Source of the DNA: Nitrosomonas sp.
GTDB taxonomy: Bacteria > Pseudomonadota > Gammaproteobacteria > Burkholderiales > Nitrosomonadaceae
Assembly: GCA_021774055.1 (NCBI GenBank)
Contig: JAJFJL010000076.1
Span: 1-44,110 of the forward strand
Direction: 5' to 3'
Length of the DNA stretch: 44,110 nt
In this document: one piece after another, positions 1 through 44,110 of the stretch
Layout of the letters: every line of letters begins with the position of its first letter
How positions within the stretch are numbered: position 1 is the stretch's first letter
The notes under the pieces: generated by a model
Told to the model about the DNA's origin: nothing
The model's database searches: none
The model's input: the letters and a program-made list of their open reading frames with translations, nothing else
Position numbers and translations under genes: made by a program

Positions 1-215
1 TTTTTTTGGTTGCCTATGTGAATCGGCAACAGCCCATAATAACTCAATCTGTTATTAAAAGTTTTATTCTACTAAACTTTTTTCAGGTATATATAAGAAT
101 ACTTGTGTGCTAAAAATACTTTATCTGATAATTTTTACAGGTTTCTGGTTAAGCTGAACTTGGTATTGCAGGATCTAGGTGTAATTATATTATCACCAGG
201 ATCCGGCAAGATTCT

Positions 216-1028
216 TTATATGATATTAACCGTTACATTAGTATCAATTGTAATGGTGCCAATTAGGCCTATGCCTGCATCAGCGGCAGTAAATTCATAT
301 ACATGGGTAATACCAACTTCAGCCCAGGTACCAACTTGACCATTGGAGCTATTATCTAAGTTAATGATATCTCCTGTTGTACCATTTATTGTCAGGGTGT
401 CAGCTATAGTTTGTGTTTCATTTAGATTAAGTAAGTCAGTGATATTAAAACTCAAAGTACTATTGCCGCTATCATTGGCCAAATCAATAACTTCAATACT
501 GTTAAGTTTGCTATCAGCATTTGTTCTTAAGTCCAAATTTAATGCGCTATCAAAACGCAGGGTATCAGTACCGGTACCACCATCCAGTGAAGCAAAAGTT
601 AGATCGGAAATCGCCAGGACATCATCACCTTCGCCACCACGTAATACATCCTCGCCACCGTTCCCGATTAAAATATCTGCACCCCTACCAGCTACTAGTT
701 GATTGGCACTGCTGTCACCGGTTAGCGTATCGGCGTTGTTAGTACCTATAGTTGCGGAACTACCCTGGACTCCGAAGATTACAAAGCTGGCTCCACTAAA
801 GCTGCCATTGGGGCTATCACCGGATGCCCCAACAATTAAATCAGCCAGCCCATCGCCATTCACATCACCGGCATTGCTCACCGATCCGCCACTGGAGTCA
901 TTCTGACTCACGCCGTTAATCACAAAGCCACCAGTTCCGCCTTCTATAGTTGAGAGTTCTACTACGCCAGTATCTGTTTTACCAAATACCTCAAAGCTGG
1001 CTTTCCGGTGTGCTTCTGACAGAACCAA
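216..1028 (-). pseudogene. RTX / FG-GAP repeat protein, 3' fragment
   Basis: The fragment encodes about 265 residues of a large secreted or surface repeat protein. Near the N-terminus is an FG-GAP beta-propeller blade with a calcium loop (GDVNGDGLADLIVGA). It is followed by RTX nonapeptide repeats (GRGADILIGNGGEDVLRGGEGDD), which bind calcium after type I secretion. A beta-rich tail ends in NVTVNII. No plausible ATG exists: the longest frame opens at a TTG with no ribosome site, and the first residues (about SEAHRK) do not fit the FG-GAP repeat, so the 5' part is missing and sequence breaks at about 1000-1028 against an unrelated plus-strand remnant. Family members are usually far longer. An adhesin or haemolysin-like origin is likely. 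Function of the fragment is doubtful. Confidence 0.75.
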
Positions 1029-1346
1029 CCGATTCTCTCTTGGGTTACTGGTTTAATATTGCTCCAATATTTATGGTATTTTTAGAGCATTTAAAGCAAA
1101 GTGCTGCACGTGACGCGTATCTTAATGCGATAGATGCTCAGATTGAGAGTTCTTATATGCAGGCTACTTTAGATGGTGAGCCAGCTAAAAAAAACCGAGG
1201 GCTTTGTAGTGTGGGGGATTTCTGATGTGTCGCCAAAAAAACGTCGTATGATGGTTGATATGATGCGAAGAGGGGAAAGTGAGGATGGTTCTGAGGAGAT
1301 TAAAAAAACTGGGCAAGAACAATCAAAAGAAAATAATCAACCTTAA
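1029..1346 (+). pseudogene. Frameshifted remnant of an unidentified gene
   Basis: From just after the RTX junction the plus strand reads as protein (LLGYWFNIAPIFMVFLEHLKQS...IDAQIESSYMQATLDGEPAKK) up to a run of eight A at 1187-1194, then stops at 1225. If one A is removed, the frame continues as TEGFVVWGISDVSPKKRRMMVD and a charged tail ending QSKENNQP, with a stop at 1344-1346. The two halves therefore look like one gene split by a +1 slip in a homopolymer. The 5' end is missing. I do not recognise the family; the charged tail and aromatic-rich N-terminal segment do not decide it. A slippage-programmed frameshift is possible but less likely than decay or a sequencing error. Confidence 0.5.
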
Positions 1347-1352
1347 TAAACA

Positions 1353-1420
1353 CACCCCTGATATTTAAATCATGGGTGCATCACCTTTTACGGTCATCGG
1401 CTCTTCAGCCTGTACCGTAA
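1353..1420. terminator. Two hairpins after the remnant
   Basis: CACCC (1353-1357) pairs with GGGTG (1374-1378). A second, stronger hairpin has a 7-bp stem TTACGGT/ACCGTAA (1388-1394 with 1414-1420) and an inner 4-bp stem GGCT/AGCC closed by CTTC. There is no clear T-run, so this is a terminator-like structure between the remnant and the parDE operon, not a proven terminator. Confidence 0.4.
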
Positions 1421-1480
1421 TTAATCATTACATGAATTTATTATATTCTCAAGAATAATCATTCTTAATTATTATCTTGA

Positions 1481-1510
1481 TATATTAACTATTATATAAT
1501 AGTTAATATA
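1481..1510. promoter_or_regulatory. 30-bp perfect palindrome upstream of parD (likely operator)
   Basis: Positions 1481-1495 are the exact reverse complement of 1496-1510, with no spacer. The palindrome lies 26 bases before the parD start, where ribbon-helix-helix antitoxins such as ParD bind to repress their own operon. It is very AT-rich and probably overlaps the -10 region. A second smaller dyad, AAGAAT/ATTCTT, lies at 1451-1466. Confidence 0.6.
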
Positions 1511-1535
1511 ATTCATGATTAAGTGAGGTTTGACA

Positions 1536-1826
1536 ATGACAGAAACAAATAAACCTATGAGTTTTGCTCTTGGTGAACATGATCGTTCTTTTATCGTTGA
1601 TATGGTACACAATGGTCGTTTTGGGAATCGTACAGAAGTTGTACGTTCCGCTTTACGTTTGTTACAAGATTATGAGAATAATCAAAAAACTGAACGCTTA
1701 CGTAATATGATTGCAGAAGGTTTATCCGATGTTTCGGCTGGTCGTGTAACGCAATATGCCAGTGCTGATGATATGGCAAGTAATATTATCAACCGAGGAA
1801 TGGCAAAATTAGAAAATACAAAGTAA
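1536..1826 (+). CDS. parD: ParD-type antitoxin
   Basis: This 96-residue ribbon-helix-helix antitoxin is the first gene of a type II toxin-antitoxin operon. It would neutralise the ParE gyrase poison encoded next and repress the operon as a dimer. The N-terminal half has the ParD pattern (MSFALGEHDRSFIVDMVHNGRFGNRTEVVRSALRLLQ), where the short beta-strand contacts DNA and the two helices dimerise; the C-terminal half (GLSDVSAGR and beyond) is the toxin-binding tail. The ATG at 1536 is preferred over the TTG at 1530 because GTGAGG lies seven bases before it. It overlaps parE by 19 bases. Confidence 0.88.
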   Translation: MTETNKPMSFALGEHDRSFIVDMVHNGRFGNRTEVVRSALRLLQDYENNQKTERLRNMIAEGLSDVSAGRVTQYASADDMASNIINRGMAKLENTK

Positions 1827-2116
1827 TTATTACGCAAACAGCAGATGCAGATTTAGATAATATATTCCAATATATTGCACAAGATGATGTGGAAGCTGCC
1901 AAAAGTTTTGTACAGGATTTAACCGCTAAAATATATCATTTAGCAGAAATTGGTGTAACAGGTTCTTCAAGAAGCTGGATTGATCCAGATTTAAGAGCCT
2001 TTCCTTATCGTGATCGATGTTTTTATTTTACGATAAAGGAAGATAAGCTTATTTTGTTGCGTGTTATTAGTGGGTCACAAAATATAGATCAACAAGATTT
2101 TTCTCCTTTAGGATAG
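1808..2116 (+). CDS. parE: ParE-type toxin, apparent ATT start
   Basis: This 102-residue RelE/ParE-superfamily toxin is a predicted gyrase inhibitor. Its sequence from RKYKVIITQTADADLDNIFQYIAQDD through VEAAKSFVQDLTAKI to LRAFPYRDRCFYFTIKEDKLILLRVISGSQ covers the whole fold. No ATG is available: the frame is closed by a TAA at 1781, and the only start-like codons are ATT at 1808 and GTG at 1889. Starting at GTG would delete the first strand and helix. ATT 1808 has AGGAA (1796-1800) seven bases before it and gives the normal length, overlapping parD by 19 bases, so translational coupling with a weak start is likely. That would also keep toxin output low. Confidence 0.82.
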   Translation: MRKYKVIITQTADADLDNIFQYIAQDDVEAAKSFVQDLTAKIYHLAEIGVTGSSRSWIDPDLRAFPYRDRCFYFTIKEDKLILLRVISGSQNIDQQDFSPLG

Positions 2117-2174
2117 AGACTACCTTCTTTCTCGCTTAATCCCATCATCTTTTTATAGATACTTTGGGGAGTTT

Positions 2175-2236
2175 GAGGGGCAAAGCCCCTCATTAAACAA
2201 TAGTTTCAGTGCGCAGCACTGCACTTTTAGTTTTTT
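2175..2236 (+). terminator. Terminator after parDE
   Basis: A 7-bp GC-rich hairpin GAGGGGC/GCCCCTC with a 3-base loop (2175-2191) is followed by a second hairpin AGTGC/GCACT (2208-2220) and then T-rich sequence including TTTTTT near 2231-2236. It can serve parDE and, in the other direction, the minus-strand ORF ending at 2257. Confidence 0.55.
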
Positions 2237-2256
2237 CTGTCATTTACTCAATATTG

Positions 2257-2514
2257 CTAGCTTTCTTCTTCTCCCAAGCGAGTTTGAGTAATTGATTCAA
2301 TGATAGGCTGGTCAGCTGCTACTTTAGTATCAAGAAACGCTTCTTGTATGTAACGGACACGTTCATCTTGAAGTTTTTCACGTAAATTATAGAGGTTTCT
2401 GCCTTTTATGGTAAAAACTGAATTTTGATAAATTAGTGAGATTTTCTCATTACCGCTATATTCAATGGTGGTTATATAGCTGTAATGGATAATACAACCA
2501 GTATTATCGCACAT
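2257..2514 (-). pseudogene. Small ORF truncated at its 5' end by an IS
   Basis: The frame codes for about 85 residues (IHYSYITTIEYSGNEKISLIYQNSVFTIKGRNLYNLREKLQDERVRYIQEAF...), alternating beta-strands followed by a helix and an acidic tail ending GEEES. The first codons (2508-2514) lie inside the terminal repeat of the IS1634-type element, so the ATG is supplied by the IS end and the native N-terminus is lost. I do not recognise the family. The pattern IxxVxYxxxExIxLxFxxxxxxIxGxxLxxL is shared in my memory with small proteins on plasmids and integrative elements, but this is not firm. Confidence 0.4.
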
Positions 2515-4245
2515 TGAGCGGCTATGCCCTCAGGAAAAATGATTTAAAATATATGACAAATTACAACTCTTAAATATAGAAAAAATATCTCAAGAAAATA
2601 ATGGTACGGATTACACAATAGAACGTTTAGATCACTTAGGCATAATATCTGGAGTTATAAAAGATCTGAAGATAGTTGAATTAATTAACGAAAAGTTAGG
2701 TTCTTATGAAGGTGAAACCTTATCTGCCGGCGAAACTGTAGCAGGCATGATTATCAATGGACTAGGGTTTTCTAACAAACCATTGTCTTTAACGCCATTA
2801 TTTTTCAAGAACTGTCCTTTATCATTATTATTTCATGAGGGTGTTAAAGCTGATGATTTTAATCGTTTTAAATTAGGTAGAGTTTTAGATCGATGCTCTG
2901 ATTACGGCACAGAACTATTCTTTAGTGAGATTTCATCTGACGTTTGTTATCAAGAAAAGGTGGACACCCGCTTTAATAATCTTGACACTACAAGTTTTAC
3001 AGTCTCTGGCAGTTATTTATCTAAGGCTGGTGAAGATATAGTTGAAGTTACATACGGCCATTCTAAGGCTCACCGTCCTGATTTAAAACAAGTAATGTTA
3101 GAGATGATGATTTCTCAAGATGGAGGCATTCCATTAATAGGAAAAGCATTGGATGGTAATGCCTCAGATAACACAGTGTTTAAAGAGAGAAGCGAAAAGC
3201 TAATAGAAAGTTTTAAAGAATCTGAAGAAATACATTATGTTATCGCTGACTGTAAACTATACACAAAGAAAAATGCTGTTAATCTACAAAAATTAAACTT
3301 TATAACTAGAATTCCTAGCAATATCAAGCATGTTAGCACCATAGTTGACCAAGCTATTTCTGGCCCAGAAGATTGGGAAATTTTAACTGATGGTCGGAAG
3401 ATGAAAACCTTTAACGTTGAACATTACGAAATTAAACAGCGTTGGCATGTAATTTCATCAGAAACTTCACGACAACAGGCAATAAAGCGAATTAACAAAC
3501 ATGTCACCAATGAATCAGAAGCTATTGAGAAACAACTACTTCATTTGCAAGCTAAAAGATTTTATTGTGCTGATGATGCTACATTAGCAGCGCAAAATTT
3601 AGCAAAAAAATGGAAACGTCATGCTATAGGCAATATCAATATAGCTGAACATGCCAGCTATGAAAGTAAAGGTCGACCTAAAAAAGATCAAAAGCCATCC
3701 AAAATCACCTATCAAGTTATCGTAACTGCCGAGCAAGACAGGAATAAAATAAACCGACTAAAAGAAAAAGAAGGTCACTACATTGTTGGTAGCAATACAG
3801 ATCAAGAAAAACTTAGTGACCAAGAGGTTGTACAAGCCTACAAAGATCAAAATAAAGTTGAGGGAAGATTTCGTTTTCTTAAAGATCCACTGTTCTTTGC
3901 ATCCTCGCTATTTGTTAAAAAACCTAACCGCATCATGGCATTATTAATGGTAATGCTATTATCTTTGCTAGTTTATGGTATTGCTGAAAGACGCATGCGA
4001 ACATCTTTAAAAGAGCAAAAAGAAACGCTGCCAAACCAGATTAATCAAGCAACAAAGACCCCGACTTTGCGCTGGGTGTTTCAATTGCTGACCGGCATTA
4101 ATTATTTAAAAATATCTACAGAGAAACAAACTCATAGACTAATTGAAGGGCTTACATCTTTACGAAAAAAGATAGTGTCACTTTTTGGCTCAACTGTGGC
4201 TAAAATATATCAATTTTCTTATGGGTAATGCCCGCTCAATGTGCG
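2508..4245 (+). mobile_element. IS1634-type insertion sequence
   Basis: Imperfect terminal inverted repeats bound this element: CGCACATTGAGCGG at 2508-2521 matches the reverse complement of 4232-4245, and similarity continues inward for roughly 30 bases (a GCCCTCAGGAAAA-like stretch against its partner ending at 4214). Length is about 1.74 kb with one transposase, as expected for the family. Flanking bases (AGTATTAT on the left, GATGTGCA on the right) show no target duplication. The left flank is a truncated ORF and the right flank a different transposase's tail, so the two sides probably did not start out adjacent. Confidence 0.75.
2552..4228 (+). CDS. IS1634-family transposase, start codon disrupted
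   Basis: This is a DDE transposase with the family's N-terminal domain (ERLDHLGIISGVIKDLKIVELINEKLG...GETVAGMIINGLGFSNKPLSL) and an RNase H-like core: first D in LDTTSF, second in YVIADCKLY, and E in KVEGRFRFLKDPLF. The conserved N-terminal domain begins well before the first in-frame ATG (2747). The frame is open from 2543 but has no ATG/GTG/TTG before 2747. An ATG at 2553 sits one base out of frame, and adding one base there would give M-D-K-L-Q-L-L-N and join the frame. So the copy has probably lost one base near its start, or uses an unusual start. Likely inactive or weakly active. Confidence 0.8.
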   Translation, partial: YDKLQLLNIEKISQENNGTDYTIERLDHLGIISGVIKDLKIVELINEKLGSYEGETLSAGETVAGMIINGLGFSNKPLSLTPLFFKNCPLSLLFHEGVKADDFNRFKLGRVLDRCSDYGTELFFSEISSDVCYQEKVDTRFNNLDTTSFTVSGSYLSKAGEDIVEVTYGHSKAHRPDLKQVMLEMMISQDGGIPLIGKALDGNASDNTVFKERSEKLIESFKESEEIHYVIADCKLYTKKNAVNLQKLNFITRIPSNIKHVSTIVDQAISGPEDWEILTDGRKMKTFNVEHYEIKQRWHVISSETSRQQAIKRINKHVTNESEAIEKQLLHLQAKRFYCADDATLAAQNLAKKWKRHAIGNINIAEHASYESKGRPKKDQKPSKITYQVIVTAEQDRNKINRLKEKEGHYIVGSNTDQEKLSDQEVVQAYKDQNKVEGRFRFLKDPLFFASSLFVKKPNRIMALLMVMLLSLLVYGIAERRMRTSLKEQKETLPNQINQATKTPTLRWVFQLLTGINYLKISTEKQTHRLIEGLTSLRKKIVSLFGSTVAKIYQFSYG

Positions 4246-4673
4246 GATGTGCAAAGGTATTACTGTTTAGTGACGACCTATCACTTGTCAGTGAAACATT
4301 GATTGATTACTACTCTCTCAGATTTCAAATTGAGTTTAATTTTAGCGATGCCAAACAATATTGGGGTCTGGAAGATTTTATGAATGTCAAAGAAACTCAG
4401 GTAAACAATACAGCTAACTTATCCTTGTTCATGGTGACCTTTTCACAGCTTTTGTTGGCAAAAACAGAGGGGATAAATAAGGGAAGTATGCTGGATTTGA
4501 AAACTACCTTTAGAGCGCAAAAATACACGCGTCGGATTATTAATTCTCTTGGAAAAAATAGTGAGGCGTTTTTAATTGATGACCGCATCTTCCAAGCCGC
4601 GGAAATCGGTAGAATTCATGCGAAAACAGCATTAGTTTTGGCGATGGTATTGGTGTGCTTATTCTTTATATAA
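4246..4673 (+). pseudogene. C-terminal fragment of a second DDE transposase
   Basis: Directly after the IS right end the frame reads CAKVLLFSDDLSLVSETLIDYYSLRFQIEFNFSDAKQYWGLEDFMNVKE, the C-terminal catalytic block of an IS4/IS701-like DDE transposase; the E of the triad is in RFQIEFNF. The 5' two thirds, including both D residues, are gone. The frame runs on to 4673 with a hydrophobic, atypical end (ALVLAMVLVCLFFI), overlapping the 3' end of the glycosyltransferase gene. It is a relic of an older insertion, cut by or joined to the IS1634-type element. Confidence 0.65.
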
Positions 4674-5945
4674 TTCAGTCATTCTATTAAATTCTTCGAT
4701 CTTTTTTGCCGTTGGAGGTGGGCATTTACCATGTGCTAGATCACGAATTAAATCAAGATGTAAATTCATCACCTTATCAAGAGAGTAACGCTTAATGATG
4801 GTTTTGCGCGCTGCTTTACGAATGGATAACATTCTATTGTCACTGGCAAAAACTTCATCAACGCAATCGGCTATTTGTTTAGGTTTGAAGAAATCCACCA
4901 GTAAACCATTATATCCGTCACGAATTACTTCGCGAACAGGTTCAGTATTTGAAGCAATCAGTAAGCATTCAGATGCCATCGCCTCCATCATTGACCATGA
5001 AAGCACGAATGGTACAGTCAGATAAATATGAGCACTGGAGATCTTCATTACTAATTTCATTTCGTCATAAGGTAGATAACCTAAAAAATGAAAGCGTTTC
5101 ATATCAAGCTGATCGCCCAGTTCATCCATGATCATCTTGCGGTAAGTTTGTCCTTTGGGAAGTTTTTTACTATAGCTAATCTCATCGCTACCAACCATAA
5201 TAATATGGCAATTTGGGCGGTGTTTCTGAATTTCTACCGCAGCTCTCATAAATTGAGGAAAGCCACGATAAGGCTCAAAATTGCGTGAGATATAAGTCAC
5301 CACCTCATCACTTTTTTGTAGGTTGATTCCATTTGGTAGGTTTATACCGCGCCCCTTACTAGGCTGCACGTCAGACGTATCAATACCATCATGCAGCACA
5401 GAGATTTTAGGCCAGAATATATCGGGGTGAAGGTTGCGTTGAAAAAATGTCTGACTGATTGCCCAATCACAATATGTCAGATTAAATAAATGTATAGCAT
5501 TACGAGTTTTAGTGCGGCATTGGTTATCTGCCGTTGGTTCTTTACCATCAAGAAAACCAACATCCCCGCCCTTACTCTTATAATAAAATTCCATTAATGC
5601 TAGAACTTTACTATCAGGGTAGATTTCCTTGAGGTATAAACCATCACCCCAACCAAGGTGAGCAACAATTACGTCAGGAATAAATCCTTTATTTCTAAGT
5701 ATATTGCAAGTTCTCCATACTTCCTGTGATGCAAAAACAGCTTTTTCAAATGGGATTAAATAACGATGAGTTTTAGGTTCAGGTTCACGCAAAACAGTAT
5801 ATTCCACCTTACGTACATTTGGAATTTCAGTCTGTGATTTTGGTTTGGTTAAGAATACCACCTCATTAGATCGGTCTTCCGCCAGAATCCGCACCAAATG
5901 CTTATATTGCCCTGGCATATTGGGATGTATAAATAAAATACGCAT
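4659..5945 (-). CDS. GT4-family glycosyltransferase
   Basis: This 428-residue protein transfers a sugar from a nucleotide-sugar in cell-surface polysaccharide or glycoconjugate synthesis; the acceptor cannot be read. The N-terminal Rossmann domain starts MRILFIHPNMPGQYKHL. The stretch HLGWGDGLYLKEIYPDSKVLALMEFYYKSKGGDVGF is characteristic of the Glyco_trans_4_3 type N-domain. The C-terminal GT-B half has HDGIDTSDVQPSKG, VTYISRNFEPYRGFPQFMRA, and the sugar-nucleotide EX7E-type motif in SMMEAMASECLLIASNTEPVREVI. Length is normal and both ends look intact. It stands alone between two insertion sequences, separated from any partner pathway genes. Confidence 0.88.
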   Translation of the reverse strand: MRILFIHPNMPGQYKHLVRILAEDRSNEVVFLTKPKSQTEIPNVRKVEYTVLREPEPKTHRYLIPFEKAVFASQEVWRTCNILRNKGFIPDVIVAHLGWGDGLYLKEIYPDSKVLALMEFYYKSKGGDVGFLDGKEPTADNQCRTKTRNAIHLFNLTYCDWAISQTFFQRNLHPDIFWPKISVLHDGIDTSDVQPSKGRGINLPNGINLQKSDEVVTYISRNFEPYRGFPQFMRAAVEIQKHRPNCHIIMVGSDEISYSKKLPKGQTYRKMIMDELGDQLDMKRFHFLGYLPYDEMKLVMKISSAHIYLTVPFVLSWSMMEAMASECLLIASNTEPVREVIRDGYNGLLVDFFKPKQIADCVDEVFASDNRMLSIRKAARKTIIKRYSLDKVMNLHLDLIRDLAHGKCPPPTAKKIEEFNRMTELYKE

Positions 5946-6187
5946 AATTTATTTTATGATATTTTTCGCTATTTGTAATGAACACATAAACATAAAATAT
6001 ACTATAGGTAAAAACTGAACTCTGATAACAATACCTTCGCCAATTAGCATTGAAAATTTTAAGTGTTAAAAGATGAAAGAAGGTCAGAAAAGGTAGAATG
6101 TGGAGTTCATCAAAACATCCTGTCAATGGCCAAAACAATTGAGCCAGTTTTGGCCATTAATTTTGAGCCACTTTTCCAGGGAAATTG

Positions 6188-6928
6188 TTAGTTATTAAGT
6201 TTAGATTTCAGTCTATAGCTTTCACCTCCGAGCATGAAAATGTGTGAATGATGTATTAGTCTGTCCACAATCGGAACAGCTACATTGTTGTCGAAAAAGA
6301 ATTCTCCCCAATTAGTAAATTCTTTGTTGGTTGTCAGGATAATTGAGCGGTATTCATACATTGCATTAATCAGTTGGAACAGGTTGTGCATGCCTTTTTT
6401 ATTCATAGGCAGGTAACCTAGTTCATCAATGATCAATACGTCGAATTTAATTAGCTGGTTGATTTTCTTTTTTAATTCACCTTTTAGTTCAGCTAATTCT
6501 AATACTTCCATGAGACTTAATGCCGTGTTGAAGCTGACTTTATAGCCGGCATCAATTGCTTTAAGCCCTAACCCAATAGCTAAGTGTGTTTTACCCACAC
6601 CTGGCGGCCCAATAAATACTACGTTGCTTCGGTTATCAATAAAGTTGAAGTCGCAAAGGCTATTTACCTCACGCTTACTGATCGTAGTCTGAAAACGGTA
6701 GTCAAATTCTTCCAGACTTTTATGTAAGGGAAATCCAGAACGCCGCCTATTTTGTTCAATACGTTTGCTATTGCGCTGATTTTCTTCATATTCAATTAAA
6801 CTTTGTGCAAAGTGCAGGTATGAGCTTTCATTTTTTTCAGCCTCAACCAGCAAAGGTTCAAGGTGCTCTGCAATACCTGATAAACGTAAGCTATGATATT
6901 TCTGTGCGACCTGATTAATTGATGACAT
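6188..6928 (-). CDS. istB: IstB-like ATP-binding protein of IS21
   Basis: This 246-residue AAA+ ATPase helps IstA choose target DNA and stimulates its integrase activity. Walker A is GPPGVGKT, Walker B VLIIDELGYLP, and sensor TTNKEF. An N-terminal helical domain (YHSLRLSGIAEHLEPLLVEAEKNESSYLHFAQSLIEYE) is typical. The ATG at 6928 is chosen over 6970 because GGAGAG lies just before it and the protein then begins MSSINQVAQKYHSLRLSGIAEHL, as in relatives. It overlaps the istA stop by 14 bases, so translation is coupled. Confidence 0.92.
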   Translation of the reverse strand: MSSINQVAQKYHSLRLSGIAEHLEPLLVEAEKNESSYLHFAQSLIEYEENQRNSKRIEQNRRRSGFPLHKSLEEFDYRFQTTISKREVNSLCDFNFIDNRSNVVFIGPPGVGKTHLAIGLGLKAIDAGYKVSFNTALSLMEVLELAELKGELKKKINQLIKFDVLIIDELGYLPMNKKGMHNLFQLINAMYEYRSIILTTNKEFTNWGEFFFDNNVAVPIVDRLIHHSHIFMLGGESYRLKSKLNN

Positions 6929-8477
6929 AGTTCTCTCCTTGGCCACTAGACTGGCTATTGAGAGCGCCATAATGAGCTAATGCATCATTACCCTGGTCAA
7001 TTTGTTGAGGTGTATTTTGTTGCGCCTGTAACTCATTATCTCTATTTGGATTTTGCTGAAAAGCTGCTAGGCGATCTCTTAATCCTGTTGCAGTTAAGCG
7101 TGGTGTATTTATCAGGCGTGATAATAGTTCTGGCTCAATCGCTCCATGTTGTTTGCAGTGTGCAATTAATACTTTCTTGGAACCAACTAGCTGATCTTTG
7201 TATATTTTTGGTGAGGTTGCCTTTAGTAAGGCACATAATGCTTTGCTGTTTTCTGGTTGCCCCAGGCAGTTCAAAATATCTGTTTCTAGGGTTTCAATAT
7301 GTTGTGATTTATCTCGATAATGATCTCTATTTTTAATTACTTGACCTTTTTCATGGCTAATTGTGTGTTCAGCAATAACTTCACTTGTGGCTAAGTCACT
7401 AATCAATAACTGACCTTGCTTATTTGTTACGCCAACACGTGTACGCTGATAGTTCATTGGCACGGAGTATTTATTGGCTTGCCAAGAAATAAGCCCAGTT
7501 TTATCTGCTTTACGAGTAATAACTGCATCAATTGAAGAGGTGCTGATGCAAGATGGTGTCAGGTAAGGCAACATATGAGCTTGTTCTTCTTGCTCATAGT
7601 GCTCTCTTGGTTTCTTTGCAGTACTACCATGAAGTCGTTGATTAGCAATATTATCTAGCCATTCTGAGAAATATTGTTCTAGGTCATGCCAGCTAGTAAA
7701 GCTTTCACCATAAAGACCATTATTCTTGGCGTATTTTACCCCTGCCTCGACCTTACCTTTACTTTCAGGATCATAGCCCTCACAGGCATGAATGCGAAAA
7801 CCAGCAGCTGTTGCATATTGATGAAAACGCTGATTAAGATTTAATTCCCTAAAGGTTTCACTGATGACCACTAGTTTAGTTTGGTCATATACGCATTCTT
7901 GAGGCATCCCGCCAAAATAGCGAAAAGCTGTATCATGTTGTTTAATTAGCATTTCAGTGTTAATCGGTGCAGCTGATAACGAAACATGCATCAAACGAGA
8001 ATAGGACAACACAAAGACCATTAAATAGATGGTAGTTTCAACACCGTTAATCATCACTCCACGAAGTTCTCCACCATCAACCTGACATTGTTCACCTGGC
8101 ACCATATCAATAACAGGCTCGTAGTAACGCGCTTGTTTAAAACTGACTTCTTGTTTTAACACTTGAATATAACGTCTTACAGACCGATTTGAGACGCTCA
8201 GGGTATTAACTTTAGCTTTCAGTTTACGCAATACCTTAACCGCTGACAGCCCTGGATAAGTTTGTAATAACTGAATAATATAAGCACGATATTCATCCAA
8301 CTTCTTAGCTCTATCTGTATCAGATAATAACTTAGTAATATCAGGTTCTGACATACCTAGATATTTACTAACGGTATTGCGTGAAATTTTTAATTCCCTG
8401 GCTATCTGGCGCTCTGATAAACCATTGCCATTATCATGTAACCCTTTAACTTGATGAATCACGATCCACTCCTTCAT
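6915..8477 (-). CDS. istA: IstA transposase of IS21
   Basis: This 520-residue transposase cuts and joins the element's ends. It has an N-terminal helix-turn-helix (GLSERQIARELKISRNTVSKYLG) and an rve-type core. The D,D,E residues appear in GEQCQVDGGELRG, ECVYDQTKLVV and GYDPESKGKVEAGVKYAKNN. The C-terminal beta domain (NKYSVPMNYQRTRVGVT) is the usual Mu-transposase-type end-binding region. No internal stops, so it may be active. Confidence 0.93.
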   Translation of the reverse strand: MKEWIVIHQVKGLHDNGNGLSERQIARELKISRNTVSKYLGMSEPDITKLLSDTDRAKKLDEYRAYIIQLLQTYPGLSAVKVLRKLKAKVNTLSVSNRSVRRYIQVLKQEVSFKQARYYEPVIDMVPGEQCQVDGGELRGVMINGVETTIYLMVFVLSYSRLMHVSLSAAPINTEMLIKQHDTAFRYFGGMPQECVYDQTKLVVISETFRELNLNQRFHQYATAAGFRIHACEGYDPESKGKVEAGVKYAKNNGLYGESFTSWHDLEQYFSEWLDNIANQRLHGSTAKKPREHYEQEEQAHMLPYLTPSCISTSSIDAVITRKADKTGLISWQANKYSVPMNYQRTRVGVTNKQGQLLISDLATSEVIAEHTISHEKGQVIKNRDHYRDKSQHIETLETDILNCLGQPENSKALCALLKATSPKIYKDQLVGSKKVLIAHCKQHGAIEPELLSRLINTPRLTATGLRDRLAAFQQNPNRDNELQAQQNTPQQIDQGNDALAHYGALNSQSSGQGENYVIN

Positions 8478-8662
8478 AACATTCCCTGTGAGTAAAAAAG
8501 GGAACTGTTACAGCTTTAGTATTAAAAATAAAGTCTGGAAAAGTGGCTCAATATTAATGGCCAATTTTGGCTCAGTTTAACTGGCCATTAACAGCATTTT
8601 TTGTTGTCATGATATTCTTTTGATTGGCTAATTGATGAGGCTTCCTCTCTCTCATCTACATA

Positions 8663-8685
8663 TACTATACACTATGTGTATAGTA
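8663..8685. promoter_or_regulatory. 10-bp inverted repeat, possible operator
   Basis: TACTATACAC (8663-8672) and GTGTATAGTA (8676-8685) are perfect inverted arms with a 3-base spacer. The dyad lies in the 232-base stretch between the IS21 end and the RadC-like gene. It resembles a repressor operator. Which gene it controls is unclear, because the IS insertion may have separated it from its partner. Otherwise I see nothing in 8594-8825. Confidence 0.4.
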
Positions 8686-8825
8686 GTGCAATGGTGATAA
8701 GTAGTTGCAATACAATATATCGAATATGTCAAGTTTATTCATATCTCCATACCCCCACACTTCTGACACAGTGGGTTATCTAGCTTCTATATTAGTCATT
8801 AAGTATATGATATAATTGATAAATA

Positions 8826-9350
8826 ATGAGAAAAGATACATCGGAGAACAAACAGCCAAAGAAGAAAATTGAAGGTACAAACTACCTAAAAAAACCGATA
8901 TTGAAAGAAACAGACATACCAAACCCAATACAGGGTCAAATTAAAGACCCTGATAAAGTTTTTCATTTTATGAAAGATGTACACGACAGCACTGTTCCAA
9001 AGATGTGGGCTATTTTGCTCAATGAAAACTACTACTCTGTAGGAAATGAACCCTTAGCACTTGGAGAACATGCCAAACCAGAGAATTTTAAAAATGGCGC
9101 GCTTTATCACTATTATCTGTTACTTGGTGCAAAGCGATTTATGATTGTTACCAATCATATGACGGACGACGCAACACCAACAGATGAAGATAGAAAGCTC
9201 ATCAAGCAGTTACAAATGGAAGTAGAACTATTTTCATTTAAACCGGATTTCTATGACTATGTAATCGTTGCAGGCGACCATTACTGGAGCATGAGTACAC
9301 AAGATGGCACTGCATGTCATTGTGGGCAACAACACCATATGACTGAATAA
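8826..9350 (+). CDS. RadC/JAB-like protein with degenerate metal site
   Basis: The protein has 174 residues. Its second half (LALGEHAKPENFKNGALYHYYLLLGAKRFMIVTNHMTDDATPTDEDRKLIKQLQMEVELFSFKPDFYDYVIVAGDHYWSM) follows the RadC pattern of accessory-element JAB-domain proteins. In RadC the metal motif is HNHPSG followed by SxxD; here it reads TNHMTD followed by TDED, so the first histidine is lost while the second and the acidic residue remain. Metalloprotease activity is therefore doubtful. The N-terminus is lysine-rich and unrelated to the RadC helix-hairpin-helix. The end carries ACHCGQQHH, which could bind metal. RadC-like genes are common on islands and plasmids; function unknown. Confidence 0.6.
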   Translation: MRKDTSENKQPKKKIEGTNYLKKPILKETDIPNPIQGQIKDPDKVFHFMKDVHDSTVPKMWAILLNENYYSVGNEPLALGEHAKPENFKNGALYHYYLLLGAKRFMIVTNHMTDDATPTDEDRKLIKQLQMEVELFSFKPDFYDYVIVAGDHYWSMSTQDGTACHCGQQHHMTE

Positions 9351-9456
9351 ATATTGAAAAAGTTGACCAGCTTATAAACTTGAATAAAAACGAACAAAGA
9401 TGCGTAATTTACAAAAATAATAACTATGGTATTGTTAATTAATAATTATTTTTTGT

Positions 9457-9720
9457 ATGAACACAATTGCAATCGATACCTATAAAACTATCACTAAATT
9501 GAAAGCAAAAGGCTACACTGAAGAACAGGCGGAAGGTTTTATTGAAGCTCTTACAGAAAGCGGTTTAGTTACTACGCCGTACTTTGATGAAAAAGTAAAA
9601 GAGGTAAACAACTCAATAAAAGAACTCGAACTACGAATGACTATAAAGTTCTATAGTGCCTTATTCATACACGGTTTAGCGGTTATTGCCACCATATTTG
9701 GTATTGCGAAAGCTCTATAG
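9457..9720 (+). CDS. Short coiled-coil protein with C-terminal membrane anchor (CCDC90/DUF1640-like)
   Basis: This 87-residue protein has an N-terminal segment that matches the CCDC90/DUF1640 pattern (TYKTITKLKAKGYTEEQAEGFIEAL), then a charged coiled-coil stretch (DEKVKEVNNSIKELELRMTIKFY) and a single transmembrane helix (about 65-86, ALFIHGLAVIATIFGIAKAL). Such proteins often appear next to toxin-antitoxin genes and mobile DNA. Their role is not known. Longer relatives have a longer coiled coil. No clear ribosome site precedes the ATG. Confidence 0.6.
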   Translation: MNTIAIDTYKTITKLKAKGYTEEQAEGFIEALTESGLVTTPYFDEKVKEVNNSIKELELRMTIKFYSALFIHGLAVIATIFGIAKAL

Positions 9721-9759
9721 GGAGGGCTTGCCAAACTACGAATTATTTTATAAACTGAT

Positions 9760-9780
9760 AATTATCTGTAAATTATCTGT
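9760..9780. promoter_or_regulatory. Direct repeat upstream of the phd/yefM gene
   Basis: AATTATCTGT occurs twice, at 9760-9769 and 9771-9780, one base apart, ending 12 bases before the antitoxin start. A repeat at this spot fits a binding site for autoregulation by the toxin-antitoxin complex. Confidence 0.4.
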
Positions 9781-9792
9781 TAAGGTATTATT

Positions 9793-10074
9793 ATGTTTAA
9801 AATGAAAGATATATATCCTGTTTCAGATTTCAGTCGCAAACCTGCGGAACATATCAAACGATTAAAAGAAACTGGGCAACCTGAAATTTTAACAGTGAAC
9901 GGTAAAGCCGAGCTGGTTATTCAAGATGCTAGAATTTATGAAGAAATGGTTGAATTACTAGACACGTTAAAGAAAATAGCACAAGCAGGTAATTCCCTTG
10001 ATGAGGGAAAAGGTATCCCAGCAGATAAGTTTTTTAGCCAATTTGAAAGAAAGCATGGTATCAAACGAACTTAA
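9793..10074 (+). CDS. Phd/YefM-type antitoxin
   Basis: This 93-residue antitoxin has the Phd/YefM fold: MKDIYPVSDFSRKPAEHIKRLKETGQPEILTVNGKAELVIQDARIYEEMVELLDTL, in which the N-terminal part binds DNA as a dimer and the C-terminal tail wraps the toxin. AAGG lies about eight bases upstream of the ATG. It overlaps the toxin gene by 20 bases, the common arrangement for type II modules. Confidence 0.88.
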   Translation: MFKMKDIYPVSDFSRKPAEHIKRLKETGQPEILTVNGKAELVIQDARIYEEMVELLDTLKKIAQAGNSLDEGKGIPADKFFSQFERKHGIKRT

Positions 10075-10369
10075 GCCATATAAGATTACCTTTGCACCAG
10101 AAGCTACCGAAGAAATAGAAAATATTTTTCTCTATATTGCCGAAGATTCACCACAAAATGCTACAAATTGGTATTTTTCTATTTATGACAAAATCCAGAC
10201 ATTAAAGATTTTTCCTCTACGTTGTCCGCTGGCTTTTGAAAGTCGTTATCACGATTATGAAATTAGGCATTTAATACTCGGTAATTACCGAGTTCTATAT
10301 CGTATACAAAAACAAACCGTACAAATTCTTCATATACGACATGGCGCACAGGAACGAAATCCATTTTAG
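10055..10369 (+). CDS. RelE/ParE-superfamily toxin
   Basis: This 104-residue toxin partners the preceding antitoxin. The chain KITFAPEATEEIENIFLYIAEDSPQNATNWYFSIYDKIQTLKIFPLRCPLAFES then YEIRHLILGNYRVLYRIQKQTVQILHIRHGAQERN matches the RelE/ParE type, including the late RVLYRI and HIRHGAR-like strand ends. The ATG at 10055 is preferred because GAAAGAAAG precedes it and homologous sequence begins right there. mRNA cleavage and gyrase inhibition are both possible in this superfamily, and I cannot choose between them. Confidence 0.87.
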   Translation: MVSNELKPYKITFAPEATEEIENIFLYIAEDSPQNATNWYFSIYDKIQTLKIFPLRCPLAFESRYHDYEIRHLILGNYRVLYRIQKQTVQILHIRHGAQERNPF

Positions 10370-10590
10370 TTTTTCCTGTTACTAAATGCGCTTTGCAAAG
10401 GGATCGGTGGGGGCTCGTAATATATCTCCGAAACTGGCTGAGTCAATGCGACCCGTTCACGCAAACTTTAGAACTCCTACATTTGAAAAAATAAAACTCT
10501 TTTTTCAAGCCTCGGAGCCTCCTTTAAAGATTTGCTACTAGTATTCAATAACTTTGTAAAAATAATGAATTAGTTGCATGTAAAAGTGGG

Positions 10591-10609
10591 AATTACCACA
10601 TCGGTAATT
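10591..10609. other. Hairpin in the 10.37-10.69 kb intergenic region
   Basis: AATTACC (10591-10597) and GGTAATT (10603-10609) form a 7-bp stem with a 5-base loop, about 85 bases before the next start. The rest of 10370-10692 shows no gene that I can support; a promoter for the following two genes must lie here. Confidence 0.35.
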
Positions 10610-10692
10610 TATTAACTTTGATATATTAGAGGTTAACCGACAAAACACTTTGTTTTTAGTTAAATTTTCCTTAAAAACATATGGGGGGAGTT

Positions 10693-11094
10693 ATGCAACT
10701 AGTTATAAAAAGAACAAAAAAAAGCGGTATCACCGGAAAATCAAAATATGAACTTTACGTAAGGGCTGATGTAACCGAAGAAGAAGCCACACTCATAAAA
10801 GAAAACTCACTCAATAAAGAATCAGTGGCGTACCACGATAAAACAGGTGAAGCTGAGGGTTTTTTTGCTATGCTTATGAAAATGATACGCGATACGAATA
10901 TGACCGTTGATACCTTTGTACGGGGTACTACGTTTGCTTGTAAGGATGTGCTAGAACTGATAGAGATTGAAGACAATATACGCGGAAGTGCAGTATCACT
11001 ACGCGCAATACTAGAAGTTGCTAAAAAGTTTGGTGGTGAAGAAGTTATAGACGTGGATGCTGATTTTGTCGGTAGTAAAACCCCTGCCAGATAA
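10693..11094 (+). CDS. Unknown 133-residue protein, partner of the ATPase gene
   Basis: I do not recognise this family. It is a small soluble alpha/beta protein: MQLVIKRTKKSGITGKSKYELYVRADVTEEEATLIKENSLNKESVAYHDKTGEAEGF, then a helical, acidic second half ending GEEVIDVDADFVGSKTPAR. There is no signal peptide or membrane segment. The ATG at 10693 is preferred to 10681, because the run GGGGGAG before it is a strong ribosome site. Six bases separate its stop from the GTG of the HerA/VirD4-like ATPase, so the two are almost certainly co-transcribed and probably work together. Confidence 0.65.
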   Translation: MQLVIKRTKKSGITGKSKYELYVRADVTEEEATLIKENSLNKESVAYHDKTGEAEGFFAMLMKMIRDTNMTVDTFVRGTTFACKDVLELIEIEDNIRGSAVSLRAILEVAKKFGGEEVIDVDADFVGSKTPAR

Positions 11095-11100
11095 TCCCCT

Positions 11101-13089
11101 GTGAGCTTAATTTCTAATATCAGCGATACGTTTACCAACGTTCGTAAACGGGATTACGACGAAACGGTAAAAATGCAGTCAAGGCTTGAAGAATTGTTAG
11201 CCAAACAACTAACTATAACTACAAGAATTTCCGCAGAAGAATTTGTTAATCAACAATTCCCCGATTTATCCCCGCACCTTAAACCCCATTTTAGTTTTTT
11301 AACCGAAGGACTTTTTTTGTCGTCTGGATTGTACGGTATACAACCCTTGCCTTCGTATGAAGATACGCAAGGGCTGTATCGACACCGTGATTACGTGCGT
11401 GGTATGACGCAAGTCATGCAGTCATTTGGGGAATATGAAGAGCATATATTTCTACTTGCCTACGCAATTATTTATGAACTGGTGGAAGCCCTACCCGATA
11501 CCTCTACCTGCGACGTAACAGAATTATCTTTTGAAGTACCCGCCTCACAATTTTTTCACCATAATGGACATGAACTGATTGATATTGCACTCAGTCGTTT
11601 TTTTCATGAAGAGTTAATAGACACACCACTTTTTGCGCCGTGGCGAGCAATAGTTTTAGGTAATTTTGAATCACTGTATGAAGAATATAAAATCAGAGGC
11701 AATACCTACAACGCAAAATCCTTAAAAGGAAAACTACCGTTTGATACTCTCACCCATGCCGTTTTTCACCCCCTGCCTCTAAAAAATCTATTCAATTTTA
11801 CTGTTCCTTTTTCTTTGCCAGCCACCGACCGCTTCAAACATCAATACGTTCTCGGTAAAACAGGCAGTGGCAAATCAGTACTTCTCAGGCACCAAATAGC
11901 GCACGATCTGAATGCTGGTCATGGCGTTGTAGTAATAACCCCCGAACGTGACCTTATTAATGATGTGCTTTCATACGTTCCAGACGCACGAAAAGACGAC
12001 GTGGTGCATTTTGACGCAGGGGATGATACTAGCCCCCTAGTTGGGTTTAATCCCTTTGCTCTACCCGACAAGAGCCTCTTAACCCAGCGCGCTGGAGAGT
12101 TAGAATTAATTTTATTGCGTACCCTAGGTGATATGGGGGTAAAAATGAAACCAGTTCTTTCTAATTCCATTTATGCGCTTTTGGCAACGGAAGGGACACT
12201 TAGCGATATTCCAAAACTTCTTGACCCAGATGATGCTAGTTATAGAAAAAGTATTGCATCAAAACTGGACGACCGCACCCGTGAATTTTTTCAAAAGTAC
12301 GATACATCGAAGTACTACAAAGACGTGTACGAGCCAATTATTAACCGCCTTGACCCACTGCTACGCCCTCCCCTATCAAGCACCCTTACAACCTCATCAT
12401 TAAATTTTAATTACCTGTTAAATCAGACCTCAAGTATTGTTTTATGCAACTTGTCACGGTTGCGCGGGTTTCAAGCTGAAATTACTGGTCAATTTTTATT
12501 GGCTACTTTTCAACAAACATTTTTTGCGCGTGACCTAATACCAGAAGATAAGCGAATTCCTTACTTCTTCTACATGGACGAGTTCCAAAGCTATGCAACT
12601 GGTAGCGAGCAATCACTAAAAGATTTTTTAACTCGGGCACGGAAATACAAGGTCGGTATTGTCATGGCTCATCAAAATACCGACGATATACCTGCCAATC
12701 TGTTGTCGTCCATTTTCGGCAATTGCGGGACATTGTCCGGAATGCTTATGAGTGCAAAAGATGCATCAACTTTTACCCGTGAAGCTCAACTAGCTAATTT
12801 CCGTGGTTTTGATAAAGCTGAAAATCAATTACAAAATTTTTTAGCTGGTGAATTGGCGATTGCCACCCCTGAAATGAAACAAGCCCAAATTTGCCGAGTG
12901 CCAGAGCGTCCGCCCTTCCCTTTTGAGAGTGACCGAATAGACTTCCTTAAGAAGCATTCAAAAAAGCGTTTGGGTGTAGAAGCCAAAGCCACTAAAACTA
13001 AACCACCAGAACAGAAACCACCTGAAGATAAAGGGCCACCCACAAATAAACCTGATGACTGGGAAGATTTAGGTTACAGGTTGTCTTGA
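11101..13089 (+). CDS. HerA/VirD4-like DNA-translocating ATPase
   Basis: This 662-residue ATPase belongs to the FtsK-HerA/TraD superfamily. Walker A GKTGSGKS lies at 252-259, Walker B YFFYMDEF at about 488-495 and a sensor stretch VMAHQN at 521-526; the TraD/TraG-like part SSIFGNCGTLSGMLMSAKDAS follows. The N-terminal 240 residues have no transmembrane helices, unlike true VirD4 coupling proteins. The C-terminus is a proline/lysine-rich tail. The GTG start follows the upstream gene by six bases. No relaxase or other type IV secretion gene lies nearby, so it need not be a conjugation protein; defence, DNA packaging or plasmid handling are all open. Confidence 0.75.
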   Translation: MSLISNISDTFTNVRKRDYDETVKMQSRLEELLAKQLTITTRISAEEFVNQQFPDLSPHLKPHFSFLTEGLFLSSGLYGIQPLPSYEDTQGLYRHRDYVRGMTQVMQSFGEYEEHIFLLAYAIIYELVEALPDTSTCDVTELSFEVPASQFFHHNGHELIDIALSRFFHEELIDTPLFAPWRAIVLGNFESLYEEYKIRGNTYNAKSLKGKLPFDTLTHAVFHPLPLKNLFNFTVPFSLPATDRFKHQYVLGKTGSGKSVLLRHQIAHDLNAGHGVVVITPERDLINDVLSYVPDARKDDVVHFDAGDDTSPLVGFNPFALPDKSLLTQRAGELELILLRTLGDMGVKMKPVLSNSIYALLATEGTLSDIPKLLDPDDASYRKSIASKLDDRTREFFQKYDTSKYYKDVYEPIINRLDPLLRPPLSSTLTTSSLNFNYLLNQTSSIVLCNLSRLRGFQAEITGQFLLATFQQTFFARDLIPEDKRIPYFFYMDEFQSYATGSEQSLKDFLTRARKYKVGIVMAHQNTDDIPANLLSSIFGNCGTLSGMLMSAKDASTFTREAQLANFRGFDKAENQLQNFLAGELAIATPEMKQAQICRVPERPPFPFESDRIDFLKKHSKKRLGVEAKATKTKPPEQKPPEDKGPPTNKPDDWEDLGYRLS

Positions 13090-13318
13090 TCAGTTTAAAC
13101 AATTAACCCTTTAATATTAGCAAAACAACCTTAAGTTCATCTCTAAATACTTTGTTATAAATAAATTTTTTTATTACCATCTTTATTTACTTCAACATAT
13201 TGAAATATTTATGAAAATAAATTGTGGGAACTGCTTTAATATAGTGACGAACCTGGGTTAAGAGCTGTATGATAATAAGTACGTAACAAAAATTATTCTA
13301 ACAAAGCTTACTGTAAAT

Positions 13319-13363
13319 TATAATCACATCCTGGCGTTCTGTTATAAGACTGAGGATTATAAT
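13319..13363 (+). promoter_or_regulatory. Two perfect -10 boxes before the structured RNA
   Basis: TATAAT occurs at 13319-13324 and again at 13358-13363. Starts about seven bases downstream would fall near 13331 and 13370; the second is right at the base of the fold described next. No good -35 partner is seen for either. Confidence 0.35.
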
Positions 13364-13366
13364 TCT

Positions 13367-13530
13367 TGCCCGTCAACGTCGCCTCGCGTAGCCCTAAACC
13401 CAGATAAGTATTGGTTTGGCAAGGAGGAACGCATGGCGTTATGACCGAGTAGTCCTTGTTAAATCAATATGTTCTGGGACTATGGGCGTAGGGAGGCGAT
13501 AATGTCGGGCATGTAACTTGCCCAGATTTT
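13367..13530 (+). ncRNA. Candidate structured RNA or leader with alternative terminator
   Basis: Nested stems run from outside in: TGCCCG (13367-13372) with CGGGCA (13506-13511); GTCGCCTC (13378-13385) with GAGGCGAT (13493-13500); GCCC (13391-13394) with GGGC (13484-13487); CCCAGA (13399-13404) with TCTGGG (13473-13478); a 17-bp helix (13409-13425 with 13453-13469) with three G-U pairs; and AACGC/GCGTT closed by ATG (13428-13440). The G-U pairs point to a plus-strand transcript. GGGCA of the outer stem (13507-13511) can instead pair with TGCCC (13519-13523), which is followed by AGATTTT. This would make two exclusive folds, as in an attenuator. The next gene begins at 13643. It matches no RNA family I can name. 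Confidence 0.6.
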
Positions 13531-13642
13531 GAGCTGAGCTCCAGGATTATGGTCAGGGTTTCCATAGAAAGTTATCATATTCCTTAAATTATTTACCCAC
13601 TCTAAATTTATAAGAGCCATTTTATCTAACAAGGAGAAAATT

Positions 13643-13951
13643 GTGAGTACGGAAGATGATTGTGAACGTGATAGACTTAATCAAATTGAAGGTCATCGGC
13701 ACTGGAAGCCCCCGGGCCGACAAGAATCATCAGATGGAGGTGCAGGAGAGGGATTACTTTTTTATCTATTGATTATAGCTGGTATTATTCAGATTATGAT
13801 TCATTATAGTGTGTCTGAGATTATCAGTTTTATTTTTTGGGCCTTTATCTATTTTTATGCGGTACTTATCTATATTTTTTATGAGTTCTTTATTGCAATT
13901 GGGTTTGTAATTTGGAATTATATAATTATTCCACTTTGGAACAATATATAA
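13643..13951 (+). CDS. Small membrane protein of unknown function
   Basis: This 102-residue protein has a charged, cytoplasmic-type N-terminus (MSTEDDCERDRLNQIEGHRHWKPPGRQESSDGGAGEG), followed by two to three closely spaced hydrophobic helices rich in Ile, Phe and Tyr up to the end (LLFYLLIIAGIIQIMIHY, then about 55-100). The GTG start at 13643 is supported by AAGGAGA six bases upstream. Its mRNA probably carries the structured element at 13367-13530 in its leader. Family unknown. Confidence 0.6.
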   Translation: MSTEDDCERDRLNQIEGHRHWKPPGRQESSDGGAGEGLLFYLLIIAGIIQIMIHYSVSEIISFIFWAFIYFYAVLIYIFYEFFIAIGFVIWNYIIIPLWNNI

Positions 13952-14079
13952 GGTATCCTATTTAAATTTCCTGCAAAGTGTTGATTTCTGCCGACATGTA
14001 ACCGCTGGACTGAATATAGATGTGGTAAATTTCACTTGTATTTTGATTGAACTAAAAAAAGTCATTACCATTGGAGCCA

Positions 14080-14113
14080 TTTACTATTGCTAATATAGTT
14101 TATCAATAGTAAA
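14080..14113. promoter_or_regulatory. 10-bp inverted repeat before the recombinase gene
   Basis: TTTACTATTG (14080-14089) and CAATAGTAAA (14104-14113) are perfect inverted arms with a 14-base spacer containing CTAATATAG. The dyad ends eight bases before the start codon. It fits an operator over the promoter, or a site bound by the recombinase itself. Confidence 0.45.
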
Positions 14114-14121
14114 GTGACCCC

Positions 14122-15084
14122 ATGAACAAAAAAAATAATTCACTCATTCTAGCCCCCACCAGTCTACTAACGAACGCCGATTTTTCGCGCCTAGCCGATG
14201 TGCCGCCAGAAGTTGAATGGTTCGCCAATATTAACAATTCACAAACTCGCCGTGCTTATGAAAATGCACTAAAAGATTTTATGAAATTTACTGGCATTAA
14301 TAAGCCAGAGGAATTCCGCATTGTTGCAAGATCTCATATCATCGCTTGGCGTGATGAGCTAACCAAACGCCTATTAAGTAGTATGACTATTCGCCATCGT
14401 TTGGCAGCATTATCTTCATTATTTGAATATCTTTGCGAGCGCAACACGGTAACTCATAATCCTGTCAAAGGCGTTAAACGACCAGCTATTGATAGTTATA
14501 TTGGTAAAACCCAAGCGTTAGGTGATCACCAAGCCAGAGAATTACTTGATATACCAGATAATCATTCACTCAAAGGCAAACGTGATCGGGCGATGCTGGC
14601 TACTCTGCTTTATCACGCGTTACGGCGTAATGAATTATGCTTACTGAAAGTAAAAGATTTTAAGCAAGAGCGCAGAGGCGTTCCGCATTTGAATATATCG
14701 GGCAAAGGTGGCAAAACCCGTTACCTACCATTACATCCAGCCGCTAGTATGCTGATTCATGATTATTTGCAAGAAGCAGGCCATCTTGCCGATGAAAACG
14801 GGGCGTTGTTTCGTTCTACTAGTAATAATCGGGTGAAAGGCTCACAACAAGCGATTACCCCAGATGGGGTATATAAAATGGTACGGGAATATTCGCAGAA
14901 ATTGGGGTTTAAAATCGGGGCGCATTCTCTACGGGCAACGGCTGCAACTAATGCATTAGACAATCAGGCGGATATTGCCAAAGTACAAGAATGGCTAGGA
15001 CATGCCAATATTACTACCACTAGAATGTATGATCACCGCAAAACTCGGCCAGAAGATAGCCCTACTTTTAAAGTTTCGTATTAG
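14122..15084 (+). CDS. Tyrosine recombinase / integrase (XerC/D-like)
   Basis: This 320-residue enzyme cuts and rejoins DNA through a phosphotyrosine. An N-terminal SAM-like core-binding domain (about 38-118, SQTRRAYENALKDFMKFTG) precedes the catalytic domain. Residues visible are R168 (HALRRNEL), K198 (GKGGKTR), H268 and R271 (GAHSLRATAATNAL), H294 (WLGHANI) and nucleophile Y303 (RMYDHRKT), so it looks active. It differs from integron IntI: I see no extra IntI-type insert. Its last nine codons recur as an isolated piece at 20288-20314, implying recombination that used or copied the gene's 3' end. Convergent to a small ORF ending at 15118. Confidence 0.9.
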   Translation: MNKKNNSLILAPTSLLTNADFSRLADVPPEVEWFANINNSQTRRAYENALKDFMKFTGINKPEEFRIVARSHIIAWRDELTKRLLSSMTIRHRLAALSSLFEYLCERNTVTHNPVKGVKRPAIDSYIGKTQALGDHQARELLDIPDNHSLKGKRDRAMLATLLYHALRRNELCLLKVKDFKQERRGVPHLNISGKGGKTRYLPLHPAASMLIHDYLQEAGHLADENGALFRSTSNNRVKGSQQAITPDGVYKMVREYSQKLGFKIGAHSLRATAATNALDNQADIAKVQEWLGHANITTTRMYDHRKTRPEDSPTFKVSY

Positions 15085-15117
15085 GGCTATAATAGCTATT
15101 ACCAGTCAGTCACCAGT

Positions 15118-15354
15118 TTAGGCGGTGGTCAGCCTAATTGCTACAGGTTTGCCTCTCTTCTCTGCTTTGATTCCTTTTTTTAAAAGGGGTGGGGCAATGT
15201 AATCATAAAATGCCATCCCAATGTTTTGAGGACGAACTCTAGATCTTTCCTCTAAGTCTTTTAGAGAAAATTCTGCTGGTAAAACTCGAAACCCCTTCTC
15301 AAGTTCTTCGAGTATTATTTTAACTATTTTTGCGCCTTCGTCACTTAATCTCAT
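15118..15354 (-). CDS. Unknown 78-residue protein
   Basis: This is a small, basic, helical protein (MRLSDEGAKIVKIILEELEKGFRVLPAEFSLKDLEERSRVRPQNIGMAFYDYIAPPLLKKGIKAEKRGKPVAIRLTTA). I do not recognise it. Its ATG overlaps the TGA of a higA tail fragment (ATGA), so it may once have been translated together with a higBA unit. Placement between the recombinase and the defence module suggests it is a passenger gene. Confidence 0.45.
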   Translation of the reverse strand: MRLSDEGAKIVKIILEELEKGFRVLPAEFSLKDLEERSRVRPQNIGMAFYDYIAPPLLKKGIKAEKRGKPVAIRLTTA

Positions 15355-15420
15355 TTTAATGCCTTTAGAAAGTCAAATAATTTATCAATTGTAAAACGAC
15401 TGAAATGACCATTTAAGGTT
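15351..15420 (-). pseudogene. Tail fragment of a higA-type antitoxin gene
   Basis: The minus strand reads NGHFSRFTIDKLFDFLKALK and stops. This is the same peptide as in the complete antitoxin at 19833-20165 (NGHFSRFTIDKLFDFLKRM), and about 52 bases match with only a few changes. The upstream part is missing: it is joined to the end of the neighbouring membrane-protein ORF within the shared string AAATGGTCATTT. Confidence 0.7.
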
Positions 15421-15705
15421 TAAACTCTTGGCTGCTCCTAAGCCAACATTGTGCAACGGAACAGCAAAAAGACTAAGCACATTCTGTGATTCCTCTTCAT
15501 CAGTACAATTAAGCCATGTATCAGGTATATTTCCTTTAGCTAAAGGATTTGAGATGCATTGAAACTTCGTCTGAGATACTGCCAGTTCGGGACGATAAGA
15601 ATTCTTACTTTGTTTGGAAACTTGATGTATAACAAGAAAAGCTGCAATAGCCGATAAGCAAGCACCAACACTTGCTACCAATGCTATTATCTGATCGATT
15701 GTCAT
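15385..15705 (-). CDS. Membrane-anchored unknown protein, C-terminus probably replaced
   Basis: This 106-residue protein has an N-terminal transmembrane helix (about 6-26, IIALVASVGACLSAIAAFLVI) followed by a soluble part (SKNSYRPELAVSQTKFQCI...LFAVPLHNVGLGAAKSLNLKWSF). Such single-helix proteins often end much later; here the sequence runs straight into the higA tail in another reading frame and stops at FQSFYN. It is therefore probably the front part of a longer protein. Function unknown. Confidence 0.5.
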   Translation of the reverse strand: MTIDQIIALVASVGACLSAIAAFLVIHQVSKQSKNSYRPELAVSQTKFQCISNPLAKGNIPDTWLNCTDEEESQNVLSLFAVPLHNVGLGAAKSLNLKWSFQSFYN

Positions 15706-15729
15706 TTACAGAAATATATTCAAGCTAAT

Positions 15730-15753
15730 GTCCGCTTTGGACCAATAGCGGAC
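15730..15753. repeat. GTCCGCT hairpin repeat
   Basis: GTCCGCT (15730-15736) and AGCGGAC (15747-15753) form a 7-bp stem; a degraded relative (TCGAAAGCAGACATTAAC) follows before 15810. Similar pieces occur on the other side of the protease/ATPase module, at about 19611-19620 and 19685-19712 (TTCCGCTTTTGGTCG...ACAGACAT). It seems to be a small intergenic repeat that brackets the module. Confidence 0.45.
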
Positions 15754-15819
15754 GTTTAAGCTGCTTCAGTAACTGATTTAGTGAATTTTTCGAAAGCAGA
15801 CATTAACCCTAGCTAAAGT

Positions 15820-18462
15820 TTATGATTTAATCTCAATAGCAGTTTTAATCTCTGAGGCTATTTTTACAGGAGTGTAAATATCCACATCTTGCTCTGGAGT
15901 CGTAATTGAAACAATCAAAGAATAGCGTCCTATCTTATTGGATTTTCCTAAGTGTTTTCTTTCTCTCCACCAACCAATCACAGGGGAAATAGCAATGAAG
16001 TTAGAATCAGACAAGTCAGCTGCTGAGCCTTTCCATATATCAGAATGTATAGAGCCTTTATCTCTGTTGTCTGATCCAATTACCCAGTATTTTGTAGGAG
16101 ATTTTGCATCAGGCTTTCCTTCATCTTCATCTCTAGATTTTTTATTAATCCTTTTAACAAATATATCTTTATCTTCTCCAGGAGAATTTAAATCAAATCG
16201 TAAAGCGTGAGATGCATAACGATAGCGATCTTTCCAGCCAATTTCTCCTGGTCCCGGTTCTACAAAATAAGAAAGCGTTATTCGCATCTCAACATCAGAC
16301 TCCCCAAGACCTTCTAATATCTCTTTTGGCCATGGAAGTTCGTACAGGTGCATATCTTTTGTTTTCGCCCCCTCAAAGGGTTGAATTTCTGCTTCAGCAA
16401 TAAGAGTCAGACTGTTAGATGCACAGTAAATAGCTTTTTCTAAATTTGGGACGCCATATCCGCATGCTTTAAGTACATCGGTAAGTCCAGTTTTCTCGAT
16501 AAGCCCCTTATCATTAAGCTGTCCGAATTGTTCTTTTAACGCCTGAGGCCACTCAGCAGAATGAATCATTAATGCGCGAATAGTTTCTGGCCAGTAATCA
16601 GGATATTGAGCTTGTATTTGTGCTGCAAAATTAGCTGCTTGTGCTGCAGCAGCACTTGTCATATTAAACGGATACAAAGATTCTTCTTGAGGTTTGTAGT
16701 TTGTTGAAACTAATGATAAATCATTGCTTTTATCTTCAACTAAACCGCTATTATCAGTGGCGGCATTACCTCCTTCAAAAACAACTTCTGGCTTTATAGG
16801 CCATTGATTATTTTCCCAAGTTAAAGATGTTGTTGAAAATGGAGAAAGCTGCCCTTCTTTTGCAAGTATAGAATAATCCTTATATGTTGAATCTGTAATT
16901 TTTGTAAGTTCTGTAAATGCCCCTACAGTTATTGCATTCCAAGATTGTGCTGGGTCGTGTATAGAGTCGTCTTTTTGTGCCTGCGGGTAATCTATGATTT
17001 TACTAGGATTTGCATTTCCTGCTGCCAATATAAATAAGCGCTTATCTTCATTGTCTGAACCAGATGTAATTTGATCTATTGCCGCAGACCATGATGATGG
17101 CTTCCCTCTATCACGAGTATCATCAGAAGCAACGGGCATACAGGTGATTCTTTTTCTATCATCAGCTTGTATTTCTGCTCGGCTAATTGCTTGCTTTGTG
17201 ATATCTCCCCATAGTTCTACTGGATTGCCCCCAGTTGGCGGTAGGATTTTTATAGATTCTAAAATATGTCCTAAATTAACGTGATCATTGCTTTCTAACT
17301 TTGACTTCAAATCTCCATAAGCAGATAAACCAGCCATTAAAGTTCCATGACTATGATGGTCATGGCTGCCCCAATCAGGGTTGACAGCTTGGCAATCTTC
17401 ATCTGATAACACTGGCTTAAGCAGCGGATGACCGTTGTTAACGCCTGTATCTAAAATACAAACTGCCACATTTGAGCTATTATCTACTGACAAACGCCCC
17501 AATAGGTTATCCACCCATTCACTTTGTTCAGCTGGAGTTTGAGACAGTAAAAATTCTGCCGTAGTTTTAGCCCTGCGATATTCAGCTATATCATCAGAGT
17601 TTTCTGTAATTTTTCTTAGCTGATCTTTTGAGGCATAAATAAGCTTTACCAGCCTTTCTGGAAACTTAATGCAACCAGATTTACTATCTATGTTTTGTGA
17701 TTTCAATAGATCATTAAACCTAGTTTCTACATCTTCACTGTCATCACGCAACCACACTTCACACCATTCTTGTTTAGTAGAAGGCGCTAATTCTGGGCTA
17801 TCTGTCCAGAATGATTCGACACGCAAAGCCTTCCTTAATTCTTTAATTCTATTTATAAGATCTTTATGTTTAGGTTCATTTTCTATTGGAATTTTATATT
17901 CAACCGCATCACCTAAACAAGGCTCAGTTTTTTCAAGGAATATCTCTTGCTTACTTTTGGTTACATATACAATTAAATTTCCGTCTTCTTCCCTAATGCC
18001 AGATTTACCAATTTTCAATTCTTCTATGATTTTCTCAAACTCTAGAAATTTTGGAAATTTAAAATAAGCACCTTTATTTTCATTTAGATATTGTTCAATT
18101 TTATCAAAAAAGAATTTTTTCTTATCATTAGGAATATAGACTGTAATATACTTTGTATCGGAACCTTCCTCCTCTCTAACATTACACAAACGAATTCCTT
18201 GCGGTAAGCTTTCTAATTTTTCAATATCAAGGTCAGAAGAACTTTTAAATTCGATATTTACACCTTTACGCCCAGAATGAGTTACAGCTAGTTCGTTTTC
18301 ATTTTCTTTCCACGCTTCTTCTAGTTTTTTTTTGATGTACTCACCATGTGACTTTCTATCTCTTGCTGGGCAGGTGCCTCCGCCACCGCCAGAGTTAGGT
18401 GTCGTAAAACCGATGCTATCAGCAGGTTTTAATATTCGAATATGTGGTAATTCTTTTTTCAT
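15820..18462 (-). CDS. ietS: Subtilisin-like S8 protease, IetS-type defence protein
   Basis: This 880-residue protein carries a subtilase domain in its centre. The catalytic triad is intact: D338 in VAVCILDTGVN, H372 in DHHSHGTLMAGLSAYG, S603 in PFNMTSAAAAQAANF, with the oxyanion Asn at N483 (FILAAGNAN). The first ~325 residues have no signal peptide and are charged, so it acts in the cytoplasm; the last ~200 form an extra beta-rich domain. ietA lies directly upstream with a 2-base gap. Pairing of an AAA+ ATPase with a large cytoplasmic subtilase is the IetAS anti-phage arrangement, probably an abortive-infection type. What the protease cuts is not readable from sequence. Confidence 0.85.
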   Translation of the reverse strand: MKKELPHIRILKPADSIGFTTPNSGGGGGTCPARDRKSHGEYIKKKLEEAWKENENELAVTHSGRKGVNIEFKSSSDLDIEKLESLPQGIRLCNVREEEGSDTKYITVYIPNDKKKFFFDKIEQYLNENKGAYFKFPKFLEFEKIIEELKIGKSGIREEDGNLIVYVTKSKQEIFLEKTEPCLGDAVEYKIPIENEPKHKDLINRIKELRKALRVESFWTDSPELAPSTKQEWCEVWLRDDSEDVETRFNDLLKSQNIDSKSGCIKFPERLVKLIYASKDQLRKITENSDDIAEYRRAKTTAEFLLSQTPAEQSEWVDNLLGRLSVDNSSNVAVCILDTGVNNGHPLLKPVLSDEDCQAVNPDWGSHDHHSHGTLMAGLSAYGDLKSKLESNDHVNLGHILESIKILPPTGGNPVELWGDITKQAISRAEIQADDRKRITCMPVASDDTRDRGKPSSWSAAIDQITSGSDNEDKRLFILAAGNANPSKIIDYPQAQKDDSIHDPAQSWNAITVGAFTELTKITDSTYKDYSILAKEGQLSPFSTTSLTWENNQWPIKPEVVFEGGNAATDNSGLVEDKSNDLSLVSTNYKPQEESLYPFNMTSAAAAQAANFAAQIQAQYPDYWPETIRALMIHSAEWPQALKEQFGQLNDKGLIEKTGLTDVLKACGYGVPNLEKAIYCASNSLTLIAEAEIQPFEGAKTKDMHLYELPWPKEILEGLGESDVEMRITLSYFVEPGPGEIGWKDRYRYASHALRFDLNSPGEDKDIFVKRINKKSRDEDEGKPDAKSPTKYWVIGSDNRDKGSIHSDIWKGSAADLSDSNFIAISPVIGWWRERKHLGKSNKIGRYSLIVSITTPEQDVDIYTPVKIASEIKTAIEIKS

Positions 18463-18464
18463 GC

Positions 18465-19433
18465 TTAGCTCTTCATTCCTTTAATGGCATTCTGTCTGTT
18501 AGCAATCATCGCACAGAGGTCTAAAGCACTAATTTTTTTCTTGTCGGATAATATTGCATTTTTGATGGCATCGTTACAGGAAAGGGCTAATTCGGCATGA
18601 CTAAGGTCGGAGCTTTTATCGAGAACATTTTTCCAGCCAAAGCGAGTGGATTTGAAAGTTCCCAATATATTTTCTATCAGTTGCTGCTTTTCTTTGTTTG
18701 TAGGATTTTTATAATATAAAACATCATCAAAGCGTCTAAATAATGCCTTATCTAAAAGCTGAGGATTGTTGGTTGCAGCAATAACAATGCTGTCTGATAT
18801 GTCTTGCTCAATAAACTGCAAGAAAGCATTTAGCACTCGACGCATTTCGCCAACATCATTATCAGAAGACCGCTCTCCACCAATAGCATCAAATTCATCA
18901 AAGAAATAAACACCATGTTCTTCTTTCATAAAATCAAATATTTGTCTTAGCTTGGCACTGGTTTCTCCCATGAATTTAGTTACAAGACGATCCACCTGCA
19001 CCGTATGCAGTGGTATATGCAGTTCATGAGCCAGAACCTTGGCAGTCATGGTTTTACCTGTGCCAGGCGGGCCAATCAGAAGGATTTTCCTACGGTGGGA
19101 CAGTCCGTGTGATTTAAGTTTTTCCTGCTGCCTATATTCGTGGATAATTTGGTCTATTCTTGATTGCAACTCAGGATTCATTACAAGAACTTGTTTGGAT
19201 GTTCTTGGTTCTTCAGTTAAAACAAGACCTCGTAAATCTTTAGGAAAATTAAGAACTCGAGGCCCAGCTTTCTTCCGTTCCATATCAACAAGGTTGCGGA
19301 TATCGTGAGCCAAGGCAGTATGCCCACGCTTTGCCTCATGCGCAGCTACTTGCAAAGCAACCGTATAAAACCGCTCTGGCTCATTGCCAAAATGTGACCT
19401 GATCAAGGATTTTAATTGTTCTGCTGTGGCCAT
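18465..19433 (-). CDS. ietA: AAA+ ATPase, IetA-type defence protein
   Basis: This 322-residue AAA+ ATPase has an N-terminal helical region (1-60) and an ATPase core. Walker A is GPPGTGKT (121-128), Walker B VYFFDE (175-180), sensor-1 TNN (221-223), and a likely arginine finger at R233/R234 (LFRRFDD). The core resembles SpoVK/FtsH-type classic AAA modules. It is the first gene of a two-gene operon with the S8 protease and likely controls its activity, by sensing infection or feeding substrates. Confidence in the ATPase is very high. The link to IetAS comes from the gene pair and is known biology, not something tested here. Confidence 0.86.
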   Translation of the reverse strand: MATAEQLKSLIRSHFGNEPERFYTVALQVAAHEAKRGHTALAHDIRNLVDMERKKAGPRVLNFPKDLRGLVLTEEPRTSKQVLVMNPELQSRIDQIIHEYRQQEKLKSHGLSHRRKILLIGPPGTGKTMTAKVLAHELHIPLHTVQVDRLVTKFMGETSAKLRQIFDFMKEEHGVYFFDEFDAIGGERSSDNDVGEMRRVLNAFLQFIEQDISDSIVIAATNNPQLLDKALFRRFDDVLYYKNPTNKEKQQLIENILGTFKSTRFGWKNVLDKSSDLSHAELALSCNDAIKNAILSDKKKISALDLCAMIANRQNAIKGMKS

Positions 19434-19832
19434 TATTCTAATTTACCGATGTTGCGTATTCTTTGTGAGGTTGTATACATTACAAACCCTATATTCTACA
19501 AAATTACATTAGTTATATAAATTAATCAACTTCAATAAGCCTTAATAAAACGCAAGCTCAGTTGAAGTATAAGAGCTACAAAAATCTAGTTGTATAGGGG
19601 GGACGTAAATATAAAAGTCCGCTTTCCAGAATTCATTAAATGATTTTGGCTAGTCCTGAGTATCCGCTAAGTGTAGAACCTAAACTTCCGCTTTTGGTCG
19701 TAAAACAGACATAAATTATTAAAATTTAGCTAGTAGCTTACCTGCCTATAATTTAGGCAAGTGAAATTATCCTTATCTGTGTTCAATATAAGGCTGTTAT
19801 CCACAGCTTCTTCCACTAGGTTTGTGGGTTAT
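19434..19832. other. Intergenic region with repeats and a DnaA-box-like site
   Basis: No gene is seen. It must hold the ietA promoter (minus strand). It contains two degraded GTCCGCT-type repeat pieces (about 19611-19620 and 19685-19712), a small dyad GCCTA/TAGGC around 19744-19758, and a perfect DnaA-box consensus TTATCCACA at 19797-19805. One isolated box does not make an origin. Confidence 0.4.
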
Positions 19833-20165
19833 TTATGCACCAAAAGCAACATTATGATAAGGCTCACCTTGTTCGTGAGAACTAATCTCGATTGTGACTT
19901 TTTGATTCATCCTTTTTAGAAAGTCAAATAATTTGTCAATTGTAAAACGGCTAAAATGGCCATTTAGTAGGTGTGATACTTCAGTTTGCTTAATTCCTAA
20001 AAGATTAGCAATTTCTCGTTGTTTCATATTTTGCTTTTTAATAAGTTTAACAACATGAAAACCAACCATACCACGAGCCTGTAGTTCTTCTGCATTATCT
20101 AGCCCAAGGTCATTAAAAATATTGTCTGAGCCGTTTTCAAATTCAATGTTTGTGTGTTTTGTCAT
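19833..20165 (-). CDS. higA: HigA-like XRE-family antitoxin
   Basis: This 110-residue helix-turn-helix regulator carries a Cro/CI-type HTH (MKQREIANLLGIKQTEVSHLLNGHFSRFT), preceded by an N-terminal toxin-binding arm. This is the HigA2-type antitoxin that normally follows higB. The start overlaps the end of a truncated higB by 23 bases. Because that toxin gene is cut, the antitoxin is an orphan and might act as a regulator or anti-addiction factor. Its 3' half has a near-identical copy at 15351-15420 beyond the IetAS genes. Confidence 0.82.
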   Translation of the reverse strand: MTKHTNIEFENGSDNIFNDLGLDNAEELQARGMVGFHVVKLIKKQNMKQREIANLLGIKQTEVSHLLNGHFSRFTIDKLFDFLKRMNQKVTIEISSHEQGEPYHNVAFGA

Positions 20166-20290
20166 AGCTTGCTAGCTCCTTTGCTTCATTGTAACGTTGT
20201 TTAATTAGATCTATATCTTGTTTAGGGGTAGCGATGCCATTCTTTGTTTTTTTCTGAAAGGCATGGAGAATATAAACTTTCTGCCCTAGC
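20143..20290 (-). pseudogene. Truncated HigB (Gp49-like) toxin
   Basis: The minus strand reads GQKVYILHAFQKKTKNGIATPKQDIDLIKQRYNEAKELASYDKTHKH, then stops at 20143-20145. This is the C-terminal half of a HigB/Gp49-family toxin, whose hallmark is the YxLHAFxKKTxKTP stretch. Upstream the gene is replaced at about 20288 by a piece of recombinase gene on the other strand. The RNA-cleaving fold cannot form without its N-terminal half. Confidence 0.7.
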
Positions 20291-20314
20291 CCTACTTTTA
20301 AGGTGTCTTATTAA
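20288..20314 (+). repeat. Detached copy of the recombinase gene's last codons
   Basis: The nine codons read S-P-T-F-K-V-S-Y-stop, the same as the end of the recombinase gene (15058-15084), with third-base changes at three codons (AAG, GTG, TCT against AAA, GTT, TCG) and a different stop. The synonymous pattern shows it came from a related gene under selection and is not a recent duplication. Confidence 0.6.
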
Positions 20315-20396
20315 ATTAATTTGTAGTTTTTTACTTGAATATAAGGTATTGATCTGGTACTGTTTAGGTATATAAATGGTGTTTATGGAGGTTTTT

Positions 20397-20690
20397 ATGC
20401 ATGTCAGATTTGCAAACGTTGATGATAATTTCATCAAAGCTGAGATACAAAGAGGGTTTTACACTAATGAAACCGAGCTTGTGCGAGATGCTGTACGAAG
20501 GATGAGAGAAGAAAAAGAACGCACAAAGCGGTTTCAGGAGGCGGTTGCCAAAGGTGTTCATGCTGTAGAGCATGGAGAAACAGTTATGCTTACCCCTGAT
20601 TTACTACAAGAAATTAGGCAGGAAGCAATTCGTAAAGCTCAAAATAATGAATCATACAGTAGCCCCGATGCATTACCAGAAAGTCCTTAA
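20397..20690 (+). CDS. ParD-like ribbon-helix-helix antitoxin
   Basis: This 97-residue RHH antitoxin (MHVRFANVDDNFIKAEIQRGFYTNETELVRDAVRRMREEKERTKRFQEAVAKGVHAVEHGE) is distinct from ParD at 1536. The ATG at 20397 has TGGAGG five to six bases upstream, better than 20376. It overlaps a truncated toxin frame by 23 bases. It is left without its partner. Confidence 0.78.
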   Translation: MHVRFANVDDNFIKAEIQRGFYTNETELVRDAVRRMREEKERTKRFQEAVAKGVHAVEHGETVMLTPDLLQEIRQEAIRKAQNNESYSSPDALPESP

Positions 20691-20766
20691 TCTTGAAATT
20701 TCTTTCCTTGCAAAGGATGATTTACAGGATATTGCACAATATACCTTTACTCATTATGCTGAGTAG
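20668..20766 (+). pseudogene. Truncated ParE-like toxin (N-terminal piece)
   Basis: The frame begins ATG at 20668 inside the antitoxin gene and reads MHYQKVLNLEISFLAKDDLQDIAQYTFTHYAE, then stops. The pattern SFLAKDDLQDIAQYTFTHYA is the first strand and helix of a RelE/ParE toxin. The remaining two thirds are lost at the junction with the transposase remnant on the other strand (about 20754-20766). Confidence 0.72.
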
Positions 20767-21253
20767 TTACTATTATCTTTTCCAGCTTCGACCTTGAAGG
20801 CTTGGCGCGGACGAAAGTTATGTTTTTTAAGAAGTTGATCAACAACTGTCACACTTACAGAAAAGCCTTGTTCTTTAAGCTTCTCAGCAATAGCTGGACG
20901 AGACAGGTTTGTCCATTTTATCGTTTCATCCATGGGTGAGCCTGCCGTGTGATTTTCCAAGATCACTAAAAAAGCCTCATCTATTCCAGTAGCAGTTGAC
21001 AGCACAAATTTACGTCCACCGCCAGATTTTCGAATGCGTTGATCTTCAACGGAAAGGTCAGTCTTTAATTCTTGTTGACCGCGAGTAATGGTACGGTCAT
21101 CGCAGTGTAAAACTTTACGAATATAACTTGCGCCGCCATAGCCTAGCTTTGTTGCTTCATAGCTGCATAACGGCGACGATCTTTTTCTGACAAGCTAGTA
21201 TAAAAATTACGCATTTGCGCTTCAATTTTTGTAGAGTAAGTTCGTATTTTCAT
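20754..21253 (-). pseudogene. ISAzo13-type transposase remnant, frameshifted
   Basis: The minus strand starts MKIRTYSTKIEAQMRNFYTSLSEKDRRRYAA. The frame breaks at about 21160 where one base seems missing. It then continues EATKLGYGGASYIRKVLHCDDRTITRGQQELK and RIRKSGGGRK...HTAGSPMDETIKWTNLSRPAIAEKLKEQGFSVSVTVVDQLLKKHNFRPRQAFKVEAGKDNSNYSA before a stop at the junction. These are the N-terminal DNA-binding regions of ISAzo13-family transposases; the catalytic DDE part is absent. A dead relic. Confidence 0.72.
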
Positions 21254-21650
21254 GGCAATAAAGGATACTTGATTCAAAGCCTATTACCAACTGGTATGAT
21301 TCATTTAGTTTCAGGTTTTATTAAATTCTCATTCCTAATGAAGCATAAAAAAATAACAAGCATGAAATATACATAAACTTGCCTGCGCGTAAACTTCATT
21401 GTCATCTTATACTTTAACTTATTCATTTATAACCTTTATATTTTATCTGTAGACTTTAAGTTATGGTCTCTAATTAGCTTGATTAGATTTTCCCAGATAT
21501 GTTATATTCTCGAAAAAATATGTATAAATTCTAGTAATTTATAGTTTTGAACCTAGATCTGACGGCAATGTCATAATCTCAGTTGAACTTAGGGACGAGG
21601 CAATAATACTTTATCATTTAAGTAGTATAAAAAATTAATAGGAAAACTTT
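21254..21650. other. Intergenic region before the DUF411 gene
   Basis: There is no gene here. At 21590-21607 lies TAGGGACGAGGCAATAAT, which matches the end of the palindromic element at 23752-23913; it is a lone arm of that repeat. The rest is AT-rich, and a promoter for the next gene is expected but not clearly seen. Confidence 0.4.
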
Positions 21651-22193
21651 ATGAAAACAAGAATAGAGCAAAAATTATTTAATATAATCATTGCCGCAAG
21701 TTTATTTATCGCGGTGCCAGCTGTAGTAAATGCAACAGATGTTGTAGATGTTTATAAAAGTCCAACTTGTGGCTGTTGTGCAAAATGGGTTGATCATATG
21801 CGTGATAACGGCTTTACAGTTAAAACATATGATGTAGGGAATAAAGAAATTAGAGAACAATCTGGTATTTCAACAACGCTAAGTTCTTGCCATACCGCTT
21901 TAATAAATGGTTATGCATTTGAAGGCCATGTGCCTGCTCAGGATATTAAACGATTTCTGAGGGAACGTCCGCGTGCTGTAGGTTTGGCGGTACCAGATAT
22001 GCCACATGGCACGCCTGGTATGGAAGGCAAGCGTAGTGACCCATACAATGTATTGTTGATTAAAGAATCTGGCGACACACGACGTGAAACTGTGGTTTAT
22101 AACCGTTACGACCCAAATGCACCTAAAAAACCACCAGTAATGCATGACGGCGATAAGTCAGAACAAGGTGGTTCTATGATGTTGTTAAAATAA
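21651..22193 (+). CDS. DUF411 metal-binding protein, secreted
   Basis: This 180-residue periplasmic protein has a signal peptide (about 1-28, NIIIAASLFIAVPAVVNA). The mature part has the DUF411 pattern: YKSPTCGCCAKWVDHMRDNGFTVKTYDVGNKEIREQSGI, then SSCHTALINGYAFEGHVPAQDIKRFL, and LAVPDMPHGTPGMEG. CGCC and later Cys/His/Met residues fit copper binding. DUF411 proteins commonly occur with copper and other metal-resistance genes. The next gene is a cytochrome c 20 bases on, so they are likely an operon. The last ~45 residues are a His/Met-containing extension. Confidence 0.85.
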   Translation: MKTRIEQKLFNIIIAASLFIAVPAVVNATDVVDVYKSPTCGCCAKWVDHMRDNGFTVKTYDVGNKEIREQSGISTTLSSCHTALINGYAFEGHVPAQDIKRFLRERPRAVGLAVPDMPHGTPGMEGKRSDPYNVLLIKESGDTRRETVVYNRYDPNAPKKPPVMHDGDKSEQGGSMMLLK

Positions 22194-22213
22194 TCAATTA
22201 TTTTTTATAGGCA

Positions 22214-22687
22214 ATGACGATGCGTTACTTCTTGATAATTGTTTTAATCAGTTTAATCCTTGGCTGCAGTGATGAGTCGTCATCGTTAATTGATAATGCA
22301 ACAGCACCAACAATTAGCGATCAGTCTGCAATGGCTGTACGCAATTTAGATAAATCTCAAATTGAACGTGGCGCGGCTATTTATGCTGCAAACTGTATTG
22401 CCTGTCACGGTCAAAATGGTGAAGCTACGCCAGATTGGCGCAAAGCTGGTGCTGATGGTAAATACCCACCACCACCCCTAAACGGCACCGCACATACTTG
22501 GCATCACTCCACAGAAGTTTTAAAAAAGACCATCCTTAAAGGCACACCACCGGAGCTTGGTTCAATGCCTGCCTGGGAAGACAAGTTAACAGAACAACAA
22601 GTTGATGATGTGATTGTTTGGATTATTTCTTTATGGCCAGATGAAATTTATGATGTTTGGTATAAGAATTTTGAACATGTGGATTAA
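22214..22687 (+). CDS. Lipoprotein class I cytochrome c
   Basis: This 157-residue protein carries a lipobox (LILGC, lipidated Cys near 18) and one c-type haem site CIACH, with a likely axial Met in LGSMPAWEDKLTEQQVDDVIVWIISLWP. It is an electron carrier bound to the membrane by lipid and facing the periplasm. Partner enzymes are not known; the upstream DUF411 gene and this one are probably co-transcribed, which hints at copper or thiol redox chemistry. It is followed by a strong terminator hairpin. Confidence 0.85.
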   Translation: MTMRYFLIIVLISLILGCSDESSSLIDNATAPTISDQSAMAVRNLDKSQIERGAAIYAANCIACHGQNGEATPDWRKAGADGKYPPPPLNGTAHTWHHSTEVLKKTILKGTPPELGSMPAWEDKLTEQQVDDVIVWIISLWPDEIYDVWYKNFEHVD

Positions 22688-22723
22688 TACCTGGATCCTG
22701 CGATTACTTGCAGGATCCAGGTA
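22688..22723 (+). terminator. 14-bp perfect hairpin terminator
   Basis: Positions 22688-22701 are the exact reverse complement of 22710-22723, with an 8-base loop. The stem begins one base after the cytochrome stop codon. A short T-run (CTTTTTA) comes about ten bases later, so it may terminate weakly or protect the 3' end. Confidence 0.7.
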
Positions 22724-22738
22724 ACAGCTAAACTTTTT

Positions 22739-23443
22739 ATGAAACCAATTGCAATTGTTAGATTCCTGTCTATCGAAGAACCTGGGTATTTCACAACCTA
22801 TCTAGATAACAAACATATCCCTTGGCAGCTTATCAAAATAGATGCAGGTGAGGCATTACCTACCGACATCAATCAATTTAGTGGGCTAGTGTTAATGGGA
22901 GGATCAATGAGTGTTAACGATGATATTCCCTGGATTAAGTCAATATTAACTTTAATTCAACAGGCAATGGCTGGTGATGTTCCAGTTTTAGGACATTGCC
23001 TTGGTGGCCAATTAATCTCAAAAGCTTTGGGTGGTGAGATTAAATCTAATTCAGTACCTGAGATGGGTTGGGGTGCCACTAATGTTGCGAATAACCCAGT
23101 TGCACATGAATGGTTTGATGGTTGTACTGAGTTTGAATCATTTCACTGGCATGGCGAGATGTTTAGCATACCTAATGGGGCAACAAGATTACTATCTAGT
23201 CGTTATTGCGAAAACCAAGCATTCGCAATAGGCATCCATTTAGCAATGCAATGTCATGTAGAAATGACCGCAGAAATGGTACGCAACTGGTGTAGCTCTG
23301 GTGAAGATGAGATTGCTAGTCAGATTTGTCCTTCGGTGCAATCTAGCGAAGAAATGTTAATAGATCTACCAGAACGTATTACCAGACTAAATAAAGTTGC
23401 TGGATTATTGTATGAAAAATGGCTTGTTGGTTTGAAACATTGA
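22739..23443 (+). CDS. Class I glutamine amidotransferase-like protein
   Basis: This 234-residue protein belongs to the GATase1 superfamily. The nucleophile Cys is in GHCLGGQ (C87); His and Glu lie in MQCHVEMT (H173, E175), after FESFHWHGEMFSIP. All three triad residues are present, so glutamine hydrolysis or a related thiol hydrolysis is likely. Homologues are single-domain GMP-synthase-like amidotransferases with no clear synthase partner, and none is encoded next to it. Its substrate is unknown. Confidence 0.83.
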   Translation: MKPIAIVRFLSIEEPGYFTTYLDNKHIPWQLIKIDAGEALPTDINQFSGLVLMGGSMSVNDDIPWIKSILTLIQQAMAGDVPVLGHCLGGQLISKALGGEIKSNSVPEMGWGATNVANNPVAHEWFDGCTEFESFHWHGEMFSIPNGATRLLSSRYCENQAFAIGIHLAMQCHVEMTAEMVRNWCSSGEDEIASQICPSVQSSEEMLIDLPERITRLNKVAGLLYEKWLVGLKH

Positions 23444-23491
23444 ACTAGGGAACAAATTTGATAGCGACCAACAAAAATTCACGGAGTAGTA

Positions 23492-23752
23492 ATGCAGCAT
23501 TTTAAGGAAGTAAGAAACATTCTATCTAACACACTAGGTCTCGATGAACGAAAAAACACGCTTACTGAAGAATCAGTTTTATTAGGAAATATTCCAGAAT
23601 TAGATTCAATGACAGTTGTTAATGTGATTATTGCTTTAGAAAAACATTTTAATTTCACTGTTGATGATGATGAAATCAGTTCTAGCACTTTTGAAACCCT
23701 TGGTAACCTTACTAATTTTGTAGAGCAAAAATTATCTAACCAAGCCAACTAA
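23492..23752 (+). CDS. Acyl carrier protein
   Basis: This 86-residue ACP carries the phosphopantetheine site in PELDSMTVVNVIIALEKHF (S39). The acidic helix after it (FNFTVDDDEISSSTFETLGNLTNFVEQKL) is typical. It differs from the housekeeping AcpP and resembles ACPs of specialised clusters such as exosortase or polysaccharide gene sets. Near it, on the opposite strand, are an LpxL-like acyltransferase, a methyltransferase-GNAT fusion and an ABC exporter; it could supply acyl groups to that pathway. This link is inference. Its TAA stop forms the TA edge of the following palindromic element. Confidence 0.87.
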   Translation: MQHFKEVRNILSNTLGLDERKNTLTEESVLLGNIPELDSMTVVNVIIALEKHFNFTVDDDEISSSTFETLGNLTNFVEQKLSNQAN

Positions 23753-23913
23753 GTGACGAGGAAATAATAAATCATCCAATTTAGGCAAAGTCATTTTCTC
23801 TCTGATTTGAGACGGTTCGTAGGGCGCATAGTTATTCTATGTAACCGTAGAACCAACGAAAAATCAGAGTAAAAGGACAAGTTTAAATGGATGATTTATT
23901 GTTTCCTCGTCCC
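23752..23913. repeat. 162-bp palindromic element with TA edges (MITE-like)
   Basis: The two ends are inverted copies: TGACGAGGAAATAATAAAT... at the left matches the reverse complement of the right end, ...ATTTATTGTTTCCTCGTCCC, and similarity continues inward past CTCTGATTT. The centre folds as ACGGTT/AACCGT and CATAG/CTATG. It is flanked by TA (23750-23751 and 23914-23915), as for IS630/mariner-type insertions. A single arm occurs at 21590-21607. It has no ORF. Confidence 0.65.
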
Positions 23914-23935
23914 TAATACCTTTCATACCAGCCAC

Positions 23936-23995
23936 AAAGTAGGGAGCATTGCATGCATCATTTATAATGTTGGTGCGTAAAACGCTCCCTACTTT
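23936..23995. repeat. Palindromic repeat, copy A
   Basis: A 12-bp perfect stem (23936-23947 with 23984-23995: AAAGTAGGGAGC/GCTCCCTACTTT) encloses GCATC/GGTGC pairs. It lies directly after the radical SAM stop codon and probably ends its transcript. Copy B (25285-25338) is the same element, 47 of 54 bases alike. Confidence 0.7.
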
Positions 23996-23998
23996 AAA

Positions 23999-25264
23999 TT
24001 ATCCTATTTTCCAACAACCTTCACAATACTTAGGAAACAAGCCGTTCCACAGGTTAAAACGTGTATTTTGATAATAAGGTTCATGCAAAATATCAGTTAA
24101 AGAATGATCGAATAAATTCCAAAGTGGGTCGATCGGGGTTTTAATTTGACAACAAGGTGTAACATCACCAGATAACAACGAATAAATCCACTGTTCATCA
24201 CAGTTTTTACGTATACCATTCTGGCGCCCCGATTTATCAATCTCAATCCCTTCCTTGATACAAAACTCATTAATAGATTGTAAACTGCTGGCTGCAGCGC
24301 CACTATCTTTACTAATAGCTGCCGTCACTTGATCGAGCTGACTAAGTTCAACCAGCTTATCTTTAGGATAGATAGGAGTGTAGGTGCTCATTGGATTTAA
24401 CGGCTGGAAGCTTTCAAAAATATCAACCCCATGCCGTTTGGCTTCTTCAATTATGGAAGGCAATTCGTTTTTAGTATGCGAAAAAAGTGTACCTTTAACA
24501 GCAATACGCGGATATTTGTAGCCATTTTCGTCACGATAACGACACAAACGTTCAATGCCTTGCCAAATTTTAGTTAATTCTCCGTCTATTCGTGAGCTAG
24601 CAAAAGTATCTGCATCAGCAGAATCAATAGAAACAGCTATATAAGCAATTTCCGCCGCACAAAGCTTCTTGATAACACTTTGACTAAATGCTGAGCCATT
24701 AGAAATTATCATTACTCGGACACCGTGATCTTTGGCCATATGCGCCATAGAAAAGAATCCTTTGTGTAGTAGCGGCTCACCTTCACCAACTAAAGCAATA
24801 GTTTTTACAGTCGGAAAATTATCTAATACTTTGGCGAAATTTTCGACATTAATATCTTCCTGCTTCATATGTCGACCGATGCAATACCAGCAATTAAAAT
24901 TGCAGCGTGTAGTTGGCTCAATATTAAGGAAAGTTGGCTGATCAAACCATAACTTTGCTTCGACAGCTGTAATCGGTTGCTTAGATAATTCTGGTTGCTT
25001 CAAGTGTATGTCAGACAGTTCAGTTTCTTCCAACATAAAATTGTCACAATCAGGACAATATAAAACCTTTGCCTCTTCTACCCAGTTTGTTTCACCAAAT
25101 CGTAAATGCGCACAAACATGAAATGCTGCTGCTCCACTACAAACTGAGCAGCTACGCAACTGATCAGACTGTAATGGCAAATGATCTTTAAAAGGTCTAA
25201 GGTGATCATGACATGCAGACCATATAGCTGATAAATTAATCAATTTAATATTTCCATTATTCAT
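23999..25264 (-). CDS. Radical SAM protein with zinc-ribbon N-terminus and SPASM-like tail
   Basis: This is a 421-residue enzyme. The radical SAM [4Fe-4S] motif is CNFNCWYC (C121, C125, C128), followed by GEGEPLLHKGF and the barrel strands. N-terminal CSVC and CPDC (residues 39-73) look like a zinc ribbon. The C-terminal cysteines (NCDEQW...TPCCQ...YCEGCW) fit an extra Fe-S site of SPASM type. The ATG at 25264 (MNNGNIKLINLSAIW) is preferred to 25333, since the longer version runs into repeat copy B. It probably modifies a sugar, lipid or peptide in the adjoining surface cluster. Substrate unknown. Confidence 0.85.
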   Translation of the reverse strand: MNNGNIKLINLSAIWSACHDHLRPFKDHLPLQSDQLRSCSVCSGAAAFHVCAHLRFGETNWVEEAKVLYCPDCDNFMLEETELSDIHLKQPELSKQPITAVEAKLWFDQPTFLNIEPTTRCNFNCWYCIGRHMKQEDINVENFAKVLDNFPTVKTIALVGEGEPLLHKGFFSMAHMAKDHGVRVMIISNGSAFSQSVIKKLCAAEIAYIAVSIDSADADTFASSRIDGELTKIWQGIERLCRYRDENGYKYPRIAVKGTLFSHTKNELPSIIEEAKRHGVDIFESFQPLNPMSTYTPIYPKDKLVELSQLDQVTAAISKDSGAAASSLQSINEFCIKEGIEIDKSGRQNGIRKNCDEQWIYSLLSGDVTPCCQIKTPIDPLWNLFDHSLTDILHEPYYQNTRFNLWNGLFPKYCEGCWKIG

Positions 25265-25284
25265 ATCTCTACAAAAAATTATAC

Positions 25285-25338
25285 GTAGGGTGCATTCCAT
25301 GCACCATTTATAACGCTGGTGCGTAAAACGCACTCTAC
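25285..25338. repeat. Palindromic repeat, copy B
   Basis: The arms GTAGGGTGC (25285-25293) and GCACTCTAC (25330-25338) pair with one G-U; the inner pair GCACC/GGTGC is perfect. Compared with copy A (AGC/GCT), the TGC/GCA pair has changed on both sides, which is a compensating change. It lies between the LpxL-like gene end and the radical SAM start. Confidence 0.65.
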
Positions 25339-25386
25339 CTTAAACCAAATAATGAAGAGGTGGGTGCCCTCCATCCAGGTTTGGTT

Positions 25387-26289
25387 TTATTTTTCTTTTG
25401 GTAAATCGTTGAACCAATTCCACCCATCCCAGAAATAAGGGCGCTCAACTAATAGTTCCGCAAGAAAATCGAAATAAGACTGCATCACTTTCTGATGTGC
25501 CAGGCCGTCATCTAACTGACGAAAAATAATCTTATAATTGGTTCCTTCACGGACCGCAATTCCAGCAACAATCGGTGTGCCTAAACGTTGCGCCAAACGA
25601 ACGCTGCCACTGGGTGCTAAGATGGAGCGGCCTAATAAGTGACAAACCTCATCATTAGCTGTTTTCCCAGGGGATGTAAAATCATTCAGCGAAATTAATA
25701 TAGAGTTACTGTTAAGTGACTCTTTGGTCATTTCTACTGCTTGTCTTGAGGTACTAAAAAAACGATAACTGCCACCGTTAAAATGCTTGGTACTACCTTG
25801 ATGCAAACGACGAACATATGCACCAATATAATCATAAATTACTGAGGTTTCCTCTGGTGCAGCAAGAGCATTTACACGAAATCCAGCTAAGCCAAGTAAA
25901 CTACAAAGTGTATGGTGGAAAGCATGATGATAGGTTAGAAATAAACAACCTTTTCCTGGTGATAGAATTTTTTCCAGACAAGCTGTATCTATTTCCACAT
26001 GTTGATTAAACCAGGCTTGATCCCAGGTAGCATGCTGAAACACATTTACACAGAAAGCGCCATGATCATTTACCCATTGCTGCCATAAACTATCCCAATC
26101 AATAATAGATAACTTGCTAGTTGCCATTGCATTATGGCAAGTTTCTTTTTGCCAACGTAAAGGCCCCTGTAATCTTCCTGCCGTCCCGGCAATTTGATAA
26201 GCAATCGACAACGGTAAGTGAGATACAATTGAAGATAAAAAAAGCATACGTCGATAATCGCCACCAAATGACTGTATATCTAAACTCAT
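25387..26289 (-). CDS. LpxL/HtrB-type lysophospholipid/lipid A acyltransferase family protein
   Basis: This 300-residue protein carries the LABLAT-type acyltransferase pattern: LSPGKGCLFLTYHHAFHHTLCSLLGLAGFRVNALAAPEETSVIYDYIGAYVRRLHQGSTKHFNGG, and later GRSILAPSGSVRLAQRLGTPIVAGIAVREG. The usual HX4(D/E) catalytic motif is changed (HHAFHH), so activity is uncertain or altered. It has no obvious signal or strong membrane segments. It overlaps the upstream methyltransferase-GNAT gene by four bases (ATGA), so it is translated with it. Likely acylates a surface lipid or glycan intermediate. Confidence 0.72.
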   Translation of the reverse strand: MSLDIQSFGGDYRRMLFLSSIVSHLPLSIAYQIAGTAGRLQGPLRWQKETCHNAMATSKLSIIDWDSLWQQWVNDHGAFCVNVFQHATWDQAWFNQHVEIDTACLEKILSPGKGCLFLTYHHAFHHTLCSLLGLAGFRVNALAAPEETSVIYDYIGAYVRRLHQGSTKHFNGGSYRFFSTSRQAVEMTKESLNSNSILISLNDFTSPGKTANDEVCHLLGRSILAPSGSVRLAQRLGTPIVAGIAVREGTNYKIIFRQLDDGLAHQKVMQSYFDFLAELLVERPYFWDGWNWFNDLPKEK

Positions 26290-28115
26290 AAAAAATCAGT
26301 ATCTCCATACATCAACCACCAATGACCACGAGTTGTATCAGCCAAACCTTTGGAAAGCTTCCAGTCTGATTGAGCAATTTCCACATCAGTTTCTTCTGTA
26401 CTTTCTAATGCTTTATTACTACCAGAAAAACTTTCCAGCATGCAGCCTGTTAACCACGCGGTTACTTTCATAGTAGATGACTTTTTTGCCAAATGCTGAG
26501 TCACATTGATCGCAAGCGGAATAACTGCGGGCGGGCCAACATAGTCTATCCAATCAAGACAATCATTGTTTTTCTTAACAACCACGATGAATTTTGCAGA
26601 TTTTGTTAAGCGATTACGAATAAGATAAGTTTGGTAGTTACCATCAGGTCGATCTTGGTAACGATACTTCAAATAAGAGGAATCTCGATGGGTTAAGATG
26701 AAATCATGACTATTTTGATGCATTTCTTGCCACAATTTTTCGGCTATCTGTGTCCAATTTGGTTGCTTGAATAATGGTTCAAGAGTTAGCCAGAATGGTA
26801 GTTTTGTGTTTCCAGCTAACCAGTTTCTTTTAAAGATATTCTCAACTGAAGCATATAACTTTAAGCGTTGCCCAACTCTTATATGGCGCCTATTAGGAAA
26901 CCCAAAGGCAACAAGATAAGGTTTTTCTTTACCAACATATTTCTCAAAAAAACCAGATGTTACCTGAAAGAAAGCGCCATATTTTGTCATTACTGCTCGT
27001 TCTGAAGTATGCACCATTACATCTCCAATTTGGAGTGCAGGAACGCTTTTTCCAAACATCGACAGCGTACGAATAAAGCCTGCGTAATGCGCAACTAAAT
27101 GACCTTCTCGATTCCAAACACCGAAGGCATGGCTTTTTTTAACAGCATATTTCCAATGCCACATTGGTTCACCAAGCTTTTGCTTAAAAACTTCCTGAAA
27201 AAGTGTCAACATTTCTTGAGACTGTGATGCAGGCATATCACAGGCTAGCCAGCGTGTGGATGATTTAGTTGCATGAAAACAAAGTGCCGTATAGCTATAA
27301 TTACCTATGGCATAGTTACGGTTAGCTAACTGACTGGAGGTGTTTAGTGAATTTATATGTGTGTCACTAAGCATAAATAACTGATGTAAATCGTCACGAT
27401 ACTTAGTGATTGCGGTTAATAAAAAATTTAACGTTAATTGTGCACAGGAGGATAAATTATGTTCCTTGGCAAGATCAAAACAATGTTTAGATGCTTCCAG
27501 CTTCAACTTATCAAGAGAATATAGTTTACTATCGACTTCAGATTTATTTTGCGTGGCTTTACCAAGAACAGTTTTTAAATCATTAAGAGAGTGCACTTGA
27601 TAGTCATCTTCAGATTTATCAGAGGTGGTTTTAGCCAGAATAATTAGTCTCCCGCCAGGACGTAGCAAAATTGCTGCACGTGAGAATAGCTGAGTAAGTG
27701 GAATATGCTGGATATTTTCTTGTAACAAGATGCAATCAAATGCTCTAGGCGTCAGCTCAAAGTCTTCATAGCCTGTCATAGAGACAGGAAACTCGCTCCC
27801 ATATTGCTTGCGAGTATAGGTAGCCGATGCCTTATCCTGAGTTACGCCAAACACATCATAACCACGTTCAAGTAGCGCAGTAATCGTTGTACCAATATCG
27901 GCGCCAACTTTTAGAATCCGTGCCGGAGGTGGTGGTAACCAAGTAAGTAACTCTTTAGTTGATTGTTCCTGGGTAATAACAATCGGTTCAGATAAATTAT
28001 CAAACCAAGCGTGATGTTGATGACACAATTTTTCAGTGGTCATCGACAACAGGTATGTATAAACATTAAGCGGGAAAGAGAGATCGGTAACAACAGGTTT
28101 GTTTTGTACTACCAT
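26286..28115 (-). CDS. SAM methyltransferase fused to GNAT-type acyltransferase domain
   Basis: This 609-residue fusion has a class I SAM-dependent methyltransferase domain in its N-terminal part: motif I is ILKVGADIGTTITALLERGYDVFGV (about 67-91), motif II-like PRAFDCILLQENIQHI, and LLRPGGRLIILAK (about 148-160). The middle and C-terminal part (about 285-480) looks like a GNAT acetyltransferase: GVWNREGHLVAHYAGFIRTLSMFGKSVPALQIGDVMVHTSERAVMTKYGAFFQVTSGFFEKYV. It may methylate and acylate a sugar or its lipid carrier. It follows the ABC ATPase by five bases, in the same minus-strand operon. The exact substrate cannot be told. Confidence 0.72.
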   Translation of the reverse strand: MVVQNKPVVTDLSFPLNVYTYLLSMTTEKLCHQHHAWFDNLSEPIVITQEQSTKELLTWLPPPPARILKVGADIGTTITALLERGYDVFGVTQDKASATYTRKQYGSEFPVSMTGYEDFELTPRAFDCILLQENIQHIPLTQLFSRAAILLRPGGRLIILAKTTSDKSEDDYQVHSLNDLKTVLGKATQNKSEVDSKLYSLDKLKLEASKHCFDLAKEHNLSSCAQLTLNFLLTAITKYRDDLHQLFMLSDTHINSLNTSSQLANRNYAIGNYSYTALCFHATKSSTRWLACDMPASQSQEMLTLFQEVFKQKLGEPMWHWKYAVKKSHAFGVWNREGHLVAHYAGFIRTLSMFGKSVPALQIGDVMVHTSERAVMTKYGAFFQVTSGFFEKYVGKEKPYLVAFGFPNRRHIRVGQRLKLYASVENIFKRNWLAGNTKLPFWLTLEPLFKQPNWTQIAEKLWQEMHQNSHDFILTHRDSSYLKYRYQDRPDGNYQTYLIRNRLTKSAKFIVVVKKNNDCLDWIDYVGPPAVIPLAINVTQHLAKKSSTMKVTAWLTGCMLESFSGSNKALESTEETDVEIAQSDWKLSKGLADTTRGHWWLMYGDTDFL

Positions 28116-28120
28116 GTCAC

Positions 28121-29386
28121 CTATTCCTGGATAGTCAAGGCATCACGCCATACATGAGGCAAAACAACCACCCCTTGCTCAAGACCACACTGTTCAACAA
28201 CCAGCTCAGCACAGCGTTCAGCGTAATCATAAACATGAACCATACGTTCACAAGTAAGAAACACACTGATTGTATAGTCACCTTTTAACAACGGGATGCT
28301 GGGATATATAACTTCTCCGAATCCTCGTCCATCAGATTCTCGGTGTAATATAACCTTGTCGTAAAATGAGCCAGCACTGGTTACAGCGTGTCCTGACTTT
28401 GTGTGAATACCAATCGCAATAGTAGGTATTGGCAAACTGTGATCAGAAGAAAAATCAACCCGAATAACAACATCAGTTTCCTTAGAGCGCACTGCTAACA
28501 GTTGCCCAGACTCTCCATTAGCGCTAACTTTGACTTTATCAATTCGAGCAGCACTTGGGGTGGCTGAGGCTGTAGTTGAGGCTGTTGCTGTTTTTTTGTC
28601 ATTAGCACGCTGCGAATGTTCTTTGGTTGTCGCTAGACGCATTAATTCAGTGTTATATTCTGTAGCAACACGTGCAGGAGTATCAAACAACATCATGCGC
28701 CCTTGATCTAGCCATATTGCTTGGGAACAAATCGCTTCAATTTGGTATAACGAATGCGAACAAAATAAGATGGTTTTTCCTGCGTCTTTTAATGCCATAA
28801 TTTGATCAAAAGATTTGCGAGCAAATTCACCGTCACCCACTGACAAAGCCTCATCAATAACTAAAATATCAGGATCAACGTTAATTGCTACAGAAAAAGC
28901 TAAGCGTACATACATCCCACTAGAATAAGTTTTAACTGGTTGATCAATAAAATTGCTGATACCAGAAAATTCAATAATCGCGTCAATACGTGTAGCAATC
29001 TCAGATTGAGTAAGCCCCATAATCGCAGCACTCATCAAAACATTTTCACGCCCAGTAAATTCAGGATTAAAACCAGCTCCTAATTCTAACAAAGCTGCAA
29101 TCCGTCCATTTACTTGCACTTGGCCGCTAGTTGGTGTCAAAGTGCCGCACACCAATTGTAATAAGGTTGATTTTCCTGAACCGTTACGTCCGACAATGCC
29201 GACAACTTCACCAGGCTGCACGGTAAAGTTAACTGCGTGTAAAGCCCATAATTCACGGTAATATTGACGTTTGCCACGCCAGATAAATTGTTTTAAGCGA
29301 TCAATTGGCTGTTTATAAAGCTCGTAGCATTTGGATAAATTGTTGACTTCAATCGCAGCTGTATTAGAAGCTAACCTAAAGGACAT
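28121..29386 (-). CDS. wzt: ABC exporter ATPase with Wzt-type C-terminal domain
   Basis: The protein has 421 residues. The ATPase half has Walker A GRNGSGKS, the Q-loop region ELGAGFNPEFTGRENV, signature YSSGMYVRL and Walker B DILVIDEAL. The last ~150 residues are a beta-sandwich-like, sugar-recognising Wzt-type domain that checks the finished glycan end. The ATG at 29386 has AAAGGA before it and overlaps the permease gene by 11 bases. It powers export of an O-antigen-like or capsular polysaccharide. Confidence 0.88.
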   Translation of the reverse strand: MSFRLASNTAAIEVNNLSKCYELYKQPIDRLKQFIWRGKRQYYRELWALHAVNFTVQPGEVVGIVGRNGSGKSTLLQLVCGTLTPTSGQVQVNGRIAALLELGAGFNPEFTGRENVLMSAAIMGLTQSEIATRIDAIIEFSGISNFIDQPVKTYSSGMYVRLAFSVAINVDPDILVIDEALSVGDGEFARKSFDQIMALKDAGKTILFCSHSLYQIEAICSQAIWLDQGRMMLFDTPARVATEYNTELMRLATTKEHSQRANDKKTATASTTASATPSAARIDKVKVSANGESGQLLAVRSKETDVVIRVDFSSDHSLPIPTIAIGIHTKSGHAVTSAGSFYDKVILHRESDGRGFGEVIYPSIPLLKGDYTISVFLTCERMVHVYDYAERCAELVVEQCGLEQGVVVLPHVWRDALTIQE

Positions 29387-30206
29387 CAGCAAATCCTTTG
29401 CGTGTTTTCATGAACCACAACATACCAGCCCAGGCAATTAGCAACGCAACAACATAATAAATTAACAAACCATACCAATTCGGCGACATACCATGCAAAA
29501 TCACCATTCTAGCTTGTTCAATAATAAAGGTTAGTGGGTTAAGAAATAAATAACTACGAATTTCTTCCGGCAAAGCAGATGCTGGGTAAAATATTGGACT
29601 CATAAACAACAACATGGTTAAAACTAAACCAATAAACTGACCGATATCACGTACAAACACACCGATTGAGGCCAGCAGCCAAGAAAATCCCATAATTAAG
29701 AATAATAATGGCAAAATCACGATTGGTAACCACAGTAATGTAAGGTAAATAGGTTGTCCGATAATAACTAAAAATATCAATAAAACCAAAATACTAATGC
29801 CTGCATGAAACAAGGCGGAACCTAAAATTACCCAAGGTAAAATCTCAAGTGGAAAAATTATTTTTTTAACATAGTTAATATTAGCTACAACTAATCCTGG
29901 GGCGCGTGATAAACAATCAGAAAACAAGTTAAATACAATTAATCCAGCAAAAAGCAGCAAAGCAAATTCAAATTTATTATCACTGTTATAACTATTTTCT
30001 AGGCGAACTTTAAAAACCACGCTAAAAACAAAAGTATAGATTGCTAGCATTATAATAGGGGTAATAAAAGACCAGATTAATCCTAAAAATGAGCCACGAT
30101 AACGACCAATTACTTCACGTTTGATCATTTGTAATACCAAAGGGCGGTGTCGCCACAGACTCAGAAAAATCTCAGAAAATGCAAGTTGAAAATAACGTAG
30201 GGACAA
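29376..30206 (-). CDS. wzm: ABC-2 type polysaccharide export permease
   Basis: This 276-residue inner-membrane protein has about six transmembrane helices. It has the typical start of this family (QMIKREVIGRYRGSFLGLIWSFITPIIMLAIYTFVFSVVF) and tail (YGLLIYYVVALLIAWAGMLWFMKTRKGFADVL). It pairs with the ATPase encoded next. The only start available is TTG at 30206 with no clear ribosome site, and it lies in TAGGGACAAG, similar to the edge of the palindromic repeats. The start may therefore have been altered by an insertion. It is probably the first gene of the minus-strand cluster. Confidence 0.85.
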   Translation of the reverse strand: MSLRYFQLAFSEIFLSLWRHRPLVLQMIKREVIGRYRGSFLGLIWSFITPIIMLAIYTFVFSVVFKVRLENSYNSDNKFEFALLLFAGLIVFNLFSDCLSRAPGLVVANINYVKKIIFPLEILPWVILGSALFHAGISILVLLIFLVIIGQPIYLTLLWLPIVILPLLFLIMGFSWLLASIGVFVRDIGQFIGLVLTMLLFMSPIFYPASALPEEIRSYLFLNPLTFIIEQARMVILHGMSPNWYGLLIYYVVALLIAWAGMLWFMKTRKGFADVL

Positions 30207-30364
30207 GAATAGATAGGTGTTATGGTTAAAAGAAGGATTATCTCACATCTAACTCAAAAGACTTGTTTTAAATGCATGTATTTACTGTCTTTGAAGCAAT
30301 GTTGCTAATAAGACGCATTTGTATTTCAATCGTCGGCAACCATAACATAAATCAAGAGATTCGC

Positions 30365-32044
30365 ATGAAATATTCGCTAATTGTTTTATCTGTACGGCCA
30401 ATAATATTGCTATTTTCACTACTTATTTGGGGGAATATTGCTGTTGCCAATTCAAATATGATTGCATCAGCACACCCATTAGCAAGCAAAGCTGGCAAAA
30501 CTATTTTAGCGCAAGGTGGCAACGCATTTGATGCAGCAATAGCGGTAAGTGCTGCATTAGCAGTAGTGGAACCTTATGCGTCAGGATTAGGTGGCGGAGG
30601 GTTTTGGTTATTACATCAAGCTAGTGATGGTCGCGATATTATGCTTGATGGGCGTGAGATGGCGCCAAGTAAAGCATCTAAAAAAATGTATTTGGATGCA
30701 AATAACAAACCTATTAATGGTGCTTCATTAAATGGGCCACTTGCCGCGGCAATTCCTGGCACACCAGCTGCATTGGTGCATCTTGCAAAAAATTATGGCA
30801 AATTATCTTTGCAACAAAGCCTTGCCCCAGCTATTGCCTTAGCACGTGACGGATTCAACATTGATTCGCGTTTAGCCAGAACAATTGAAAATCATCAACA
30901 AAAATTACGCCGTGATCATGATGCAGCAGACATCTTTCTAAATACATCGACTGTACCAATTTCAGATACACAGCTACGCCAACCACAGCTTGCAGCAACT
31001 TTACAGGCAATTGCAGAAAATGGTCATGATGGCTTTTACCGTGGTCCGGTTGCCAAAGAAATGATTCGTTCTGTCAATCAAGCAGGAGGTATCTGGCAAC
31101 CAGAAGATTTAATCAATTATCAGATAATTGAGCGAGAACCGGTTAAGTTTACTTATCGAGGCACAGAAATCACCTCTGCATCGTTACCTTCATCAGGCGG
31201 ACTAACCTTGGCGCAAGGACTTAACATTCTTGAAAATTTTGCTTTATCTAAGTTTAATCAATGGGATCAGGCACATTTGATAACAGAGGCATTACGTCGC
31301 GCCTATCAAGACCGAATTAGCTATTTAGGTGACAGTGATTTTGTCAAAGTACCTGAAAAAAAGTTAGCCAGTAAAGCCTACGCGCAGCAACGTGCGGCAA
31401 GCATAAATTTAAATAAAGTAATATCAAAAATTGATTCTATTGAATTAGAACAGCCAGAAGGAACAGAAACTACACATTTCTCAATTATTGATAAAGCAGG
31501 GAATCGCGTGGCTGCCACTATGAGTATCAATACATTTTTTGGCTCTGGTTTTGTGGCAGGCAATACTGGGGTGTTGCTTAACAATGAGATGGATGATTTT
31601 TCTATTGCTGACGATGTACCTAATGTTTATGGTTTATATGGCATGAAAAACAATCAAATATCACCAGGTAAACGTCCATTATCCAGTATGTCGCCAACTT
31701 TCGTAGAAGATGAGGCGGGCTTATTGATTATTGGTACACCTGGTGGTTCACGTATTATTAGTATGTTGTTGTTAGCAATTGTTGATTATGTAGATAATCA
31801 ACAAACCAATCCGGTAAAGTTGGTTGCCAAGCCTCGTTTCCATCATCAATATTTACCTGATCGCATTCAAATTGAACCGGGTTTATTTGATGATCAATGG
31901 GCTGCCAAATTAACCTTAAAAGGACATACGGTGGAAACTGCAACACGACAATGGGGAAATATGCAATTAATTTATGTTAATAAAAAAACTGGCAAAACCT
32001 ATACAGCTAGCGATCCACGTGGCTCGTCAGACACCCGTTATTAG
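30365..32044 (+). CDS. ggt: Gamma-glutamyltransferase
   Basis: This 559-residue periplasmic enzyme cleaves and transfers the gamma-glutamyl group of glutathione. It has a signal peptide (about 1-28). The self-cleavage site starts the small subunit at T369 (TTHFSIIDKAGNRVAATMS), and the substrate pocket motif GTPGGSRI is present. The ATG at 30365, before MKYSLIVLSVRPIILLFSLL, is chosen over 30272 because it gives a clean signal peptide and has AAGAGA upstream. Diverges from the wzm promoter side. Confidence 0.92.
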   Translation: MKYSLIVLSVRPIILLFSLLIWGNIAVANSNMIASAHPLASKAGKTILAQGGNAFDAAIAVSAALAVVEPYASGLGGGGFWLLHQASDGRDIMLDGREMAPSKASKKMYLDANNKPINGASLNGPLAAAIPGTPAALVHLAKNYGKLSLQQSLAPAIALARDGFNIDSRLARTIENHQQKLRRDHDAADIFLNTSTVPISDTQLRQPQLAATLQAIAENGHDGFYRGPVAKEMIRSVNQAGGIWQPEDLINYQIIEREPVKFTYRGTEITSASLPSSGGLTLAQGLNILENFALSKFNQWDQAHLITEALRRAYQDRISYLGDSDFVKVPEKKLASKAYAQQRAASINLNKVISKIDSIELEQPEGTETTHFSIIDKAGNRVAATMSINTFFGSGFVAGNTGVLLNNEMDDFSIADDVPNVYGLYGMKNNQISPGKRPLSSMSPTFVEDEAGLLIIGTPGGSRIISMLLLAIVDYVDNQQTNPVKLVAKPRFHHQYLPDRIQIEPGLFDDQWAAKLTLKGHTVETATRQWGNMQLIYVNKKTGKTYTASDPRGSSDTRY

Positions 32045-32160
32045 CTTAGATAGATCACTATAATTAACAAGAAACATATCTAAAAAGGTTATTGTATTAG
32101 CAGCAATGCTAAAATAGGATTGACCTGATACTGCTAATTGCGTTATTTTCATCGGTTTTA

Positions 32161-32181
32161 CCTAGATCCTGAAGATCTAGG
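32161..32181 (+). terminator. Hairpin between ggt and xseB
   Basis: CCTAGATC (32161-32168) and GATCTAGG (32174-32181) form an 8-bp stem with a 5-base loop, followed by GGTTTATTC. It ends about 25 bases before xseB. A weak terminator for ggt is likely, and it may also sit in the leader of the next operon. Confidence 0.5.
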
Positions 32182-32205
32182 GGTTTATTCATAACTAGGT
32201 ATTTA

Positions 32206-32466
32206 ATGACTAAAGCTAAATCTTCTAAACTGAGCAAAGCTTCCCAACCAGAAAGTTTTGAAGCAGCATCTGCTGAGCTAGAACAGATTGTGAGTCAGAT
32301 GGAAACTGGAAACATGCCATTGGAAGATTCGCTTGCTGCTTATAAACGTGGTGCTGAGTTATTACAATACTGTCAAAGCACCCTACAAAATGCACAGCAA
32401 CAAGTACAAATTCTTGAAGCTGATATGCTGAAAAACTTTTCTACCCCTGGTACTGATGAACGCTGA
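32206..32466 (+). CDS. xseB: Exodeoxyribonuclease VII small subunit
   Basis: This 86-residue helical protein (FEAASAELEQIVSQMETGNMPLEDSLAAYKRGAELLQYCQSTLQNAQQQVQILEAD) is the small subunit of the single-strand DNA exonuclease, which binds the XseA catalytic subunit in multiple copies. The ispA start lies inside its 3' end with an 11-base overlap, the conserved xseB-ispA-dxs order of gammaproteobacteria. Confidence 0.94.
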   Translation: MTKAKSSKLSKASQPESFEAASAELEQIVSQMETGNMPLEDSLAAYKRGAELLQYCQSTLQNAQQQVQILEADMLKNFSTPGTDER

Positions 32467-33349
32467 TTTTAAAACTTGGGCAAGCAATTGCCAGTCACAT
32501 ATAGAAACCTTTCTAGAATCACATCTACCTGCAGCAAATACTACTCCTGAACGTTTACATCAAGCGATGCGTTATAGTGTTTTGGGGGGAGGTAAACGGG
32601 TGCGTCCGTTGCTTTCTTTTGCTGCTGGTGAATTAAACCAAGCAGATACCGCGCGTGTAACAACTGCTGCTGCGGCAGTTGAGCTAATTCATGCCTACTC
32701 GTTAGTGCATGATGATTTGCCATGTATGGATGACGATGTTTTACGGCGCGGAAAACCAACTTGTCATATTGCATATGATGAAGCGACAGCTTTGTTAACC
32801 GGTGATAGTTTGCAAAGCTTAGCTTTTCAATTGTTATCTGAAGAATGCCTAGCAGATGATCCATCAATACAACTAAAAATGATCAAACAATTGGCGCAGG
32901 CATCAGGTTCACGCGGCATGGCTGGTGGTCAAGCTTTTGATTTAGACAGTGTTGGTAAAACATTAACTTTGCCAGACCTAGAGTTTATGCATATTCATAA
33001 AACTGGCGCACTGATTCGCTCTGCAGTGATGTTAGGGGCCTATTGTGGCGGTAATTTAAACGACAAGCAACTAGAACAGTTAGATCATTTTGCTAAATGT
33101 GTTGGCTTAGCTTTTCAAGTTGTTGATGATGTGCTGGATGCAGAAGCCACAACTGCAACACTTGGCAAAACTGCTGGCAAAGATGCCGAGAATAATAAAC
33201 CAACCTATGTCAGTATTTTGGGAGTTAGTCAGGCACGTGAATTAGCTGATACATTACGCCAAGATGCTTTTAATGCATTAAAAGATTTTGATGACAAAGC
33301 AACACGACTAAGACAAGTCACTGACTTTATCATTCAGCGTAAATTCTAA
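32456..33349 (+). CDS. ispA: Farnesyl/geranyl diphosphate synthase
   Basis: This 297-residue all-helical prenyltransferase condenses isopentenyl diphosphate with dimethylallyl and geranyl diphosphates. The two aspartate-rich motifs are DDLPCMDDDVLRRGKPTCH and VVDDVLD, which bind Mg-diphosphate. Start ATG overlaps xseB. Confidence 0.95.
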   Translation: MNADFKTWASNCQSHIETFLESHLPAANTTPERLHQAMRYSVLGGGKRVRPLLSFAAGELNQADTARVTTAAAAVELIHAYSLVHDDLPCMDDDVLRRGKPTCHIAYDEATALLTGDSLQSLAFQLLSEECLADDPSIQLKMIKQLAQASGSRGMAGGQAFDLDSVGKTLTLPDLEFMHIHKTGALIRSAVMLGAYCGGNLNDKQLEQLDHFAKCVGLAFQVVDDVLDAEATTATLGKTAGKDAENNKPTYVSILGVSQARELADTLRQDAFNALKDFDDKATRLRQVTDFIIQRKF

Positions 33350-33389
33350 TTTTTCTCTAATCGTAACCGAATTAATTAATTAATTTCAA

Positions 33390-35234
33390 ATGTACCCTTT
33401 GCTAGATACCATTAACTTTCCTCATGAGCTACGTGCACTAGATAAAAAACAGTTGCCACAATTTGCCGAGGAATTACGTAGTTTCCTAATTAAGTCTGTT
33501 GCAAAAACAGGTGGACATCTGTCGTCTAATCTTGGCACAGTTGAATTAACCATTGCTTTGCATTACATTTTTAATACGCCTGATGATCGAATTGTCTGGG
33601 ATGTTGGCCACCAAACCTATGCACATAAAATTTTAACCGGCCGCCGATATGGTATGGCTAAATTACGTATGCAAGATGGCATAGCTGGCTTCCCACGCAG
33701 GGACGAAAGTAAATATGATGCGTTTGGTACAGCTCATTCCAGCACTTCAATTAGTGCCGCATTAGGCATGGCTGTTGCCGCACAGCAAAAAGGAACTGAA
33801 CAACGGGCAATTGCAGTGATTGGTGACGGTGCTATGACCGCAGGCATGGCATTTGAAGCATTAAACAATGCAGGTGTAATGGATGCCAATTTGTTGGTGA
33901 TTCTAAATGACAATGACATGTCAATTTCTCCACCAGTTGGCGCACTTAATAATTATCTGGCTAAACTAATGTCAGGTCGTTTTTATGCAGAAGCTAGGCG
34001 AGCTGGAGAGAAGGTGCTTAGAGTTGTGCCTCCAATGTTAGAACTTGCTAAACGTGCGGAAGAACATATGAAAGGCATGGTAACTCCGGGCACCTTGTTT
34101 GAAGAATTTGGCTTTAATTATATTGGTCCTATTGATGGTCATGACCTTGAAGTACTAACCACTACGCTGAATAACGTTAAGCATCTAAATGGCCCGCAAT
34201 TTTTACATGTGGTAACTCGTAAAGGAGCTGGCTATCCGGTTGCAGAAGAAGACCCTATTCTCTATCATGGCGTGGGTAAATTTGATCCAGACCAAGGAAT
34301 TGTCTCCAAACCGGCAACTTCAGCAACTAAACCAACTTATACCCAAGTTTTTGGTGATTGGTTGTGTGACATGGCCGCATTAGATTCTCGCCTAGTTGGT
34401 ATTACCCCAGCCATGCGTGAGGGATCAGGCATGGTTAAATTTTCACAAGAATACCCAAAACAATATTTTGATGTTGGCATTGCAGAGCAACATGCGGTTA
34501 CTTTTGCCGCTGGCCTTGCTTGTGACGGACTGAAACCTGTAGTGGCGATTTATTCAACTTTCTTGCAACGTGCTTATGATCAGCTAATTCATGATGTTGC
34601 AATTCAGAATCTACCAGTTGTATTTGCTATTGATCGTGCCGGATTAGTTGGTGCTGATGGGCCAACCCATGCAGGTAGCTTTGATTTAAGTTTTTTACGT
34701 TGTATTCCTAACATGACGGTAATGGCACCTGCCGATGAAAATGAATGTCGACAAATGCTCTATACCGCTTTTCAAATAGATAGCCCAACAGCAGTTCGTT
34801 ATCCACGTGGCAGCGGAACTGGAGCCGAGATACAAAAAGAAATGCAGGCTTTACCAATTGGGCGAGGAGAAGTTCGTCGTAAAGGGAAAAAAATAGCCTT
34901 ACTAGCTTTTGGTAGTATGCTAGCTCCATGCTTGCAAGCAGCAGAAGAATTAAATGCGACAGTTGCTAATATGCGTTTTATTAAACCATTAGATGATGAT
35001 CTAGTGGCTACACTTGCAGCCGAGCATGAGTTGCTAGTAACAGTAGAAGAAAACACCATCATGGGTGGTGCTGGTAGTGCTGTTTTAGAATCTATCAAAA
35101 ATAAAAATGACAAAATAAAAGTATTGCAACTAGGCTTGCCAGATACCTTTATTGATCAAGGCGACCCTGCTCAAATGCTAGCGAATTGTGGCTTAGACAA
35201 AGCAGGTATTATTAAGTCAATACAAGCTATTTAA
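33390..35234 (+). CDS. dxs: 1-deoxy-D-xylulose-5-phosphate synthase
   Basis: This 614-residue thiamine-diphosphate enzyme makes DXP from pyruvate and glyceraldehyde-3-phosphate, the first step of the MEP pathway. The ThDP motif is [36 protein letters not shown]. The C-terminal transketolase halves have [18 protein letters not shown] and [15 protein letters not shown]. Length is normal. It pairs with ispA to supply isoprenoids. Confidence 0.96.
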
Positions 35235-35243
35235 AAGTTAACT

Positions 35244-36059
35244 ATGATGACTAAACAAACAGACCTACCGATTGCAGACGTACAAAATGCACCTGACACA
35301 CGACGTATCGCAATTGATCGGGTTGGTATTAAAGCAATTCGTCATCCAGTAAAAGTGGCTGATAAAGATGGTGGCGTGCAGCATACGGTGGCTGTTTTCA
35401 ATATGTATGTGAACCTGCCGCATAATTTCAAAGGTACGCATATGTCCCGTTTTGTGGAAATCCTCAACAGCCACGAGCGAGAAATTTCAGTAGAATCTTT
35501 TGAAAGTATTCTACATACCATGATGACCAAGCTGGAAACTGAATCTGGTCATATCGAAATGACTTTTCCTTATTTTGTTAACAAATCTGCGCCTATTTCA
35601 GGTGTCCAAAGCTTGTTGGATTATGAAGTCACTTTCATTGGTGAAATCAAGCAAGGTAATTATGAATTCACTATGAAGGTTGTTGTGCCAGTCACCAGCC
35701 TTTGTCCATGCTCCAAGAAAATTTCAGATTATGGTGCACATAATCAACGCTCCCATGTAACTATTTCAGTTCGCACTAATAGCTTCGTATGGATAGAAGA
35801 TATTATTTCAGTCGCGGAAGACTTAGCGTCATGCGAGCTATATGGCCTATTAAAGCGCCCTGATGAAAAATATGTAACTGAAAAAGCTTACAATAATCCT
35901 AAGTTTGTTGAGGACATTGTGCGTGATGTTGCAGATGTATTAAACAAAGATACTCGTATTGATGCTTATATAGTTGAATCAGAGAACTTTGAATCTATCC
36001 ATAATCACTCAGCTTATGCATTAATTGAACGGGATAAAAGAGCTGATCAGCAATCCTGA
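35244..36059 (+). CDS. folE2: GTP cyclohydrolase FolE2 (type IB)
   Basis: This 271-residue enzyme converts GTP to dihydroneopterin triphosphate for folate and queuosine synthesis. The catalytic Cys lies in the conserved [21 protein letters not shown] stretch (C154/C156), and the metal-site Glu/His residues lie around it. Type IB enzymes can use metals other than zinc, which is useful when zinc is scarce. It is nine bases after dxs. The first two codons are both ATG, so the start could be either. Confidence 0.93.
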
Positions 36060-36078
36060 CATCCCTGCTGGAACTTAA

Positions 36079-37326
36079 ATGTTTCGTTTTGTACATACTT
36101 CAGATCTACATTTAGATGCCCCGTTACGTAGCCTAGCGTTAAAAGATCAAGAGTTATTTGAATTAGTTGGCAGCGCAACACGAGTTGCTCTCAAACATAT
36201 TGTCGATATTTGTTTAGAAGAACAAGTTAACGCGCTGTTAATTCCGGGAGATCTTTACGACGGCAACATGCGCAGCATGAAGACCGCCGCGTATCTGATC
36301 AACCAAATGGAACGTCTTAACGATGACAATATTTTGGTTTTCATCATCCGAGGCAATCATGATGCTGAGAGCGTTATAACAAAAGAGCTGGAATTCCCTC
36401 CAAACGTAAAAGTGTTTTCTGGGCATGGTAGTGTAGAACGTATTGATGAATACCAAGTAGCTGTGCATGGCGTCAGTTTTGCAAAACCACACGCACCAGA
36501 TAGCCTACTGCCTAAATACAACTCCCCAGTTGCTGACTGGTTTAACATCGGTCTGTTACATACCAGCCTTGCTGGTGCAGAAGGTCATGACGACTACGCA
36601 CCATGTAGCGTTAAAGATTTACAATCGCATGGTTATGATTATTGGGCATTAGGTCATGTGCATAAACGCCAAGTCCATGCTGAGCAACCTTATATAGTTA
36701 TGCCAGGAATGCCGCAAGGGCGCGATATTGGTGAAACAGGGCCAAAATCACTAACCTTGGTAACTGTAGATAATGGTGCGGTTACACTTGAAGAACGGCA
36801 TACCTCAATTGTTGAATTTAACCGTATATCCTGCTCTCTTGATGGTGAAACTGATTGGCGTGATGCAGTTAAACAGATCAGCAAAGTTTTAAAAAAAGCC
36901 GCAGATTGCCGATCCAAACATAATGTGTTGCGGATTGTGCTTGAAGGAAAAACATCACTCACTTGGCAGATTCGGCGCGACCATGACTTACTAGTAGAAC
37001 AAATACGTGAGTTAGCGCTATCCATAGGTTCTGTATGGATAGAAAAAATTGAAAACCATCTTACTCTTCCTGAAACAGAAAAAAACACTGCCAATGCACA
37101 ACAAGAATTACAGTCAATTATGCAAGGCCTTGCTGATGAAGAATCTTTTTCTGAGTTAGCTTTACAGATTGCAGATGAGCTTGTTGGGAACCTACCACCT
37201 GAAGCTAGACATGAATTTGGCGGCACAGAAACCGAGCGCTTAGAAATTGTTAAGCTGCTGCTTAATGAAGGGGTTACAGATATCAGTGCGCGCATGATGA
37301 GTGATCATACCGAAGGTAACAACTAA
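36079..37326 (+). CDS. SbcD-like metallophosphoesterase (YhaO type)
   Basis: This 415-residue calcineurin-like phosphoesterase, related to SbcD/Mre11 nucleases, shows all main motifs: D9-x-H11 in HTSDLHLD, GDLYDG (D58), RGNHDAE (N93, H94), LLHTSLAG, and GHVHKRQ. The remaining C-terminal part is helical. It overlaps the next gene by one base (TAATG), so the two are translated together. It probably repairs or degrades DNA ends with the SMC-like ATPase encoded next. Confidence 0.85.
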   Translation: MFRFVHTSDLHLDAPLRSLALKDQELFELVGSATRVALKHIVDICLEEQVNALLIPGDLYDGNMRSMKTAAYLINQMERLNDDNILVFIIRGNHDAESVITKELEFPPNVKVFSGHGSVERIDEYQVAVHGVSFAKPHAPDSLLPKYNSPVADWFNIGLLHTSLAGAEGHDDYAPCSVKDLQSHGYDYWALGHVHKRQVHAEQPYIVMPGMPQGRDIGETGPKSLTLVTVDNGAVTLEERHTSIVEFNRISCSLDGETDWRDAVKQISKVLKKAADCRSKHNVLRIVLEGKTSLTWQIRRDHDLLVEQIRELALSIGSVWIEKIENHLTLPETEKNTANAQQELQSIMQGLADEESFSELALQIADELVGNLPPEARHEFGGTETERLEIVKLLLNEGVTDISARMMSDHTEGNN

Positions 37327-40300
37327 TGCGCCTGCGTCGTCTAGATCTTACCCGTTACGGACATTTTACTGATTACTCACTTGATTTTGGCTCAGCAAAA
37401 GTAGGTCAACCAGATTTACATATCATCTTTGGTCCAAATGAAGCTGGTAAATCAACCGCTTTTGAAGGCTATCTAGATCTTCTATTTGGCATCCCACTAC
37501 GTAGCTCATACAACTTTCTACATGAGTACGACAATATGCTGGTGGGTGGAGCCTTGGATATTGATGGGACCACCGTCGAGCTTGCCCGGATTAAAAAAAA
37601 TCGTAACGACCTGTTGGATATTAATGGTGATCCCGCCAATCCTGCCACACTTCTTCATGCATTAAGCGGCATCACACGTGAACAATACCGCGCAATGTTC
37701 TCTCTCGACGATGAAACTATTGAGGCGGGTGGAGAAGATATTCTAGCCAGCCAAGGTAATCTTGGTGAACTATTGTTTTCTGCCGCAGCAGGTCTTTCTG
37801 ACTTAGGTCTGGTGCTTGATAAAGCGCGCGCACAAGTAGACCTATTCCATAAAGCTAGAGCCCATAAAACATATCTTAGTGAAGCAAAAAAAGATATCAA
37901 ACGTCTTGATGCAGAAATCAAGCAACTTGATACTAATGCCAATACTTTCAAGATATTATTAAAAACAAAAAATGATGCCAAGTTGAAATATGACATAATA
38001 AAAACTGAACAGGATCATTTAATACATAAAAAATTATGTCTTGAAGCAGTCTTAGAATGTTTGCCGCTGCTGCCTAAATTAAAAGAAATTAAAGCTGCAT
38101 TGTCAGAATTAAATAATTTCTTAGATATTCCCGACAGCTTGATTGATGAAACAAATACTCTTCAGTCTAGAAATAACCAAGCCCAAACTGATAAAAAACA
38201 AGCATCAAATAGAATTTTACGTAATCAGCAAAAATATAATGAGCTCAAGCGAAGCCCATCAATTTTAAAGATTAAAGAACATATTGAAGCTTTACTAGAT
38301 ATTCCTAAATCACGAGCCCAGACTGCAGATGCAGACCTAGCAAGTCGTAGAGTAGATATTAAAATTCTAGATACAAATATTGCTCGTGGTTTTAAACAAT
38401 TAAATTATGCTGATAACAAGCTAGAACAGATTGCCGAACCACTTCTTTTGCAAATAGAAAATTTGGCAAATGATTGGATTACACTGGAACAAAATCTAAA
38501 CACTGCGAAGACTGAGCAAAAAACAGCTGAGAGAAGATTAGCAAGATTGACTGCAGATGATCTGACCTCTAAAGAGAATATTAATGTCGATAATACGATA
38601 AATGAAATTCTAGATCATATCCGACCAGAAGCGCTTATAGAACAACTACAAAACAATCATGCGGCGGTTCTAGATGCCAAGGATAAAGTTAGCGCAAGTA
38701 TACAAGATCTTGTTCCATGGACAGATGAAATTGATCAACTTCCAAAGGTTCAAATAAGCCAAGATCAAGCAACAAGATTAGCTAATCGATGGACATCACT
38801 ACAGCTTGATCTAAAAAAAGCTAAACAAGATTTTGATCATGCCAGATTAGAAACCAAGAAACTTTCAGCCAGGATTATTGAGGCTGAGAATGATGAAAGC
38901 TTAATCTCAGATAAAGAAGCTAACAGCATCCAATCAATTCGGGATGAATCATGGAATAATCATCTATCAAATATGACAACCGACACTGCTGAAACTTTTC
39001 ATCAAGCAATGATAAGTTGTGATGTAACACATAATGCACGTTTAGGCATGACAGAACGGTTGGTACGTATTCGTGAAATACAATTAAGCAAAAAAGACTC
39101 GGAAATAAGTGAACAGCATTTTCAGCAAGTGATAGATGATCTTAAAATAGCTATTGCCACTGAACATAAGATTATTTCTGCACACCTCAAAACACTTCAT
39201 CTTCCACAAGAATTTAACGTTCTAGACCTTGCTAATTGGTTACACAAACTTTCAACAACACATACTGCAGTAACAACACTAGATAAAAAATCTATAGCAT
39301 TAATTAAACTCCAGCAACAAGTAGCTTGTGCCGAGGAAACACTTAGCAAAGCACTTGCAGTTAATACTGAACTTAAATTACCAGAATTAACATATTTGGC
39401 AAGAAAAAGTGTATCTGTTGTAGCACAACAATCAGAGCGCAAAGCCACGAAAGAAAAAAATACCAGCGATGCATCAACAGAGCTACAGATACGTAATGAA
39501 GCAATAGAAGAACTTGAACATAGTCTGGCAACAATCAAACAAACATGGCAAAAACTAGTATCTGACTTAGCTATTTCCTTTAGCACCCCAGCAGAATTTA
39601 GAGCAGCATTGCCGACTCTACGTGAAATTAATCTATGGCTAGCTAAGCGAGAAGAACTTGCACAGCGTATAGATGCGATGGCTGATGATTATTCAAATTT
39701 TGCCACTGAAATTAGAAAACTAGCTGAAATAGCAGAAGAAGCAGAGAAAGGTATGGCAGCCGATCCATTAGTATTAGCCGAGCTGATACGAACAAAACTT
39801 ACCGCAGCAGAATCAATTGAAACCCGTTACGAGGAATTAAGTCAGGAGCTAGCAGAAGATAAAGAAAAAGAAATCAAAGCTGAGCAAGAACTGTTAGAAA
39901 TTACCGCAGATATACAGAAAAAAACTAAATATTTTCCATCCTGTATTGATATTGAAACAATTGAAGACTTAGTAACTGCTGTTGAACATTCTAAAAAAGC
40001 AACCCGCCTTCGTTCAGACTGTTCTGAATTAGAAAATCGCATCATTACACGACTAGGTGCCTCCAGTATTGAGAATGCCATAGAATTACTTGCAGATAAA
40101 GACCTCCCTGGAGCGCAAGCACAACTAAAATCTTTTGAGCAAGACATCTCATTAGCTGAACAAGATGTCACCCAATCCATAGGAGACCTTCGCTCAGCCA
40201 GCGACAAACTACAAAATATCGGCGGCGACGATGCCGTCGCCCGTCTGGAAGAAGAGCGTCAAACTGTAATTATCAGCATAGCAGACCAAGCCAAACAAAA

Positions 40301-40781
40301 CTTACGCCTATGTCTAGGGGTAATGGTTGCTGAACAAGCCTTAGCGCGCTACAGAGACAAACACCGCAGCAACATGCTATCAGACACAGCAAAAGCTTTT
40401 CAAACACTTACTAATGGACGTTACAGCGATTTACAAACACAACCTGATGGTCAAAAAGAAATTTTATTAGCACTTAGAACAGATGACAAGCGATCAATTG
40501 CTGCTGCTGATATGTCAAAAGGTACCCGCTTCCAACTTTATTTGGCATTGCGGCTCGCTGGATACCAACAATTTAGTTCTAGTGGAACCACCCTACCTTT
40601 TATTGCCGATGACATTATGGAGACTTTTGATAATGTTCGGACATCGGCTGCTCTAGAACTTTTACAGCAAATGGCAATGAAGGGGCAGGCGCTTTATTTT
40701 ACTCATCATGAACATGTGGTTGAATTGGCTAGGGAGAAGTGTGGAGGGGGTGTTGTGGTTCATGATTTGGTGGGTAATTGA
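37326..40781 (+). CDS. SbcC/SMC-like ATPase (YhaN type)
   Basis: This 1151-residue protein has an ABC-type head split by a long coiled coil. Walker A FGPNEAGKST begins near residue 35. The C-terminal half has the signature MSKGTRFQLYLALRLAGYQQF, Walker B LPFIADDIMETFDN and switch His in YFTHHEH. About 800 residues between them are helical and coiled-coil. It pairs with the preceding metallophosphoesterase, like Rad50 with Mre11. Its last ~130 coding bases have a second copy at 41651-41780. Confidence 0.87.
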   Translation: MRLRRLDLTRYGHFTDYSLDFGSAKVGQPDLHIIFGPNEAGKSTAFEGYLDLLFGIPLRSSYNFLHEYDNMLVGGALDIDGTTVELARIKKNRNDLLDINGDPANPATLLHALSGITREQYRAMFSLDDETIEAGGEDILASQGNLGELLFSAAAGLSDLGLVLDKARAQVDLFHKARAHKTYLSEAKKDIKRLDAEIKQLDTNANTFKILLKTKNDAKLKYDIIKTEQDHLIHKKLCLEAVLECLPLLPKLKEIKAALSELNNFLDIPDSLIDETNTLQSRNNQAQTDKKQASNRILRNQQKYNELKRSPSILKIKEHIEALLDIPKSRAQTADADLASRRVDIKILDTNIARGFKQLNYADNKLEQIAEPLLLQIENLANDWITLEQNLNTAKTEQKTAERRLARLTADDLTSKENINVDNTINEILDHIRPEALIEQLQNNHAAVLDAKDKVSASIQDLVPWTDEIDQLPKVQISQDQATRLANRWTSLQLDLKKAKQDFDHARLETKKLSARIIEAENDESLISDKEANSIQSIRDESWNNHLSNMTTDTAETFHQAMISCDVTHNARLGMTERLVRIREIQLSKKDSEISEQHFQQVIDDLKIAIATEHKIISAHLKTLHLPQEFNVLDLANWLHKLSTTHTAVTTLDKKSIALIKLQQQVACAEETLSKALAVNTELKLPELTYLARKSVSVVAQQSERKATKEKNTSDASTELQIRNEAIEELEHSLATIKQTWQKLVSDLAISFSTPAEFRAALPTLREINLWLAKREELAQRIDAMADDYSNFATEIRKLAEIAEEAEKGMAADPLVLAELIRTKLTAAESIETRYEELSQELAEDKEKEIKAEQELLEITADIQKKTKYFPSCIDIETIEDLVTAVEHSKKATRLRSDCSELENRIITRLGASSIENAIELLADKDLPGAQAQLKSFEQDISLAEQDVTQSIGDLRSASDKLQNIGGDDAVARLEEERQTVIISIADQAKQNLRLCLGVMVAEQALARYRDKHRSNMLSDTAKAFQTLTNGRYSDLQTQPDGQKEILLALRTDDKRSIAAADMSKGTRFQLYLALRLAGYQQFSSSGTTLPFIADDIMETFDNVRTSAALELLQQMAMKGQALYFTHHEHVVELAREKCGGGVVVHDLVGN

Positions 40782-40829
40782 GGTTTGGAGTGGGTTTTGC
40801 CACATTAATAATTTGATGGGTTTGGTATA
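40651..40829 (+). repeat. Gene 3' end repeat, copy 1
   Basis: This stretch (end of the SbcC-like gene plus about 50 bases after its stop) reappears at 41651-41829, exactly 1000 bases on, with about 17 differences in 179 and no gaps. Confidence 0.85.
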
Positions 40830-40959
40830 TTAGTTGCGGTAAAGGTCATTACTAATGCACCTTATTTGGCGGACAATATTACTTATAATTACTAATTGAC
40901 CTGGCAATTTAATATTAAGATATAAGTGAATGTTATTGTGAACAGAGCTAGAGGTATTG

Positions 40960-41000
40960 AGGTGAAGTGCCTTGATATTAATATCAAGGCATATTCACCT
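40960..41000. repeat. Long palindrome after the SbcC-like gene
   Basis: The centre (40968-40991) is a perfect 24-base palindrome, flanked by AGGTGAA (40960-40966) and TTCACCT (40994-41000), giving about 19 paired bases. There is no T-run. It may act as a terminator or a protein-binding dyad. The 282 bases between the SbcC-like stop and the next start otherwise contain only the repeat end and AT-rich sequence. Confidence 0.6.
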
Positions 41001-41063
41001 ATATTTATGGTGAATACTTAAATAATATCGAGCTTATTTGCTTGATACTGAATAGTTATACGC

Positions 41064-41450
41064 ATGAACATGTTTAGAGAATTCTTTTCAAATACTATTT
41101 ATCTAAAAGTTCATCCAAATAAATTTGAACTTAAGAACATCACGACTGGTAAATTTACATCAGTTATGGCTACAGAACCTTTTACAACAAAGCGGTTACT
41201 GGTTGGGCATTTTTCTAATGCAGATAAAACACTGAAAGAAGGAATAGTTAAAATTAGTAAGAAAAAGACATTCAATCCAAGACCTATAGTGATCATACAC
41301 CCAATGAACATGGTTGAGGGAGGTCTGTCTCAAATTGAAGAGAGAGTTCTTCTTGAGTTGGCGCACGGTGCTGGAGCCCGTAAAGTAAAACTTTGGGTCG
41401 GTCACGAACTAACAGATCAAGAAGTAGTGGACTATGCAAAAAGCGTATAA
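41064..41450 (+). CDS. Small cassette-type protein with an MreB-like C-terminal stretch
   Basis: This 128-residue soluble protein has a C-terminal half (RPIVIIHPMNMVEGGLSQIEERVLLELAHGAGARKVKLWVGHELTDQEVVDYA) that recalls a conserved piece of MreB-type rod-shape proteins and a family often met in integron cassettes. The rest (MNMFREFFSNTIYLKVHPNKFELKNITTG) is unlike them. Its stop codon lies at the start of an attC-like palindrome, as gene-cassette ORFs do. Real cellular role unknown. It is bracketed by the duplicated 3' ends of the SbcC-like gene. Confidence 0.6.
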   Translation: MNMFREFFSNTIYLKVHPNKFELKNITTGKFTSVMATEPFTTKRLLVGHFSNADKTLKEGIVKISKKKTFNPRPIVIIHPMNMVEGGLSQIEERVLLELAHGAGARKVKLWVGHELTDQEVVDYAKSV

Positions 41451-41550
41451 CAAGGCGCTCGAGCGGGACAGTCAAAAGCCTCGCGGCTTTTGCTGCCCCT
41501 TAGCTTAATCGTTATCCGAGCCGCCCCGCTTTGCTACGCGACTCGGATAA
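41445..41550 (+). repeat. attC-like recombination site and following dyad
   Basis: GTATAAC (41445-41451) and GTTATCC (41511-41517) flank an imperfect palindrome whose centre pairs AAAAGCC with GGCTTTT and GGGACAG with a CTGCCCC-like arm; AGCTTAA precedes the right core. This layout is that of integron attC sites, though both cores deviate from the consensus (RYYYAAC/GTTRRRY). A further 9-bp dyad TTATCCGAG/CTCGGATAA lies at 41512-41520 and 41542-41550. A second, smaller attC-like piece may end at GTTATG (41583-41588). Confidence 0.55.
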
Positions 41551-41621
41551 TGCCGAGGTGAGCGGTACACTCTCAATCGATTGTTATGTGATTTACCTAG
41601 CAAATTTCAAAGGAATGATTT

Positions 41622-41711
41622 ATGACCCCATTGATTTATTGCATCCGCAGCTCTAGAACTTTTACAGCAAATGGCGATGAAGGGACAGGCGCTTTATTTT
41701 ATTCATCATGA
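41622..41711 (+). pseudogene. Front end of a cut cassette gene
   Basis: An ATG at 41622 with AAAGGA seven bases upstream opens MTPLIYCIRS, but after nine or ten codons the sequence becomes the second copy of the SbcC-like gene's 3' end in another frame, and it stops at 41711. The start signals look genuine, so this is the first few codons of the next cassette's gene, cut at about 41650. Confidence 0.5.
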
Positions 41712-41829
41712 ACATGTGGTTGAATTGGCTAGGGAGAAATGTGGGGATTTTGTTGTGGTTCATGATTTGATGGGGAATTGAGGTGTGGAGTGGGAATTGC
41801 TACATTAATAATTTGATGAGTTTGGTATG
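41651..41829 (+). repeat. Gene 3' end repeat, copy 2
   Basis: This is the second copy of 40651-40829. In frame it codes ALELLQQMAMKGQALYFIHHEHVVELAREKCGDFVVVHDLMGN, against CGGGVVVHDLVGN in copy 1. Changes are conservative or silent, so it descends from a working, related gene. Confidence 0.85.
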
Positions 41830-41863
41830 TTTGTCTGATACTGAATAGTTAAGTGAGGGAGTC

Positions 41864-42706
41864 ATGAGTGAAGAAAAAGGAACAGATCTAACCACAGCCA
41901 ACAATGAGGTTGTAGAAAAAATACAAAAAGAATTAGCTGAGGCTATGGGTGGAGAGAAGAGAAAGAAGTATTCCCGTTTTGTATTGGCAGCTCTAGGAAG
42001 TATTCCGTGGGTGGGCGGATTTTTAGCCGCTAGTTCAGCAATTGATGCGGAAAATGAGCAGGGTAAAGTCAATGATTTGACTCGGCTATGGCTAGAAGAG
42101 CATCAAGGTAAAGTTCAAGAGTTAGCCTCAACCTTCGTTAAAATTCTTACAAGACTTGATGGCTTTGGAGAGGAGGTTCAAGGACGTATAGAGTCCCCAC
42201 AGTATCTGTCATTAGTTAGGCAAGGATTTCGAGAATGGGATCAGTCTGAAACGCAAGAAAAACGAGATTTTATTCGGCGCTTATTAACTAATGCAGGCGC
42301 AACAGCACGTTGCCCTGATGATCTTGTGAAGTTGTTCCTAGACTGGATCAATCTTTACCATGAAGCACATTTTCTTGTCATAAAAGAAATATATCAAAAT
42401 CCCGGAATTAGCCGTGGTGGAATCTGGGATCGTATTCATGACACTAGGCCAAGAGAAGATTCAGCTGAAGCAGACTTATTTAAATTGCTCGTTCGCGATC
42501 TAAGTATGGGTAGTGTTATTCGACAACACCGACCTACAAATTCTGTTGGTCAGTATGTAAAGCAACAAGCAAAGAATCGAGGTTCTTCTAGTTCAGGCTT
42601 AATGAAATCAGCGTTTGATAATACCGAACCTTATGAGCTGACGGAACTAGGCGCACAGTTTGTCCATTATACAATGGAGGATGTGGTTCAGAGGGTTGAG
42701 GGTTGA
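41864..42706 (+). CDS. Unknown 280-residue protein with a glycine-rich hydrophobic segment
   Basis: I do not recognise the family. An acidic N-terminus is followed by a short hydrophobic stretch (about 37-60, YSRFVLAALGSIPWVGGFLAASSAI), and then helical soluble sequence: WLEEHQGKVQELASTFVKILTRLDGFGEEVQGRIESPQYLSLVRQGFREWDQSETQEKRDFIRRLLTNAGATA. The C-terminal part contains a winged-helix-like stretch (HFLVIKEIYQNPGISRGGIWDRI). The ATG follows GTGAGGGAG (41850-41860). The element TGATACTGAATAGTTA precedes it, as it does the cassette gene at 41064. Membrane association or pore formation is only a guess. Confidence 0.6.
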   Translation: MSEEKGTDLTTANNEVVEKIQKELAEAMGGEKRKKYSRFVLAALGSIPWVGGFLAASSAIDAENEQGKVNDLTRLWLEEHQGKVQELASTFVKILTRLDGFGEEVQGRIESPQYLSLVRQGFREWDQSETQEKRDFIRRLLTNAGATARCPDDLVKLFLDWINLYHEAHFLVIKEIYQNPGISRGGIWDRIHDTRPREDSAEADLFKLLVRDLSMGSVIRQHRPTNSVGQYVKQQAKNRGSSSSGLMKSAFDNTEPYELTELGAQFVHYTMEDVVQRVEG

Positions 42707-42807
42707 ACGCGAAATTCAAGGGGTGAAATTCAAAGAACACAGCACCCTCGGGGTTAGGTCCACAGCTCCCTCAGGGTCAGGCCTTAGATGCTTCACAAAC
42801 ACGAGAT

Positions 42808-42913
42808 CAGGTCTAGTAAATAAGTGTACGCATCTAGACCTGCACCCCAGGGCGGTAACCCCCAGGGCGGGTAGTTTGCCCATGAATGCGCAGGGACCAC
42901 GAATCTAGACCTG
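42808..42913. repeat. CTAGACCTG repeats
   Basis: CAGGTCTAG (42808-42816) pairs with CTAGACCTG (42834-42842), and a third CTAGACCTG lies at 42905-42913, ahead of ACCCC. Between them the phrase CCCAGGGCGG occurs twice. This 42.7-42.9 kb stretch has no gene I can support and is a patch of small repeats. Confidence 0.5.
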
Positions 42914-42985
42914 ACCCCGTAGTTCGTAGTTGTGTTATTGACAGGACTTCACATCTCACTATATATACGACAGAAGGATTTTAAT

Positions 42986-43183
42986 ATGCTGAAGAACGGA
43001 TACTTCTATGTAGCAGCTATATTATGGATTGCAATCGTTGCTATGAGCTTTAATTTATACTTAGAAGAAACCACTGCAACAGAGGTTCCGGTGGTAATTG
43101 CTCTCGTAGGTACCGCTTTTGGATGGATTACAGTTGTTATTCTGAAAAAATTAGGCATCATCAAATCAAAGGACAAAAAATGA
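42986..43183 (+). CDS. Small two-helix membrane protein
   Basis: This 65-residue protein has helices at about 6-25 (YFYVAAILWIAIVAMSFNLYL) and 33-55 (VPVVIALVGTAFGWITVVIL), then a basic tail. The ATG at 42986 has AAGGA seven bases before it. It overlaps the lipoprotein gene by four bases (ATGA), so the two belong together. Family unknown; a toxin-like or holin-like role is conceivable but unsupported. Confidence 0.55.
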   Translation: MLKNGYFYVAAILWIAIVAMSFNLYLEETTATEVPVVIALVGTAFGWITVVILKKLGIIKSKDKK

Positions 43184-43944
43184 ATCGTTTCGAACTACGA
43201 ATATTTGCAGTGTTTATCACTCTGCTTGTGTTATCAGGATGCACTCACGAAGAATCTATAACAAGCGCTTCGAATCAAACACAAGCATTCGAAAGTCCTC
43301 TAGAACTTGTTATTGAGAAAGAATATGCTAGTGCTACATCGTCTGTTGATACTAGTGTTATTCTGCCAACTGTTCACGCGTGGTCATATCTACGAGAATA
43401 CGGTGACGAACCAGAAAATTATGCCACATACTCGTACATACTCGTTGGAAGAACCTATCAAGAGTCAGAGACAGTAAGAAATTTTTATAGCCTTATTCAG
43501 GCAGTTCAGGGCAGCACGAGCAGTACAGGCGAAATTTTTGCTGACATCCCTAGTTGGGTTATAAATATCTTCCTTATTCCAGCAGACAAGAATCAAAATC
43601 TCCCAGACACAAACTTAGCAAAGTCATATGTATCTGCACTTGAAGCGTCGCACGAAAAATTCCAACGTCCTGGCCCATTCATCGTAACGCTTCTTGAGCC
43701 CATATCCTCACCCAGTAATATGAAAGACATGCTAATAGTTGATTTGACAGATGTGCATGAGGGGGCTTTCAAAGAGGTTGTTGGCGTTTTTAAGGACCAG
43801 GTAATGAGTGATCAAATCTCTGGGACAGAGGTCCTGCAGTCATTTAAGATATCTTTGCTCAACATGGCGTTCATAATTGAAGACAGCATTCACTTCGCAT
43901 CTACTGCTTATGGCCAAATGAAAGCGATATTCCATCCAGAATAA
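43180..43944 (+). CDS. Lipoprotein of unknown function
   Basis: This 254-residue protein has a lipoprotein signal (RIFAVFITLLVLSGC, lipidated Cys near 21). The mature part has a soluble domain (VHAWSYLREYGDEPENYATYSYILVGRTYQESETVRNFYSLIQAVQG... then IFLIPADKNQNLP...). I do not recognise it. The start ATG lies inside the stop of the upstream small membrane gene, which suggests coupled translation and a shared job at the cell envelope. Confidence 0.62.
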   Translation: MNRFELRIFAVFITLLVLSGCTHEESITSASNQTQAFESPLELVIEKEYASATSSVDTSVILPTVHAWSYLREYGDEPENYATYSYILVGRTYQESETVRNFYSLIQAVQGSTSSTGEIFADIPSWVINIFLIPADKNQNLPDTNLAKSYVSALEASHEKFQRPGPFIVTLLEPISSPSNMKDMLIVDLTDVHEGAFKEVVGVFKDQVMSDQISGTEVLQSFKISLLNMAFIIEDSIHFASTAYGQMKAIFHPE

Positions 43945-43985
43945 AAGAGCAAGGGGTCATGTGTAAAAGAGCAAGGGGTCATGTG
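43942..43985 (+). repeat. Two tandem copies of a 22-bp unit
   Basis: TAAAAGAGCAAGGGGTCATG plus two bases occurs at 43942-43963 and again at 43964-43985. The first copy begins with the lipoprotein stop codon. The second copy overlaps the left arm of the element that follows. Confidence 0.7.
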
Positions 43986-44110
43986 TATTTTACAATATAT
44001 AAGAAAAGTATTTAGATGCGGCTCTATTTATAAATCGCCGTTCATATAGATTTAGTATTTTACGAAATAGATTCATCCTTTTGATGTATTGTAAAATATA
44101 CGTGACCCCT
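43974..44110. mobile_element. Short inverted-repeat element at the window end
   Basis: AGGGGTCATGTGTATTTTAC... at 43974-43997 matches the reverse complement of 44087-44110 with two differences in 24 bases. About 90 bases lie between the arms and no ORF is present. It looks like a non-autonomous element of a transposon with AGGGGTCA ends. It may continue past the window. Confidence 0.6.

Follow-up and report, generated by a model that had tools for sequence, protein, structure and literature searches.

The DNA analysed here, called the window throughout, is a 44,110-nt stretch from Nitrosomonas sp., and the element of interest in it is a long plus-strand hairpin whose parts and nearest neighbours are listed in Table 1. 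Further to the right, a tyrosine recombinase, of a type that plasmids often carry, is encoded on the plus strand (14122-15084), its closest relative among the matches listed being 79.9% identical and lying on a plasmid of Nitrosomonas sp. sh817. Several minus-strand genes follow: a subtilase and AAA ATPase pair (15820-19430), which matches the PADLOC models IetS and IetA (E 1e-42 and 9.6e-77) and is likely an Ietas defence system close to the integrase; a 443-aa protein (23999-25330) that prokaryotic viperin models match over part of their length or its own (E 6e-21); and two proteins (26286-29389) matching the PADLOC models mad2 (E 5e-8) and mad3 (E 1e-19).

Table 1. The hairpin and its neighbours in the window (L numbers denote loci carrying related copies)
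Feature	Positions	Strand	Basis or remark
TATAAT, proposed earlier as a start signal	13358..13363	+	not kept in L067 and L058
Whole long hairpin	13367..13511	+	basal stem 13367-13372 with 13506-13511; RNA and DNA folding
Upper helix, 18 bp, cap inside	13408..13470	+	13408-13425 with 13453-13470; covariation of the arms across 32 relatives
Conserved cap, 5' strand GGAGGAACGCA	13423..13433	+	alignment A1
Conserved cap, 3' strand CGAGTAGTCC	13446..13455	+	alignment A1
-35-like hexamer TTGTTA, paired, 3' arm	13456..13461	+	spacing count and fold
-10-like hexamer GACTAT, weak, 16 nt after the -35	13478..13483	+	second base A 13479 unpaired, internal loop
Alternative hairpin GGGCA (13507-13511)/TGCCC (13519-13523)	13507..13523	+	also present in L067 and L058
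Terminal inverted repeat, ISL3-type, right end	13592..13618	-	like the L067 ends
Small ORF, 102 aa, without Pfam match	13643..13951	+	neighbour of the hairpin

Folded as RNA, the plus strand from 13360 to 13535 reaches -78.0 kcal/mol, where shuffled sequences average -49.3 (sd 4.2; z -6.86), and folded as DNA it reaches -37.1 against -20.0 (z -5.98), with none of 200 shuffles equally good under either set of parameters; the minus strand of the hairpin region, as DNA, gives a z of -4.77. An earlier, sequence-only reading had proposed a long plus-strand hairpin here, and both folds return it as a single long structure, with the named letters at the positions given (Table 1; AGATTTT at 13524-13530). 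The six nested stems of that reading are the same helices that the folds divide into eight (RNA) or nine (DNA), each with one isolated pair besides, the small ones having been merged in the earlier count; likewise, its 17-bp helix with three G-U pairs is the 18-bp upper helix, in which we count four G-U pairs from the letters, the lowest one having been omitted. The pairing of GGGCA with TGCCC, put forward as a second, exclusive fold, can form, at a cost of 5.7 (RNA) or 3.1 (DNA) kcal/mol relative to the best fold. By eye, such a competing 3' hairpin is seen in three copies only, those of the window, L067 and L058, and is absent from four related plasmid-type copies (L042, L073, L080 and L152). 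The window hairpin itself is real and far beyond chance, since its core recurs in dozens of loci of varied contexts with compensating changes in the arms.

The relatives share a signature, a cap CAAGGAGGAACGCA...CGAGTAGTCCTTG on long arms that are variable yet paired. Searched by blastn, plasmids and phages gave no match to the window stretch. Another genome of the same genus shares the apical core at two places, the first of which refolds around the core and the second only when folded with short flanks. A pattern search (AGGAGGAACG..GAGTAGTCCT) over 84,980 species genomes returned 48 stretches, and 42 were kept by eye, with the core in a hairpin, a run-off at the contig end (several loci) or one cut arm (L076); the remaining six (L045, L050, L064, L071, L084 and L085) showed no fold around the core and were dropped. 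The same scan of viral sequences gave 22 loci, of which L025 and L026 were kept and 20 dropped as not folding around the core. A 42-base composite of the core had five matches among plasmids, two of them kept (H47 and H48), while H49 and H51 proved on inspection to be without the cap; its four phage matches, 17 nt at E 8, were dropped.

Alignment A1 holds 32 of 37 stretches, the omitted ones being three chance matches (L018, L019 and L037), a near copy of L042 (L044) and the cut-arm locus L076. Across A1, 81.5% of cells pair, both sides change somewhere in 22 of 28 pairs, and covariation scores 0.508, compared with 0.167 (sd 0.015) for shuffled and at most 0.167 for slid alignments; compensatory changes in relatives, which the sequence-only reading had named as a check on its fold, are thus abundant. 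The invariance of the cap is partly artificial, since the search pattern demanded those letters, and the covariance-model hits L113, L175 and L183 vary it. Even the cap stem carries compensated changes (AATGA/TCATT in L175, TAGGA/TCCTA in L113). G-T pairs exceed A-C pairs by 68 to 16 in the modelled helices, which points to the plus strand as the folded one.

The covariance model R1, built from these 32 sequences, had hits in 3 of 398 genomes from the window's phylum; for three orders the figures are 3 of 210, 14 of 301 and 11 of 390, and for a second phylum 2 of 348. These counts include genomes already known as carriers. Among 18 known carriers, 14 had one R1 match and a fifteenth (G085) had one place matched on both strands. 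Carriers, by record title, include Nitrosomonas, Methylococcaceae, Thiothrix, Orenia, Halonatronum and a Planctomycetota bin. The family is wide but sparse, found in several phyla including Bacillota, and rare and scattered in the manner of mobile DNA.

At gathering score, Rfam gave no match to the window and, for 20 loci, nothing relevant, only two tRNAs and part of a group II intron; at E up to 10, two core regions again gave nothing relevant, and a search of the literature available to us for the motif or its letters found no description. The earlier reading had called the structure undescribed, and we agree: the hairpin is conserved, strongly structured and without an Rfam match, and should it turn out to be an RNA, it would still be a conserved structured element of mobile DNA missing from Rfam. 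Three loci of one genome (L170, L173 and L174) keep a stem GTCAAGGAGGA/TCCTTGATA without the GAACG/GAGTAG cap, and are either a divergent branch or another element. Four Cysteiniphilum contigs (L046, L047, L057 and L065) break at the hairpin core, and the two of them that were compared share about 80 nt upstream beginning GGGAGTGTTCATAAAACTGTGTCA, which we take to resemble an IS256-type end.

Copies were found on plasmids, integrative and conjugative elements (ICEs), IS110-type elements, phages and an inovirus-like contig. Next to L041 is an IS110-type transposase (PF02371/PF01548), with the hairpin 3' of the transposase gene and on the opposite strand; this group has ten members, defined by common flanks, and transposase frames were clustered in six of them. 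The ICE-type copies include one cluster of 11 loci in which the integrase frame is convergent to the hairpin, with ICE-type tyrosine integrases (PF12834/PF12835) at L053 and L061 and PF12835 again at L176. Plasmid-type neighbours comprise RadC (L073 and plasmid pTHIMO01), an ArdC N-terminal domain (L080 and a Thiothrix plasmid), a RepB-type primase (L087), ParB (L072) and ParA/ParB elsewhere, and phage copies lie with portal families (L025, L049) or a terminase (L066). The inovirus-like contig, L026, carries Zot and replication-initiation families, and its replication ORF begins 137 nt after the core. The right flanks of the IS110, ICE, ICE2, inovirus and L175 copies are mutually similar, so that a 3' part of the element is common to otherwise unlike mobile elements. 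To the right of the L158 hairpin, a 338-aa minus-strand frame (L158:1889-2902) has by eye the look of a Y1/REP-type transposase, and it was not retained as one, having no Pfam match.

One copy has moved as part of an ISL3-type element. In L067, a sister of the window copy, the hairpin sits inside a 323-bp insertion with ISL3-type ends GGCTCTT...AAGAGCC, 127 nt to the left and 162 nt to the right of the core, and an 8-bp target duplication AAAATTAT; a 95%-identical stretch of the same genome lacks the insertion and represents the empty site, and the inspected alignments of relatives L141 and L142 lack it too. The window retains a right end of this type, for which we found no matching left end. 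A similar end (26 nt, 92%, E 4) adjoins an annotated ISL3 transposase of the ISAtc2 family in Acidithiobacillus caldus. By its ends, duplication, size and empty site, L067 resembles an ISL3-family MITE; the family differs from such an element in that only L067, among the loci scanned for flanking inverted repeats, has such ends around the hairpin, and outside L067 the hairpin is cargo of other elements.

What the hairpin might do is suggested by letters on its 3' arm. TAnnnT lies exactly 16 nt after TTGnnn, a -35-like element, in 6.6 of 16 context groups, whereas none of 17 other offsets exceeds 1.2, and the mean -10 log-odds is -0.50 at offset 16, against -2.99 to -5.49 elsewhere. This count covers 35 sequences in groups drawn from neighbours and flanks, each group contributing the fraction of its members that fit. 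Examples of the -10 are TATAAT (L025), TAAAAT (L066), TAGAAT (L049) and TAGAGT (L072), together with TACCCT in six of ten IS110 members and TAGCCT in the later model hit L183. No member of the ICE, ICE2, Thiothrix, inovirus, L058, L112, L113, radC or ISL3 groups has a strict TAnnnT at this offset, the radC and ISL3 groups having only a weak nAnnAT, and the -10 at 16 nt is missing from four of ten IS110 members and from L175. A -35/-10 pair rebuilt on the stem is clear in about half of the context groups and absent in several. Only the -10 half is independent evidence, since the TTG belongs to the conserved cap stem.

The geometry at position -11, where flipping of the A by sigma is a key step in promoter opening, gives a second count. 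An unpaired A directly after a paired base is found there in 8 of 18 groups, namely ISL3 (represented by the window), radC, Gilvimarinus, L086, L072, L078, the Bacillota phages and L066, and in at most one group at each of 34 other offsets, with one representative per group and the same result under DNA and RNA parameters; both this rule and the 16-nt rule had been spotted by eye before they were counted. Some groups share flank sequence (ISL3 with L058; Gilvimarinus with L086; IS110 with ICE, ICE2, inovirus and L175), and the similarity of ISL3, L058, radC and Thiothrix extends along the outer arms; after groups with similar flanks were merged, the -11 rule held in 7 of 12. The window copy reads TTGTTA-16-GACTAT with the A unpaired, both hexamers being weak, and in L067 the -11 A is paired with probability 0.6.

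Apical loops bear on whether the folded molecule is DNA. GNA and GNNA loops closed by at least two G-C pairs are described, in the part of the source that concerns them, as extraordinarily stable DNA mini-hairpins (PMC4686876). GNA loops on at least two G-C pairs occur in L056 (GC[GCA]GC), L112 (GC[GTA]GC) and L185 (GGC[GCA]GCC), and a GNNA loop, GGC[GTTA]GCC, in several ICE loci; no GNRA or UNCG-type tetraloop appears among the listed apical loops. The evidence is mixed, as GGAAC and A[GNA]T caps are closed by a single pair, the L086 loop is AAG by script and GC[GAA]GC by manual reading, and the other triloops are TTA, AAC, TAT and ATA. Several loop caps with a single closing pair, together with the common flanks of several groups, make a promoter slightly less likely and an RNA slightly more so.

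Taken together, these observations lead us to think it slightly likelier right than wrong that the hairpin family is a predicted single-stranded-DNA promoter like Frpo of the F plasmid. Once folded, the 3' arm and its partner would make a short double-stranded promoter, in which the -35-like TTGnnn just under the conserved cap and the -10-like TAnnnT would be separated by a 16-nt spacer and the -11 A of TAnnnT would already be out of the helix. Host RNA polymerase would then bind the stem and run from cap to base, copying the 5' flank of the folded strand itself; since the 5' arm and flank serve as template on such a hairpin, transcription would be leftward. Its purpose might be to express genes of incoming single-stranded DNA before the second strand is made, or to prime that strand. 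We know of no obvious single-stranded stage for double-stranded DNA phages and IS110 elements, and the F plasmid region, taken as a yardstick, showed no single clear site by the promoter rule used.

The leftward direction can be compared with the genes around the copies. On the conjugative plasmid pTHIMO01, every gene leftward from radC (39.8 kb) to 31.7 kb, those for ParA, ParB and TOPRIM included, lies on the minus strand, which is what transfer of the plus strand would predict; beyond that, in the direction of mobC (23 kb), both strands carry genes. The radC, ArdC and ICE groups fit a leftward gene, and L073 has a 78-aa plus frame between hairpin and RadC. Over the contexts compared (IS110 excluded), the nearest gene to the left is on the minus strand in nine cases, on the plus strand in seven and absent in three, giving no overall bias. 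The window copy may do nothing, since its left gene is on the plus strand; with an ISL3-type end, no leftward gene and a weak -10, it looks displaced and may be inactive.

A somewhat unlikely alternative is that the hairpin is a new structured non-coding RNA of mobile elements, whose internal-loop cap binds a common host protein, and that the likeness to a promoter is chance. The strong covariation, the G-U pairs on one strand and the stable RNA fold would all suit such an RNA, as would the invariant cap with its GAA/AGUA strands, which presumably resemble a bulged-G motif, and the CTTG loops of many IS110 copies, CTTG loops being stable in RNA too. Against it, no conserved promoter is apparent upstream: TATAAT, which the sequence-only reading took for a start signal, is missing from L067 and L058, and no T-run follows the competing hairpin in L067 (AGATTCTG) or L058 (GGATTCTG), so a terminator is not kept either. 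Nor would an RNA explain TAnnnT at one fixed offset and the unpaired -11 A, and it is this -10-like hexamer with its unpaired A that favours a promoter on the folded strand over RNA. The same losses weigh on the attenuator or riboswitch of a downstream small membrane-protein gene that the earlier reading proposed, which the competing pairings in three copies and a ribosome-site-like AAGGAG ahead of the gene had made attractive and which we now consider very improbable. No relative of the small-ORF protein turned up in the genome contigs scanned, although the hairpin core is in 42 of 48 pattern loci there, and the ISL3-type end lies between hairpin and gene, so that their adjacency may be an accident of insertion; the ORF is probably not part of the hairpin element.

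We also weighed whether the DNA hairpin could be a substrate or target of a recombinase or transposase, like integron attC sites or REP sequences, which would explain its place beside IS110 transposases and tyrosine integrases. These genes (IS110 transposase in L041, tyrosine integrase in L053 and L061) stand to the right of the hairpin and convergent with it, their frames ending 157-166 nt from the core, PF12835 recurs in L176, and one copy lies within an ISL3-type element. The recombinases belong to unrelated families, however, none was seen near the radC and ArdC plasmid copies, and the L067 insertion ends at the ISL3-type ends and not at the hairpin, all of which makes this role improbable. 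Integron attC sites, retrons and bridge RNA were considered as identities and set aside; no reverse transcriptase is among the 10 window proteins scanned, and the relatives' folded strand is opposite to the IS110 genes.

The single-stranded-DNA promoter reading has precedents. Masai and Arai reportedly described in 1997 the Frpo/ssi single-stranded DNA promoters of F and ColIb-P9. Frpo, in the portions of two accounts that deal with it, is said to be a long hairpin of single-stranded DNA that rebuilds -35 and -10 elements on its stem (PMC9849209, PMC11541004). The present family is alike, as far as those portions describe Frpo, in its long hairpin with -35/-10-like letters on the stem and in the plasmid establishment and anti-restriction genes nearby, and differs from Frpo in its strict cap sequence, 16-nt spacer and unpaired -11 A, and in being carried as well by ICEs, IS elements and phages and by Bacillota. 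Similarity to Frpo in sequence was not found: the 42-base core composite had no match in 20,395 E. coli records, and no F-like plasmid was among its five plasmid matches, F itself being in the collection. At the minus-strand origin of the filamentous phage M13, RNA polymerase starts on a hairpin of single-stranded DNA, as the relevant passages state (PMC7430646, PMC7948647), and M13ori is said in one of them to need neither -10 nor -35 (PMC7430646). One member of the hairpin family similarly precedes the replication gene of the inovirus-like contig, and the family differs from the M13 origin in that some of its members show a -10-like element, always at one position. With the seekRNA or bridge RNA of IS110/IS1111 elements the hairpin shares a structured non-coding part beside an IS110 transposase, whereas its folded strand is opposite to the transposase and its cap occurs where no IS110 gene is seen.

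More tentatively, and with a confidence a little short of even, we propose a strict-cap family of single-stranded-DNA promoters that occurs in several phyla and is itself moved about by transposons, ICEs, plasmids, phages and inoviruses; in it the -10 would be pre-opened, allowing a single strand that enters a cell or is being replicated to be read ahead of its conversion to double-stranded DNA, and the cap would be a new recognition part, not seen in Frpo, that directs polymerase or a helper to the hairpin. Promoters of the Frpo type account for the expression of protective genes by newly arrived F-like plasmids. A large survey looked for Frpo, according to the part of it that bears on this, by similarity to known Frpo or to the -35/-10 consensus (PMC11541004). 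If the reading is true, a family unrelated in sequence and with a strict signature would provide a simple search key for early-expression sites on mobile elements, and the use of a single-stranded stage by IS elements and phages would become testable.
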